64,000 bases of DNA, taken from positions 124,001 through 188,000 of the forward strand of contig CATQIH010000020.1 in NCBI GenBank assembly GCA_958296015.1, in the 5' to 3' direction. Source of the DNA: Cyclobacteriaceae bacterium (GTDB taxonomy: Bacteria; Bacteroidota; Bacteroidia; Cytophagales; Cyclobacteriaceae). A model generated the notes under the pieces. The model was not told the origin of the DNA and did not search any database. It was given only the letters and a program-made list of their open reading frames with translations. The translations under genes and the position numbers were made by a program. Of this stretch, positions 1-64,000 are shown in pieces (position 1 is the first letter of the stretch; every line of letters starts with the position of its first letter).

Positions 1-845
1 AAGGGTATGCCATCACAGGTATTAAGGTTCCCGGAGTGCTCCATGAGTTTTCTACTATTGAGGGAGTTGTTGAAGATGTTGCTGAAATCATATTAAACTT
101 GAAAATGGTGCGCTTCAAGAAAGTGACCGATGAGTTTGTAGATAGTAAGATCGTGGTTCCTATCAAAGGAAAAAGTACCCTTACGGGAAGCGATATTCAA
201 AGTAATACCTCATCTTTTGAAATATTAAATCCTGATCACATCATCTGCCATCTGGATGATGCTGTTGACACCGAGATTGAACTCTACATCGAAAAGGGAA
301 GAGGCTATGTGCCTTCTGAAGAAAACAAATCTACCGAGCAAACTTTTGGATATATTCCGACAGATGCCGTTTTTACGCCTATCAAAAATGTGAAGTTTAG
401 CGTTGAAAATACCAGGGTAGAGCAAAAGACTGACTATGAGCAATTGATCGTTGATATCACCACCGATGGGTCTGTTCATCCGGAAGATGCCCTGAAAGGA
501 GCCGCCAACATATTGATCAAACATTTTATGTTGTTCTCAGATCAGAATATGATTCTGGAAACTCCTCAGCAAGGTGAGCCGGATGCAGTAGATGAGGAAA
601 TGTTGCACATGCGTAAACTTTTGAAGACACCACTCAACGATTTAGATCTGTCAGTAAGAGCCTACAACTGTTTGAAAGCTGCCGATGTGAAAACGCTGGG
701 CGACCTGGTGCAACTGGAAATTTCAGATATGATGAAGTTTCGTAACTTTGGAAAGAAATCCCTTGCCGAGCTTGAGCAGTTGGTTCAGGATAAAAATCTG
801 TCTTTTGGGATGGATTTATCTCGCTACAAACTAGACGAAGATTAA
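1..845 (+). CDS. rpoA: DNA-directed RNA polymerase subunit alpha (5' end outside window)
   Basis: Frame is open upstream of the listed ORF (GYAITGIKVPGVLHEFSTIEGVVEDV...); C-terminal alpha-CTD LLKTPLNDLDLSVRAYNCLKAADVKTLGDLV. Confidence 0.97.
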   Translation, partial: GYAITGIKVPGVLHEFSTIEGVVEDVAEIILNLKMVRFKKVTDEFVDSKIVVPIKGKSTLTGSDIQSNTSSFEILNPDHIICHLDDAVDTEIELYIEKGRGYVPSEENKSTEQTFGYIPTDAVFTPIKNVKFSVENTRVEQKTDYEQLIVDITTDGSVHPEDALKGAANILIKHFMLFSDQNMILETPQQGEPDAVDEEMLHMRKLLKTPLNDLDLSVRAYNCLKAADVKTLGDLVQLEISDMMKFRNFGKKSLAELEQLVQDKNLSFGMDLSRYKLDED

Positions 846-895
846 GTAGACATACGAAAACTCAGCACTCCGGGTGTTGATTTTATAAAGATATC

Positions 896-1477
896 ATGAG
901 ACACGGAAAGAAAATCAATCATTTAGGACGTACTGCTTCACACAGAAAAGCAATGTTGTCCAATATGGCTTCTTCTTTAATTCTTCACAAAAGAATAACA
1001 ACAACAGTTGCCAAAGCAAAAGCACTGCGCAAGTATGTTGAGCCATTAATCACCAAATCAAAAATAGACACTACGCAATCCAGAAGGACTGTCTTTTCCT
1101 ACTTGCAGGATAAAGAGACTTCCCGCATCCTGTTTGACGATGTAGCAGCCAAAATAGCAGACAGGCCCGGTGGGTATACCCGTATTATCAAATTAGGCAA
1201 TCGCCTGGGCGACAATGCGGAAATGTGTATGATGGAACTGGTAGATTTTAACGAGGTTTATACTCCTTCCGAAGACAAGACTGCCAAGAAATCCCGAAGA
1301 AGTCGTAGAGGTGGTAAAAAAGCCAAGTCTACCGACGAAGTAGCAGAGACCAAGGCACCCAAAGCAGCGTCAGCTACTGATGATAAGGTAACAACAGCAG
1401 AGCCTGAGGATGAACCAACATCGGCTAAAGAAGAAAAATCAGAAGATACCGATGAAAGCAAACCCGCTGATCAATAG
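896..1477 (+). CDS. rplQ: 50S ribosomal protein L17 with long charged C-terminal extension
   Basis: [56 protein letters not shown] is canonical L17; located directly after rpoA. Confidence 0.97.
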
Positions 1478-1498
1478 ATTGCTCACAAATTAATATGA

Positions 1499-1542
1499 AA
1501 GGGATTGTGTTCTTTACCCAAAGACGCAATCCCTTTTTTTTT
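1499..1542 (+). terminator. Rho-independent terminator after rplQ
   Basis: aagggattg...caatcccttttttttt stem plus U-tract. Confidence 0.8.
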
Positions 1543-1591
1543 AATAATTTATTCGTAAAATTGCCACAGCAAAACAGAAGAAACTTACCCT

Positions 1592-2695
1592 ATGAAAAAA
1601 GTAAAACGGGCTCCTGCTATTTTATTATTGGATGATGGCTTTGTCTGCAAAGGCCATGCTATTGGAAGAATAGGCACTCATGGTGGAGAGATATGTTTCA
1701 ACACTGGCATGACGGGTTACCAGGAGATTTATACAGACCCTTCCTACTTCGGGCAGATCATCATTAACACTACCTCGCATATCGGTAACTATGGTATATT
1801 GGATAGTGAACAGGAGTCGAGAACGCCCAAGATCAGCGGTGTGGTTGTCAATAACTTTTCTGAAACCTTCAGCCGTGCTAAAGCTGATACTGGTTTGCAG
1901 CAATACCTGGATAAAGCAGGTATCGTAGGCATCACAGACATAGACACCCGAAAACTGGTTAAACATATCCGCACCAAAGGAGCCATGAATGCTATCATTT
2001 CTTCTGAAATAACGGACATGGATCAGCTTAAAAAGATGCTTGCTGACATTCCTTCTATGGATGGCCTGGAGCTGTCTACAAAAGTTTGTACCAATACCGA
2101 GTTCTTTGTAGGCAACGAAAATGCTTCCAGGCGGGTAGCCGTACTGGACCTGGGTATCAAGACCAGTATTCTTGAAAACCTGACGGAAAGAGACTGTTAC
2201 TGTAAGGTATTCCCTGCCCGCACCAGCTTTGAAGAAATGGAGCAATGGAACCCTGATGGATATTTCATCTCCAACGGTCCTGGAGACCCAGGTGCGATGG
2301 AATATGCCGTAAGTACTGTCAAAAACATTATTCAGGCAGATCAGCCTTTGTTCGGTATATGTCTGGGCCACCAGATACTTGCTAGGGCCAATGGCATTTC
2401 AACCTATAAGATGCATCATGGTCACCGGGGACTCAACCACCCGGTGAAAAACCTGGAAACCGGCAAAAGTGAAATTACCTCTCAGAATCATGGGTTCTCC
2501 GTAGATATGGAGCAGGCTTCCCATGCGCCGGATGTGGAAGTGACCCATATCAACCTGAATGATCAGACAGTGGCAGGCATAAAAATGCTCAAAAAGAGAG
2601 CCTTTTCCGTGCAATACCATCCTGAATCTTCTCCTGGTCCGCACGATTCACGATATCTGTTTGATGATTTTATTCGTTTGATGGATTTAAATTAA
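1592..2695 (+). CDS. carA: Carbamoyl-phosphate synthase small subunit
   Basis: LLLDDGFVCKGHAIG, GEICFNTGMTGYQEIYTDPSYFGQI, glutaminase motifs GPGDPGAM, LFGICLGHQILA, FSVQYHPESSPGPHDS. Confidence 0.97.
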   Translation: MKKVKRAPAILLLDDGFVCKGHAIGRIGTHGGEICFNTGMTGYQEIYTDPSYFGQIIINTTSHIGNYGILDSEQESRTPKISGVVVNNFSETFSRAKADTGLQQYLDKAGIVGITDIDTRKLVKHIRTKGAMNAIISSEITDMDQLKKMLADIPSMDGLELSTKVCTNTEFFVGNENASRRVAVLDLGIKTSILENLTERDCYCKVFPARTSFEEMEQWNPDGYFISNGPGDPGAMEYAVSTVKNIIQADQPLFGICLGHQILARANGISTYKMHHGHRGLNHPVKNLETGKSEITSQNHGFSVDMEQASHAPDVEVTHINLNDQTVAGIKMLKKRAFSVQYHPESSPGPHDSRYLFDDFIRLMDLN

Positions 2696-2720
2696 CATAC
2701 ACCCATTCATTACTAACTAA

Positions 2721-4007
<1,287 letters not shown>

Positions 4008-4047
4008 CTGTCTGCTGCTTTAAGATTTACTAAACTAACCAATCATG

Positions 4048-4083
4048 AATGCAATCTTGTTTATACGGGATTGCATTTTCTTT
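4048..4083 (+). terminator. Terminator-like hairpin after eno
   Basis: aatgcaatc ... gattgcatt stem followed by ttcttttg. Confidence 0.6.
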
Positions 4084-4144
4084 TGAATAAATAAATAGTA
4101 TATTCAACAAAGCATTAGGCATATTTTCTGTTAAAGATATAACC

Positions 4145-4447
4145 ATGAGCGTATTTTCTAAATTTCCTGGTTTTTTAAAGAACGGATACTTCATCTTCAC
4201 CGTCTGCTTCCTGCTATGGATGACATTTGTGGATTCTAACGACATCAGAACACAGCTGCGGCTGACAAACAAACTGCACGAGTTGGAAGATGAAAAAGCG
4301 TTTTACCAGGAGAAGATAGAAGAAGTCAAAAAAGACCGTAAGGAGTTGATGAGCGATGATGCGCTGTTAGAGAAGTTTGCCAGAGAAAAATACCTGATGA
4401 AAAAGCCTGATGAAGATGTATATGTTATCGTTGAAGAAAGAAAGTAG
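4145..4447 (+). CDS. FtsB/DivIC-like septum formation initiator
   Basis: 100 aa; N-terminal TM, coiled coil (LHELEDEKAFYQEKIEEVKKDRKEL), YLMKKPDEDVYVIVEE tail typical of the family. Confidence 0.8.
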   Translation: MSVFSKFPGFLKNGYFIFTVCFLLWMTFVDSNDIRTQLRLTNKLHELEDEKAFYQEKIEEVKKDRKELMSDDALLEKFAREKYLMKKPDEDVYVIVEERK

Positions 4448-5111
4448 CCCAGCAAAAAGCTTTGTACCCATGATGATCTGCTCAGCGTTGCTGCCAGTGT
4501 GCCTGTGCCTGATTACTTTGCTACCGGCCAACGCACAGCAGCAGCAGGAAGCCGGGCAGGGCATTACTAAAAAAGGAACACTGCGGCAAAACAACATGCC
4601 GGATTCCATACCACAGGCAGCCACCGAACAGGACGATATTGAACAAGATAACCCTGACAAGCCCTCTTTGTGGGAGAAAATTTACATAGGAGGCAACTTC
4701 GGGTTGCAACTTGGTACTTATACCTATATCGACATCTCTCCTTTGGTGGGCTATAGGTTTACCAACCGCTTCTCTGCCGGTCCGGGCATCGCTTATCGCT
4801 ATTTGAGTATCAGAAACGTTGGGTCCAATAGCATCTACGGCGCAAAAGTATTTGCCCGCTATATCGTTGGCAAGCAGTTCTTTATACATACCGAATATGA
4901 AAGCCTGAATACACAGTTGTATGAACGTTTTGCGGGGCGCGATCGTATTGTCAGAGAATGGATTCCGGGGTTCTTCGTGGGCGGAGGTATCTCGCAACCG
5001 GTAGGAAACCGCGCAGCCTTTATGATCTACGGCCTGTATAATCTCCTCTACGACAACGTGCGTTCTCCTTACCCCAGTCCGTGGATTCTTAGTGTTGGGT
5101 TTACAATATAG
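4410..5111 (+). CDS. Outer-membrane beta-barrel protein, signal peptide
   Basis: Signal-like ICSALLPVCLCLITLLPANAQ then beta-strand-rich region; true start may be 4422 or 4470. Confidence 0.65.
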   Translation: MKMYMLSLKKESSPAKSFVPMMICSALLPVCLCLITLLPANAQQQQEAGQGITKKGTLRQNNMPDSIPQAATEQDDIEQDNPDKPSLWEKIYIGGNFGLQLGTYTYIDISPLVGYRFTNRFSAGPGIAYRYLSIRNVGSNSIYGAKVFARYIVGKQFFIHTEYESLNTQLYERFAGRDRIVREWIPGFFVGGGISQPVGNRAAFMIYGLYNLLYDNVRSPYPSPWILSVGFTI

Positions 5112-5142
5112 CAAAAAGTGCCTTTGATATAATTTTTTTACC

Positions 5143-5952
5143 TTGGCTAAGCATCAACAATCACTCAGAGAAAAACTGTACGACATCATCTTTGAAGCCG
5201 ATACACCAGCAGGTAAGGCTTTTGATGTAGCGTTGCTGGTCGTCATACTGCTTAGCATTGTGGCGGTGATGCTGGAAAGCGTCAGTAGCTTTCAGGTACA
5301 GTATGGTGGACTATTGCGTACGCTGGAGTGGATATTTACCGTACTTTTCACCATAGAATACATAGCCCGAGTTCTGGTAGTCCGGCATCCCAAGCACTAT
5401 ATCTTTAGCTTTATGGGATGGATAGATTTGCTGGCCATTCTTCCTACCTACCTGAGCATGTTCGTTGTAGGCAGTCAGTACCTGATGGCCGTAAGAACGG
5501 TACGTTTGCTGCGCGTGTTCAGAATTTTCAAGCTGAGCCGCTATATAGGAGAAGCTGATGTGCTCAAACGCGCCATGCAAGCCAGCAGACATAAGATTAT
5601 CGTGTTTTTGCTGGCCGTGCTTAGCATCGTAATTATCACCGGCACGCTGATGTACCTGATAGAAGGTCCGGCAAGTGGCTTTACCAGTATTCCTATTAGC
5701 ATCTACTGGTCTATCGTCACGCTTACTACCGTAGGATACGGAGATATTGCACCCCAGACGGTCGTAGGGCAGGCTCTGGCTTCCTTCATCATGGTCATAG
5801 GCTATGGCATCATTGCCGTACCCACCGGTATTGTCACCTCTGAACTGAGCAAAGCCAACGAACCGGTCACCACACAGGTATGTCCCAACTGCCTGCGCGA
5901 AGGACACGCACCCGATGCCGTCTACTGCAAATACTGCTCAGCCAAGCTTTAG
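5143..5952 (+). CDS. Voltage-gated-type ion (potassium) channel with C-terminal zinc ribbon
   Basis: S4-like AVRTVRLLRVFRIFKLSRY, selectivity filter TLTTVGYGD, C-term CPNCLREGHAPDAVYCKYC; TTG start. Confidence 0.88.
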   Translation: MAKHQQSLREKLYDIIFEADTPAGKAFDVALLVVILLSIVAVMLESVSSFQVQYGGLLRTLEWIFTVLFTIEYIARVLVVRHPKHYIFSFMGWIDLLAILPTYLSMFVVGSQYLMAVRTVRLLRVFRIFKLSRYIGEADVLKRAMQASRHKIIVFLLAVLSIVIITGTLMYLIEGPASGFTSIPISIYWSIVTLTTVGYGDIAPQTVVGQALASFIMVIGYGIIAVPTGIVTSELSKANEPVTTQVCPNCLREGHAPDAVYCKYCSAKL

Positions 5953-6057
5953 AAGGAGACAACAGACTAGAAAAAAGGAACCCGAAGACTGGAAAAAGGA
6001 AACCGAAGACCGAAGGAAAATGCTCCCATGCAGATAGGATACCACCCCGGTCTTCCG

Positions 6058-6151
6058 CCTCCCTGGTTCAAACGTCTCGCTTGGATCACTCTCTCTCACT
6101 CCCCCTGGTTCAATTGCCTCGCTTGAACCCTTGAACCTCTCGCTTGGACCA
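6058..6151. repeat. Imperfect tandem repeat containing 'ctcgcttg(g/a)a'
   Basis: ctggttcaaacgtctcgcttggatcactc / ctggttcaattgcctcgcttgaacc / ttgaacctctcgcttggaccactc. Confidence 0.6.
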
Positions 6152-6166
6152 CTCACTGCTGCATCA

Positions 6167-7243
6167 TCATCCAAGAAACGACAAGCTGAAACGTTCTGCA
6201 AGGCTTTGTAAATCTTCCACCACCGGTTCCAGCAATGGAATGCCGGTTTCTTTTCGTGTAGCTTCCATCTCTCTCTCCGGATCGCCGGGGATCAGTACCT
6301 TTTCCTGTCCGTCTACGGTTTTTGAAGTACGAAAACGGGTGATCCACTGATCCATGTGTTGTTTGAATTCGTTGGCAGGACGGAAAGCATCAATGCGCAT
6401 AGCACCCACAAAGTGACCAATACCCTGCCCCGGCAAATCATCCAGCGGAGCCAGAAAGCTGACAAAAGGAGGAACCCACGGGCCATAATTAGCTCCCGAC
6501 AGCACACCACTAAAGATATCTACCCAGGCTCCCAACGAATACCCCTTATGGCTGCCTCTCTCTCGCTCACTGCCCAGCGGAAGCAGCGCACCGCCCTGCG
6601 AAAGGGCAGTAGGGTCTTGTGTGGGTTGCCCGTACTGATCCTGTATCCAGCCTGTAGGAGCTGTTTCTTTTTTCCTCTGTAGAATTTCCAGCTTACCATT
6701 GGCCACCGTAGTCGTAGCAAAGTCGGCCACAAAAGGAGGCTCAGAACCCGCAGGAATTGCCAGGGCCAGAGCATTGGTGCCCAGCAACCTTTCCGCAGAA
6801 AAAGTAGGCGCTACCAGCGGACTTGCATTGGTCATGGCCTGACCGATCATATCATGCGGCAGTGCCAGCATGGCATGATACCCGGCAATGCCAAAGTGAT
6901 TGGAATTACGCACCGCTACCCAGCCAGTGCCTGCACTCGCTGCCTTCTGAATGGCAATCTCCATCGCCCTGGGTGCCGCCACCAGTCCCAGTGCCTCATC
7001 CGCATCAACCACCGCCGTGCTGGGCGACTCATGCACAATGCGTATGTTGGGTTTGGTATTAATACGTTTCTTTTCCCACAGTCTCACATAGCCAATCAGA
7101 CGGGCCACACCGTGAGAATCTATGCCCCGCAGGTCAGCAGCCAGCAACACGTCGGCTGCCTGGGCAGCATCTTGTGGGGAACAACCCATCTTTAGAAACA
7201 CGTCTTCGGTAAACTGCTGTAGTTGCTGATAAGGGATTTGCAT
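6167..7243 (-). CDS. Ldh family (malate/L-lactate/ureidoglycolate) oxidoreductase
   Basis: LRGIDSHGVARL, GTGWVAVRNSNHFGIAGYHA, GSERERGSHKGYSLG are family signatures. Confidence 0.9.
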   Translation of the reverse strand: MQIPYQQLQQFTEDVFLKMGCSPQDAAQAADVLLAADLRGIDSHGVARLIGYVRLWEKKRINTKPNIRIVHESPSTAVVDADEALGLVAAPRAMEIAIQKAASAGTGWVAVRNSNHFGIAGYHAMLALPHDMIGQAMTNASPLVAPTFSAERLLGTNALALAIPAGSEPPFVADFATTTVANGKLEILQRKKETAPTGWIQDQYGQPTQDPTALSQGGALLPLGSERERGSHKGYSLGAWVDIFSGVLSGANYGPWVPPFVSFLAPLDDLPGQGIGHFVGAMRIDAFRPANEFKQHMDQWITRFRTSKTVDGQEKVLIPGDPEREMEATRKETGIPLLEPVVEDLQSLAERFSLSFLG

Positions 7244-7498
7244 AAGATCGTTGCCTGATTTGAGAGTGCAATATTACCGGCTTCGCTCATCATTCGCAAA
7301 ACGCCCTTGTTCAAAACGCTACGACCGTGCGTTTACTCAGCCCTATTGCCTTTGCCAATTAATAGGAAAAAATTGACAAACAGCGAAATAGGTACTTGTG
7401 TAAGCTATAAGTACAAATAAGAACATACGTAAACGAGGCTGGACTTATGTTTGGAAGAAGCTGTGTAGTAATTATTTATCAACTAAAACAACAAAAAG

Positions 7499-7906
7499 AT
7501 GAGTGTATTTTTCAACGTGATCGCCAAGTTAAATCCATTAAAGAAGAACCAGCCTAAGAAGTTTTATGCTGTTGTACAAAGCAACGGAGAAGTAGATGTC
7601 CGCAAACTAGCCCGTCAGATTGCAGACATCACCACTGTGAGTTTACCAGACGTCATTGCCACTTTAGAATCGCTGGTGATGATCATCCCCCAGCACATTG
7701 CCGATGGCAGGATTGTTCGTTTGGGAGAGTTAGGATCATTGCGTGTTTCTATCAAAAGCGAAGGTTGCGAAACAGAGTTGGAAGTGAACGCCAGCAAAAT
7801 CACCAAAGCCAAGTTTGTATTCACTGCCGGACATGAATTAAAAGATACGTTGAAGCTCTTAAAATTCACCAAAGTAAAGAAAGCAGCTCCCCAGATTTCA
7901 GAGTAA
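7499..7906 (+). CDS. HU/IHF-like DNA-binding protein
   Basis: MSVFFNVIAKLNPLKKNQPKKFYAVVQSNGEVDVRKLARQIADITT resembles the Bacteroidota HU-like family. Confidence 0.85.
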   Translation: MSVFFNVIAKLNPLKKNQPKKFYAVVQSNGEVDVRKLARQIADITTVSLPDVIATLESLVMIIPQHIADGRIVRLGELGSLRVSIKSEGCETELEVNASKITKAKFVFTAGHELKDTLKLLKFTKVKKAAPQISE

Positions 7907-7947
7907 ATGTACTTGGTTTAAGTAAACATAATGTTAAGTAAAACGAA

Positions 7948-7979
7948 AACCCGCTAATGATATCAGCGGGTTTTTTTTA
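7948..7979 (+). terminator. Rho-independent terminator
   Basis: aacccgct aatgatatc agcgggttttttttat. Confidence 0.85.
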
Positions 7980-8014
7980 TGGATAATACTCATATTTGCC
8001 CATATTTCGACCTG

Positions 8015-8095
8015 AAAAGGTGCAGACCTTTTTTAAAAAGGTCTGCACCTTTTCGAAAATGCTCTTCACCTTTTCAAAAAAGTTCTTCACCGTTT
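8015..8095. repeat. 39-nt near-perfect palindrome plus ~21-bp tandem units
   Basis: aaaaggtgcagacctttttt|aaaaaggtctgcacctttt, then tctgcaccttttcgaaaatgc / tcttcaccttttcaaaaaagt / tcttcaccgttttattttttc. Confidence 0.75.
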
Positions 8096-8379
8096 TATTT
8101 TTTCCCATTGAGGTCTATATTTTCCTCTTCTGAACCATTTTTCGAGTCCTTTCCTATAAGGGTACCGTTCATAAAAAGACAGCTTATAAAAGGCTTTTTG
8201 TCTGCTTTATTTGCCTCTGTAAATAAGTAATAATAGGTATGCCAAAGGCTTGGGAGTATGGCTGTCTTTTGTAAAGATTGATAATGGATTGTAGTTGTGG
8301 AATAGTGGTGAACTGATTATATTTAAGTGTGTAGTGATTATATTTTCAACTATGTGATGGTTAATAACGATATTGAAGT

Positions 8380-8988
8380 ATGCGGAAAATAATGAAGTAC
8401 GTATTACCAATTCTATTTTTGCTTGCTGTTGCCGGTATTATTTGGGTTGTATTTTTTGTTTTTGATTTTGTCGTAGAGCCTGAAAAGAGAATAACTGGAA
8501 TTGTTACGATTTTAGGCTTAGGTTTTGGAGTGTTTCAATTTTGGATAGCTGAAATCAACATTCGCTTAAGAAGAATAAGTGAATTAAAACAAAACGAATA
8601 TCATCAAATATTCTTAATTGTTGAGTCAATTCCTGATTTATTAAATGTTGAGATGATGAAGGAACAAATTAATAATCCACATGGACTCGTAAGCACATTA
8701 ATGAACCAATTCAATAGATTGAGTTCAATAATTAGGGTAAACAAAGACTTTCTCTTTCCAGGTATATTTGATAGCAAAGAGTCACAAGAAATGAAAGAAG
8801 TTTTGGAAGAAATAATTAGAAGGACCGATAAATTCAAACAAAGTATGGAGAAAGACAATGCAAGTACTATGGAAAATACAGTGGAAAAAGTTGAGCTAAT
8901 AAATTGGCATAATGATATGAAAGAGAGCCTTGAAACATATCATTCAGTGAAACACGCTTTCTATAAAAAACTAAGAAGCTATAAATAA
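8380..8988 (+). CDS. Hypothetical membrane protein, two N-terminal TM segments and helical domain
   Basis: ATG ORF of 202 aa; hydrophobic VLPILFLLAVAGIIWVVFFVFDFVV and ITGIVTILGLGFGVFQFWIA. Confidence 0.6.
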   Translation: MRKIMKYVLPILFLLAVAGIIWVVFFVFDFVVEPEKRITGIVTILGLGFGVFQFWIAEINIRLRRISELKQNEYHQIFLIVESIPDLLNVEMMKEQINNPHGLVSTLMNQFNRLSSIIRVNKDFLFPGIFDSKESQEMKEVLEEIIRRTDKFKQSMEKDNASTMENTVEKVELINWHNDMKESLETYHSVKHAFYKKLRSYK

Positions 8989-9037
8989 CAGTCTACTTGC
9001 CTACCTTGTTATATAGTCGGATGGCCGATGCCAAGGA

Positions 9038-9274
9038 ATCGCGGCCATGACAGCCTTGTTATACAGATAGCAATACCCTGCCATATTGTAACAAGATCCC
9101 TACGGGATGACAAAATGGGAATAGTAACAGACCTAATATATTGTCAAAAGAATGCCCCTTTAGCTTCAAATGCAATCTGAAGCCTTCTTACCCCATGTCA
9201 TTCAGGGGGAATCGCGCCACGATGGCCTTGTTACATAATAGCACTATCCTATCGCTTTGTAACAGAACCTTTCC
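9038..9274. repeat. Two copies of a ~65-bp intergenic repeat
   Basis: gaatcgcggccatgacagccttgttatacagatagcaatacc..attgtaacaagatcc (9038-9102) vs gaatcgcgccacgatggccttgttacataatagcactatcc..tttgtaacagaacc (9210-9274). Confidence 0.65.
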
Positions 9275-9792
9275 CCCCTCTAGCTTCAGTTTGTAACTGA
9301 AGCCTTCAAATTGGAGCACGATGGCCATACATAACTTGCTTTTATTAATTTAAATTCATCCGGTCATGCCTCTAGCGCGTATTTACAATGCGTGATTTGC
9401 CTTTCTGATACTATACTTAAAATCATTATATTTGTATTATGAGCAAAAGAGAGAATACGTTGCAATTGATTATGCATGTCGTTGACAAAAACTCCTCTAG
9501 CGCGCATTTGTAATGCGTGCCTTGCCTTTCTGAACTTAAAGTCTCTCCTAATGCTCATCTGTAATACGTGATTTACTACTTTCCTGTATTCACTAAACGA
9601 TGCAAGTTGTAGTAGACGGGTGATAGATATTAGATAAATTTTTGTTAATCTTAATTCCTCTAGTCCTCTAGCGCGCATTTGCAATGCGTGCCTTACCTTT
9701 CTGAACTTAAAGTCTCCAATTGCTAGTGCGCTCCACGCCGGATGCGTTTGTAACGCCAGCCGCGCTGCGCGTTACAAACGCGCACTAGCAAT
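9161..9792. repeat. Cluster of REP-like palindromic hairpins
   Basis: tagcttcaaatgcaatctgaagcc (9161), tagcttcagtttgtaactgaagcc (9281), tagcgcgtatttacaatgcgtgat (9373), tagcgcgcatttgtaatgcgtgcc (9498), tagcgcgcatttgcaatgcgtgcc (9669), composite 74-nt hairpin 9719-9792. Confidence 0.8.
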
Positions 9793-9862
9793 CTTAAATC
9801 TGGCAAACAGCATGATAAGCTAATGGCAACCGTTGAACAAATTTTTGAAACATATAAAAGAC

Positions 9863-11304
9863 GTAACTACTCAGGTAGCCGGGCTAGCCATGATTTGAGA
9901 TAGATAGGCAAAGATATCTAGCTCTCTTTTTTTGAGGGTGTCAATGAGGGAACGTAGTACACAGAAATCATTTTGTCCGGTTTTGAACTGCCCGGAGACT
10001 TTCTGTTTTACCTTCACGTTGCGGATGGCTCTTTCTGAGGCATTGTTGTCGGGGGGCACTTCCAGATTATAGAGAAAGACCAGCAAACAGTCACGATGCT
10101 TGAGCAAAGACTTTTGAAAGGTAGCCGTCTGTGGGTGTTGTTTTGGGTCAATGAAGCGCACCAACAAACCATTGAGCCGATGCTCCAACCGGTAGACCTT
10201 CTTTTCTTGTTTGTCAAAGGCTTTTCCCCGTTCTTGAGCTAGCATATCCACCTTCAAAGCATCTTGTAAGAGGGTTTTGCAGTGGGTAGCCCAGGAACTT
10301 TTTTCGCTCTCTTCTAAAAAGATTAAGTCTCTCTGCAAATGCGCCAGGCACAACTGTTTGGCTTGGCAAGCGGTTTTGAGCTGGGCTGCCCAACGATCAG
10401 AACCTACCGTAGCGTTAGGTAGTCCATCCAGGAAAGTGTCCACCACCGTTTGACTGCCTGGGCTAGGGGCAGCTTTCAAAAAAGTATTGCTAGCATTTTG
10501 CCATACCCAGACCCACCAGTTTTTACCATTGACTTTGGCCCCGGTCTCATCGCTACCCACATAGCGGGCTTGTGCTAGCTCTTTGTGTATGGCTTCATAG
10601 ATTGGGGTAGCTTTAGTAGCTGCTCGCTTCAACAGGTTGCTGATACTGCCTTCACTGATGGGTAAGCCAAACATATCCTGGAAAAGCAAGGCCAAACGCT
10701 GATAGGGCACATACTGAAAGACGCTCAGATACCATACATACGCTTCTACCCGAGGGCCATATTGTATCGGGGGCATTCACTGCTGCTGGATAGGCAGCTT
10801 TTTGAAAGTGATCGCAAGCCGGACAACAACAACCATATTGCCGGTATTCAGTGTATATGGGCTGCACGGGGGGAATATCTACCACTTGACCTCGGCATAC
10901 CATGCTCTGATCGGCAGGCAATTCACTGCCACAGGCCTGACAGTAAGTACTTCTGAGTTCTTCTACCTGATCGGCTAACGTGACCATCTCCAGGGTATGG
11001 CCACGATGACCCGCCTGTCCACCGCTCTTACGCTGGCTTTTTTCCCGAAGACTTTTAGCTACTTTACTACGCTTACTTTTATCCTGACTCGGTGGGTTAT
11101 GGCTATTATGGCTGTCTTTCTTGACTGTCTGACTTTCCAGCCTTTGCAACAAAAGTATGATCTTTTCCTCCAGGCTAAGCACCTGCTGGCGCAAAGCAGC
11201 GTTCTCCGCTCTCAAAATCGCTATTTCATTAGAGTCGTTCACCTCTCAACATTAATGACTGTTTCCTAACTTACCAAAATCCTTTAGCTTACCTGAGTAG
11301 TTAC
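9863..11304 (-). mobile_element. IS66-family insertion sequence
   Basis: 15-bp terminal inverted repeats gtaactactcaggta (9863-9877) and tacctgagtagttac (11290-11304) bracket a TnpC-like transposase; no clear 8-bp TSD. Confidence 0.85.
9871..11242 (-). pseudogene. IS66 transposase, frameshifted (ORFs 10652..11242 and 9871..10776)
   Basis: N-part AENAALRQQVLSLEEKI...CQACGSELPAD...AAVNAP; C-part IQYGPRVEAYVWYLSVFQYVPYQRL...GSDETGAKVNGKNWWVWV...NNASERAIRNVKVKQKVSGQF. Continuity requires removing one C from the 5-C run at 10769-10773. Confidence 0.85.
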
Positions 11305-11354
11305 AGCTAAAGAAAGACGGCCATTTTGGCGTTTTAAATTTTGACGAATTAATA

Positions 11355-11687
11355 TTGAAAGAATGGGAAAATAAAATTAGTTTAAATAGCAGCCATATTA
11401 ATAATATATTAAAACTGCGAAATAAAGTCTATGCTCATACTGATCCAAAAATAGACGATCTGAAGAATATAGAAATCTCTTTTAAAGATATCAAACAACT
11501 AATCGAGTTAACTGAAGAAATAATAAAAAAAATATCTTTAGAAATCTTTAGTATGGATTTCTTAACTATATCAAGCTTAGAAAGAAAGGGATTTAAAATA
11601 ATCAAGATATTAGCTAAAGCGAAAACAGAGCAGATTGAGTCTTATATAAATAAAATTTACTCTGGTGAGTATAAGCTGAACAGTTAA
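11355..11687 (+). CDS. HEPN-like (AbiU2-type) fragment, probably 5'-truncated by the IS66
   Basis: KLRNKVYAHTDPKIDDL resembles the HEPN RxxxxH-type motif (RNKVYAH); frame continues open upstream to the IS66 border (LKKDGHFGVLNFDELILKEWENK). Confidence 0.5.
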   Translation: MKEWENKISLNSSHINNILKLRNKVYAHTDPKIDDLKNIEISFKDIKQLIELTEEIIKKISLEIFSMDFLTISSLERKGFKIIKILAKAKTEQIESYINKIYSGEYKLNS

Positions 11688-11736
11688 TAATTTAACACAA
11701 ACTGAGCATTTAATGAACACCTAATCTCAGCTATAA

Positions 11737-11940
11737 ATGAAAGACAGAAACGTAAATCACGAACCAATACAAAAAGAGATATTAGACGAATTTGATACGG
11801 TCAGGGCCTTGGTGATCTGCCATGTCTGCCAGGGTAAGGGAGAATTTCACTATCATGGGCATGGTGTAGCGCAGTGCTATAATTGCAAGGGAGAAGGTAA
11901 ATTTGAGACAAGTGTAAAACGACGTATAGATGAACGATAA
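11737..11940 (+). CDS. Small DnaJ-type zinc-finger protein (two CxxCxGxG motifs)
   Basis: ICHVCQGKGEFHYHGHGVAQCYNCKGEGKF. Confidence 0.65.
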   Translation: MKDRNVNHEPIQKEILDEFDTVRALVICHVCQGKGEFHYHGHGVAQCYNCKGEGKFETSVKRRIDER

Positions 11941-12088
11941 GAAAGAACTGCTAGAAAAGTCTATCCAAACGTTCCTACCTCCTACAAACAATAATAGGAA
12001 ATATCCAGGTCTTGTGTGGTTTTCTGCGTTGAAAAAATTTAATACAAGTTTTAAGTATAAAAGCAGGTGGCTTTTGAGAAGTAGTTGA
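11930..12088 (+). CDS. Small basic ORF (52 aa) overlapping the zinc-finger ORF
   Basis: ATG at 11930 overlaps the preceding stop; MNDKKELLEKSIQTFLPPTNNNRKYPGLVWFSALKKFNTSFKYKSRWLLRSS. Below the ORF-track length limit. Confidence 0.35.
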   Translation: MNDKKELLEKSIQTFLPPTNNNRKYPGLVWFSALKKFNTSFKYKSRWLLRSS

Positions 12089-12119
12089 TAATTTGAAGAG
12101 TTTTTTAGCTAAAAATTCG

Positions 12120-12740
12120 TTATTTTAGTCTATAGGCTATACCAATAGTACTATTAATTACCTGTATTTCCTGTTTGAAATTGTCAAATTTTGGGTCAAA
12201 TGCTAAGTAATATATATCTGCAATTGCACACCACCTATTAAAGAAATTATATCTCAAATTTATACCTGTTGTGATACCAAGTCCACTTCCTGCTTGTGCC
12301 GTTTGTGTAAACCCCATTATTGTAATCTCAGGTGAAGTAGCAGCTACATATCATAACATCACTTTAATTCCTGTTTGTAATTTTCTAGATATATCTATAG
12401 GAATTGTCGCTCCCAAAAAGGCTCCACTATACACCCAAGCCGCATCATTATTACTATTAGTTTCTAGTGAAAGAAAATGAGCAGATCCCATCAACAAGCC
12501 TGTAATTTCAATAATTCTAAAACGATACCCTATATTAATTATACTAAAACTTAATCCAGTTTCAGCAAATCCCGCCTTGCTATTAGTTACATCATTATTT
12601 CTAAACTGACTTATAGGAATTGCAGGACCTATCCCAACTGTGATATATCCTTTTCTAAATTCTTCTTTATTCTCCTGCGAGAAACAAACATTATAAAAAG
12701 TTAAAACAATAACAATTACAATACTTAATTTAATATTCAT
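12120..12740 (-). pseudogene. Outer-membrane beta-barrel protein gene with in-frame TGA
   Basis: ORFs 12351..12740 and 12120..12317 share a frame; ...GIKVML-TGA-YVAATSPEITIMGFTQTAQAGSGLGITTG... reads as one barrel; N-terminal signal peptide. Confidence 0.75.
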
Positions 12741-12832
12741 AAATACAATGATTTGTAGCTTCAGTATAAGAAAAAATTTTTTAATGTTAAATTTTTACTT
12801 TACCTTATGATAAATATTACTCCTTAAATCAC

Positions 12833-13400
12833 TAACCGGCTCAAGCCGGTAGAATTGGTTTCGGCTCAAGCCGCCTAAAAGTTAATCATCAATTTTGAAG
12901 TCATCATCCTTTTTTTCAATCTCTTGGTTCTCGATATACTTCATAACAACTTCGTCTGTAACGTTACCAGAACTAGCTACAAAATAGCCCCTGGCCCACA
13001 AATGCCGCCCCCAAAATTGCTTCTCTAATGTCTTGAACTCAAAAAGCATTTTTCTGGATGTCTTGCCTTTCAACATCTGCATCAGTTTACTTACCGATAA
13101 ATGAGGCGGCACCGAGACAAATAGGTGGATATGATCACCAGATACGTGACCCTTCAAAATTTCAACATCATTCGTTTTACAAATCTCTCGGATTAGTTCA
13201 CGTACTCTTTTTGCAACTTCGCCTCGCAAGATCTTTCTTCTATATTTGGTGATCCAAACTAGATGATACCGCCCGGCGGCCCGGTTAATGTCATAGAGGC
13301 TATAGGAAGTTTTACGATAATGCTGCATACCGTAAAGATAGTGCCCTATCCTTTCTAACTAAAGTCTTCGCCTAAAGGCGAGGGATTTTCTCCCATTCCC
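12833..13400 (-). mobile_element. IS200/IS605-family element
   Basis: TnpA ORF flanked by subterminal hairpins accggc-tcaa-gccggt (12835-12850), cggc-tcaa-gccg (12862-12873), tcgcctaaaggcga (13368-13381). Confidence 0.8.
12882..13328 (-). CDS. tnpA: IS200/IS605 family transposase TnpA (Y1 HUH)
   Basis: YHLVWITKYRRKIL, HUH motif HIHLFVSVPP, WGRHLWARGYFVASSGNVTDEVVMKYIENQ. Confidence 0.93.
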   Translation of the reverse strand: MQHYRKTSYSLYDINRAAGRYHLVWITKYRRKILRGEVAKRVRELIREICKTNDVEILKGHVSGDHIHLFVSVPPHLSVSKLMQMLKGKTSRKMLFEFKTLEKQFWGRHLWARGYFVASSGNVTDEVVMKYIENQEIEKKDDDFKIDD

Positions 13401-13435
13401 CCGATTGAGACATTAAACATTATTCTGATAATTTA

Positions 13436-13612
13436 TTAAGGGGTTCTGGCAGCCATTCTTAGGTTATGCAATCCGCAGGCAATGAGCATGACTTGATGGC
13501 CTACATTTTGGATGCGCAATCTAATTTTTTCCTTGACAATATTGAGTCTTTTAACACCTGCCATCACGTGCTCTACAGGTACTCTGATTTGGCTAATGTC
13601 AGCCCCCGTGAA
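13436..13612 (-). pseudogene. 3' part of IS5-like transposase, separated by nested IS110
   Basis: Minus-strand translation ADISQIRVPVEHVMAGVKRLNIVKEKIRLRIQNVGHQVMLIACGLHNLRMAARTP* is a DDE transposase C-terminus. Confidence 0.75.
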
Positions 13613-13718
13613 GTTTTAAGGTTAAACAAATTTTTTCGCTATAACTTTTCAAAGATTCTCATTCGCCATGTTTAGCTGCTAATAATCCACTTTATGCTCA
13701 CTACCGCCCTGCGGTTGC

Positions 13719-13766
13719 TGGTTCATTATCCAGACAAAAGCAAAGCTTTTGCCTGGATAATGAACG
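13719..13766. repeat. Long inverted repeat in IS110 3' non-coding region
   Basis: gttcattatccagacaaaagc aa agcttttgcctggataatgaac, ~20-bp stem. Confidence 0.8.
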
Positions 13767-13877
13767 TTATCAACCAAACCGGATTTAACTTTATGATACA
13801 TTATTAAGCTGCATTACTATACTGCTTCAATACTACATATTCAGTGCCTCTGTTGATAGTAGCAAAAATACGGTTGA

Positions 13878-14858
13878 TCAGCTTAGCTCTGACCGGGCCA
13901 CGGCGGCAGCATTAATCACCACCATTTTAGGTTTTCCTTCTTCAACTTTGCGTTGATAATAGTTTCTCATTTCTTCATCAAACTGTATAGCAGTAGCAGC
14001 ACCATTACTTAACAAAGCCTTCATACGTTTATTAGCCAAAGGACTTGTCTTAGTTCTACCCCGAATACTACTACCAGACTGGTGTTCAAAAGGAGCTACC
14101 CCGCAGTAAGAAGCGAATTTGCGACTGTCATTGAAAGCGGTGAAGTTATTGGTACACAAGATCAAGGCTACAGCAGTTATTAGTCCTATACCAGGAATGG
14201 AACACAGAAGTTTTAAGCTTTTTTGAACTTGTTCGTCTTCTTCAAGAACAGCTTGAATTTGCTCTTCGGTTTGTTTGACTTGTTGTTCAATGAGTTTTAA
14301 TTGCTTTTCAGACTGCTTAATAATAAACTTGCTGTCTATTATACGTGAGGTGTCTTTTAAGTCTTTAATAGTCTGCTTCAGGCTTGCCTGGGTTTTGATC
14401 AACCGCTCTCTGAAAGCAAACAGATTTTTAAGCTTGAGTAAACAATTTGAAGGCAATTGCATAGGTTTTAGTTCATGACGATGTAGAAAAGCATAGTAAG
14501 CAATCCGCTGAGCATCCACTTTATCATTTTTACCCCTTACTAAACCTAACGATCGCTTTAAATGTAAAGGCGATAAAAGAACGAATGGAAGCTCTTTATC
14601 TTGCAAAAAGCTGCATAATTCAAGGGTATACCATCCAGTATGTTCCATGACAAAAAAGCTCTCAATTAAGGTGATTTTTTGCTTTTTAAGCCAAGTAAGC
14701 AATTGCTTATAACCGGCAAGTGAATTGTTGAATTTTTGGTGGATAAACACCTTTGGAGTCTCTAATTGTCCTACGGCTACATCAAAAGTAGCTTTAGAGA
14801 TGTCAATGCCAATGAAATAGGAAATTTTCATAATTTTATAGTTGAAAAGATAAAACAA
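13878..14858 (-). CDS. IS110-family transposase, C-terminus frameshifted by a 14-nt insertion
   Basis: YFIGIDISKATFDVAVG, RGKNDKVDAQRIAYYA, SIPGIGLITAVALI, YCGVAPFEHQSGSSIRGRTKTSPLANKRMKALL. Without 14 nt the tail reads VVINAVRAKLINRIFATINRGTEYVVLKQYSNAA*. Confidence 0.92.
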   Translation of the reverse strand: MFYLFNYKIMKISYFIGIDISKATFDVAVGQLETPKVFIHQKFNNSLAGYKQLLTWLKKQKITLIESFFVMEHTGWYTLELCSFLQDKELPFVLLSPLHLKRSLGLVRGKNDKVDAQRIAYYAFLHRHELKPMQLPSNCLLKLKNLFAFRERLIKTQASLKQTIKDLKDTSRIIDSKFIIKQSEKQLKLIEQQVKQTEEQIQAVLEEDEQVQKSLKLLCSIPGIGLITAVALILCTNNFTAFNDSRKFASYCGVAPFEHQSGSSIRGRTKTSPLANKRMKALLSNGAATAIQFDEEMRNYYQRKVEEGKPKMVVINAAAVARSELS

Positions 14859-15047
14859 AATGAAGCCACTAATCCCTTTCGTAAGCCTAAAAGCTTAATG
14901 TTCTAATTGGTGCTGCTTCAACAAGTAGAGAGCTAGGGACTAATTCACGGGTTGAGCCTTGATAACTCTGGCGCGGTGGTAGTTCACCCTAGTTCTCTTT
15001 TAATATAGTACTTTTCCAGTACTATGTCTATATTACAAATCTAAAGG
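14859..15047 (-). ncRNA. Candidate IS110 bridge RNA region (upstream non-coding end)
   Basis: Non-coding end with nested stems: agagagctaggg (14927-14938)/ccctagttctct (14987-14998) and agtactggaaaagtact. Confidence 0.45.
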
Positions 15048-15781
15048 GCGCGGTATTATCTTGTTTCTGTTTGGTTAGCTCACCGTTCTTAGGCTTTTTG
15101 TGCGGGATCAAGACGCTGATATTTTCTGGCTCATAGCCTTGGTAGCCTAAATCTTCTATGAATACTGTCTCATTGGGATAGCAGTGTCCAGCTTCATCAG
15201 CTAACTTTTTATCATGCACACTACCTGGATAGGTACTGCGAAGAAACAAGATCTGACTTTGCTGATCTACGATCAAATTGTTCTTGACCGTATGGGTTTT
15301 CTTCTTACCACTTATACTGCTCATAGTCCACTGAACGGGGTATACGGCGTTCAGTAGCGTCCATGAGTAACGCATAGCGCGTAAAAGTCTGCAAGAAAGC
15401 GTAGAGCGCATAGCCGAAGCGTTTGGGTAGAACCTTTAACTGTTTTAAGGCTTTTTCTAGCAAAGGAATCAGTAGCTTAATCCATTTGCTCACGCGGGGT
15501 TGCTGCATGTTAAAGAGCAGCCCCTGAAAGTGCTGACGAGGGTTTTCCTTCATATAGACCAGGATAAAGAGTAGCTTCTGCTGGCTACCTTTCAGGCTAC
15601 ACCGTTCATCGTCTTTGAACTTGGGAATGCATCTAGGCTTGCCTTCCAAGTCATGGTACTGAAAGTAGTTTCGGCACAGCGGATCAAAGACAGTAAGTAA
15701 TCTCATAAACTCAGCAGGACTTAAACTCGTTGTTTGCAATACATTAGGGTGGTCTGTTGGATTGTTTTGGATAGTTTGCAT
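15028..15781 (-). pseudogene. 5' part of IS5-like DDE transposase, frameshifted
   Basis: ORF 15305..15781 (…YALLMDATERRIPRSVDYEQY) and 15028..15411 (SGKKKTHTVKNNLIVDQQSQ…DLGYQGYEPENISVLIPHKKPKNGELTKQKQDN) join if one A is removed at 15312-15313. Confidence 0.8.
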
Positions 15782-16015
15782 ACTAAAATAGTCAGCAAAC
15801 TACCCTTTTTGTTCTCTCTGTACTTAACATTAAGATACACTTTGTACACATACGAACAGGGTTTGTCCGAAACCGAACACAATTGATTATTTCATATTGC
15901 GTTTAGGCACTCTACAAGCACTTTTTCTGACTGGTATCATTATTGGCATAATGCACACAAATACTACAAGAATGTAGGTATAAAAAGTTTTTAAGCATCA
16001 AGAATTATATAAGCC

Positions 16016-18472
16016 ATGACTAACCCAATGTTAAAATTATTACGAATATTCTCGCTGTCGCTTTGCCTGCTATGTCTGTATGCAAGCGCGTTTGCACAGT
16101 CTATTACCGGCAAGGTACAGGACGAAAAAGGCGACAGTCTGCCCTATGCCAATGTGTTGCTGCTCTCGGCAGCAGACTCTGCCCTGGTGAAAGGAGCGGT
16201 TACTGATGACAATGGTGCCTATGCACTGGAAAATATTCAGGCAGGAGACTACAAACTTTCTGTCCAGGTTGTAGGTTATACCAGCTACTATACAAAAAAT
16301 TTTACTTTTGATGGCACAGCCAGAAGCTTTCCTGTATTTAAGCTCAGTGAAGCTACTACCGAACTGGGCGAGGTGGTCGTTACTGCGGCCAAACCCCTGA
16401 TAGAAGTCACGCCCAATGCGATGGTCATCAACGTAGCATCCAGCCCTATCCTAAAAAACGGCACTGCGTATGATGTGCTGGAAAAATCGCCGGGCATTGT
16501 CATTGACCAGAACGGCAACATCACTGTCAAAGGAAAGTCCAACGTGCTGGTGTATCTGGATGGCAAGCCAACATATATGTCGAGCACCGACCTGATGCGT
16601 CTGTTGCAAAGCACCCCTGCCGAGAATATAGAAAAGCTGGAGATCATGGATAACCCTCCAGCCAAATACGAAGCCGAGGGCAATGCAGGCATCATCAACA
16701 TTGTACGTACCAAAAAAGCTGCTGTCGGACTGAACGGCAGCGTAAGCCTGAACAGTGGCTATGGCCGTTATCCTAAAATCTCGCCCAACATAGACCTCAA
16801 CTATCGCCGCGATAAGTTCAACGTATTTGGCAACTATGGCTATTTCTACAACAAGCAATACCAAAGCAATGCTATTCTCCGTCGTTTTCCTTATGTGGGT
16901 AATCAGGAAGTAGCTGCCTCTGAAGCCTTCACTACCTTTGATCTACGGTCTTTTATGGCGCCTGTGGTGAAGGGACATAACTTCCGTGCCGGTCTTGATT
17001 ACTTTCTGACACCCAAGACTACACTGGGCATATTGCTTTCGGGCAACAATGGAAGCTGGAGCGGAGCGCAAACTTCACGCACCGTTTTGGGAGGCGTTTA
17101 CGATAACCTTTATGACGGACTCACTGCTGAGAACGATCAGATAGAACGATGGAACAACATCACATATAACGCCAATATCAAGCAAAACCTGGGCAAAGGG
17201 GGCGAGTTGCTGCTGGATGTAGATTATGCCCTGCGCCATTCGCCTAACGAGCAGGACAACAACAATTACTACTTTAATAATGAAGGCGTAAGTACGGATT
17301 CTTCTTTACTGGTACGCACCAACACACTGACCGACATCAGCATCCTGGCCATAAAAGCTGACTACAATGTAAGTGTGTTCAACGACTGGGGACTGGAAGC
17401 CGGCTGGAAAACCAGTATTGTCAAAACAGATAACGACTTCGACTTCCGGGAGTTTAAAGGTGAAGACTATCAGCGGGATACATCCAGAAGCAACCGTTTT
17501 TTGTACGACGAGCATATCAACGCAGGGTATATGAATGTGAAGAAAAAATGGAACGACCACTGGCAGATGGAAGCCGGACTGCGTGGCGAACATACTTTCT
17601 CCGAAGGCAACTCTATTACTACGGATAGTGTAGTGACACGCAATTATTTTGATCTCTTTCCCAGTGCCAGCATGAGTTATACACCCAATGATCAGCACAG
17701 TGTGTCGCTATCATATAGCCGCCGCATAGATAGGCCCAACTATGGCAACCTGAACCCTTTTGAGTACTTCCTGGATCGTTTTACTTTTAGCAGAGGCAAT
17801 CCTTTTCTTAACCCACAGTATACCAATTCTTTGGGCCTGACTTATGGCCTCAAGCAAGCTGTGTATATCACACTGAATTATGCGGATACGCGGGATAACA
17901 TCACCGAAGTACTAAGGCAAAACGAGGCCACGCAGATTACCTACCAGACCACAGTAAACCTGGCAAGCATCAAAAACTACAGTGTGAATATTACGGCACC
18001 TTTACCCATTAATAAGTGGTGGACAACCAATATCAACCTTAGCAGCTTCTACAATAAAGTACTTTCTCCCTTCACCGAAGGGGGGCAGATTGATAAGAGC
18101 CAGTTTAGCTATACGGCCAATGTGCAGAATACCATTACACTGCCAAAAGACATCAAGTATGAGGTTAGCGGTTTCTATCGCTCCTCTATGCTGTGGGGTA
18201 TGTTTGAGTTGAAGCCTCAGTACCAGATAGACATGGGCATCTCCAAAAAGATGGGCAAGTTTAATATTCAAGCAAGTGTAGATGATGTCTTTAATATTCG
18301 TAAATCGGATGTGGCGATCAACCAGGGCAACATAGATACTTTTGTGCACAACAAATGGGAGTCGCGTGTATTTCGCCTGAACATTTCCTACCGCTTTGGC
18401 AACGAAAAGATACAAGGTGCCCGCCAGCGCAACACCGCCTCCGACGACCTGCAACAAAGAGCCGGACAGTAA
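16016..18472 (+). CDS. TonB-dependent receptor / outer membrane beta-barrel protein with CarboxypepD_reg-like N-term
   Basis: SITGKVQDEKGDSLPYANVLLL, TPNAMVINVASSPILKNGTAYDVLEKSPGIVIDQNGNITVKGKSNVLVYLDGKPTYMS, C-terminal barrel. Confidence 0.92.
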   Translation: MTNPMLKLLRIFSLSLCLLCLYASAFAQSITGKVQDEKGDSLPYANVLLLSAADSALVKGAVTDDNGAYALENIQAGDYKLSVQVVGYTSYYTKNFTFDGTARSFPVFKLSEATTELGEVVVTAAKPLIEVTPNAMVINVASSPILKNGTAYDVLEKSPGIVIDQNGNITVKGKSNVLVYLDGKPTYMSSTDLMRLLQSTPAENIEKLEIMDNPPAKYEAEGNAGIINIVRTKKAAVGLNGSVSLNSGYGRYPKISPNIDLNYRRDKFNVFGNYGYFYNKQYQSNAILRRFPYVGNQEVAASEAFTTFDLRSFMAPVVKGHNFRAGLDYFLTPKTTLGILLSGNNGSWSGAQTSRTVLGGVYDNLYDGLTAENDQIERWNNITYNANIKQNLGKGGELLLDVDYALRHSPNEQDNNNYYFNNEGVSTDSSLLVRTNTLTDISILAIKADYNVSVFNDWGLEAGWKTSIVKTDNDFDFREFKGEDYQRDTSRSNRFLYDEHINAGYMNVKKKWNDHWQMEAGLRGEHTFSEGNSITTDSVVTRNYFDLFPSASMSYTPNDQHSVSLSYSRRIDRPNYGNLNPFEYFLDRFTFSRGNPFLNPQYTNSLGLTYGLKQAVYITLNYADTRDNITEVLRQNEATQITYQTTVNLASIKNYSVNITAPLPINKWWTTNINLSSFYNKVLSPFTEGGQIDKSQFSYTANVQNTITLPKDIKYEVSGFYRSSMLWGMFELKPQYQIDMGISKKMGKFNIQASVDDVFNIRKSDVAINQGNIDTFVHNKWESRVFRLNISYRFGNEKIQGARQRNTASDDLQQRAGQ

Positions 18473-18536
18473 ACAAGTGGTTTACAAAAAAATCCAGCCC
18501 TGCCAAATAGGTAGGGCTGATAAAAAATACTCAGTT

Positions 18537-18749
18537 CTAAGCAACCATCACCTGCATTGGGGTAGAATGAGGTTCAGGAATTGGCTCTCCGTCTTCTTTC
18601 ATACCTTCAATATGAAATTCAATAGCTTGTTCAATAAGTTGCGCTACCTCTTTGTGGGTTTTCCCAACGGCTATGCATCCAGGCAGATCTGGCACATAGG
18701 CACCGTAACTGGTTGGACCTTTTTCTATAATCACTAGATACTCTTTCAT
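18537..18749 (-). CDS. hicB: HicB-family antitoxin
   Basis: YLVIIEKGPTSYGAYVPDLPGCIAVGKTHKEVAQLIEQAIEFHIEGM. Confidence 0.9.
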   Translation of the reverse strand: MKEYLVIIEKGPTSYGAYVPDLPGCIAVGKTHKEVAQLIEQAIEFHIEGMKEDGEPIPEPHSTPMQVMVA

Positions 18750-18937
18750 GACTTTTCAATTTGAGATTGCTTGTAAATACTTTTTAATGTCCCTACGGGC
18801 ATATCTAAGGATGACTTACCAGCTATCGTCACCGTTCCCATTTTGGTAGAATGCTTAAACTGCCGATGGCTTCCTTTTTGTTTGACTTGGTACCAACCAT
18901 CATCTTCAATCATTTTTATGACATCCTTTACTTTCAT
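18746..18937 (-). CDS. hicA: HicA-family toxin (likely start MKVKDVIKMIEDDGWY)
   Basis: DGWYQVKQKGSHRQFKHSTKMGTVTIAGKSSLDMPVGTLKSIYKQ; 4-nt overlap with hicB. Confidence 0.9.
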   Translation of the reverse strand: MKVKDVIKMIEDDGWYQVKQKGSHRQFKHSTKMGTVTIAGKSSLDMPVGTLKSIYKQSQIEKS

Positions 18938-19077
18938 CAGTTCTTGCTTTGCCTTATAAATATAAGCAAATCGCAAATATCCACATTTAGATATTTAGCA
19001 ATCTTGCTGTATATCAAATTGTATGCAAACAAAAAAAGCACTTACGAATTCTACTTCATAAGTGCCTAATAATCAAG

Positions 19078-19151
19078 CTCCTCCTGTTGGACTCGAACCA
19101 ACGACCTACTGATTAACAGTCAGCCGCTCTAACCAGCTGAGCTAAGGAGGA
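19078..19151 (-). tRNA. tRNA-Asn (GTT)
   Basis: TCCTCCTTAGCTCAGCTGGTTAGAGCGGCTGACTGTTAATCAGTAGGTCGTTGGTTCGAGTCCAACAGGAGGAG folds as cloverleaf. Confidence 0.97.
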
Positions 19152-19421
19152 GTGTTTGTCAATTGGAGTGCAATTCTAGCGGTTCCAGGTCATTTATGCA
19201 AACCATTCTCAAATATTTTTTTCTCACACGGCTGGTGTATCTGGCAAGCTATTGCTTCGTAAATTCACCAATGCATTTCATAAAATATTTCTAATTCATA
19301 TTTCAGCGAACCTTTTCTCAATATACTTTAGTTTAGCTATATTATAGGGCGCATCATGTGTGAATACTTCACATATACCATTTTCTGATGAATTTCCTTT
19401 TTGAATAGACAAATATCTTAT

Positions 19422-20897
19422 ATGAATAACAAGCAATTTTTTGCTGGAATGTTACTGGCTGCCCTGCTGGGCGGTGCAGTTGCCGTAGTTTTGATGCAAT
19501 GGATGAAAGATGATACGCCAGCGTATGCCACGTTTGGTGAGCAGCAACAGCAGGTACAGCTTTCCAAATACCTTGCAGATACCAACTTCATCGTGCCCCA
19601 GGGTATCAACTTTGTATACGCCGCAGAACGGGTTAGAGGAGGCGTTGTTTTTATCCGCTCCTTTTACAGTGGGAACAGCAGCAATACAGAACTGTCCAAT
19701 CCCTTTGAAGGTATGCATGATTTTTTTGGCGATCCCGGCAAGCAAAACAGAGGACCTTCCCGCTCATCCGGTTCTGGCGTGATTATTTCCGGCGATGGAT
19801 ATATTGCTACCAACAACCACGTCATCGAGAACGCAGAAAAGATAGAAGTGACGCTGGATGATAATCGTCTCTATGAGGCCGAAGTAGTGGGCACAGACCC
19901 TACCACAGACCTTGCCCTGCTCAAAATCAAAGCGAAAAATCTGCCATTTGTAGCTTTTGGCAACTCCGATGCTATCCACGTGGGCGAGTGGGTGCTGGCT
20001 ATCGGCAATCCGTTTGGCACGCTCACTTCCACGGTCACCGCCGGTATTATCAGTGCCAAGGCAAGAAACATCAATATTTTGCGTGATCAGGATAGAAGGC
20101 AAATAGAGTCGTTCATCCAGACAGATGCGGCTGTCAACCAGGGTAACAGCGGTGGTGCACTAGTCAACCTAAAGGGCGAACTGGTTGGTATCAATACGGC
20201 TATTGCCACGCCTACTGGCTCTTATGCCGGCTATTCGTTTGCTGTGCCTGTATCGCTGGTGCAAAAAGTGATGGATGATCTGCTCCAGTACGGTACAGTG
20301 CAACGCGCACTGTTAGGCGTTTCTATACAAAATATGGATGCTATGCTGGCACGCAACAAAGGGGTAGATCTGGTAACGGGCGTTTACGTAGATGATGTTC
20401 AAAAAAACAGTGCCTCACAACAGGCGGGCATCAAGCCGGGTGATATCATCCTAAAAATAGATGATAAAAAAGTGAACCATGTACCAGAACTTCAGGAACT
20501 CATTGCCAGAAACCGGCCCGGCGACAAAGTGCAGGTAACCTACTGGCGAGATGGAGAAACCTACAATACCACGGCAGTCTTGCAAAGTATAGAAGGACTT
20601 ACAGAATTTATCTCCAAGCGTCCGGAAGTAGAGATCGAGGGGGCAGTCTTTGTGGCTCCTTCCTCAGCCACTTTGGAACAGCTGAGTATATCAAGCGGTG
20701 CCCAGGTGACGGATATAGGTCCGGGTAAATGGGCGGATGCAGGTCTGGAGAAAGGTTTTATTGTTACATCGATTGATAAAGAAGCTATACAAAGCGTTGA
20801 ACAACTCAAAAACGTGATGGAAAATAAAAAGGGCGGCATTCTGATTGAAGGTATAACATCTGAGGGAAAAAGGGTATTTTATGGGTACGGGTGGTAA
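19422..20897 (+). CDS. Deg/HtrA family serine protease with two PDZ-like regions
   Basis: SGVIISGDGYIATNNHVIENA, TDLALLKI, QTDAAVNQGNSGGALVNLKGELVGINTAIATPTGSYAGYSFAVP. Confidence 0.95.
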   Translation: MNNKQFFAGMLLAALLGGAVAVVLMQWMKDDTPAYATFGEQQQQVQLSKYLADTNFIVPQGINFVYAAERVRGGVVFIRSFYSGNSSNTELSNPFEGMHDFFGDPGKQNRGPSRSSGSGVIISGDGYIATNNHVIENAEKIEVTLDDNRLYEAEVVGTDPTTDLALLKIKAKNLPFVAFGNSDAIHVGEWVLAIGNPFGTLTSTVTAGIISAKARNINILRDQDRRQIESFIQTDAAVNQGNSGGALVNLKGELVGINTAIATPTGSYAGYSFAVPVSLVQKVMDDLLQYGTVQRALLGVSIQNMDAMLARNKGVDLVTGVYVDDVQKNSASQQAGIKPGDIILKIDDKKVNHVPELQELIARNRPGDKVQVTYWRDGETYNTTAVLQSIEGLTEFISKRPEVEIEGAVFVAPSSATLEQLSISSGAQVTDIGPGKWADAGLEKGFIVTSIDKEAIQSVEQLKNVMENKKGGILIEGITSEGKRVFYGYGW

Positions 20898-21225
20898 TAT
20901 TCTAACTTACCCAGACTTCTATTACTTGTAGCTATTCGACTGAATATGGATGCGTTACAGGTACTTTTTGTTCAGGATAACCAACAAATACTCGTAGTAT
21001 CCCAGAAAAAACACTTAATATTACTGTTATTTATTTGATAGTTGCTAAAGTAAGCGAGTAAGTATATAAAGAAAATACAGATTTTTTTTCTGCAAAATCA
21101 TTTAAATTGCACCATATAACCTCAAAAGATATATCAGCGATAAATTTTCGCTTTTTTATTGAAAACCCTCTTTTTGGTGCAGATTTTGTAATAATTGTGT
21201 AAAAAAATTAAAGCCTCTTTTAAGT

Positions 21226-21639
21226 ATGTCAGATTCCCTTAAACACCGTGCAGTCATGTTGATTGATGACAATGAAATTGACAACCTCATCAACCAAAAA
21301 ATGATAGAAGCCGCCAATATATGTAACCACATATACACGCACTCCGGAGCAAAAAGTGCCATTGAGTTTCTCAAAAACATTGAAAAACTTGGTGAAGTAG
21401 GTCACTCTGTTCTGCCTGAAATTATTTTTCTGGACATCGATATGCCCCTGATGGACGGTTTTCAGTTTCTGGATGAGTTTGATAAATTGTCTGAGAATAC
21501 CAAAAAATACTGTCGTATCATCATGCTCACTTCTTCCATCAACCCACAGGATGTAAACAAGTCGCACAAATACAGCAGCGTAAAGCAATACATCAACAAG
21601 CCACTGACTCAAAAGAACCTGGAAAAGTTAGCCGTTTAA
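21226..21639 (+). CDS. Single-domain response regulator (CheY-like)
   Basis: VMLIDDNEIDNLINQKMIE, PEIIFLDIDMPLMDGFQFLDEF, IMLTSS, KQYINKPLT. Confidence 0.93.
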   Translation: MSDSLKHRAVMLIDDNEIDNLINQKMIEAANICNHIYTHSGAKSAIEFLKNIEKLGEVGHSVLPEIIFLDIDMPLMDGFQFLDEFDKLSENTKKYCRIIMLTSSINPQDVNKSHKYSSVKQYINKPLTQKNLEKLAV

Positions 21640-21661
21640 TTTTTACAGAAACTTAAATCAA

Positions 21662-21691
21662 AACCATGATAGTCTACTATCGTGGTTTTTT
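21662..21691 (+). terminator. Rho-independent terminator
   Basis: aaccatgatag tct actatcgtggttttttt. Confidence 0.8.
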
Positions 21692-21930
21692 TGTGTTTAC
21701 GGGTATGCCAGAGGCGTTCCACTATTGTTCTCTACCCGCTAAGGTGACCTGCGAGACCGTTCTTTGGCGGCACAGACCACGAAGCCACGCGGCAAATAAT
21801 AAACAATGGTATACACTTTAGACAGTAGCACGGGATGGAAAACATGAGTAGAGTGCTTCCACAATGAATTAGATCAGTATTGTTATAGCATTACCTCCTG
21901 AATTGATAAAATGAAACAATTTATTAGAGC

Positions 21931-21965
21931 AAAAAAAAAGACCGGAAATCGTTCCAGTCTTTTCT
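21931..21965. terminator. Terminator hairpin at 3' end of 21985..23424
   Basis: aaaaaaaaagaccggaaatcgttccagtcttttct. Confidence 0.65.
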
Positions 21966-21984
21966 ATTGAATTAACATCATTTG

Positions 21985-23424
21985 CTAACAGAGCTTGTTG
22001 ACAAAGCCATCGTCCATCTTAATCAACATGGTCGGAGAGAAATTCTCCATTTTGAACCGGTTAAACCTTTCGGTCAATGCCTGTATCTTATTGTATTTAT
22101 CGCGCTTCACATCTGAGACTGATATTTTCAGTATTTTGCTGAACACTACGATAGATTCACAATTTTCTTTGCCTAGCAATCTCACCTGTCGCTGAATACT
22201 GTTAGACAACTGGTTGAACAAATCGTAATCGTTCATTAAACAGTATTGAAGTGCCAGCACTGCTTTTACCTCGAGCTGTGCATAAGGATACTTCTTCAGG
22301 CTTGTCTCGTTCAGCAGGTTATTGATCCAGCGCGCCGCTTCGTTGTATTTGCCAGCATAATAGCAGGATAGCGAACGATAAACCACGTACGTTACATATT
22401 TTGGCGTATCATCCATATCGCACTCAAAGTCATGGAAAAGCATCTCGTTTTCTTCGTAGAGCGTGTTTTCATTGTCCAGACGGTGAGCGCGCTCAATCTT
22501 GCTGATCAGAAACTGAGCAGGAGATGTGTGGAAGCTATAATTAGTGAGCAACGTAGATGCTGCATCGTTTACTCCTTCATAAAAGTCTTCCGCTTTTCTG
22601 TATACCTTATAATGGTTGTAGTATTCCAGTCTGAGTAATTCGTATACCAGTTGCAGGTGGTGATAGATAGAATCCAGATAGTAGGAGTTAAGTATCTCCT
22701 GCATTTTATCCAGAATGTCTTCAATCGGCTCCATGTTGGCATCGTTGATGGCTTCTTCTATCACAAACAATCTGTGGAAAATGTTGAGGCAACTCTGGTA
22801 GATGTATAGCCGGTGAGACTCATACAGGTTACAGAGATTGTTCATCTCATCAGCCAGCAGGGTTAACTCAAGTTTGTGGATGTCTTCTCGTGACAAAGCA
22901 TATTCACCATATTTTTTATAGTATTGAGACAGCAGTTCTTCAGCTTTGTCTACCGCCAACATATAGGCTACATGTTTGTTGTAAAGCTGCGAGTAACTGA
23001 AGTGATCGGGCGTGTTGATATGAAGTTTCCTTAGTGTCTTATAGATGATCGTAAGTTCACTGGGAAGGTCATAGTCAAGCAGTTCTTTCTCAATCTTCTT
23101 GAGCGTAGCAATAGCAATGGCTTTCTTTTTGGTAAAGATCACCTCGTTGATGTTTGCCACCTTCTTGATCAGATCGGTACGAGGGTTTTCCATCTGTTGC
23201 AACAGATATTCCTCGATCTTCTGGTTGAGACGAGAGCGAAGAGTATAGTAAGCATTTGTGTTTACCCCCAACTCGTCCATGATCTTGTTATCTGATAAAG
23301 ATCGTTCGCGCATCGCTTTCAGCAAATGTGCAGACTTTTCTGCACTGTTCTCCATTAGAGAATCATGGATTGATTGATAGTCAGTATCAGACAACTGCTT
23401 AATAATGTTTTTTAACTTCGCCAT
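21985..23424 (-). CDS. Conserved-looking hypothetical helical-repeat protein (479 aa)
   Basis: Long single ORF, tyrosine-rich helical repeats (TPR-like), HTH-like N-terminus (DNKIMDELGVNTNAYYTLRSRLNQKIEEYL). Confidence 0.7.
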   Translation of the reverse strand: MAKLKNIIKQLSDTDYQSIHDSLMENSAEKSAHLLKAMRERSLSDNKIMDELGVNTNAYYTLRSRLNQKIEEYLLQQMENPRTDLIKKVANINEVIFTKKKAIAIATLKKIEKELLDYDLPSELTIIYKTLRKLHINTPDHFSYSQLYNKHVAYMLAVDKAEELLSQYYKKYGEYALSREDIHKLELTLLADEMNNLCNLYESHRLYIYQSCLNIFHRLFVIEEAINDANMEPIEDILDKMQEILNSYYLDSIYHHLQLVYELLRLEYYNHYKVYRKAEDFYEGVNDAASTLLTNYSFHTSPAQFLISKIERAHRLDNENTLYEENEMLFHDFECDMDDTPKYVTYVVYRSLSCYYAGKYNEAARWINNLLNETSLKKYPYAQLEVKAVLALQYCLMNDYDLFNQLSNSIQRQVRLLGKENCESIVVFSKILKISVSDVKRDKYNKIQALTERFNRFKMENFSPTMLIKMDDGFVNKLC

Positions 23425-23922
23425 TTGAGTTTTTTTAAAATTGTAGCCTTTGGTTTTTTAAATTTGTTGAAACAATAATAATAAAAAATTGCTGTTTCTG
23501 ACAATATGCATGGTTTCTACATGAAATGAACACGATGGATGGGAAGTAATAATTTACGGGTACTTACGCTAAAACTTTTGAAAGAAAATAAACAGCACGG
23601 CACAACCTATCATTATATAAACTTACGATTTACCTTTTCGTATAATTAGTCTTTAATTCAGCCATTCTGCTATAAATATACACTATGTAATATTATGTGG
23701 AGAGAATTATAAAAATTCAGGTTATTTATTTGCCTTTTTCGTAGGTAAAGCGTCTTTTTTTAGATAAATAAAAAAGTCATTTTTTGACCCGGAAGAATGT
23801 TTGTATATTTTACCGGACAGAAATACCCGTAAAAAACACAACATAATATTCACAACCTCTCTGTATCTTTTCCTGAAAACGGCAACAATCCTATAACTTA
23901 GCGGCTCAAAAAGACATACGTT

Positions 23923-24606
23923 ATGCCGTTAAGAGTAATAGCCTTTGATGCAGATGACACCCTTTGGGTGAACGAACCTTATTTTCGCGATACAGAAAAA
24001 GCTTTGTACGCCCTGATGCAAGATCACTTTCCGGAAGATGTTGTCAATGAAATCCTTTTTAAGGTAGAAATAGACAATCTACCGCTTTATGGCTACGGCA
24101 TCAAAGGCTTTATGCTGTCGATGATAGAAGCGGTTATACAGCTATCCGGCCAGGCACTTCCTATTACTTTTATTGAACAGATTCTGCTTTTGGGAAAAAA
24201 CATGCTGGACAAGCCGGTGGAGTTGCTGGATGATGTAGAAGAGATACTAGCAGCATTGCAAGGCAGATACCGACTTATTCTGGCTACCAAAGGTGATCTG
24301 CTCGACCAGCAACGTAAACTGATGAAATCAGGACTTGGCAAATACTTTCACCATATTGAAGTGATGATCGACAAACGTGAGAGCGATTACCAGAGCCTCA
24401 TGACTCGCCTGGATATTGAGCCTAGCGAGTTTATGATGGTAGGCAATTCCCTGAAGTCTGATATTGTGCCTGTACTGGCACTGGGCGGACATGCCGTGCA
24501 CGTGCCCTTCCATACTACCTGGCTGCACGAACGTATGGAAGATATACCAAAGCACGGAAAATTTAGAGAACTTCACCGGCTGAAAGGGCTTTTACATATG
24601 CTATAA
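23923..24606 (+). CDS. HAD family hydrolase
   Basis: IAFDADDTLWVNEPYF, LILATKGD, FMMVGNSLKSDIVPVLALGGHAVHVP. Confidence 0.92.
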   Translation: MPLRVIAFDADDTLWVNEPYFRDTEKALYALMQDHFPEDVVNEILFKVEIDNLPLYGYGIKGFMLSMIEAVIQLSGQALPITFIEQILLLGKNMLDKPVELLDDVEEILAALQGRYRLILATKGDLLDQQRKLMKSGLGKYFHHIEVMIDKRESDYQSLMTRLDIEPSEFMMVGNSLKSDIVPVLALGGHAVHVPFHTTWLHERMEDIPKHGKFRELHRLKGLLHML

Positions 24607-24739
24607 CTTGCGCCCTGCCAGTATTATAGATGATCTAACCCCAGATATTACACCTGTGTGGTTTATGGCGTGTTGCGTTCTGTATTCTCTGATAATACAC
24701 CTTATTTTAGGCATTGTGTATTTATCTATTTGCTAGGAA

Positions 24740-25897
24740 ATGATTAATAATAAATGCTGGCTTATTTTCTGGTGCGTCATACTTTCGTTGCCTGCGTTGT
24801 CGCAGGTGAGTATGGTTGAAAAAGCCTATAACCACCTGAAAGCCAACGAACTTGAAAAAAGTTTGGAAGCTATTGAACGTGCCGCTAGTCATGAGACTAC
24901 TCGTAAAGACCCTAAAACATGGTACCTGAAGGCTTATGTGCTGAAAGAGCTGTTCCGTGCGCATCTGGACTCGCCGACTTATCGTGAGCAAGCACTACAA
25001 GCCCTTAGCCAATGTAAACAATTGGATAATAAGCAAACATTTACAGAAGACTGTGATGCCATTGCGTCCTTTATATACATTAGCTATATGAATGATGCTA
25101 TACAATACCTAAATGCTGCAAAGTATACAGAGGCTATTGCTCTTCTTCAAACACTTGCTAAAGATAGCACAGATACCTATTATACAGAAGCACTCTATTA
25201 CAATGCTTATGCTCACCTGATGTCAGGCAAAGCGGCACAGGCTTATCCTATGTTTGAGAAGGCATTACAAATGGGCTACCAAGACCCGCTGGCTTACGAA
25301 CAGGTAGCCAAATTCTATATGGAACAAGGAAATACAGCACGAGCCGATGCTATACTTCAGCAGGGCAACAGTGCTTTTCCTTCAAACGAGCAGCTACAGA
25401 TCGCCATGTTAAATTATCATATGGCAACACGTCAATACCATAAGGCAGAAACATTGGTAGAAAACTATCTCTCAACGCATACAGCCGATGTGGAGGTGAT
25501 GCTGGTAGCAGGTACTATCTATGAGAAGCTTTTCCAACAAGATACTGCACGGGCAGAAAAATATTTTCTCAAAAGAAAAAGCACGTATCTGAACATACTC
25601 AAGATTGCTCCAGATAACGCAGTTGCCAATTACAACCTGGGTATTACACTTTACAATCAGGCGGTAAGTATCATCAATACTACAGATGTCTACAGCATGG
25701 ATATCGTAGCGTTCGATCATGTGCTAGGCAGTTGTACTGCGCTTTTCAAAGAGGCTTTGCCCTATCTTCAGAAAGCTTATAAGCTTGCCCCTGACAATTT
25801 AAATACGCTGAAAGCACTGGAAGGTATTTACTACAACCTCAATGACCAGGAGCAGATTGTGTGGGTTAAAGATAAAATCAAAACATTAGAACAATAA
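24740..25897 (+). CDS. Tetratricopeptide repeat protein, secreted
   Basis: Signal peptide followed by repeated TPR-like helices (YYNAYAHLMSGKAAQAYPMFEKALQMGYQDPLAYEQVAKFYMEQGNTARADAIL). Confidence 0.85.
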   Translation: MINNKCWLIFWCVILSLPALSQVSMVEKAYNHLKANELEKSLEAIERAASHETTRKDPKTWYLKAYVLKELFRAHLDSPTYREQALQALSQCKQLDNKQTFTEDCDAIASFIYISYMNDAIQYLNAAKYTEAIALLQTLAKDSTDTYYTEALYYNAYAHLMSGKAAQAYPMFEKALQMGYQDPLAYEQVAKFYMEQGNTARADAILQQGNSAFPSNEQLQIAMLNYHMATRQYHKAETLVENYLSTHTADVEVMLVAGTIYEKLFQQDTARAEKYFLKRKSTYLNILKIAPDNAVANYNLGITLYNQAVSIINTTDVYSMDIVAFDHVLGSCTALFKEALPYLQKAYKLAPDNLNTLKALEGIYYNLNDQEQIVWVKDKIKTLEQ

Positions 25898-25921
25898 TAA
25901 TAGCGTTTAGCTAAACATCAT

Positions 25922-26476
25922 ATGCAAAAGATTTATTTATTCTGTGTTATCTTTTCCACAGCCATGTTCATTAGCTGTGGAACCGTCTTCTCTCAGGCAC
26001 TTCCGGCTGCCAATGAGAAAGTGCTTCCAAAGATTTATAGCGTCTATATTTACCATCTCACCAAGTATTTCTTATGGCCGCCTCAAAACCTTAACCAAGG
26101 CAATTTCATCATAGGCATTATAGGCAATGGCGAGATAAAAATTGACCAGGAACTACAGGCTATGGCCGAAACAAAGAAAGCAAACGGTCAGCAAATTGTG
26201 ATCAGGTATTTTAGCACCCCTGCTGAAATCACCTCTGACTGCCATATCATCTACATATCGTACGAAAATAGTAACTACCTCAGCGATGTGCTGATAAAAA
26301 CGCAGAAGACACCTGTGCTTGTTGTTACGGCCAAAGAAGGTCTGGGAAAGGTAGGAAGTCCTGTAAATTTTGTGACGGTTGATGGCAAAACTTCCTTTGA
26401 GTTGAATACTGATGCTATTGAAAAGCGGTCGCTGAAGTTTGCTCAGCAGCTCAAAGCCATTGCCACACTGATATAA
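25922..26476 (+). CDS. YfiR family protein
   Basis: KIYSVYIYHLTKYFLWPPQ...FIIGIIGNGEI...CHIIYIS...PVLVVTAKEGLGKVGSPVNFVTVDGKTSFELN. Confidence 0.85.
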   Translation: MQKIYLFCVIFSTAMFISCGTVFSQALPAANEKVLPKIYSVYIYHLTKYFLWPPQNLNQGNFIIGIIGNGEIKIDQELQAMAETKKANGQQIVIRYFSTPAEITSDCHIIYISYENSNYLSDVLIKTQKTPVLVVTAKEGLGKVGSPVNFVTVDGKTSFELNTDAIEKRSLKFAQQLKAIATLI

Positions 26477-26537
26477 TCCAGAGTAGAATTTTACGAAAAT
26501 GATTCATATGTTCCAAAGCCGGACATGAAACTCTTTG

Positions 26538-29500
26538 TTATGAAGTTTGGCTTTTTACGGTGTCTATAACCTCTACTATGTTCTCTTCGGACATATTTCT
26601 ACTCAAACTACCTGTTGGCACTCTAAGTTCAAACAAGCTTTCGTTGTGTGCTGTATGCTGGTAATTGATAGTACCATTTAGTCTATGTACGGCAATTTTT
26701 GCCAGGTACAACCCAAGCCCGATACCGCTACGATCATTGTCTCCACGGAAGAACATGGAGAACACTTTGCCTCTGACATTTACCGGAATACCCTGCCCGT
26801 TGTCTGTAATTTGTATGCCAACCTCACCGGTATACTGATAGATGTTGATCCGGATAAAAGAATCTTCTACCATACGGCTGTACTTTGCAGCATTCTCCAG
26901 CAAGTTGGTCAATATAGTTCTTAATAAAGTATCATCACTTCTGAGGAGGCCACAAAAGCTCTCATCGTAGTTCACCTGTACATTGCCTAGCTTATATTGC
27001 TTTTCAAACTGGGCAATCAGGCTATGGATCAACTCCAGAACGTCTATATCAGTGGAAGATGGTTCATGGTTTCGAATGTTATAAATACTAAGTACTCTGA
27101 GCAAAGTATTTTTTGCATAGCCAATATTTTCACTCAAACGATCAATATATTCTATTCCTGCTTTGTCTTTCATCTCCATAGATGCCACATAGCATAGCCC
27201 CTGAATCCGGGAAATAGGGCCAATAATATCGTGATAAGAACGGTACACAAAGGTATCAAGTTCTTCGTTGGCTTTCTGTAATTGTATGTTGGCCGTAATC
27301 AATTCTTTGGTACGTTGTTCTACCCTGTCTTCCAGTTCCTCATTTACAGTTTGCAGTTCCATATTTTGCGCTTCTATGATAGACTGTATTTCTACCAGCC
27401 GCTTGTTCTGCACTTCAATATTTTCTTTTTGCGTGTTGATTTCCTCATTTTTGTCTATCAACTCAACTGTTCGGTTTTCTACCAATCTCTCCAGTTCTTC
27501 ATTGCGCTCTCTGATGGTTGTAATCTTATTATAATAATACAGAAAACCCAGCGTGAGCGTCAGTATGATAACGCCTGCCCTGAACCACCAGGTATTATAC
27601 CATGCGGGATGGATCACAATGGTAACAGGATGGACGATTTCATACCAAGCACCATTCTTCTCCCGAGCTTTTATCCTAAAAATATAGGTGCCCGCATCCA
27701 GGTTAGTATATGAGGCAATACGCCTTTGATCTACATATTTCCAGTCGTAATCCAGGTTTTCCATCATATAGGCATACTGGTTTTCCGAGGGGTCTTTGTA
27801 GTTGAGCAGTGCAAATTCAAACTCAAAAAAATTGTCATTATGTTTGAGTTCAATATGGTTCAATGCAAAGTTGGGCGTATCAAGCGTTAGTTTCTGGTTA
27901 AATAACAAAAAAGAAGTAATGTACACAGGTGGTTGGTATGAACGCTTTTGCAACAAAGCAGGGTTGATACGCGCAAACCCGCCCAGATATCCGAGAAAAA
28001 GCTCATGGTTGTTGCTCATAAAATAAGACCATTGTACAAACTCAGTGTTGTATAGCCCATCTTCAGTAGTGAATCTTTGTACGCTATAGTCTTTGGGGTC
28101 AATCCGATTTAGCCCTTTTGTAGTACTAACCCACACGTCGCCTCTATCATCAAGCTTCATTCCACATACGTTGTTGGAAGACAACTCTGTGTCTGTATTA
28201 ATAATTTTGCTGGTCTGATCCTTCAGGTTTATGATACAGATGCCTTTATCAAATGTACCTACCCATAGGTTGCCGTTTCTGTCCTTGAGTATATCTACAA
28301 TTTCGTTGCTCGATAGCAGGTTTTGTGTTTCTCCGGAATGCTGAAAAATTTGAATAGCACCGGAAGCAAGTTCCATGCTACTAATGCCTGAATATTTTGT
28401 TCCTATCCAGAGACTACCTCTATCTTCATAAATTGCCTTGATAGCATTTCCTGCCAGGCTTTTATCCGGTGCATATGGATTATGTTGATAGACAATAAAG
28501 CTTTCCGTAGCAGTATCAAACCTGCACAGTCCGCCGCCATCTGTGCCTACCCATAGGTTTTTTTGTTGGTCTACATAGAGCGTATTGATGGTATTGTTGC
28601 TCAAGCTCCCATTTTTATTCTGCTGTGTATATGTCTTCCATTCACCTATAACGGGATCAAACCTACACAATCCTTCATTCAGCGTTCCCACCCAGATATT
28701 ATGTGCTGAATCTTCTGTAATAGCAGTGATAAAGTTGCTGGAAATACCGTTCTCACTGAAAAGATCTTCTTCATAATGAGCTACTTTTTGAGTTGCCTGA
28801 TCAATCCTGTATAAGCCTTCGCCAAAAGTGCCAACCCATAGCTGCTGTTGTTTGTCTTCATAGATAGCAGTGACAGACTTGGCATCAAAGCTCGGTATAG
28901 ATTGACCGTTGCCAATATAATTATCAAACATAGCAGACTGCGCATTAGCAGTATATAAACCGTTGTCTTCGGTAGCTACCCACAACGTTCCTGTGTTGCT
29001 CAAATAGATATGGTTGATATAATCTGTATGAAGTGCCTGTTTGTTGGATTTATCTTTATTAAATATATGGAACCGTTCACTTTGCACATCCATATAGTTA
29101 AGCCCACCATCTTTAGTGGCTATCCAGAGGTTGCCTAGGTTATCCTTTGCCAGCGATAAAATATAATTGCTACTGACGCTATTGATGTGTAACTGGTGTG
29201 TATACGTTTTAAAGCTTTTTGTTTTGACATCCAGCTTCACCAGACCTTTGCCATAAGTGCCAATCCAGAGATTGCCAGCCTCATCGCTGGAAAGTGCATA
29301 CAGATCATTGGTAGGTAGCCCTTGTATATTGCCGGTTTGATGCTGATATCGGTGGAAAGTATTGGTTTCAGGATCAAAGTGATTAAGCCCGCCACCAAAA
29401 GTAGCTATCCATAAATCTCCACTTTTACCTTCTGTTATATCAAATACAGCATCGCTGCTTAGGCTTTGTGGTTGGTTAGGCTCGTTTTTATAGACTGTAA

Positions 29501-30002
29501 AATTCTTTTCTTTTTCATTAAAGCGGCATAGTCCACCTCCATAGGTGCCAATCCAAAGCCAACCACGGCTATCTTCATAAATAGCATAGATATTATCCGA
29601 ACCTATACTATTTAGGTCGTCAGGATGATGCCGGAAGGTTTCAAAAGTCTGCGTATACCTGTCGTATCTGTTAAGTCCTCCGTCATAAGTACCAATCCAG
29701 ATGTAGCCTTTACTATCCTCATACAATGCCTGTATGTACTGGCTGCTTAATCCGGTGCCTGTACTGTCATCTTTATGATACTGATAAGTGGTAAAGTCAT
29801 AACCATCGTACAGGTTTAGTCCACTACGTGTTCCTATCCAGATAAAGCCTTTGCTATCTTGTAGGGTACAGTATACCTTGTCGTTTACAAGGCCAGCTTC
29901 CGTGTTGATATTTCTAAATTTAACGTCTTTTACCTGTGCGCTCGCTGATACAACTAGCCACAGCATACTGCCAATCAATAAGGTAAAAGACTTGAAACTC
30001 AT
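26538..30002 (-). CDS. Two-component regulator propeller-domain sensor histidine kinase
   Basis: Repeated YEDSKGYIWIGTYDGGLNRYD blades, Y_Y_Y-like domain, coiled coil, kinase with LLENAAKYS, ITDNGQGIP, GIGLGLYLAK. Confidence 0.95.
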   Translation of the reverse strand: MSFKSFTLLIGSMLWLVVSASAQVKDVKFRNINTEAGLVNDKVYCTLQDSKGFIWIGTRSGLNLYDGYDFTTYQYHKDDSTGTGLSSQYIQALYEDSKGYIWIGTYDGGLNRYDRYTQTFETFRHHPDDLNSIGSDNIYAIYEDSRGWLWIGTYGGGLCRFNEKEKNFTVYKNEPNQPQSLSSDAVFDITEGKSGDLWIATFGGGLNHFDPETNTFHRYQHQTGNIQGLPTNDLYALSSDEAGNLWIGTYGKGLVKLDVKTKSFKTYTHQLHINSVSSNYILSLAKDNLGNLWIATKDGGLNYMDVQSERFHIFNKDKSNKQALHTDYINHIYLSNTGTLWVATEDNGLYTANAQSAMFDNYIGNGQSIPSFDAKSVTAIYEDKQQQLWVGTFGEGLYRIDQATQKVAHYEEDLFSENGISSNFITAITEDSAHNIWVGTLNEGLCRFDPVIGEWKTYTQQNKNGSLSNNTINTLYVDQQKNLWVGTDGGGLCRFDTATESFIVYQHNPYAPDKSLAGNAIKAIYEDRGSLWIGTKYSGISSMELASGAIQIFQHSGETQNLLSSNEIVDILKDRNGNLWVGTFDKGICIINLKDQTSKIINTDTELSSNNVCGMKLDDRGDVWVSTTKGLNRIDPKDYSVQRFTTEDGLYNTEFVQWSYFMSNNHELFLGYLGGFARINPALLQKRSYQPPVYITSFLLFNQKLTLDTPNFALNHIELKHNDNFFEFEFALLNYKDPSENQYAYMMENLDYDWKYVDQRRIASYTNLDAGTYIFRIKAREKNGAWYEIVHPVTIVIHPAWYNTWWFRAGVIILTLTLGFLYYYNKITTIRERNEELERLVENRTVELIDKNEEINTQKENIEVQNKRLVEIQSIIEAQNMELQTVNEELEDRVEQRTKELITANIQLQKANEELDTFVYRSYHDIIGPISRIQGLCYVASMEMKDKAGIEYIDRLSENIGYAKNTLLRVLSIYNIRNHEPSSTDIDVLELIHSLIAQFEKQYKLGNVQVNYDESFCGLLRSDDTLLRTILTNLLENAAKYSRMVEDSFIRINIYQYTGEVGIQITDNGQGIPVNVRGKVFSMFFRGDNDRSGIGLGLYLAKIAVHRLNGTINYQHTAHNESLFELRVPTGSLSRNMSEENIVEVIDTVKSQTS

Positions 30003-32902
30003 TCCCGTGATCTTTGATTTGATACAATACGGATAGGCGTAAAAGGAGCCGGTTCACCTTTTAGTTGTGGATTCATTTCCTGTAGTTGACGTAGCGTAAG
30101 CCGGTATTTACTGGCTATGTCGGCAAGTATAGGATAAGCCGTAATAATAAATATCTCTCTGGTAGGATTATAAGAAGTGGAGTGGCCCTTTAAGTCAAAT
30201 TCTATCCGTCTGCTGTACTGAAGGTCTTTGCCTTCTTTTGGTATTTCTTTTCCCCTGGCCTGAATATGTACTGTTGAAGCATTCACCCGCTTATCTACCA
30301 GGTAGTTGTAAGCTTCCAGTGCTCTTTTGTGGCTTAGGCCACGGTTATATATAGCACTACCCACAGTATCTGTATAGGCAGAAATCTCTATCTGTACATC
30401 AGGATACCTGAAATGAAAAGCTGCTAGACTGTCCAGAATAGATTTGCTGGCTGCATTGATCTTATAGTGATCTGTATCAAAATAAATATTGTCAAAGGTT
30501 TCCTCAACGATGGTATCTTGCAGTATGATGACCTTAAGTTCTTCTATGGCATAAGAAGATAGCCTGGCAAAACTGCTTTTTTGTTCAAACACCAATTTCT
30601 GGCTCTGATGATAATTAATGTTGTTGAACTTGAACGTTCCCTGCTGATTGGTCATGGTAGACAGCGTTTTGTTACCTTGCTCGTTTGACAACATCACTTT
30701 AACAGCCATTGCCGGTTTCTTGTCATTCACCAAAGTACCTTCGATGGTAATATTATCCGGATTGCTGAAAGCCAGGTTGCTCAGACTTACGCTGTTTCTA
30801 TCAATGTCATTGATAGCAATTGCCTGTTCCAATGTTCTGGCGGTAAGTATTTTGCTTTGAATGATCCCACCTAAAGCCTCTTTCTCCTGTGCAGAAAGCT
30901 TTTCGGAACTCCGGAATAATTCATCTTTCAGCTTACTCTGATCAAGACTATTTTTCTGCTGTATTTCAGTAGCCACAAACCTACTGATCTGTTCTTTTTG
31001 CTTCATAGGCAGCGACTGATAAAAATAGATTTCTTCCGGATCGGAAATCATACTTTTCTGATATTCAGCTACCAGGGCATATTTTCTTTGATCAGTTGCC
31101 CGATCAATCTTTTTACGCTCTTCCAGCGGTAGCTGCTCATAAAACGAATTGATGTTACCATTCAATTCATTAGATTCTTGTAGTATCTTCTGAAATGCCC
31201 TGATCTCTATGATTTGTTTTATCTTAGTCTTTTCTTCAGGTGAGAGTTCTTTGTAGTAGTAATAATCCTCCTTCAGTATCTTCGTCTTGTTGTCATCGAG
31301 CAAAAAGCTTTTCTGTGCCGTTGCCAAGCGGTCTATCTGTGCTTTTTCTCTTGCCGATAAGGCTTCAAAATGAGCAGCAAGTGCCGGACTCATATCAGCC
31401 CTGCCATCTATGGCTTTTTGAAAAGCACGTACCTGCACCACTTGCTGTACCTTTTCCTTTTTTTCCAAAGGCAGTTCTTTGTAGTACAGCTGATCATTCT
31501 GAGAAAAGTAAGAAAGCACATCAGCATAACGCGGCAAACCACTATTTCTTCCGGCGGCACCTGCCAGAGAGAGCAATTCGGCGTTTTCTGTAGTCATATT
31601 AAAACGATAAATATCAAAGTTACCATCAGTATTTTCCCTGTTTGAAGAGAGATAGCCTTTTTTATGACCCAGACTGAGATATAGGTCATCTTTTGAGGAA
31701 TTGAATGGCATTCCCAGGTTTGTAACGGCAGGCGTAGCCAGTGAAGTTACGAAAACATCATAGCTGCCATAACCTTGATGGCCATTGGAAGAAAAAAATA
31801 GCTGATGCTCTGCTGAAAGGTAAAACGGAGAAAGCTCGTTCTGTGGCGTATTAATATCTGGCCCCAGGTTTACCGGTGTCTGCCACTGCCCGTCTGCCGA
31901 CAAGACACTGAGCCATATATCCATATTTCCGTACCCACCCGGACGATTAGATACAAAAAACAGAGAATCTCCGCCAGCAGAAAACGCAGGCTGCTTACTA
32001 TCATAACCTGATGTGTTGATTTTTTCGTTAAGCGGAACAGCCTTTTGCCACCTGCTACGCTCAAGCGTTGATGCAAAAAGATGACAATACCCTTCCTGAT
32101 AGCAGCCAGTGAAAACAAAGGTTTTATAATCATCAGTAAACGCTCCTGTTCCTTCGCTAAAATTTGTGTTGATATTGATAAAACTGTTTTTCGTACTGAT
32201 GTCCTGCCACTCATCGCTGGTATTGTTGGCAAAAAGATAGATATCGCTGAAGAATTTACCATACTGATCATTCACAGTGCTGCCTTTGCTTTCTTTTCGG
32301 GTACTGGTGATAGCAATAGAAGAGTCGGACAGAAAAGTGCTGGCAGCATAGTCATCATACGCTGTATTAACAGATGCCGACAAGCGTATGAACTTGAAAT
32401 CTCCTTTGGGTTTCAGCGCATTGAGCAGCGCAAACTGGCTTCCCTCTTTTTCCCGAAGAGCCATCTCCATATAGTTCCTTTTGTCATCAAACTTATGGGT
32501 TTTGGCAAAAGCGATAAATGCGTCTAAACTTTTGATGGCCTGGGTATAATCTCCTAGGAATTTATGCATCAGACCTTCGTAATATCCGCTTAATAGATAG
32601 TGTTCCGGATCAGCCAACCGCACTCGCTGGTAGTAATCTTTTGCTTTATAGTATTCAAACAACAGCCGGTAACATTCTCCTAGTTGGTAGCGCGCATAGA
32701 TGTGGCTATCTTCCAACAGCAATACTTCCTGATAGAACTGTATGGCCTGAAAATAAAAGCCTGCGGCAAATTTTTTATCCCCTTTATCGAGAAGGACTTT
32801 GATTTCTTTGTCTGTGGCAGGGCTACATGTGGCGTGGTTGTATGAAGCAATCCATACGTAGCATAAAACACAAATTATCGTATACAAAAAATAATTTTTC
32901 AT
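29999..32902 (-). CDS. TPR/PD40/OmpA-family protein with LysM-like C-terminus
   Basis: PD40 blades (FFVSNRPGGYGNMDIWLS, LFFSSNGHQGYGSYDVF), OmpA YFDTDHYKINAASKSILDSLAAF..AYTDTVGSAIYNRGLSHKRA, LysM-like ADIASKYRLTLRQLQEMNP. Confidence 0.92.
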   Translation of the reverse strand: MKNYFLYTIICVLCYVWIASYNHATCSPATDKEIKVLLDKGDKKFAAGFYFQAIQFYQEVLLLEDSHIYARYQLGECYRLLFEYYKAKDYYQRVRLADPEHYLLSGYYEGLMHKFLGDYTQAIKSLDAFIAFAKTHKFDDKRNYMEMALREKEGSQFALLNALKPKGDFKFIRLSASVNTAYDDYAASTFLSDSSIAITSTRKESKGSTVNDQYGKFFSDIYLFANNTSDEWQDISTKNSFININTNFSEGTGAFTDDYKTFVFTGCYQEGYCHLFASTLERSRWQKAVPLNEKINTSGYDSKQPAFSAGGDSLFFVSNRPGGYGNMDIWLSVLSADGQWQTPVNLGPDINTPQNELSPFYLSAEHQLFFSSNGHQGYGSYDVFVTSLATPAVTNLGMPFNSSKDDLYLSLGHKKGYLSSNRENTDGNFDIYRFNMTTENAELLSLAGAAGRNSGLPRYADVLSYFSQNDQLYYKELPLEKKEKVQQVVQVRAFQKAIDGRADMSPALAAHFEALSAREKAQIDRLATAQKSFLLDDNKTKILKEDYYYYKELSPEEKTKIKQIIEIRAFQKILQESNELNGNINSFYEQLPLEERKKIDRATDQRKYALVAEYQKSMISDPEEIYFYQSLPMKQKEQISRFVATEIQQKNSLDQSKLKDELFRSSEKLSAQEKEALGGIIQSKILTARTLEQAIAINDIDRNSVSLSNLAFSNPDNITIEGTLVNDKKPAMAVKVMLSNEQGNKTLSTMTNQQGTFKFNNINYHQSQKLVFEQKSSFARLSSYAIEELKVIILQDTIVEETFDNIYFDTDHYKINAASKSILDSLAAFHFRYPDVQIEISAYTDTVGSAIYNRGLSHKRALEAYNYLVDKRVNASTVHIQARGKEIPKEGKDLQYSRRIEFDLKGHSTSYNPTREIFIITAYPILADIASKYRLTLRQLQEMNPQLKGEPAPFTPIRIVSNQRSRE

Positions 32903-32910
32903 TCATCTAT

Positions 32911-33993
32911 TTACATCAACGGGATTCCATAGTGCCTACTGTTTGCCCCTTTCCTGGATATTCTATACGACACCGACAACTCATAAGCACCTCCTGTTGG
33001 AATATCCTGGTGTAGAAACGTTTTGTTGAAATCATAGCTTAGAGCTACGTTGATCTTTGATGTTTGCAGTGCTGTAGAGAGCACCAAAGCATCTTTCCAT
33101 CTATACCATGAGCCAACAGACAATTTTACACTGTTTGGATCAGTATTATAGATATTAGTAAGCCTATAAGTTACGTATGTACCAAAATTGGCATGATAAC
33201 TATCTGCTGACCGAACCCACAATAGCTGATGTGATATTTGCAGATACTGTAAGGTGTAAGTAAGGCCACCGCTTGCTTTTAATACCAAAGGAGCGCGGCG
33301 GCTATAGTCTGTAAAAAAAGCAGTATTAGGATGGTTTAAGTTAGATATTGCGAGTCCTATATGGTTTTTAAAACCTTTTCTTCTATAAGTTTCTCTTATG
33401 GTATGGTGCCAGATTATTCCCGTACTGAAAGATGGATAGGATACCTGATCTCTGAGCGTTCCTAGAGAAGGGGCGATACCAGGATTATATCCGCTGATCA
33501 CATCATACTGCGATCCCCATTGCAGCTTATCTGTGTCAATCTTATTTTGTACGAAGCTTCCCTGCAAACCAAAAACCAGGATATTTCTATACTCATCTAG
33601 GCGGAGATTATAAGCAGCAGAAAGTTGTCCTTGCAAAGAACTGTATATTCCTGAGGTTCCTGCGGCCTCTTTGCTTACAGAAAAGGCAACTCCTCCTACG
33701 TGCTGTGGCTTAGGATTAACCACGTACACTGGGTAAGATACAGAGAATACAGAGGCATTGTAAGGAGATTGCAGGTTCCTCCATTGAGACCTGTAATTTG
33801 CTCCCAAAAAAATATCTTTCTCCAATCCGGCATAAGCAGGGTTGAGATTGGATGGGGAGAAGTAGTACTGAGAAAGTATCAAAGACTGGCTAAAGCCAGC
33901 ATGACCTGCCAGCAACAATATGCCGGCGAGCCACCACCTGAACTTAGTACAGTGAGTTTTGATAAGCTTAAGCCAACGTGTAAGATCAATCAT
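32911..33993 (-). CDS. PorP/SprF family type IX secretion-associated membrane protein
   Basis: LILSQYYFSPSNLNPAYAGLEKDIFLGANYRSQWRNLQSPYNASVFSVSYPVY; start placed at 33993 (MIDLTRWLK). Confidence 0.92.
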   Translation of the reverse strand: MIDLTRWLKLIKTHCTKFRWWLAGILLLAGHAGFSQSLILSQYYFSPSNLNPAYAGLEKDIFLGANYRSQWRNLQSPYNASVFSVSYPVYVVNPKPQHVGGVAFSVSKEAAGTSGIYSSLQGQLSAAYNLRLDEYRNILVFGLQGSFVQNKIDTDKLQWGSQYDVISGYNPGIAPSLGTLRDQVSYPSFSTGIIWHHTIRETYRRKGFKNHIGLAISNLNHPNTAFFTDYSRRAPLVLKASGGLTYTLQYLQISHQLLWVRSADSYHANFGTYVTYRLTNIYNTDPNSVKLSVGSWYRWKDALVLSTALQTSKINVALSYDFNKTFLHQDIPTGGAYELSVSYRISRKGANSRHYGIPLM

Positions 33994-35137
33994 ATAAAAC
34001 AATAGTTCCGCTTTTGGTGTACATCTGACCATTCGTAAGGCGCACCTGCAATAAATATTGATAGACACCAGCAGCATTTCTTGTCGGCCCATGCTGCCAT
34101 CCTGAAGTGGATGCCTGGCTGTAAGATGTGCTACGATAAATAATGTGCCCCCAGGCATCCCAGATTGTCCATTGGAAATCCGATGACTCTATATATTTGC
34201 TGTATATTTTGACTGTTCTGTCCTCTGCGTTGGGTGCCATCGGAGAAACAGCATTGGGGATATACAGAAAATTTTCAGGTAATTTGATGACACCTATGGT
34301 GAGATAACCAAGCTTACCTGATAGATTATAAGTAAAAGAAAGCAGGTTACCCGTTTGATGGCCTTCTGCACGGTTGATGATGCTGAGCGTATCTCCTGCA
34401 CTACCAGACATAGCCAGCAGTGGTTTTTCAGGCTCTGTGATGACGGAGGTATTAATCTGCACAGTAATATCTGCCAGTTTATAACTGCCAGACAGGGTTT
34501 TGAACTGCCAGTAAAAGGGGTATCCCTGGAAATCATCTGGAGTATTTAAGGAAGAACTTTTGTCAAAAAATTCTATCCCTGTCACTGGCTGATCGCCTTG
34601 TATATTCGTTAGCATAACGGGCGCGTATAATGTATTTTTACCTACAGGATAAAATTTATCACCAATTCCCCTGTGATACAATGTTCCGCTGATAAATGCA
34701 TCATTGGCTCCCCCTTCCACACGGGCATTTTCCAGGACGACCATTTTCTTATCAGGCTCAACTGCAACAATGCCCTGCTGTAGCGTCAGGGTTGATTGAA
34801 TGTTTACATGATCAGTAATGGTTACACCTGCTGCATTATTGATCGTTAGGTAGTCTACTACCTGGTTGTTATGTGCAAAAAGTTGGTTGCTTGTACCAGC
34901 TAACGTAATATTTCCCTTTGGGGCAATGTAAGTTCTCCGGTTATCCCATGCTCCAGTGAGCGATATGTTGCCTTGGTTAGTAATTTTGTCTTTGTTCAAG
35001 ACATCACCTTTGACATGGACTTTGCTATCAGACCCGACAAACAGCACACCCTTATTTACAACTACCTGTGCATTTGCCAGTACCGGCATTGTCAAGGTTA
35101 ACAAGAAATATAGCCTATATTTTAGATTGCTTACCAT
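33986..35137 (-). CDS. Surface protein with gliding-motility/CHU-type C-terminal region
   Basis: C-terminal FLYIPNAVSPMAPNAEDRTVKIYSKYIESSDFQWTIWDAWGHIIYRSTS...GVYQYLLQVRLTNGQMYTKSGTIVL. Confidence 0.8.
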   Translation of the reverse strand: MVSNLKYRLYFLLTLTMPVLANAQVVVNKGVLFVGSDSKVHVKGDVLNKDKITNQGNISLTGAWDNRRTYIAPKGNITLAGTSNQLFAHNNQVVDYLTINNAAGVTITDHVNIQSTLTLQQGIVAVEPDKKMVVLENARVEGGANDAFISGTLYHRGIGDKFYPVGKNTLYAPVMLTNIQGDQPVTGIEFFDKSSSLNTPDDFQGYPFYWQFKTLSGSYKLADITVQINTSVITEPEKPLLAMSGSAGDTLSIINRAEGHQTGNLLSFTYNLSGKLGYLTIGVIKLPENFLYIPNAVSPMAPNAEDRTVKIYSKYIESSDFQWTIWDAWGHIIYRSTSYSQASTSGWQHGPTRNAAGVYQYLLQVRLTNGQMYTKSGTIVLYD

Positions 35138-35141
35138 ATAT

Positions 35142-36617
35142 CTATTTAACTTCTACCCAGTCTTTATCATTCTTTTTAATCCAAAGCTTACCATCTAAAG
35201 TATCAAAAAACATATCTCCAGGCTCTGTATCATCAGGCGTTTTCTTATCAGGTTTACCAGTACCTATCATGATAGTAGGTGTGCGCGTTGAGGTAACGGT
35301 AGATCCTCCAACCGTACTTTCAGAGGGCACCAACCATTTTCCTAATTTCTCCCAGTTTCCTTCCGTATTATGGTACACCATTGCATCATCTGTTTTAAAA
35401 TAAAAACTGCCATTTGGAGCAGGCAGGCTAGCATCAGGCAAAGATGTTCCCTGATACCATGTATTGCCTGTTACGTTAGATAGAGTCTGTGGCTTCCATT
35501 GGCTTCCACTCCAGGCCAACACATCATTGGTAGCAGGAATTGCTGTAGAAACTACTCTGCCCTGCAATTGAGTTACTGTAGCTTTGCCATCATTTGCCAG
35601 TACTATGTCTCCGGAAATAGTGTGGGCATTAACCTGTGAGCCACTACCTATCAGAATTTCTCCACTGCCTTTGTTGGCAAGCTGCAATTGATCATTCTGA
35701 ATTTGCAATCCGTTGCTGACGTTAATTTCCAGACTTCCATCTGTCGTGTTTTTCTTTAATCCATTGCCTGCTACATCCGCATTGACCTTTTCTTTAGTCA
35801 CAGCATCATTAGAGAGTTTGGCGGTAGTAATGGCATTGTCAACAATTTTGGCTGTGGTAATAGCGTCTAGTTTGATGGTCATGGTGCCATCGCTGTTTAA
35901 AGTAATATCACCAGAAATACTCACCGGGGCAGCAACATTGGAAGTGTTTCCTACCAGCACCTGGCCTGCTGGCAGTGCCTGATCAGTATCGTTGTTGGTG
36001 CCAAAAAGAGTAAAATTAGGGTAAGTGCCTGAAACCTTTACCGAACCACCGCCTGATAATGTCACCGTCTGATCAGGTGCTGTGTTTTTGATCTCGTTAT
36101 CTATAATTGAAATACCTGTACTGGCAACATATTGCTCTTCACTTTTGTGTATGCTCCCAAAAAGTATATAGCTTCCATTGCTCTTTCTGTAGAGATCGCC
36201 GGTTGCTTTGTGAATATAAAAATCACCGTTTTTACCTATAGTAGATGAAGGGGCCGTATTGCCTTCATGCCAGGCCACAACTTGCTGTTGACTCTCCCCT
36301 AAGCCTTTTTGCCAGCTTCCGTTGAACCAATAGAAGAAAGCACCCTCTATTGTGTCAAAAACAAGTAACCCATTATCTTTATCACTAAGCCTTGAGGTAA
36401 AGTTTGATCCGTTGCGTTGCTGCGTCGTAAAACGAGGCACCAAAAACCCTTGTTCACTGTTTTCAGACACCAGTTCAAGTACCGCATTCGGATTGGGGTT
36501 TTCGGTTCCCATACCAATAACAGTTTGTGCATATGTATAGGTGCAGGCTGATATTGTTGTTGCTAAGGCGAACCATACATGAGTTTGCTTAAACATAACT
36601 TTGAATATTTCTCGCAA
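35142..36617 (-). CDS. Repeat-rich surface/fibre-like hypothetical protein
   Basis: Repetitive ITTAKIVDNAITTAKLSNDAVTKEKV, repeated SGDI(T/V)L motifs, signal peptide. Confidence 0.7.
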   Translation of the reverse strand: MREIFKVMFKQTHVWFALATTISACTYTYAQTVIGMGTENPNPNAVLELVSENSEQGFLVPRFTTQQRNGSNFTSRLSDKDNGLLVFDTIEGAFFYWFNGSWQKGLGESQQQVVAWHEGNTAPSSTIGKNGDFYIHKATGDLYRKSNGSYILFGSIHKSEEQYVASTGISIIDNEIKNTAPDQTVTLSGGGSVKVSGTYPNFTLFGTNNDTDQALPAGQVLVGNTSNVAAPVSISGDITLNSDGTMTIKLDAITTAKIVDNAITTAKLSNDAVTKEKVNADVAGNGLKKNTTDGSLEINVSNGLQIQNDQLQLANKGSGEILIGSGSQVNAHTISGDIVLANDGKATVTQLQGRVVSTAIPATNDVLAWSGSQWKPQTLSNVTGNTWYQGTSLPDASLPAPNGSFYFKTDDAMVYHNTEGNWEKLGKWLVPSESTVGGSTVTSTRTPTIMIGTGKPDKKTPDDTEPGDMFFDTLDGKLWIKKNDKDWVEVK

Positions 36618-36892
36618 ATTATAAATATTATACTATTATATATAACTATACGAACTTGTTATATTACATATGTAAGTTTTGCTCCAGTTAGCAACAAATT
36701 TTTCTGTGATCAACTGTATCCGTTAAAGTTTACTGTATTATAAAGAGTAGAACTTGTTGTATGTGCTATGTGATTGACTGATGGGTATTAAAAAAGCAGT
36801 AGTTTTATTAAACCAAATTATTTTCATGCCAAAGGTAATATCAGACCACAACAGGGCAGTATATAGCAAAAATAAGCTCCCTAAAAATAAAA

Positions 36893-36920
36893 AAGAGACC
36901 TTTTGGGGAGGTCTCTTCAC
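36893..36920 (-). terminator. Terminator hairpin
   Basis: aagagaccttttggggaggtctctt. Confidence 0.65.
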
Positions 36921-36945
36921 TAAAAAACAGTTATCAAGCAGCTGG

Positions 36946-38820
36946 TTACCGTTTGACTGCTTTACCTTCAAACGTAGTACCTTGTGCTTCCGGATATACA
37001 TTGTTGGTTCGGTCTGTATCTGCCATACGTTTGGAAGAGTCTATCTCTATGCTTTTGATCTGACTGACAGATTTGGGGATGCTCATCATATAGGTTGGAT
37101 ACACCCAAGGCCAGTCTTGTAATACCGTTCGCTTGATGTCTGTTTCGTTCTTTTTTTCACCCCACATGATCTGCATAGGAATGTAAAAAAGCTCACGACT
37201 GCCATCTTTGTAAGTAACCATCACATCCTGGGGCATGGGCATCAGCCCTATTCGTTCCAACAAAACATCTGTGTGATTGCCATTTTCTTCTACCGATTTT
37301 ACGGCATAGTCTATAGTGCGTGTGGTATAAACAAAGTATTCCAGATACCAGTCTAAGATCATGTCTGACTCTTTTTCCATCACTCTGATAAAAGTGGAAG
37401 CATCGGGATGTTTGAATTTCCATTCGCCAAAGTAGCGTCTCATGCCCTTGTCAAAAGTTTCCTGCCCGACAATATAGCTCAACTGATCCAGAAATACGGC
37501 TCCTTTGGAATACGATGCCAGCCCATAAGCTTGGTTGGTATTATAATGGTCGGCGTGGGTAATCAGTGGCTCTTCTTTTCCTGACTTCGCTAGAGCAAAG
37601 TAGCCAGCATAAGACCCGGTGTTTGGATTTCCTTCTTCCCCAAAAAAGCTTGCCATTACACGGTTGGAAGCATAGCTAGTAAAACCTTCATCCATCCAGG
37701 GGTACAAACTTTCGTTGGTAGCCAGCACACCCTGGTACCAGCTATGGATCAGCTCATGCACGGTGACACCTATCAGACTGGACATGGTACGGTGACCAGT
37801 GATTAGGGTAGCCATCGGGTATTCCATACCGCCATCGCCTCCCTGAATGACAGAATACTTGGCATAAGGATACTTTCCGAAGTTTTTGTTCATATACTGA
37901 AAAGCCTGAACCGTAAACTCCGGCAAGCGTTGCCAGTTTTCGGCCAATGTATCTGTCTGATAAAAGAAATGCAGTTCAGGACCGTCAGGCACCTGCGTTA
38001 TGGTATGTGTGTAGTCAGTATCTGCTGCCCACACAAAATCATGTACATTCTCCGCTTTAAAGTGATAGATGATTTTGCTACCGGAAGGCCGCTTTACTTT
38101 TTGCTCTGCTTTGGCATAGCCGTGGCCTATTTCCTGTGGATTCTGAAGTATCCCACTGGCAGCTACTGTGTAAGCAGAGTCGATGGCAATTTTCACGTCA
38201 AAATCTCCCCAAACACCATAAAACTCTCTCCCGATGTAAGGATCAGGATGCCAGCCATCTACATCATATTCTGCCATTTTGGGGAACCACTGCGCCATAG
38301 AATATTCTATACCTTCTGCGTTGTCTCTTCCCGAGCGGCGTATCTGTAAAGGTACCTGCCCATTGAATTCCATCTCAAAAACGGCTTTACCACCTGGCAG
38401 AATAAGTTTGGCAAGTGTGACTGTCAGGATAGTTTCTTCGGTTTCGGAGTTCAGTGCTTTTCCATCTTGTTTTAGCGAAGTGATCTTAAGATAACCTATT
38501 TCATCTTCTTTCAGGTAATGTATCCGGTCGCTGACCCGTGGGTCGGCATCTTCAATGGTGAGTGAGCGTATATCCATCATACTGCCTGGCTGAAAAGCAT
38601 TGAAGTACAAATGATAATATACTTTTGTAAGTGTATCAGGCGAGTTGTTATGGTAAGTTAGTTTTTGCGTTCCTGTAAACTGATTGGTATTCACATCCAT
38701 ATTGATGTTCATCTGGTATTCAACTTTTTGCTGCCAGTAATTTACCTGGGCAGAAGCATGATGAAACATCAGCATAGTACACATGCAGGCCAATGCTGCG
38801 AGTAACGGATATCTTTTCAT
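36946..38820 (-). CDS. M1 family metallopeptidase
   Basis: GGMEYPMATLITGH, zinc motif VTVHELIHSWYQGVLATNESLYPWMDEGFT. Confidence 0.95.
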   Translation of the reverse strand: MKRYPLLAALACMCTMLMFHHASAQVNYWQQKVEYQMNINMDVNTNQFTGTQKLTYHNNSPDTLTKVYYHLYFNAFQPGSMMDIRSLTIEDADPRVSDRIHYLKEDEIGYLKITSLKQDGKALNSETEETILTVTLAKLILPGGKAVFEMEFNGQVPLQIRRSGRDNAEGIEYSMAQWFPKMAEYDVDGWHPDPYIGREFYGVWGDFDVKIAIDSAYTVAASGILQNPQEIGHGYAKAEQKVKRPSGSKIIYHFKAENVHDFVWAADTDYTHTITQVPDGPELHFFYQTDTLAENWQRLPEFTVQAFQYMNKNFGKYPYAKYSVIQGGDGGMEYPMATLITGHRTMSSLIGVTVHELIHSWYQGVLATNESLYPWMDEGFTSYASNRVMASFFGEEGNPNTGSYAGYFALAKSGKEEPLITHADHYNTNQAYGLASYSKGAVFLDQLSYIVGQETFDKGMRRYFGEWKFKHPDASTFIRVMEKESDMILDWYLEYFVYTTRTIDYAVKSVEENGNHTDVLLERIGLMPMPQDVMVTYKDGSRELFYIPMQIMWGEKKNETDIKRTVLQDWPWVYPTYMMSIPKSVSQIKSIEIDSSKRMADTDRTNNVYPEAQGTTFEGKAVKR

Positions 38821-38881
38821 AGATTGTATTGGTCAATTAACAAAACATGAAGTTAGGCTGTAATTTTATAAACTACAACCG

Positions 38882-40360
38882 TTACTTATGGGCCAGTTCG
38901 GCGGAAGCAGGCTTTATGGTATGAGAAAGCCTGTTTTTGGTATTGGCAGATGACCATTCTACCTGATATTTATCTTGATTTTTATGCCAAAACTCTTCTA
39001 CAAAGCTCAATTGCATGGTAGAAAGCATTGGATATCTTGAAGGTATCTGTTCTCTAATCGCTTTGTTGTAGCGCATATATATACCAAAATCACGTGGGTA
39101 TTTTTCAGGTTTCATACCCAGAAACTGACCGCTTTTTTTAGCATAGTTCAGCATGTTTTTCCAATGTTCAATAGGTGTCAGCCCAAGGCTGTCGGCACCA
39201 TGAGAGAGCAGCATCATGTAAATATCATCGTATGGATGCACGCTTTGCAGATAGCTTTCTACAGCATTGGCAGAATGATCTGTGTTGAATACCATCCAGT
39301 AAGGCACAGCACCTGTTTTTAAGGTCCAGAAGGGTTCATGTATTGCGAAGCATTCTATCAGCAGCTTGTTGGCAGGTATCTTTCGTTGCCGGTACCACTC
39401 GCGGTAGAGGTCTGCCACCATCGGGCTTGGCGCATGAGGATCATCAAAGGTAATCTGTTCTACCTGAAAGTACTGGGTGGAGGCAAAATTCCTAATATCT
39501 TCTAGCAGACCGGATGCAAACCCCCACTCTGCTTCGGGGCTTTCGCCATCTGGCTGAGGAGCATCCCAGGTATAGTATGGAGAATTTTCTCTTCGCAGAA
39601 AATCTATGATGCGGTTGCTTCCCGAATAATATTCATCCGGCATAAGCCCGCCACTACCGCCAAACTGAAACACCTGGCGATCGCTTAACCTGACAGTAGG
39701 CCAAGAATACTGACAGTCGATGACCAGCAATTTACCTCCAGGCATCAGTTTTTCGCGGATAAACTTTTCATAGATAGGATCCAGCCTTGTCTTTTTTACT
39801 CTGAAATAAGTGATATAATCCAGATGAAGCCTATCCTGGTTGGGGTCGGTCATGTGGTGCAGTTGTATATGCGGGTTATTTTTCAGCAGTTCTTCTCCAT
39901 AAGGAAAAGCCCAGTCCATGGTCTTCTTTGGTATGTCCTTATGGATACGAGGCTTTCGTACTGGAATGAGAAATGTCTGAGGTAGCCAGGGAATACCAAG
40001 AGCCGCATATAGATGCACCAGTGCACCATTGGATGAGCCGATGGCAATAGCCGGATAGTTTTTTTCCGGATAATTTCTGGTAACCCACTTATCGAACGCT
40101 GCTACATCAACATCTTTAATGTGTGAAGGCTGCACGGCATCTAGCGGACCACTGGCAGAATACAGTTTTTCTTTCCAAAGATCAGGTATCACGTCTATCA
40201 CAGAAGCAAGCAGTTCGCTGGAAGGCATACTGCCCGTACCTTTGAAATCTTTGCCCTTCAGGTAGTGGCTCAGAGAGGTAAACATAGCAGTGGAAGAATC
40301 GTATCCGGCAATAAAGTTAGGTCTGCTTTTTCCTATGGCACGATAACCAGGTCTTTTCAT
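38882..40360 (-). CDS. Hypothetical protein, 492 aa, no confident family
   Basis: Single long ORF; GSSNGA and LLVIDCQYSWP motifs suggest an alpha/beta fold only. Confidence 0.6.
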   Translation of the reverse strand: MKRPGYRAIGKSRPNFIAGYDSSTAMFTSLSHYLKGKDFKGTGSMPSSELLASVIDVIPDLWKEKLYSASGPLDAVQPSHIKDVDVAAFDKWVTRNYPEKNYPAIAIGSSNGALVHLYAALGIPWLPQTFLIPVRKPRIHKDIPKKTMDWAFPYGEELLKNNPHIQLHHMTDPNQDRLHLDYITYFRVKKTRLDPIYEKFIREKLMPGGKLLVIDCQYSWPTVRLSDRQVFQFGGSGGLMPDEYYSGSNRIIDFLRRENSPYYTWDAPQPDGESPEAEWGFASGLLEDIRNFASTQYFQVEQITFDDPHAPSPMVADLYREWYRQRKIPANKLLIECFAIHEPFWTLKTGAVPYWMVFNTDHSANAVESYLQSVHPYDDIYMMLLSHGADSLGLTPIEHWKNMLNYAKKSGQFLGMKPEKYPRDFGIYMRYNKAIREQIPSRYPMLSTMQLSFVEEFWHKNQDKYQVEWSSANTKNRLSHTIKPASAELAHK

Positions 40361-40447
40361 ATAATTGTGTACATTTTAATTAGATTTTATATTTTAACGA
40401 AGTAAAAAACAACTTTGTTTTATCCCAACAGTTAGGTACTAAACAAA

Positions 40448-40474
40448 CAACGCCGCTAAGTCTGGCGGCGTTGT
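40448..40474. terminator. Terminator-like hairpin
   Basis: caacgccgc taagtct ggcggcgttg. Confidence 0.6.
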
Positions 40475-40497
40475 CAGGTCAGCTAATATAGAAGCTG

Positions 40498-41493
40498 CTA
40501 TACTTCCACAATCATTTTCCCCTGGTTTTTTCCAGAGAATAGGCCAAGAAATGCTTCAGGCAACCGGTCGAACCCTTTGATGATGGTTTCGGTAAACTTC
40601 AATTTGCCTTCTTTTACCCAGGTGCTCAGTTGCTGCAATCCTTCGGGAAAGCGATCCTGGTAGTTGCTAACAATAAAGCCTTTCATCAACACGCTACGGG
40701 TAAGCAGCATTGGCTGGATACGCGGCCCAACCGGTGTCTTTTCTGCATTGTATAATGAAATCTGTCCGCACAATGCAATACGTGCATGAAAGTTCAGGTT
40801 CATAATCACCGCATCGGATATTTCTCCTCCTACGTTGTCGAAGTATACATCCACACCATCAGGGCACGCTTTGGCTACGGCCGCTTTCATATCCTGATTA
40901 GTCTTGTAGTTGATGCCTTCATCGTACCCAAAATCTTTTTTTAAAGAAGCGATTTTTTCATCGGAACCGGCAATGCCTACCACATGGCAGCCTTGTATTT
41001 TGGCAATCTGCCCTACCACCAATCCTACAGCTCCTGCGGCACCTGATACCACTACTGTTTCACCTTTTTTTGGTTGACCGATATCCATTAGGCCAAAATA
41101 AGCGGTAAGCCCCGTCATACCCAGCACGCTCAGGTAATAGTGCAGAGGTATTTGACCGCCTTCTACTTTTCGCAGCCCTTTGGCTTTAATGATTGCTTCT
41201 GTTGCCCAGGGCAGGTCGCCCATGATCATATCACCTGCTTTGAACTGGTCGTCTTTGCTTTGTAATACCTCGGTTACTACGCCACCACGGATGGGCTTGC
41301 CCACTTCGTATGGCGGCACGTATGACTTTGTATCGTTCATACGACCACGCATATAAGGGTCTACAGAGAAGTATTTGCCCTTGACATGTATCTCGCCATC
41401 CTGAAGCGCGCCCAGAGATTTTTCTTCAATTTTGAAATTGTTCTGATCGGGTTCGCCTTCGGGCCTTGAAGCCAATATAACTTGCTTTGCCAT
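40498..41493 (-). CDS. NADP-dependent oxidoreductase (MDR, leukotriene B4 dehydrogenase-like)
   Basis: DPYMRGRMNDTKSY, VVSGAAGAVGLVVGQIAKIQGCHVVGIAGSDEK, VDVYFDNVGGEI. Confidence 0.93.
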   Translation of the reverse strand: MAKQVILASRPEGEPDQNNFKIEEKSLGALQDGEIHVKGKYFSVDPYMRGRMNDTKSYVPPYEVGKPIRGGVVTEVLQSKDDQFKAGDMIMGDLPWATEAIIKAKGLRKVEGGQIPLHYYLSVLGMTGLTAYFGLMDIGQPKKGETVVVSGAAGAVGLVVGQIAKIQGCHVVGIAGSDEKIASLKKDFGYDEGINYKTNQDMKAAVAKACPDGVDVYFDNVGGEISDAVIMNLNFHARIALCGQISLYNAEKTPVGPRIQPMLLTRSVLMKGFIVSNYQDRFPEGLQQLSTWVKEGKLKFTETIIKGFDRLPEAFLGLFSGKNQGKMIVEV

Positions 41494-41595
41494 GATTAAA
41501 GTTTGTTTACAGTAGACCTGTTCTTTACAAACAATAATCTACGGGATATATGTAAAGAGGTTTGTAGAACAAAGGGCTGGTCCTGTCTAATAACA

Positions 41596-42579
41596 TCAGG
41601 AAGCTGATTGCCACATGGTTTTTAGGGTTTGCAGATCGCGTTTCATACTGTCAAATACCACTTGTGGTTGCACAGACAAATTATCATTTCCTTTTTCTGC
41701 ACCACCCAGGTCGTATTCCATATGCAAACAAAAGGGCACTTGTATCTTGTATTTTTTCAAAAGGCTGAAATAAGCCGGAAAGTCTACCATTCCTTCACCG
41801 AGCGGTGTATTTTGCACCTGCCATTTTCCATCCTGCTTTGTCCATTTGAAATCTTTAATAACAACAGTTTTGATATAAGGATGAATCAGGCGAAGCCCGT
41901 TTTTCCACGATAAACCACCTTCTACGGTAGCATGGCGGATGTCATACTGCACACCCATATGCGTATGATCTGTCAGCTTAATCATATCCCACAACTCCCA
42001 GATAGAGGCACCCATGCGTTCTCCTGCATGGTTTTGATAACAACCTGTCAGAGATAGCTTTTTGTTGAGCTGAGACAATTTTTTCAATTGCTGCTGATAG
42101 TGTTTAATTGACTCCGGAATGCTTTTATCTTCCAGGTAGTTGTACCAATTCATACGGTAGTATTTTATTCCCAGTGGTGCAGCAGTTTCTAGTACTTTAA
42201 GATCAGTAGCATTTTCTGCACTTTCAATAGCAGTGGTCATCAGCAGCGGTTTGAGTCCTGCTGACTGTATAGCGCTGACAGCCTTAGGCAGGTCTGTTTC
42301 TACCCGTTCGGGAAGTACATGCCCGCCAGGCCTTACGGTCAGGTCTACACCATCAAACCCCATATCAGCGGCAGCCTGTGCCATCTCAGAGTAATTCAGA
42401 AATTGCAGGTGTTTGGAAAAGATATATATTTCCGGAGTGAAAGCTACTTCACCAGATAACGCTGCTTTATGCAAAGTAGATTTTTCATGATGCTCAAAAG
42501 ATGCAAAAGGCATGGCAGCACTCAAAAGTGCAGTTTGTCTGATAAAATTTCTTCGGTTTAGGGGATTGTCTGGCCTCAT
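41596..42579 (-). CDS. Sugar phosphate isomerase/epimerase (TIM barrel), Tat-like signal
   Basis: NRRNFIRQTALLSAAMPF leader; GFDGVDLTVRPGGHV...HMGVQYDIRHATVEGG; start at 42579 (MRPDNPLNRRNF). Confidence 0.87.
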   Translation of the reverse strand: MRPDNPLNRRNFIRQTALLSAAMPFASFEHHEKSTLHKAALSGEVAFTPEIYIFSKHLQFLNYSEMAQAAADMGFDGVDLTVRPGGHVLPERVETDLPKAVSAIQSAGLKPLLMTTAIESAENATDLKVLETAAPLGIKYYRMNWYNYLEDKSIPESIKHYQQQLKKLSQLNKKLSLTGCYQNHAGERMGASIWELWDMIKLTDHTHMGVQYDIRHATVEGGLSWKNGLRLIHPYIKTVVIKDFKWTKQDGKWQVQNTPLGEGMVDFPAYFSLLKKYKIQVPFCLHMEYDLGGAEKGNDNLSVQPQVVFDSMKRDLQTLKTMWQSAS

Positions 42580-42704
42580 ATAAGCAAATTTAGCAGATTG
42601 ATATTGTAATATAATAAAAAGAGGCATAAGCAAAAAAAGCCTGCATACGGCTGAAGGCTTTTTCAGAAATACACAGGCTACTGAATTTTTACTGCTCAAT
42701 TGCT

Positions 42705-44369
<1,665 letters not shown>

Positions 44370-44537
44370 CTAAGTCGGATCTCCGTTTTGCTGCTTCTGT
44401 ACTTCCATATCAACAATATAATAGCGGCTAAAAGTTTGTTTATGATACCCGTTTCGTCAGCATTGGGCTAAGTATATTGGTAAGGAAGATCATATAAGTC
44501 ACTTCTGCTAGTATGTTTCAGAAAAAGGCCATGCGCG

Positions 44538-45512
44538 CTACATCTTCCGATCAATGGTATAGCGTAAAAGTTGCAGTAGCGAATCCTTGTATGCAGAATC
44601 GGGATACGGTAGGATCAGTTGCTGCGCTTCTTCATAATACTGATGCATGGCACGGGTAGCATAGGCGATTCCGCCCGATATATTGACAAATTTGATGACT
44701 TCTGCTACCTTCTCTGGCTTGTTGCTCTGGTTTTTGATAATGTAGATAATTCTGCGCCGCTCTGTCCAGGATGCCTGCTGCAAGGCGTAAATCAGGGGCA
44801 GGGTTATCTTTTTTTCTTTGATATCAATGCCTACCGGCTTGCCAATTTTCGCATCGCCATAATCGAAGAGATCATCTTTGATCTGAAAGGCAATACCAAC
44901 TTTTTCTCCAAAAACACGCATGTTTTCTATGGCATCCGGACCAGCACCGTTAGAAGCCGCTCCAACGGCACAACACGAACTGATAAGAGAAGCTGTCTTC
45001 TGGCGGATGATCTCAAAATACACTTCCTCGGTGATGTCCAGCTTACGGGCTTTTTCTATTTGCAGCAGTTCTCCTTCACTCATTTCGCGCACAGCATTAG
45101 AAACGATTTGTAGCAGGTGGTAATCGCCATAATCTACCGATAGCAGCAGCCCTCTTGCCAGCAGGTAATTGCCTGCCAGCACGGCCACTTTATTTTTCCA
45201 CAAGGCATTCACAGAAAAAAAACCGCGGCGCATGTTGGAGTCGTCCACCACGTCATCGTGCACGAGGGTAGCGGTATGCAGTAGTTCTATAAGTGCAGCA
45301 CCCCGGTAAGTGGCTTCGGTGATCTGGCCCGTCATGCCAGCAGTGAGAAACACAAACATGGGTCGCAGTTGCTTGCCTTTCCGCTTCACAATAAAGCCCA
45401 TGATCTTATCGAGCAGCAGCACCCGGCTTTTCATAAACCCGCGAAACTTCTTGTTGAAGGTACCCATTTCTTCTTGAATGGGTGCTTGAATTTCTCGAAC
45501 TATTTGGCTCAT
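44538..45512 (-). CDS. Polyprenyl synthetase
   Basis: KGKQLRPMFVFLTAG, LLHTATLVHDDVVDDSNMRRG, FQIKDDLFDYGD. Confidence 0.95.
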   Translation of the reverse strand: MSQIVREIQAPIQEEMGTFNKKFRGFMKSRVLLLDKIMGFIVKRKGKQLRPMFVFLTAGMTGQITEATYRGAALIELLHTATLVHDDVVDDSNMRRGFFSVNALWKNKVAVLAGNYLLARGLLLSVDYGDYHLLQIVSNAVREMSEGELLQIEKARKLDITEEVYFEIIRQKTASLISSCCAVGAASNGAGPDAIENMRVFGEKVGIAFQIKDDLFDYGDAKIGKPVGIDIKEKKITLPLIYALQQASWTERRRIIYIIKNQSNKPEKVAEVIKFVNISGGIAYATRAMHQYYEEAQQLILPYPDSAYKDSLLQLLRYTIDRKM

Positions 45513-45597
45513 AGGTATAGCACAATATTACCATCTAAACGACCTAATCCAAAACAGAAATGCTTTTCGGGGATATTTTCCATCCTTTTTTTTTATA

Positions 45598-46524
45598 ATG
45601 GCCATTGAAGAGTATTTTAGTAGAAATTTTTGTAGCAGACTACACAACTCAACTTTTTCAACTATGGATATACTTAGAATTCGTTATCCGGAACCTATTC
45701 CATCCGTACACGACGACATGCCCATCAACTATGATATGCGTTACCTGCCCGACCACTCGCCAAAGCCGGTCATTGTTTTTGTACATGGCTTTAAAGGCTT
45801 CAAAGACTGGGGCTATTTCGACCTGATGGCTGATGGTTTTGCCGACGCAGGCTTCGTATTTATCAAGTTAAACCTTTCACACAACGGCACTACCACAGAC
45901 CAGCCAACAGAATTTGTAGACCTCGAAGCTTTTGGCAACAACAACTTCAGCAAAGAACTGGACGATATCGGTACCATCATCGATTATGTCAATGCACCTG
46001 ACTTTAGCCTTCCGGATACTGAATTTGACAGAAGCCGTATTTTTCTGGTAGGTCATAGCCGGGGTGGTTCGCTGGCTATTCTCAAAGCCAACGAAGACAT
46101 GCGGGTAAAGGCCCTTGTTACGCTGGCTGCCGTCACCAACCTGGAGAAACGCTGGCACAAATCCGTACTCTCCGAATGGAAAGAAGCCGGCGTGCATTAT
46201 GTAGAGAATACCCGCACCGGCCAGACCATGCCGCTGTACTATCAGATTGTAGACGATTATTTTCAACACCGCGACAGGCTGGATGTGGAGCAGGCCATCG
46301 GAAAGATCCATGTGCCATTTCTAGCTTTTCACGGATCATCCGACGAAACTGTGCCTGCCACTATGGTGTATGATATAGAAAAAAGTGGCCCTCATGCGCA
46401 GATAGAGCTAATCAAAGATGCAGGGCATACTTTCGGTGGCGGACATCCCTACCAGGAGCGTAAATTGCCAGTCGATGTGGCACACATTGTAGAAAAAAGT
46501 ATTGCGTTTTTTAAAACAGTATAA
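45598..46524 (+). CDS. Alpha/beta hydrolase
   Basis: PVIVFVHGFKGFKDWG, IFLVGHSRGGSLAI, FHGSSDETVPA. Confidence 0.93.
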   Translation: MAIEEYFSRNFCSRLHNSTFSTMDILRIRYPEPIPSVHDDMPINYDMRYLPDHSPKPVIVFVHGFKGFKDWGYFDLMADGFADAGFVFIKLNLSHNGTTTDQPTEFVDLEAFGNNNFSKELDDIGTIIDYVNAPDFSLPDTEFDRSRIFLVGHSRGGSLAILKANEDMRVKALVTLAAVTNLEKRWHKSVLSEWKEAGVHYVENTRTGQTMPLYYQIVDDYFQHRDRLDVEQAIGKIHVPFLAFHGSSDETVPATMVYDIEKSGPHAQIELIKDAGHTFGGGHPYQERKLPVDVAHIVEKSIAFFKTV

Positions 46525-46535
46525 CCAATCATAAT

Positions 46536-47282
46536 ATGTGGTATTACCCCCTAATTTTGCTATCTGTCTGGCTTTTACTTATGGTAAGCTCCTGCCAGGG
46601 CCCTTCGGAGGCGGAGCAAATCGTCAAAAAATCAGTCAATGCCCATGGCGGAGACCAGTATGCGCACGCGGCGATTGGCTTCAAATTTCGCGACAGGCAA
46701 TACCAGGCTATGCTCAACCAGGGACGTTTTCTGTACGAAAGCACTTTTCAAGACTCTACAGGCAATAATGTACACGATTCGCTCAGCAATAAAGGTTACA
46801 CCAGAATCGTGAATGGCCAGCAACAAAGCCTGTCAGAAAAAGACAGCATTGCCTTTGCCAATTCCCTTAATTCGGTGATCTATTTTGCCTTGCTTCCCTA
46901 CTTTCTGAATGATCCGGCTGCCAACAAAGAGTTGCTGGGCACCGATACCATTAAAGGCTTACCTTATTATGAGATCAAGGTTACTTTTGCAGAGAAAAAA
47001 GGTGGAAAGGATTTTCAGGATGAGTATGTCTACTGGATTCAGCATGATACCTTTACGATGGATTATTTTGCTTACAGCTATCATACCGAAGGAGGCGGCA
47101 CCCGCTTTCGGGAAGCATACAACACCAGGGGTGTCGATGGCATACGCTTCGCCGACTATATCAACTACGAAGCAACGGTCAAAGAATTTGCTTTGCAGGA
47201 TTACGACTCGCTGTTTGAAGCCGGACAGGTAAAGGAGTTTTCCAGCATCAAACTAGAACAGGTGACGGTAGAAAATATCTAG
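46536..47282 (+). CDS. DUF6503-like lipoprotein
   Basis: Lipobox-like LLLMVSSCQG; VNAHGGDQYAHAAIGFKFRDRQYQ; family assignment from memory. Confidence 0.65.
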   Translation: MWYYPLILLSVWLLLMVSSCQGPSEAEQIVKKSVNAHGGDQYAHAAIGFKFRDRQYQAMLNQGRFLYESTFQDSTGNNVHDSLSNKGYTRIVNGQQQSLSEKDSIAFANSLNSVIYFALLPYFLNDPAANKELLGTDTIKGLPYYEIKVTFAEKKGGKDFQDEYVYWIQHDTFTMDYFAYSYHTEGGGTRFREAYNTRGVDGIRFADYINYEATVKEFALQDYDSLFEAGQVKEFSSIKLEQVTVENI

Positions 47283-47300
47283 TGATTGCTGTTCAGCACA

Positions 47301-49679
47301 TCAGGGAGAAACGGAATGCATACTTAATATATCTTTGACGCTGCTCCACAGTTTCTGGTTGCCCTGCTCGTCGTCGTAATAGCCATAGCCGTATTTGTTG
47401 TAGCCATAATCGCGGTCAGAAGAATGCCTGAGTGCATTCAGCACGACAGATATGTTTTTTTTGGGGTGTGTCTTTTGTACCCTGTCCAGGGTTTTGACGA
47501 AAGTCCTTTTGGAATAATCTGCACGGAACACATAAATGGGCAGGTCCACCTTGTTAATGATCAGCGTACCATCTGTCACCAGTCCCGCCGGCGGGGTGTC
47601 TATGATCACAATATCATATAGTGCTTTCAACTCTTCCAGCATTCTGTCGAACTGCGGGTTTTCTATCAGTTCTGAGGGGTTGGGAGGAATTGGGCCTGCC
47701 GGGATATAGTCGTACCCTTCTCGTCCCGAACTGACGATGCATTCCTGCAACGTATATTCTCCTATCAGGCAGGTACTCACACCTTTCAGACTGTTTTCGT
47801 GGTCAAAGGCAATGTGTATCTTAGGTTTACGGAGGTCTACGTCAATCAGCACCACACGTTTGCCCGACATGGCCATAATGCATCCCAGGTTGGAAGCAAA
47901 AAACGTTTTACCTTCGGAGCTGATCGTAGAGGTGACAGAAAGCACTTTCCTATCGCCCTTTAGTCCCATAAATTGTATGTTGGTACGGATAGCCCTGAAA
48001 GCCTCACTGATAGATGATTTCAGGGACTGGTCGACAATCAGTTTACTTTTGCTGTTTTTGGATTGGGCATGATACGGTACAGAGCCTAGCACGGGTGCGG
48101 CAATCAAGCGTTCTAACTCGCTCTGGCTACTGATTTTGTTGTTAAGCATATAGCCTATCACCACAAAAAACAAGCTGATCATGAGTCCTGAGGCTACTCC
48201 GATGGCATGAATAGTGATACGCTCCGGAGCAATGGGTGCCTGTGGCACAGTAGCAGGCAACAGCACTACAAACTCTGTGACGGTGCCGGCTTTGGTAATC
48301 TCCAGTTCGTTTTTCTTCTGAATGAGCGACAAAAATATTTCCTCATACAGGCTATAGTACCGCTGGTTTTTGCCGTGCTCTGTTTCTTTGGAGGGCATCG
48401 TCACAAACGATTCTTCTATCTGTTGCTTTTTCCGGTCGATCTGCCTGATCTCCTGTGCCATTCCTTCAGCCTTGCTGTTCACCACTTCGCTGATCTCATC
48501 TTTGAGCAGACTAATCTGCTGATCTTTCCTCCTAACGGCAAATGTGTTAGCTTTATAAGAACTCAACATAAGTGCCCGTTCGTGTAGTAGCGTGTTTAGC
48601 TGATCTATGGTTTGCGATACTTCCGCAGGCAGCTCGGCTACTATAGCAGGTTCTACTATTTCCTGACCACTGTCAAGTTGCCTACCGAGTGCTTTCATGG
48701 CCTGCTGTAGGTTGCGCAGCTCATATTTCTGCGCATCCAGCTCTTCCATCATCGTGATGGTCTTCCCTATTTCAGATGCCAGGTCGTTGGTCTTGTTATC
48801 GATGGTAAAGTTCTCAAAATAGTTTTCGTATTTGGACAGCCGGTACTCAATGGTTTCGAGCTGCTCATCCAGAAAGGCCAGCTTCTGCTCTGTTGCCTGG
48901 TTCATTTTTTCCTGCGTATACTGCAGGTACACCGAGTCGATGACGTGCACCATGTCTTGCACCTTCTGCCTGTCATACCCCTGAAAGCTGATGCGGATGG
49001 TATTAGCATTGAAGTTCACAGGCTGCACAGTCATGTTGCTGCCCAGGTAATCCATCTGTGCATGTTGGCTGTTGACTACGAAATAGTACTGATTATCATC
49101 CTTCTCAGCTGTATAATCGTCTTGCGACACAATCATGGTAAACTGAGGCGTCGTAATCTCTTCCTCAAAACGATAGGTCTGAGAAAATCCGCCTTCTTCC
49201 GGTCCATAAGAAAGCCTGAACTGTTTGTTGTTAAGTATGTCTACATACACAGGCCGGTCGTAGAACGAAGGGTCCAGGACTTCACAGGCTACCGTAAACG
49301 GAGAGTTTCCATAACGTTCCTGAAACAAGAAACGCCCCTGCGCATAGTAGCTCACTCCCATGTTCAGGGCATTGATTACCCTGCTGAAAAACATATTGGA
49401 CTTCAGCAGTTCTATTTCGCCAGCAATATGGTCCAGGTTCTGGTTGGCTGTATTGAGTCCCAGGATGTTGGCTTCGCTCTTAATGTCTAGTTTGATAACC
49501 GAACCAGACTCGTACATCGGACGCGTATAACGCAGATACAGGTAAGCCAGTCCGTTGGTGAGCAGCATGATCAGGATGATCCAGAAAATACTTTTCCGGG
49601 CAACCATCAACATTTTATCAAAGTCGATGCTATCGCCTTTGTCTTCTGGTGTCTGGATGCTTGTATAATGACTGTTCAC
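47301..49679 (-). CDS. Polysaccharide biosynthesis tyrosine autokinase / chain-length determinant (Wzc-like)
   Basis: Wzz-like N-term, Walker A variant SVTSTISSEGKTFFASNLGCIMAMSGKRVVLIDVDLRKPKIH, C-term Tyr cluster DYGYNKYGYGYYDDE. Confidence 0.93.
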   Translation of the reverse strand: MNSHYTSIQTPEDKGDSIDFDKMLMVARKSIFWIILIMLLTNGLAYLYLRYTRPMYESGSVIKLDIKSEANILGLNTANQNLDHIAGEIELLKSNMFFSRVINALNMGVSYYAQGRFLFQERYGNSPFTVACEVLDPSFYDRPVYVDILNNKQFRLSYGPEEGGFSQTYRFEEEITTPQFTMIVSQDDYTAEKDDNQYYFVVNSQHAQMDYLGSNMTVQPVNFNANTIRISFQGYDRQKVQDMVHVIDSVYLQYTQEKMNQATEQKLAFLDEQLETIEYRLSKYENYFENFTIDNKTNDLASEIGKTITMMEELDAQKYELRNLQQAMKALGRQLDSGQEIVEPAIVAELPAEVSQTIDQLNTLLHERALMLSSYKANTFAVRRKDQQISLLKDEISEVVNSKAEGMAQEIRQIDRKKQQIEESFVTMPSKETEHGKNQRYYSLYEEIFLSLIQKKNELEITKAGTVTEFVVLLPATVPQAPIAPERITIHAIGVASGLMISLFFVVIGYMLNNKISSQSELERLIAAPVLGSVPYHAQSKNSKSKLIVDQSLKSSISEAFRAIRTNIQFMGLKGDRKVLSVTSTISSEGKTFFASNLGCIMAMSGKRVVLIDVDLRKPKIHIAFDHENSLKGVSTCLIGEYTLQECIVSSGREGYDYIPAGPIPPNPSELIENPQFDRMLEELKALYDIVIIDTPPAGLVTDGTLIINKVDLPIYVFRADYSKRTFVKTLDRVQKTHPKKNISVVLNALRHSSDRDYGYNKYGYGYYDDEQGNQKLWSSVKDILSMHSVSP

Positions 49680-49692
49680 CTTGATTATAAGT

Positions 49693-50502
49693 TTATTTCA
49701 GTTTAGGAATCAATAAGGCCAATGTTAGTAGGCTGGTAAACAGGCCAAGTATGGGTGTAATGTCTCTGATAGCTTCGGCTGTAATCTTTTGAACGGGTTC
49801 CACATAAATTACATCTCCCGGCAATACCTGCATAGACGATTGCTTCATACCTTCTATGGTAGTCAGGTTGATCAGGTGCACTTCAGGGTTGCTGCGGTCT
49901 CCCCTGATCAGCCGGATATTGTCTGCCCGTGCCTGCGTGGTCATGCCACCGGCAAGTGCCAGTATTTCCAGCAGGTTGGTGTTTTCATTTTCCAGCGGAA
50001 TCACCTGCCCGCCATTGGCACCCAGCACAACTACTCTTTTGTTGAGGTACTTTGTGGTCACAAACACATCTTCATAAAAAGCGGCATATTGCTCCTCAAG
50101 TATGCGGTTGAGCTGATAGATGGTCAGCCCTGTGGCTTTTATATCGCCCACCATCGGCAGCGTCACCATGCCACCTGATCTGATCAGAAACTGAGATTCC
50201 TCTCTGTTCTGTAAAGCAGCACCATTGGCTCCGCCCATTTCATTGATAATCTCGCGGTTAGGGTCTATGATCAGCTCCCCGCCGTTGGTATACACTTTCA
50301 GTTGGATGTAGTCGTTTTCCTGCAACACATAATTCCCATTGGCCTCTGCCACAGCCATGCCTACGCCTTCCGGCACCACCGAGATTTCCGTCTGAAACAT
50401 GATCCTGTTTTTATAGGCACTACAAGAACTTAGCAGCAGCAACAGGCACACGCCATATCCATATGTGCTTAGTTTTGATGAAAAGGCCAATGAGATAGTC
50501 AA
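49693..50502 (-). CDS. Polysaccharide export outer-membrane lipoprotein (Wza-like, SLBB)
   Basis: CSAYKNRIMFQTE, YVLQENDYIQLKVYTNGGELIIDPN, VTLPMVGDIKATGLTIYQLNRIL; likely alternative TTG start since the long ORF overlaps rfbC. Confidence 0.85.
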   Translation of the reverse strand: MTISLAFSSKLSTYGYGVCLLLLLSSCSAYKNRIMFQTEISVVPEGVGMAVAEANGNYVLQENDYIQLKVYTNGGELIIDPNREIINEMGGANGAALQNREESQFLIRSGGMVTLPMVGDIKATGLTIYQLNRILEEQYAAFYEDVFVTTKYLNKRVVVLGANGGQVIPLENENTNLLEILALAGGMTTQARADNIRLIRGDRSNPEVHLINLTTIEGMKQSSMQVLPGDVIYVEPVQKITAEAIRDITPILGLFTSLLTLALLIPKLK

Positions 50503-50512
50503 TACTGTTTGG

Positions 50513-51067
50513 TTAAAGTTGTTGATGAAACTGCTGCAACGTGGGCAATTCCAGGTCTTTCTCGGAGATAACAGGATCTGTAATGCCGTATTTTTCAAAT
50601 TCCCAGTCAATAGCCACTGCTGCATCATTCCAGATGATACCGGACTCTGATGGTTTGTTATACACGTTGGTACACATATAGCTAAATACGGTTTCTTCCA
50701 GGGCCAGAAATCCATGTGCAAATCCTTCCGGCACATAGAACATATTGTTTCGGGTACCATCCAGTACTACCTTAGCATATTTGCCAAACGTGGGTGAATC
50801 TTTTCTCAAGTCTACGGCTATATCCAGCACACTGCCGCTGCACACTTTCACCAGCTTTCCCTGGGCAAAGGGTGCTTTCTGCAAATGCAATCCGCGCAGC
50901 ACTCCTTTGATAGAGTAGGATTGATTGCTCTGCAAAAACGCACTGGTAATGCCTATTTCTTTAAATTTCTCGACGTGGTAAGTTTCCAGAAAATACCCGC
51001 GATCGTCTTTGAATGCTCTGGGAAAGATCTCTATCAATCCCTGAATACCTGTTTCTCTAATTTCCAT
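50513..51067 (-). CDS. rfbC: dTDP-4-dehydrorhamnose 3,5-epimerase
   Basis: FKDDRGYFLETYH, LRGLHLQKAPFAQGKLVKVCSGSVLDIAVDLRKDSPTFGKY, YVPEGFAHGFLAL. Confidence 0.95.
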   Translation of the reverse strand: MEIRETGIQGLIEIFPRAFKDDRGYFLETYHVEKFKEIGITSAFLQSNQSYSIKGVLRGLHLQKAPFAQGKLVKVCSGSVLDIAVDLRKDSPTFGKYAKVVLDGTRNNMFYVPEGFAHGFLALEETVFSYMCTNVYNKPSESGIIWNDAAVAIDWEFEKYGITDPVISEKDLELPTLQQFHQQL

Positions 51068-51088
51068 CGTATATTTGGTTAGGTGTCT

Positions 51089-51172
51089 GTAGGAAGTCCG
51101 AAGACGGGAGACCGAAGTCAGGAGACCGTAGACCGAAGAAAAGAGGCTTCTGACTTCCATCTCCCGACTTCC
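51089..51172. repeat. Purine/pyrimidine-biased imperfect inverted repeat upstream of rfbC
   Basis: aggaagtccgaagacgggagaccgaagtcagg ... cttctgacttccatctcccgacttcc. Confidence 0.6.
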
Positions 51173-51229
51173 AACTTTTGACTCATTTTATCTTGTTTTT
51201 AAATGCTACTATTATATTTATTGTGTCTT

Positions 51230-51320
51230 CTGGCTTCAATATAATATTGAAGCCAGCGAATACAAATCAAGTCTGAGACTTGACTTGTATTTGAAAGCTT
51301 CAGATAAAATCTGAAGCTAG
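51230..51320. repeat. Cluster of perfect palindromes (REP-like)
   Basis: ctggcttcaatat a atattgaagccag (51230-51256), caagtctgagacttg, agcttcagat aaa atctgaagct (51296-51318). Confidence 0.8.
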
Positions 51321-51358
51321 TTGAGGACTCCGGTCTTCCCTCTCCCTTCTTCCGACTT

Positions 51359-52468
51359 CTATTTCACTTCATCTACTGCCTCCAGATACTTGCGGATCAC
51401 GAGCTTTTCGTCAAAAAGCATTTCTACTCTTTTTCGTCCGTTGCGTCCCATTGCTGCCAGGGCATCGGGGCGCAAGGATAGTATTTGCTCCATTTTATCG
51501 GCCAGATCTGCGGCATTTCTCACCTCGCACAACAACCCATTGCTTCCGTCTTCTACCACATGGCGGCAACCCGGCACATTGGTGGCCACAATGGGTTTGC
51601 CCAGGCTGGCGGCTTCCAGCAGTGTTCTGGGCAGCCCCTCCCGGTAAGAAGGCAGCACCACACAATCTGCGGCATGGATGGCCGACTGCACATCGTCTGT
51701 TGTGCCCAAATATACAATCAACCCCTCGCTGACCCAGGATGACAGCAACGCCTCACTGATGCCTCTTTTGTGCCCGTTGGCTTTATCGCCTAATAGCTGA
51801 AAACAAGCTTTTACACCACGTTTGCGCAAGATTCTGATCGCATCGATGTATTCTACAATGCCTTTGTCATAAATGATGCGCGAAATAACCAGAAAGGTAA
51901 ATTCCTTATCAGGTAACCTGTGCGTGTACCGGGGCCGGAAGTCATCCAGGTTGATGCCCGAACCCGGAACGGCATCTGCAATCTGCCTGCGCACCAGTTT
52001 TTGTGTTATAAAAAGCTGGTAATCGTCTTCGTTCTGAAAAAACACCTTCTTGGGAAAACGAAAGGCAAGTTTATACAAAACTTTGGCAATTTCAGAAGAC
52101 AATCCTTTTTTAAGAAACACAGTACCCAACCCACACACGTTGTTGATAGACGGAATACCGAGCAGCGTAGCGGCCAGCGTTCCGTAGGTGTTGGGTTTCA
52201 CGGTATAGTGTAGCACCAGATCAGGCTTCAGTGCCTTATATGACTGGTATAGATGCCACACCAGCAAAGCATCTTTCACAGGATTCACACCACTGCTATC
52301 CATCTCTACGGCTCTAAATTCGTATCCCAGGTCTGTTAGCTTCCAGCTGTAGGTATCTTCCGGTGCTATAATTACGATCTGATGACCCTGATCGCGCAGC
52401 GCGCTGATAAGTCCCAGTCTGAAATTGTACACGTTCCAGGAAGAATTCAATACAATGGCAATCCTCAT
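51359..52468 (-). CDS. Glycosyltransferase family 4 protein
   Basis: FLVISRIIYDKGIVEYIDAIRIL, LPSYREGLPRTLLEAASLGKPIVATNVPGCRHVVEDGSNGLL. Confidence 0.94.
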   Translation of the reverse strand: MRIAIVLNSSWNVYNFRLGLISALRDQGHQIVIIAPEDTYSWKLTDLGYEFRAVEMDSSGVNPVKDALLVWHLYQSYKALKPDLVLHYTVKPNTYGTLAATLLGIPSINNVCGLGTVFLKKGLSSEIAKVLYKLAFRFPKKVFFQNEDDYQLFITQKLVRRQIADAVPGSGINLDDFRPRYTHRLPDKEFTFLVISRIIYDKGIVEYIDAIRILRKRGVKACFQLLGDKANGHKRGISEALLSSWVSEGLIVYLGTTDDVQSAIHAADCVVLPSYREGLPRTLLEAASLGKPIVATNVPGCRHVVEDGSNGLLCEVRNAADLADKMEQILSLRPDALAAMGRNGRKRVEMLFDEKLVIRKYLEAVDEVK

Positions 52469-52883
52469 ACATGCTTTTGGTTACACGCTAAATAGCAGAT
52501 GCTGGTAACAGCTCATATTCAATGGCGAAATATACTATTAAGCGCATGTATTACCATTCAAGGGCATACAGGTGGAGGCTGGGCAGGTGTAATTTTAAGG
52601 TATATTCTTGGAGAATGTCCGTTGTTGTACTGTAAGCCAGAAAACACTAGGGAAGTTACCAGACAAAAAGGCATCAATAATAACAAAGATATCTTTGCAT
52701 ACTGCTATTATAATCTTTAAAGATAAGCATGTATTTGCGTTAATACATGTGTAATAAAAGTGGCAAAAAAGAGCAATGTGTGTGCTTCCAACAGGCTCAA
52801 TGGTATCACACTGGCAGGCTCGCTTAACAGATAAAAGGATTTATTGTCCCATAAAGTACAAGGTGTGTTTTAAAGGTAATATG

Positions 52884-53240
52884 CTCGCCGACGTTTGGTG
52901 AGTAGCTGTCCTCAAGGCACAACGCCTTCTCCCACTTGTCGGGAGACTATCCCCAGCCTGCAACGGCTTGCCAACAAATGGTGAGTAGCAATCCCCAAGG
53001 TGTAATGCCTTGCCAACGATTGGTGAGTAGCTTTCCCGTCTTGCGGACGGCTTGCCGACGATTGGTAGTGGCCGTCCTCGAGGTGCAATACCTCGCTGAC
53101 GTTTGGCAAGTAGTTATCCCCGAGGTGCAACGCCTTCTCACAATTGGCAGGTAGCATTTTACTGCATGCAATGGTTTGCCGACCGAATGGCAGGTGTATT
53201 TTATTGCCTGTAGGTTGCTGTCAGCACTATTGGCTGGCTT
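52884..53240. repeat. ~42-bp imperfect tandem array (about 8-9 units) with two hairpins per unit
   Basis: Units such as cttgccaacaaatggtgagtagcaatccccaaggtgtaatgc / cttgccaacgattggtgagtagctttcccgtcttgcggacgg / cttgccgacgattggtagtggccgtcctcgaggtgcaatac / ctcgctgacgtttggcaagtagttatccccgaggtgcaacgc. Confidence 0.85.
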
Positions 53241-53260
53241 TATTGTCAAACTAAACACAA

Positions 53261-53660
53261 GCGGACGCTCAATGCTGTCGACTTAAGAAATATTAATCGC
53301 TCGGCTCCTGCCGACCGGCGTCCTGCCGAGTGATCAGTATTTTTGAGGCTTCCGCGCCGCGTCGGCCAGCCTCAGAAGGCAGGATGCCTTTTTATATTGT
53401 TCACTCGCGGGACGCGAGCGACTGACAACGAATCCTCAAGTTGACCGGGCACGGCGGCAGCATTGAGCGGACGCTTGCGTTAGGTCGTTTTCAATAGATC
53501 ATATACCCTCGCGGATAGCTTGTCGCCGAATGGTGAGTAGCGTTTTATGAGAACAATGAACTTACAACTGTTTGCAACTCCCCATCTCGTTTCAGTCTGT
53601 GACTGAAACGAAGAGATACACTCAAGTCTTAGACTGCGTGTCCCGGACTGAAGCTAGTAG
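53261..53660. repeat. Cluster of GC-rich palindromes and inverted repeats
   Basis: gcggacgctcaatgctgtcgactta vs inverted copy at ~53436-53475; ctcgcgggacgcgag; cgtttcagtc-tgt-gactgaaacg (53588-53610). Confidence 0.7.
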
Positions 53661-53719
53661 TGGAGGAAGCTAGTGAGAGAGAACGATAAGATAAGCTTAC
53701 AACCATCCGCAATGCACAG

Positions 53720-56167
53720 CTAGGTATACAAATCTTTGAAGCGGGCAGGGTCGTATTCTGCCATCAGGCTGTATACCTTGTCAAAGACGTTCTCGGCATT
53801 GGGTTTAGAGTAATAGTCGCCATCAGAGCCGTAGGCGGGGCGGTTGGCTGCCGCTGTGATGGTGGCTGGCTTGGAATCAAGATACTGATACCCGCCCTGC
53901 TCTTCCAGCACTTTCTGCATCATATAGGCTGAGGCACCGCCGGGCACATCTTCGTCGGCAAAGATGATGCGGCTGGTCTTTTTCAGCGACTCCACAATGG
54001 TATGGTGAATATCAAAAGGAAGCAAGGTCTGCACGTCGATGACCTCGCAAGAAATAGCATATGTAGCCAGTTGTTCAGCGGCTTCCATCACGATGCGGCA
54101 CATGGAGCCGTAGGTCACGATGGTTACGTCGCTGCCTTCTCTGAGGACTTCCGGGTGGCCCAGGGGCAGGGTAAACTCACCCACATTGTCAGGTATGCTT
54201 TCTTTGAGGCGGTAGCTGTTGAGGCTTTCGATCACCAGGGCCGTATCATCGGAGCGAAGCAAAGTATTGTAGAACCCGGCTGCCTGCACCATGTTGCGTG
54301 GCACCAGGATGTAGATACCCCGCAGGCTTCCCAGCAGCGCACTCATGGGCGAACCCGAATGCCCAGATGCCTTCCAGCCGGTGACCGCGTGTGCGGATGA
54401 TCAGCGGTGCTTGCCTGCCGCCCCATCGTACGGGTAGCGCATAGAGGCCAGATCATCCGAAAGCGTAGCCAGCGCATAGTAGATATAATCCAGGTACTGT
54501 ATCTCGGTGATAGGTTTCAGGCCGCGCATCGCAGCTCCTATTCCCTGACCGATGATGCTGGGTTCGCGGATGCCGGTGTCGGTCACGCGCAGTTCGCCGT
54601 GCTTTTCCTGCAACCCGGCGCAAATCCTTGGTTCACCGTCGCCGATCTTGCCTACATCTTCGCCAATGGCAAACACGCGGGGGTCGTGTGTGAGGGCGTG
54701 GTCAAAACAGGCCTGTAATACCTCGCGCCCGTCTACGGGTTTGGAATGATCAGAAAATACCGGAGGAACCACGGGTACTTTCAGTGCCGAACGCTCACTC
54801 TCTGAATAGAGATGAGAACGGTAACGCTGGCGGTTGTCTTCCTGCTGCTGAAACAGCCAGTGGAGCAGGTGCTTTCTTTCTTCCACCTCATCGCCTACAG
54901 AAACGCGCAGTGCATACTTAGCTGCTACGGTGCCGGTGGCGCGGATGGGATTGATTTCTTTTTTGAGCTTTGCGTTGATGGCCTGTAGCTGGTCTGCCTG
55001 TGCGCTGACTTTGGCAAGGCTTCCAATCAGCCTGGAGAGATACTGTAACTCCTGGTCTATTTCCTGCCGATAGGCTTTCCATGCCCGATTTTTGGCTTGC
55101 TTGGCTAGTTCCAGGGCTTCACGCTCTATCTGGTCTAGTTGCTCGGCAGAAGCAAAGCCATTGGACAATATCCACTCCCGCATCTTTCTGTTGCAGTCGT
55201 ACTCGCGCTCCCAGCTTAGTCTCTTTTTGGATTTATACCGCTCATGTGAACCGGAGGTAGAATGGCCCTGCGGCTGCGTAAGCTCTTCTACATGCAGCAG
55301 CACCGGCACATGGGCTTTACGAGCCAGATCAGCTGCTACCTGGTATGTTTCGCAGAGCTTCTCATAATCCCATCCTTTGACGGTGAATATCTCCAGCCCG
55401 GCAGCAGGGGCTTCCCGTTCGTCATCGGTACGCTGAAAACCCGATAGTGCTTTGGAAATGCTCAGCCTGGTGGTATGGTACTCTTTGGGCACAGAAATAC
55501 CGTAATCATCATCCCAGATAGAAAAGATCAGGGGCACCTGCAGCACACCGGCGGCGTTGATGGTTTCCAGAAACATGCCCTCAGAAGTGGCCGCATCGCC
55601 AATGGTAGCAAACGACACTTCGTTGCCCCGGTCAGAAAACTTGGTATAACCTTGCAGGTCAGGGCTTTCGCGGTATAACTTGGAAGCATAAGCAAAGCCA
55701 AGTGCCTTGGGGATTTGCCCGGCAGTAGGCGACAGGTCGGCCCCAGAGTTGTAGCGTTGCTTTTGGTTGGTAAACCTGCCTGTTTCCGGATCAATGGTGG
55801 CAGAGCCGAAGTGGGAGTTCATAGAGCGGCCACCGGAGGAAGGTTCTGCCTCCAGGCTGGCATGTGCATAAAGCTGTGCAAAGAACTGTTGTAGGGTTAT
55901 CTCTCCCAGGGCAAATATAAAAGTCTGGTCGCGGTAATAACCCGATCTGAAATCACCTTTTCTAAAAGATTTGGCCATAGCGATCTGGACTACTTCTTTG
56001 CCATCGCCAAAGACGCCAAATTTTGCTTTGCCCATAAATACTTCTTTCCGCCCGATCAGACTGGCGTGGCGGCTTTGCCAAGCAATGCTGTAGTCGCTTA
56101 GGATTTCGTCTACAGATAATTTACTCGCAATGGCTCTATCTTCCTGCAAAGTTCTGGATGCTTCCAA
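53720..56167 (-). pseudogene. Fused 2-oxoacid (2-oxoisovalerate-type) dehydrogenase E1 alpha+beta, broken at 54362-54434
   Basis: ORFs 54401..56167 and 53720..54346 are in the same frame; the region between reads [34 protein letters not shown] if three single-nt homopolymer insertions are removed. Confidence 0.8.
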
Positions 56168-56419
56168 TACTGATAAATTAGTGTTCCAAATGTTGATATT
56201 AAGTAAAATGATGCGGTACTACTTTCAAACATATGAAAAAACTTACGCAATCCAAAGCCCTGTCTTTTCATGGTCATTTGCCCAAGAAATGGCCCCAAGG
56301 GCAATGACAAATGAATAAATTGTTTATACTTAAGAAAAAATAGTCACTTAATAGTTTTTTTGTGCAAAATGGATATTTTCGCAAGCTTTTGTGTTTCGAT
56401 GGATAATTTCTAATTTGCA

Positions 56420-56830
56420 ATGCATTTGAAAAGCTGGCAAAACCATATCAGAACGAGCAATTTCCTTTTAGTTGCATTAACGACGATCCTGTTGCTTTTT
56501 GTTGCATGTGGGCCTGCGATTCAGTGGTTTTTATTTTCCTCTCATACCGCTTCTGTTGATTATCAGAAACCGGCAAAGCCTCAGAAAGCTACTGGCACAG
56601 CGCAAGAAGATAACAGTCAGGAGCAGGATCATACGGTTACTAAAATTTCGGCAGTCAGTGAGGCTGTACTTCCTGTCTATAAATTTCAGATAGCCTTTTA
56701 CTGTAGCTTTGTCCGTGAATTTTGTTTTGAGAAAAAGAGCATACCCAACGAAATATTTTCTTTCCCCTTACCCCAAAGCCATTATTTCCGTACCTTGTTC
56801 AGGCGTATTATTTCGCCCAATGCACCATAA
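56420..56830 (+). CDS. Small hypothetical membrane-anchored/secreted protein
   Basis: ORF with N-terminal TM segment FLLVALTTILLLFVACG. Confidence 0.5.
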   Translation: MHLKSWQNHIRTSNFLLVALTTILLLFVACGPAIQWFLFSSHTASVDYQKPAKPQKATGTAQEDNSQEQDHTVTKISAVSEAVLPVYKFQIAFYCSFVREFCFEKKSIPNEIFSFPLPQSHYFRTLFRRIISPNAP

Positions 56831-57061
56831 TAATATGTATGGCGTTGTCATGCGCTGCTTAACCTAAAAAGAGGGTTGCTTTTGAATAAACAATTTTCAA
56901 AGTACAAATAAGCACCAACAAACAATTACTGAATTATCAAACATCATGGTTTGGTTTTTATAAGATTGATTATTATTTGTTATTTGCGTTTTGTTATTTC
57001 CCCCTGTAGCTTCTTCATTATCCTTTAGTATCAACAAAGTAAAAACTATATCTTATTTACC

Positions 57062-60000
57062 ATGCGTAATAGAACTGGAATTATCATCCTGACAGCCATT
57101 GTTTCGCTGTTATGCATCTACTATCTCTCCTTCACCTTTGTAGCCAATAGTGTACAGGACAAAGCTGAAGCGTATGCCACCAATGCGGAAGGCAGAATTG
57201 ATTTTGCCAAGAAGCAGAATTACCTGGACTCTGTGTGGACAGAACCGGTATACAACCTACTGGGTGCTAAATACACCTACCAGGAAGTAAAAAATACAGA
57301 ACTGAACCTGGGTCTGGACCTGAAAGGCGGAATGCATGTAGTGCTGGAAGTATCGCCTATAGAAATTATCAAAAATCTTTCGGGCAACAGCAAAGATCCT
57401 GACTTCCTAAAAGCACTGCAATTGGCACAACAGCGCACTGCTAATAGTCAAGATCGTTTTACCACATTATTTAGGAATGCCTTTAATGAGATTGCACCCA
57501 ATAAGAACCTGAGCAGAATCTTTGCCAATGCCGCCAACCGCGGACGTATCAGCAGTTCATCCTCTGATGCTGAAGTGATGGGCGTGATCAATGGCGAGGT
57601 AGAAAATGCTATTGATCGGTCTTTCAACATCCTGCGTACCCGTATCGATCGCTTTGGTACTTCGCAGCCCAACATCCAGCGTTTGCAGGGTACGGGCCGT
57701 ATTCAGGTAGAACTACCTGGCGTGGATAACCCTGAAAGGGTGAGAAACCTGTTGCAGGGCGTGGCCAAGCTGGAATTTCTGGAAGTATATGCGCCCAACG
57801 ATTATGTGAGCACTTTGCAGCAGGTCAACGGCATGTTGGTGGCAGAACAAAAAGGTGAAGCACCTGCGCTGGACACAGATACCACAGTAACCACAGGCAG
57901 CAATGTCGCTGACGACCTCGCCTCGCTGGCAGAAAACCAGACAGACACTACAGATACCACTGGTAACCTGGCCACACAACTGGCAGAGGGCGATTCTACC
58001 GGACTCGACTCTTTGAGCAATGCGCAGCTTTCTCCTTTATTCAGCCTGCTGAAGGCTCCTTTGCAGTATGGTATGCTTTATAGCGTACAGGATACTTCCA
58101 AGATCAACCGCATTATGCGCAGAGAAGATGTGCAGGCGATGGTTCCTACTACGATGGACTTCCTGTGGGATGTGAAAGCCAGAAACCAGAATGGCGCAGA
58201 CCTCATCGAGCTATATGCCATCAAAAGAGAAAGAGGCGGTAAAGCTCCTCTGACCGGTGAGGTGATCACCGATGCCCGCCAGGACTATGACGAATCTTCT
58301 CGTCCGGCCATCAGCATGAACATGAACTCGGAAGGTGCCAGAAAATGGAAACGCCTTACTGCCAGTAATATAGGCAACAGGATAGCCATTGTACTGGACA
58401 ACCGCGTATACTCTGCACCGGTGGTGAACGGAGAAATTCCCAACGGACGATCTTCTATTTCCGGTAACTTTACCATCGATGAAGCTAAAGACCTTGCCAA
58501 CATTCTGGAAGCTGGTGCCTTGCCTGCGCCTACCCGCATTGTAGAGGAAGCCATTGTAGGGCCTACATTGGGTATAGAGGCACAACATCAAGGGATCATC
58601 TCTGTACTGGCCGGTTTGGCTGCGGTGGTCATCTTTATGGTGATTTACTATGCTAAAGGTGGTATCGTAGCTGACCTTGCACTGGTATTTAACCTGTTCT
58701 TTATTCTGGGTATCCTGGCGCAGCTCAATGCGGCCCTGACGTTGCCCGGTATTGCAGGTATTGTACTCACCATCGGTATGTCGGTGGATGCCAACGTGCT
58801 GATCTTTGAACGTATCCGCGAAGAACTCAGAGGCGGTGCCAAGCTCAGGGCGGCCATTGATGCCGGTTATAGCAAAGCCTACAGCTCTATCATCGACTCT
58901 AACGTTACGACGTTTCTCACTGGTGTGATCCTGTATGTATTGGGTCAGGGACCGGTGAGAGGATTTGCCGTCACGCTGATGATTGGTATTGTGTGTTCTT
59001 TCTTTACGGCTGTGTTCATCACCCGGGTAATTCTGGAGTGGATGACCAGAAAAGGAGACGACAGTAAGATGACTTTCTACATCAATGCTACCAAAAATGC
59101 ATTTGCCAATCTTCATATTGATTTTATGCGCAAAAGAAAAATGGCGTATATTTTTTCCAGTACTGTAATTGTGATCGGTTTGGTAGTGATGTTTATCAAT
59201 GGACTGAACCTCGGTGTAGACTTCAAAGGTGGCCGTTCTTATGTACTGACTTTTGCCGAGCCTGTGGTTCCTTCAGCCCTGCAAAGTGAGTTGAACACCA
59301 ATGAATTCAAAGATGCCAGCGTAGAAGTGAAAACGTATGGCTCCAACAATGTACTGAAAGTAACCACCAGCTACCTGACAGACGACGAGTCTACCGAAGC
59401 TGATGAGCAGGTAAGGAAGGAGCTGATTGCCGGTGTGGAAGGATTCACCAAGATGAAGTTTGAAGACAATGCCAGCACACTCGGCGATAAGGACTTCACC
59501 ATCTCCAGTTCATCCAAAGTAGGAGCTACCATTGCCGACGACATCACCAAAAGTGCCCAGGAGTCTATCATTGTGGCACTGATTGTGATTTTCCTCTATA
59601 TTCTGATACGTTTCAGGAAGTGGCAGTACGGCCTTGGAGCAATCATTGCCCTGTTCCACGATGTACTGTTTGTGCTGGCCATCTACTCACTGGCACGCCT
59701 GGTGGGCATCAGTCTGGAAGTAGACCAGGTGTTCATCGCTGCCATGCTTACTATTGTAGGTTACTCCATCAACGACACTGTGATTATCTTCGACAGGATT
59801 CGGGAAACGCTGGGGCTAAAGCCTAGAGCTGATCTGGCAAGTGCCATCAACGAATCGGTCAACGATGTGATGTCCAGAACACTGATCACGTCAGGTACTA
59901 CCTTTTTGGTGGTGCTTATTCTGTTTCTGTTTGGCGGGCAGATACTGTATGGTTTCTCGTTTGCCTTGTTGGTAGGTATTCTGATAGGTACGTACTCGTC

Positions 60001-60088
60001 TATCTTCATTGCTTCTCCGGTAGTCATTGACCTGAGTAAAAAGAGACGGCCAGTAGCAGTCGCTGAGAAAACACAAAAAGTATCGTAG
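57062..60088 (+). CDS. secDF: Fused protein translocase subunit SecDF
   Basis: LGLDLKGGMHVVLEV, FGTSQPNIQRLQGTGRIQVELPGV, VLTIGMSVDANVLIFERIREEL, second half LGVDFKGGRSYVLTF ... GYSINDTVIIFDRIRE. Confidence 0.97.
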   Translation: MRNRTGIIILTAIVSLLCIYYLSFTFVANSVQDKAEAYATNAEGRIDFAKKQNYLDSVWTEPVYNLLGAKYTYQEVKNTELNLGLDLKGGMHVVLEVSPIEIIKNLSGNSKDPDFLKALQLAQQRTANSQDRFTTLFRNAFNEIAPNKNLSRIFANAANRGRISSSSSDAEVMGVINGEVENAIDRSFNILRTRIDRFGTSQPNIQRLQGTGRIQVELPGVDNPERVRNLLQGVAKLEFLEVYAPNDYVSTLQQVNGMLVAEQKGEAPALDTDTTVTTGSNVADDLASLAENQTDTTDTTGNLATQLAEGDSTGLDSLSNAQLSPLFSLLKAPLQYGMLYSVQDTSKINRIMRREDVQAMVPTTMDFLWDVKARNQNGADLIELYAIKRERGGKAPLTGEVITDARQDYDESSRPAISMNMNSEGARKWKRLTASNIGNRIAIVLDNRVYSAPVVNGEIPNGRSSISGNFTIDEAKDLANILEAGALPAPTRIVEEAIVGPTLGIEAQHQGIISVLAGLAAVVIFMVIYYAKGGIVADLALVFNLFFILGILAQLNAALTLPGIAGIVLTIGMSVDANVLIFERIREELRGGAKLRAAIDAGYSKAYSSIIDSNVTTFLTGVILYVLGQGPVRGFAVTLMIGIVCSFFTAVFITRVILEWMTRKGDDSKMTFYINATKNAFANLHIDFMRKRKMAYIFSSTVIVIGLVVMFINGLNLGVDFKGGRSYVLTFAEPVVPSALQSELNTNEFKDASVEVKTYGSNNVLKVTTSYLTDDESTEADEQVRKELIAGVEGFTKMKFEDNASTLGDKDFTISSSSKVGATIADDITKSAQESIIVALIVIFLYILIRFRKWQYGLGAIIALFHDVLFVLAIYSLARLVGISLEVDQVFIAAMLTIVGYSINDTVIIFDRIRETLGLKPRADLASAINESVNDVMSRTLITSGTTFLVVLILFLFGGQILYGFSFALLVGILIGTYSSIFIASPVVIDLSKKRRPVAVAEKTQKVS

Positions 60089-60141
60089 AAAGGAAACTGG
60101 TAACGGGAAACCGGAGATCGGAATGCTTTTTTAGCTTAGAG

Positions 60142-60177
60142 AAAAGGTTGTCTTACTATGTAAGACAACCTTTTTTA
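60142..60177 (+). terminator. Rho-independent terminator after secDF
   Basis: aaaaggttgtctta ctatg taagacaaccttttttat. Confidence 0.9.
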
Positions 60178-60921
60178 TTGTTTTGAGAAGACCATCAGGT
60201 GTTGTTGGGGCAACATGCTTTTGTTCTCTACCAGTTTCAGCCCCACAGCTTCCATCTCTTTCACAGCCTGGGCTTCTGTCATCTTATGCCTGGGTTTGAT
60301 GGGGATGGCTGGATCTTCGGCCCGGTATTCTACCAAAGCTACTTTTCCGTCTGGTTTGAGCGAGCGTACAATGCCTGTCATCATCTCTTTAGGATAAGAA
60401 AACTCATGATAAGCATCCACCAGCAGCACCCAGTCTATGCTATCTGCGGGCAGGTTAGGGTTTTGCTCCGTTCCCCGTATTGTTTGGATATTGGTGATGT
60501 TTTCCCGCTGCATCTTATCCTGTATCATAGACAGCATCTCTGGCTGAATGTCTACGGCCAGCACTTTGCCCTGTGGTACTTGTGTGCTCATTCTAAAAGT
60601 AAAGTACCCTGTGCCTGCGCCAATGTCTGCCACCACATCGTTTTCTTTCAAATTCATTGCTTTGATGAGCAAACTAGTGCCTTCCTCTTCCTGTCTGCCT
60701 GGTCTTTCCAGCCAATCGGCACCCAGATGACCCATCACTTGGGCAATGTCGCGGCCTTTGTAGTATTTGCCGGTACCATCGGCACTGCTGGGTGCGGCAT
60801 ATGTATAGATACTGTCAGAGGAATTGGTATTAGAATCTGTTTGCGCTGGCTTGTTTTGTGCGCAGGCGTACAGGCAAAAGAGCAAGAGTACAGATAAGGT
60901 GGTAATGAGTTTGTTAGACAT
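60175..60921 (-). CDS. Class I SAM-dependent methyltransferase, lipoprotein/secreted leader
   Basis: LLLFCLYACAQN leader; NDVVADIGAGTGYFTFRMS, VLAVDIQPEML, WVLLVDAYHEF. Confidence 0.9.
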   Translation of the reverse strand: MSNKLITTLSVLLLFCLYACAQNKPAQTDSNTNSSDSIYTYAAPSSADGTGKYYKGRDIAQVMGHLGADWLERPGRQEEEGTSLLIKAMNLKENDVVADIGAGTGYFTFRMSTQVPQGKVLAVDIQPEMLSMIQDKMQRENITNIQTIRGTEQNPNLPADSIDWVLLVDAYHEFSYPKEMMTGIVRSLKPDGKVALVEYRAEDPAIPIKPRHKMTEAQAVKEMEAVGLKLVENKSMLPQQHLMVFSKQ

Positions 60922-60994
60922 GTGGGTAATTTTAACAACTTAAAAAACTGCGAACCATAGCTTGGTCCAAACATCAAATCATAAAATAGTACCT

Positions 60995-61345
60995 TCAGGC
61001 CAGTTCCACAGAAGGGTCCCAGAAGCGTTGCGCAAAGTTTTGTATCTGGCTGTCCTGTACTTCTACGCCTTCTGCTTCCAACAGTCGTTGCATACGGTCG
61101 GATTCACCAAAGTGTTGCTTGCCGGTGAGCAGCCCCTGCCGGTTGACTACACGATGGGCTGGTACGTTATGCATGGCGTGTGCCTGATTCATGGCCCAGC
61201 CTACCATACGGGCACTACCCTTGCTGCCCAGGTATTGGGCAATGGCACCGTAGCTGGTAACCTTACCTTTGGGAATAAGTTTCACCACCTGGTATACATC
61301 TTCAAAAAAGCTACGTTTCTGCTGTGGAGCATCAGAGGTTTTCAT
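60995..61345 (-). CDS. Alkyltransferase-like (ATL) protein, MGMT family lacking active-site Cys
   Basis: FFEDVYQVVKLIPKGKVTSYGAIAQYLG...VPAHRVVNRQGLLTGKQHF; PAHR replaces PCHR. Confidence 0.9.
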   Translation of the reverse strand: MKTSDAPQQKRSFFEDVYQVVKLIPKGKVTSYGAIAQYLGSKGSARMVGWAMNQAHAMHNVPAHRVVNRQGLLTGKQHFGESDRMQRLLEAEGVEVQDSQIQNFAQRFWDPSVELA

Positions 61346-61471
61346 AAGATTTTCATTTTTGCAGCGTTATTACCGGAATATTAATAATTTATGAAGCCTT
61401 CACAAGCTATCTGGCCGTATTTTGGTATATAAAAGTAACATTTGTAGTACGCTGATGACTCTATTTAATAT

Positions 61472-62146
61472 ATGAAACCGAAACAGCCACCCTTATTCAT
61501 GCATACGAGAACCTATTCGGCTTATTTAGTATTAATACTGCTCATTGTATTTTCCTCCTGTGCCACGCAAAAAAAGAGAGCTTCTAAGAAAACATACCAC
61601 GCTCAAAAAAGCCACAATACCACTTCTAAGCCAAATTCCAAAGCTGATTATTTTAATTTTGAATCCTCTGGCTCCACCACGTCATCGCGTGCATCTGAGG
61701 GCAAGAAACCTGCCGACCGTGTGTTGACTGGCAGGGAAAATGTGAGCAAAACAGAGGAACAACTGTTCACCTTCATCCACAAAGCGCGTTCTTTCACCGG
61801 TGTGCCCTATGCCTGGGGCGGCACTACCCGCGCTGGCATGGACTGCTCCGGTCTGCTTTATACTACTTTTCAATCCTGCGGAATGAGTATTCCCCGCACC
61901 TCTGCGGCCCAAAGCCAGGTCGGTGAGATGGTGTCTATGCACGAACTCCGACCCGGTGACTTCGTGTTTTTTGCCGCACAGAAAGGCAAGCCACGCAAGA
62001 TTACGCATGTAGGTATGGTGACAGAAGTGCTGAGCAAACATAACGTGCAGTTTATTCATGCCTCTACGAAGCTGGGTGTAGTAGAGAATAACATCTACGG
62101 TGATTATTACCGAAGAATTTTTGTAAAAGCACGCCGCCTCTTTTGA
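61472..62146 (+). CDS. NlpC/P60 (C40) family peptidase, lipoprotein
   Basis: FTGVPYAWGGTTRAGMDCSGLLYTTFQSCGMSIPRTSAAQSQVGEMV...PGDFVFFAAQKGKPRKITHVGMVTE; likely start 61499. Confidence 0.93.
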   Translation: MKPKQPPLFMHTRTYSAYLVLILLIVFSSCATQKKRASKKTYHAQKSHNTTSKPNSKADYFNFESSGSTTSSRASEGKKPADRVLTGRENVSKTEEQLFTFIHKARSFTGVPYAWGGTTRAGMDCSGLLYTTFQSCGMSIPRTSAAQSQVGEMVSMHELRPGDFVFFAAQKGKPRKITHVGMVTEVLSKHNVQFIHASTKLGVVENNIYGDYYRRIFVKARRLF

Positions 62147-62173
62147 GTTGTAAGATTTTTACATACTTTTGCT

Positions 62174-62253
62174 CCACTTATTGGGGGATTAGCTCAACGG
62201 TACGCCGCGCGGCTGGCTAGAGCGTCCCGAAAGCATTCGGGAAGGTCACCGAG
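62174..62253 (+). pseudogene. Scrambled tRNA-Ala-like copy
   Basis: gggggattagctca + acggtacgccgcgcg + gctggctagagcg + tcccgaaagcattcgggaa + ggtcaccg; no intact anticodon loop or T arm. Confidence 0.75.
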
Positions 62254-62273
62254 GCAACTGTATCAACTTATTG

Positions 62274-62349
<76 letters not shown>

Positions 62350-62350
62350 T

Positions 62351-62376
62351 AAAAGCCCTTCATAGGGCTTTTTTTA
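62351..62376 (+). terminator. Terminator after tRNA-Ala
   Basis: aaaagcccttcatagggctttttttat. Confidence 0.85.
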
Positions 62377-62636
62377 TGCTTTTTATGCAATACTACTTCT
62401 ACATCCTTTATTCTTCTTCTGCTGACAAATATTATTGTGGATCTTCTAGTGACCTGGATAAAAGGTTAGCACAACACAATGCGTGTAGAAACAAATCTAC
62501 CAAACACGGTATTCCCTGGCAGATAGTATATACAGAATCTTTTGTCTCACGACCGGAAGCTTATAACAGAGAGATGGAAGTAAAAAAAAAGAAAAGCAGA
62601 AAATACATCACCTGGTTGATTAGTGCGGCTGGCTAG
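62376..62636 (+). CDS. GIY-YIG (URI-type, UPF0213-like) endonuclease
   Basis: YYFYILYSSSADKYYCGSSSDLDKRLAQHNACRNKSTKHGIPWQIVYTESFVSRPEAYNREMEVKKKKSRKYITWLIS; the longer listed ORF reads through the tRNA. Confidence 0.9.
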   Translation: MLFMQYYFYILYSSSADKYYCGSSSDLDKRLAQHNACRNKSTKHGIPWQIVYTESFVSRPEAYNREMEVKKKKSRKYITWLISAAG

Positions 62637-62702
62637 AGCGTCCCGAAAGCATTCGGGAAGGTCACCGGGCGGACAGCCAGTCTTCGACTCCGGTATTCTC
62701 CA
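62613..62702 (+). pseudogene. Second tRNA-Ala-like copy, overlapping the GIY-YIG 3' end
   Basis: ggttgattagtgcggctggctagagcg + tcccgaaagcattcgggaa + ggtcaccgg + gcggacagccagtc + ttcgactccggtattctcca. Confidence 0.75.
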
Positions 62703-62776
62703 CTTAAAAGCCCTTCATAGGGCTTTTTTTATGCTTTTTATGCAATACTACTTCTACATCCTTTATTCTTCTTCTG
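62683..62776 (+). repeat. 94-bp direct duplication of 62328..62421 (tRNA 3' end, terminator, GIY-YIG start)
   Basis: Identical ttcgactccggtattctccacttaaaagcccttcatagggctttttttatgctttttatgcaatactacttctacatcctttattcttcttctg. Confidence 0.95.
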
Positions 62777-62793
62777 ACGATAAGTACTTTTAA
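62731..62793 (+). pseudogene. Remnant of a second GIY-YIG gene
   Basis: MLFMQYYFYILYSSSDDKYF* then non-homologous sequence. Confidence 0.8.
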
Positions 62794-62918
62794 ATTTCCT
62801 CTGATATTGTGTAAATTAAGGTCTAATCAATTATCTTACGCAAACATTACCGTACTTTCTGACTGGCTGCCAGGCCAATACCAGGTAGTATATAAGTTGC
62901 CATAAATTGCTCACTCAT

Positions 62919-64000
62919 ATGAATGACCCTAATCATGCGGATCAATCCGACCGTCCTGCATTTCCATCAGCAGGCAAAACACCGGAGCATTCGGGCAATC
63001 AGGACGATTTTGCTATTAATACCGCTGATGCTTTACAGTCGCAGGAAATGCGGAAAGCAGAGCTTGCCGGACGTGAACAGGTTGAGGAAGCACTTAAAGC
63101 CAGTGAACAGATGGCCCAGTCGCGCCTGGATGAGGTAGAGGCTATTTATGCTACTGCTCCGATAGGGCTGTGTGTACTGGATACCCACTTACGCTATGTG
63201 CGCATCAACAATCGGCTGGCCGAGATTAATGGAATGACCGTAGAGCAACATCTGGGCAAAACAATTCGTGAGATTATTCCCGACATCGCAGATGAAGCTG
63301 AGGTAGTACTTCGGCAAATTATTGAAACCGGTCAGCCTGTGCGCAATATTGAAATCAAAGGAGAAACGCCGGCACAACCTGGCGTGGAAAGAACCTGGCT
63401 GGAGCACTGGCTTCCTTTCAAAAATCACCAGGGAGTCGTTGTGGGTATCAACATTGTGGCCGAAGAGATTACCGAACGCAAACGCCAGGAAGCCGAACTT
63501 CAACGCTATCAGAAAGAAATAGCCTTAGCCAATAAGGAGCTGGCCGCTACTAACGAAGAACTTGCAGCTGCCAATGAAGAATTCATTACTTATAATGAAG
63601 ATATGAGCAAAGCCAATGCCTTGTTGTCACAGGTAAATACCGATCTAGATAATTTTGTCTATACCGCTTCTCATGATCTGAAAGCCCCTGTTTCCAATAT
63701 TCAGGGATTGATACAACTGCTGGAAAGAAATCTGTCTTCCGAAGATAAGTCTACGCCTGCTACACAGAAAGCTTTGGAAATGATGAAACAATCCATCGCA
63801 CGTTTCACCAATACCATCGCCGACCTGACAGAAGTGGCCCGTTTACAGAAGCAATTTGACCAGCCTATCAAACTCATCGACCTTTGTGAGGTGATTCAGC
63901 AGGTTATGCAAGACATTGCTCCTGATATTGAAAAGGCCGATGCACAGATCATGGTAGAGGTTGATGGCTGTGGCCCGGTCAGGTTTGCACCCAAAAATCT
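62919..64000 (+). CDS. PAS-domain sensor histidine kinase (3' end outside window; absent from the ORF track)
   Basis: Open frame from ATG at 62919: MNDPNHADQSDRPAFPSAG...IYATAPIGLCVLDTHLRYVRINNRLAEINGM...TERKRQEAELQ...LDNFVYTASHDLKAPVSNIQGLIQLLERN. Confidence 0.92.
   Translation, partial: MNDPNHADQSDRPAFPSAGKTPEHSGNQDDFAINTADALQSQEMRKAELAGREQVEEALKASEQMAQSRLDEVEAIYATAPIGLCVLDTHLRYVRINNRLAEINGMTVEQHLGKTIREIIPDIADEAEVVLRQIIETGQPVRNIEIKGETPAQPGVERTWLEHWLPFKNHQGVVVGINIVAEEITERKRQEAELQRYQKEIALANKELAATNEELAAANEEFITYNEDMSKANALLSQVNTDLDNFVYTASHDLKAPVSNIQGLIQLLERNLSSEDKSTPATQKALEMMKQSIARFTNTIADLTEVARLQKQFDQPIKLIDLCEVIQQVMQDIAPDIEKADAQIMVEVDGCGPVRFAPKN

Follow-up and report, generated by a model that had tools for sequence, protein, structure and literature searches.

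A 42-bp tandem array in a Cyclobacteriaceae genome, a possible orphan member of the phased dyad arrays that accompany DUF6261 genes in Bacteroidota

Plasmid iterons and partition sites (parC/ParR) are direct repeats that lie near the gene of a partner protein and are spaced in whole helical turns. REP/BIME elements, which go together with RAYT transposases, carry GTAG/CGTC palindromes (PMC3733652). Our subject is a tandem array in a 64,000-nt stretch of a Cyclobacteriaceae bacterium contig (the whole of which we call the window), whose relatives accompany genes of DUF6261 (PF19775), a family for which we found neither a function nor an association with arrays in the open-access literature, where the one paper that names it is, judging by its title, on another subject. 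The same literature yielded no equivalent among 41/42-bp tandem repeats and REP-like elements in Bacteroidetes; subscription papers and preprints lay outside the search, and a prior description is possible.

Evaluating the intergenic region between a group-1 glycosyltransferase gene (51359-52468, minus strand) and an E1-type dehydrogenase gene (from 53720, minus strand), we found that the raw sequence, Tandem Repeats Finder, a direct-repeat search and a sequence profile agreed on an array spanning 52887-53258, with seven clear 42-bp units and two degenerate ones, which bears out the preliminary description of a ~42-bp tandem array at this place. The array scores 32 in lag-41/42 self-match, where the best of 2000 shuffles reached 11, and its tandem period is a lag of 42 (0/2000 shuffles as high). 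By the family sequence profile there are seven recognizable units of 40-42 bp each (52887-53178), and the direct-repeat search placed repeats at 52884, 52967, 53009, 53051, 53092 and 53133. The features of the array are as follows.

52837-52884, plus strand: 5' leader common to other arrays of the genome (TTATTGTCCCATAAAGTACAAGGTGTGTTTTAAAGGTAATATGC), alignable with the leaders of DUF6261-linked and orphan arrays
52887-52928, plus strand: unit 1, profile match at E 2.2e-7
52931-52970, plus strand: unit 2, diverged and with its own 5-bp stem CTCCC/GGGAG, profile match at E 0.003
52971-53012, plus strand: unit 3, profile match at E 5.8e-8
53013-53054, plus strand: unit 4, profile match at E 9.8e-4
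53055-53094, plus strand: unit 5 (about 41 bp), profile match at E 0.08, and at E 4.8e-6 with the profile of a smaller set
53095-53136, plus strand: unit 6, profile match at E 9.7e-8
53137-53178, plus strand: unit 7, profile match at E 0.009
53179-53258, plus strand: two degenerate terminal units with a GTCAGC..GCTGGC stem at the end, from sequence reading, aligned to the terminal units of sister arrays
53519-53544, plus strand: isolated partial unit, 81% identity over 26 nt, marginal by profile (E about 2; 2.4)

The last of these is the isolated related copy that had been noted near 53517: the match itself is real, and its assignment by profile is marginal. Right after the array lies a 27-bp inverted repeat (53254-53481; AACACAAGCGGACGCTCAATGCTGTCG / CGGCAGCATTGAGCGGACGCTTGCGTT) with arms that are 85% complementary and have 174 nt between them; it is MITE-like, and its core has no exact copy in the fetched loci besides the window. 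The dehydrogenase, E1/transketolase-like (53720-56167, minus strand), is present as two ORFs split near 54346-54401, by a frameshift or an assembly error. Terminal inverted repeats around the leader and array (CAGCCAACAA / TTGTCGGCTGG), suggested by eye, proved inconsistent across arrays and are not claimed. Searching the window against Rfam returned two tRNAs only, with no known family matching the array, and the array was sought in phage records and found in none. A blastn search with the window array in 38 relatives likewise gave no real match, because array sequences drift.

Within the source genome, blastn and the profile recovered eight related arrays, at C4, C9, C11 (two), C12, C20 (the window array), C27 and C33, and a ninth, diverged array lies at C50. 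Those examined are intergenic, and several have in common a leader of about 50-85 bp right before the first unit. At C4, C33 and C11, Pfam assigns the gene that diverges from the arrays to DUF6261, and the sequence of the window array matches these arrays, which precede DUF6261; the fourth DUF6261 gene of the genome, at C50, has a 42-bp array upstream too. The total is therefore nine arrays, four directly upstream of the only four DUF6261 genes and five orphans, including the window array, which has no DUF6261 gene directly downstream and is called an orphan because its neighbors are the glycosyltransferase and the E1 dehydrogenase. All five orphans have a leader or unit in common with the gene-linked arrays. 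The orphan at C9 (L053, 6699-6961) has its first unit on the plus strand and the others on the minus strand, so its units run toward one another and make up a large inverted repeat. Three of the four DUF6261 genes (L052, L055, L164) are followed downstream by one for a large protein whose N-terminal region is TPM-like.

Extending the comparison across Bacteroidota, we drew on about 80 loci, none longer than 16 kb, in which all intergenic regions of 100 bp or more were scored by ungapped self-match at lags 38-44. Scores of at least 14 were reached by 57 of 72 DUF6261-upstream regions vs 11 of 402 other intergenic regions of the same loci, and scores of at least 20 by 47/72 vs 2/402, with a Fisher p of 8e-44 that is indicative only, as loci within one genus are not independent; more weight attaches to the spread over several families. 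Restricting the comparison to regions of at least 300 bp gave 42/58 vs 1/124. Where the top score reached 14, the best lag was, with two exceptions, 41 or 42 or double that. The two strong controls are a 41-bp array (lag 41) elsewhere in a DUF6261 locus (L108) and a 21-bp repeat (L104). A second collection, assembled by protein similarity from named genomes, had an array in 35 of 39 loci, one of these positives (L204) being a 19-bp repeat of which a harmonic falls in the lag band. This collection partly overlaps the first, as in many Chryseobacterium loci (L119 and L179, for example, are the same locus), and adds Kordia, Aquimarina, Ancylomarina, Flavobacterium and Flammeovirgaceae MAGs. Arrays lay upstream of DUF6261 in 68 of 83 cases and downstream (within 500 bp) in 0 of 83, and about a fifth of DUF6261 loci have no array by the lag self-match method. 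Many Chryseobacterium loci (L179-L193) have an HTH_3 (XRE) gene, the array and DUF6261 in this order on the same strand, an upstream HTH_3 gene being common in Chryseobacterium only.

Across the 82 arrays the period is 42 bp in 54 and 41 bp in 28, and the sequences fall into about 20 groups without detectable similarity at E<=1e-3, the largest of which is held together by permissive single linkage. The family itself is uncommon, occurring in 4/60 genomes of the host's taxonomic family, 5/248 of the phylum and 47/150 in the family of G085. The rule was also predictive: an unannotated faecal contig, the 'Bacteriophage sp.' clone MT837725.1 (L275), was found only through its distant DUF6261 (25% identity) and also bore a short lag-41 array and a TACATTTG motif upstream, its DNA being possibly bacterial rather than phage. 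We are confident that a DUF6261 gene and a 41/42-bp array just upstream form a two-part module across Bacteroidota.

One symmetry center of these arrays lies within the unit and a second where two units join, and dyads appear in the array views (e.g., CCCGAAA..GTTGCACCC(T)TGCAACA..TTTCGGG). Half-units are self-complementary beyond column-permuted nulls (mean z 2.8, p<0.05 in 67% of 49 arrays), and in 20 of these 49 the two best hairpin centers are 20.5-21 bp apart, or half a period. Between relatives, F. covae and F. columnare (Flavobacterium) differ by exactly one 42-bp unit gained or lost, with otherwise near-identical flanks, and in two Weeksellaceae/Kaistella MAG loci the array letters differ for the most part between flanks that are well conserved. 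Different Chryseobacterium species also have orphan arrays at matching sites, for example upstream of recR (L223, L220) and beside an M28-type peptidase gene (L229, L221), these two gene names coming from reading the protein sequences and not from a family search.

The preliminary description had quoted hairpin stems from the window array, where they are indeed present, and had read them as covarying; this second claim we do not retain. In aligned units the quoted stems are out of register, the center of ccgtc-ttgc-ggacgg being 3 nt from that of aaggc-acaac-gcctt, and with centers up to 3 nt apart they are therefore not homologous pairs. Consensus folding of 37 genome units (RNAalifold) gave zero pairs, the conserved hairpin in 36 distinct units paired in 63.5% of cells vs 64.8% for shuffles, double changes not being in excess, and compensatory changes pooled over 82 arrays numbered 55 vs 58 +/- 11 expected. 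A covariation check on larger alignments had been named as the measure of the claim, and no significant covariation was found in them. Stem columns did vary less than a permuted null, with 622 one-sided changes vs 739 +/- 40. Local folding of the window array against dinucleotide shuffles gave z -2.9 on the plus strand and a weaker z -1.1 on the minus strand, whole-array folds pointing likewise, and local folding of the sister arrays at C27, C12 and C4 was no better than shuffles. A protein-coding repeat is not indicated, as 41-bp periods occur in sister arrays and in the 28 arrays of the wider set, and many sister arrays with this period cannot keep a reading frame. The window array is non-coding and its form matters more than its letters, and to this extent the earlier suggestion of selection for structure rather than protein stands, minus the stem covariation offered as evidence for it.

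As to which nucleic acid bears the form, the two strands show no difference in folding energy (73 arrays, p=0.17), and folding without strand bias argues for DNA dyads over structured RNA. Taken together with a period of four helical turns and dyad half-units, this favors a helically phased protein-binding platform in DNA. Our favored explanation, to which we give slightly less than an even chance, is that the window array belongs, as an orphan, to a class of phased dyad arrays linked to DUF6261 and serves as a DNA platform for protein. The mechanism that we infer for such a platform is put forward tentatively. The array would act as double-stranded DNA, with 42 bp making four helix turns and dyads about 21 bp apart lying on one face, where protein dimers would sit side by side in a row. 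The likeliest occupant would be DUF6261 itself, or an XRE-type regulator encoded upstream where present, and occupancy may lead to autoregulation of DUF6261, with a nucleoprotein patch arising at orphan arrays.

DUF6261 is predicted to be all-helical (AlphaFold, mean pLDDT 87.7, pTM 0.52) and has an invariant RD pair (D70, R73, D74). Its charge is near neutral (family median pI 8.0; 6.3-7.7 for the proteins of the source genome), and it counts against the platform that the family as a whole is not basic and resembles no known DNA-binding fold, which makes direct DNA binding by DUF6261 no more than putative. Structure searches of PDB and viral structures gave no match at E<=0.001, PDB sequences gave weak helical matches only, and PADLOC, PHROGs and NCBIfam returned nothing meaningful. 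Also against the platform are the weak hairpins of several of the genome's own arrays and, at many loci, a promoter-like motif before the array, which would put the array in a leader RNA. It is a doubtful proposal, though one we think worth stating, that DUF6261 and its array are a nucleoprotein system not yet described, whose helical protein family reads spacing and dyad shape and not sequence, such that letters drift, the four-turn period stays fixed and orphans are docking sites.

The promoter-like motif, TAnnTTTG (the Bacteroidota -7 motif), occurs within 150 bp before the array in 23 of 81 loci vs 5.0 expected and, more weakly enriched, between array and gene in 10 of 74 vs 3.65 expected, so lineages probably differ in their transcription of the array. 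The motif before the array is one ground for a leader-RNA device, in which the array would be transcribed as the DUF6261 5' untranslated region, its hairpins binding DUF6261 or titrating a factor and thereby controlling translation or stability. Some arrays do end 24-60 bp before the start codon, and hairpin content is enriched, yet the loci with the motif between array and gene, the missing strand bias expected of G-U-tolerant RNA, the absence of compensatory covariation, the orphans with no gene to control and an exact 41/42 period that RNA does not evidently need make such a device unlikely, if still to be reckoned with. Rather less probable is an operator array of an XRE-type repressor with DUF6261 merely the regulated target. 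XRE dimers bind dyads, and 17 Chryseobacterium locus entries (with some loci entered twice, once per collection) have an HTH_3 gene immediately upstream in the same orientation, with an HTH-like gene at one unrelated locus (L160); the gene is absent, however, from most loci, including all four of the source genome, and the orphan arrays have no such neighbor in the loci read.

A mobile origin, with REP/BIME-like hairpins moved by a Y1 (RAYT) transposase and DUF6261 as a passenger, would fit the dispersed, intergenic, palindromic copies with a common leader and the GTAG present in many window units. RAYT genes do occur about 1-3 kb from DUF6261 on the opposite strand in six loci of several Chryseobacterium-group genomes (L136, L137, L138, L144, L149, L168), and where the two genes are adjacent the array sits in the gap between them. 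Despite this adjacency the candidate fails the converse test and was rejected: RAYT loci with DUF6261 have the array (4/4), whereas of the 26 RAYT loci that lack DUF6261, 24 show no 41/42 array and the other two have 21-bp repeats. The linkage is moreover confined to one group of genera, no Y1 transposase lies beside any array of the source genome, and the arrays have their period in common and not their sequence. We consider this origin very improbable. A GTAG/CGTC tag at the stem foot speaks neither way, GTAG being frequent in the units of the source genome and no common tag in other lineages. Hardly credible, finally, is neutral satellite DNA, with tandem repeats made by slippage and palindromes by chance; it would accommodate the changes in unit number between relatives and the rapid sequence turnover in the Kaistella and Weeksellaceae MAG loci, but it would not give about 20 unrelated sequences the same 41/42 period or place arrays only 5' of one gene family.

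Among described systems, CRISPR resembles these arrays in the regular 41-42-bp period and leader-like flank seen here and differs in that here the whole unit repeats (both halves), with no unique spacers and no cas-like partner. Iterons and parC share direct repeats near a partner gene and spacing in whole helical turns, whereas DUF6261 arrays are chromosomal and not conserved in sequence between loci; no relation of DUF6261 to Rep, ParR or ParB is detectable, and plasmid records contained no relative of the DUF6261 member searched. REP/BIME elements are likewise short intergenic palindromes, some tandem, dispersed and with a dedicated neighboring gene; the arrays differ from them in partnering DUF6261 and not a Y1 transposase, in combining a fixed 41/42-bp period with free sequence, and in being few per genome. 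Phased arrays with a 41/42-bp unit and free sequence before DUF6261 are apparently an undescribed kind of DNA array, unusual in that a fixed period with free sequence lets one ask whether a protein reads DNA geometry instead of letters. Their protein partner, in turn, is a known family, and through the arrays DUF6261, so far a mystery, gains a likely physical partner that opens it to direct assay.
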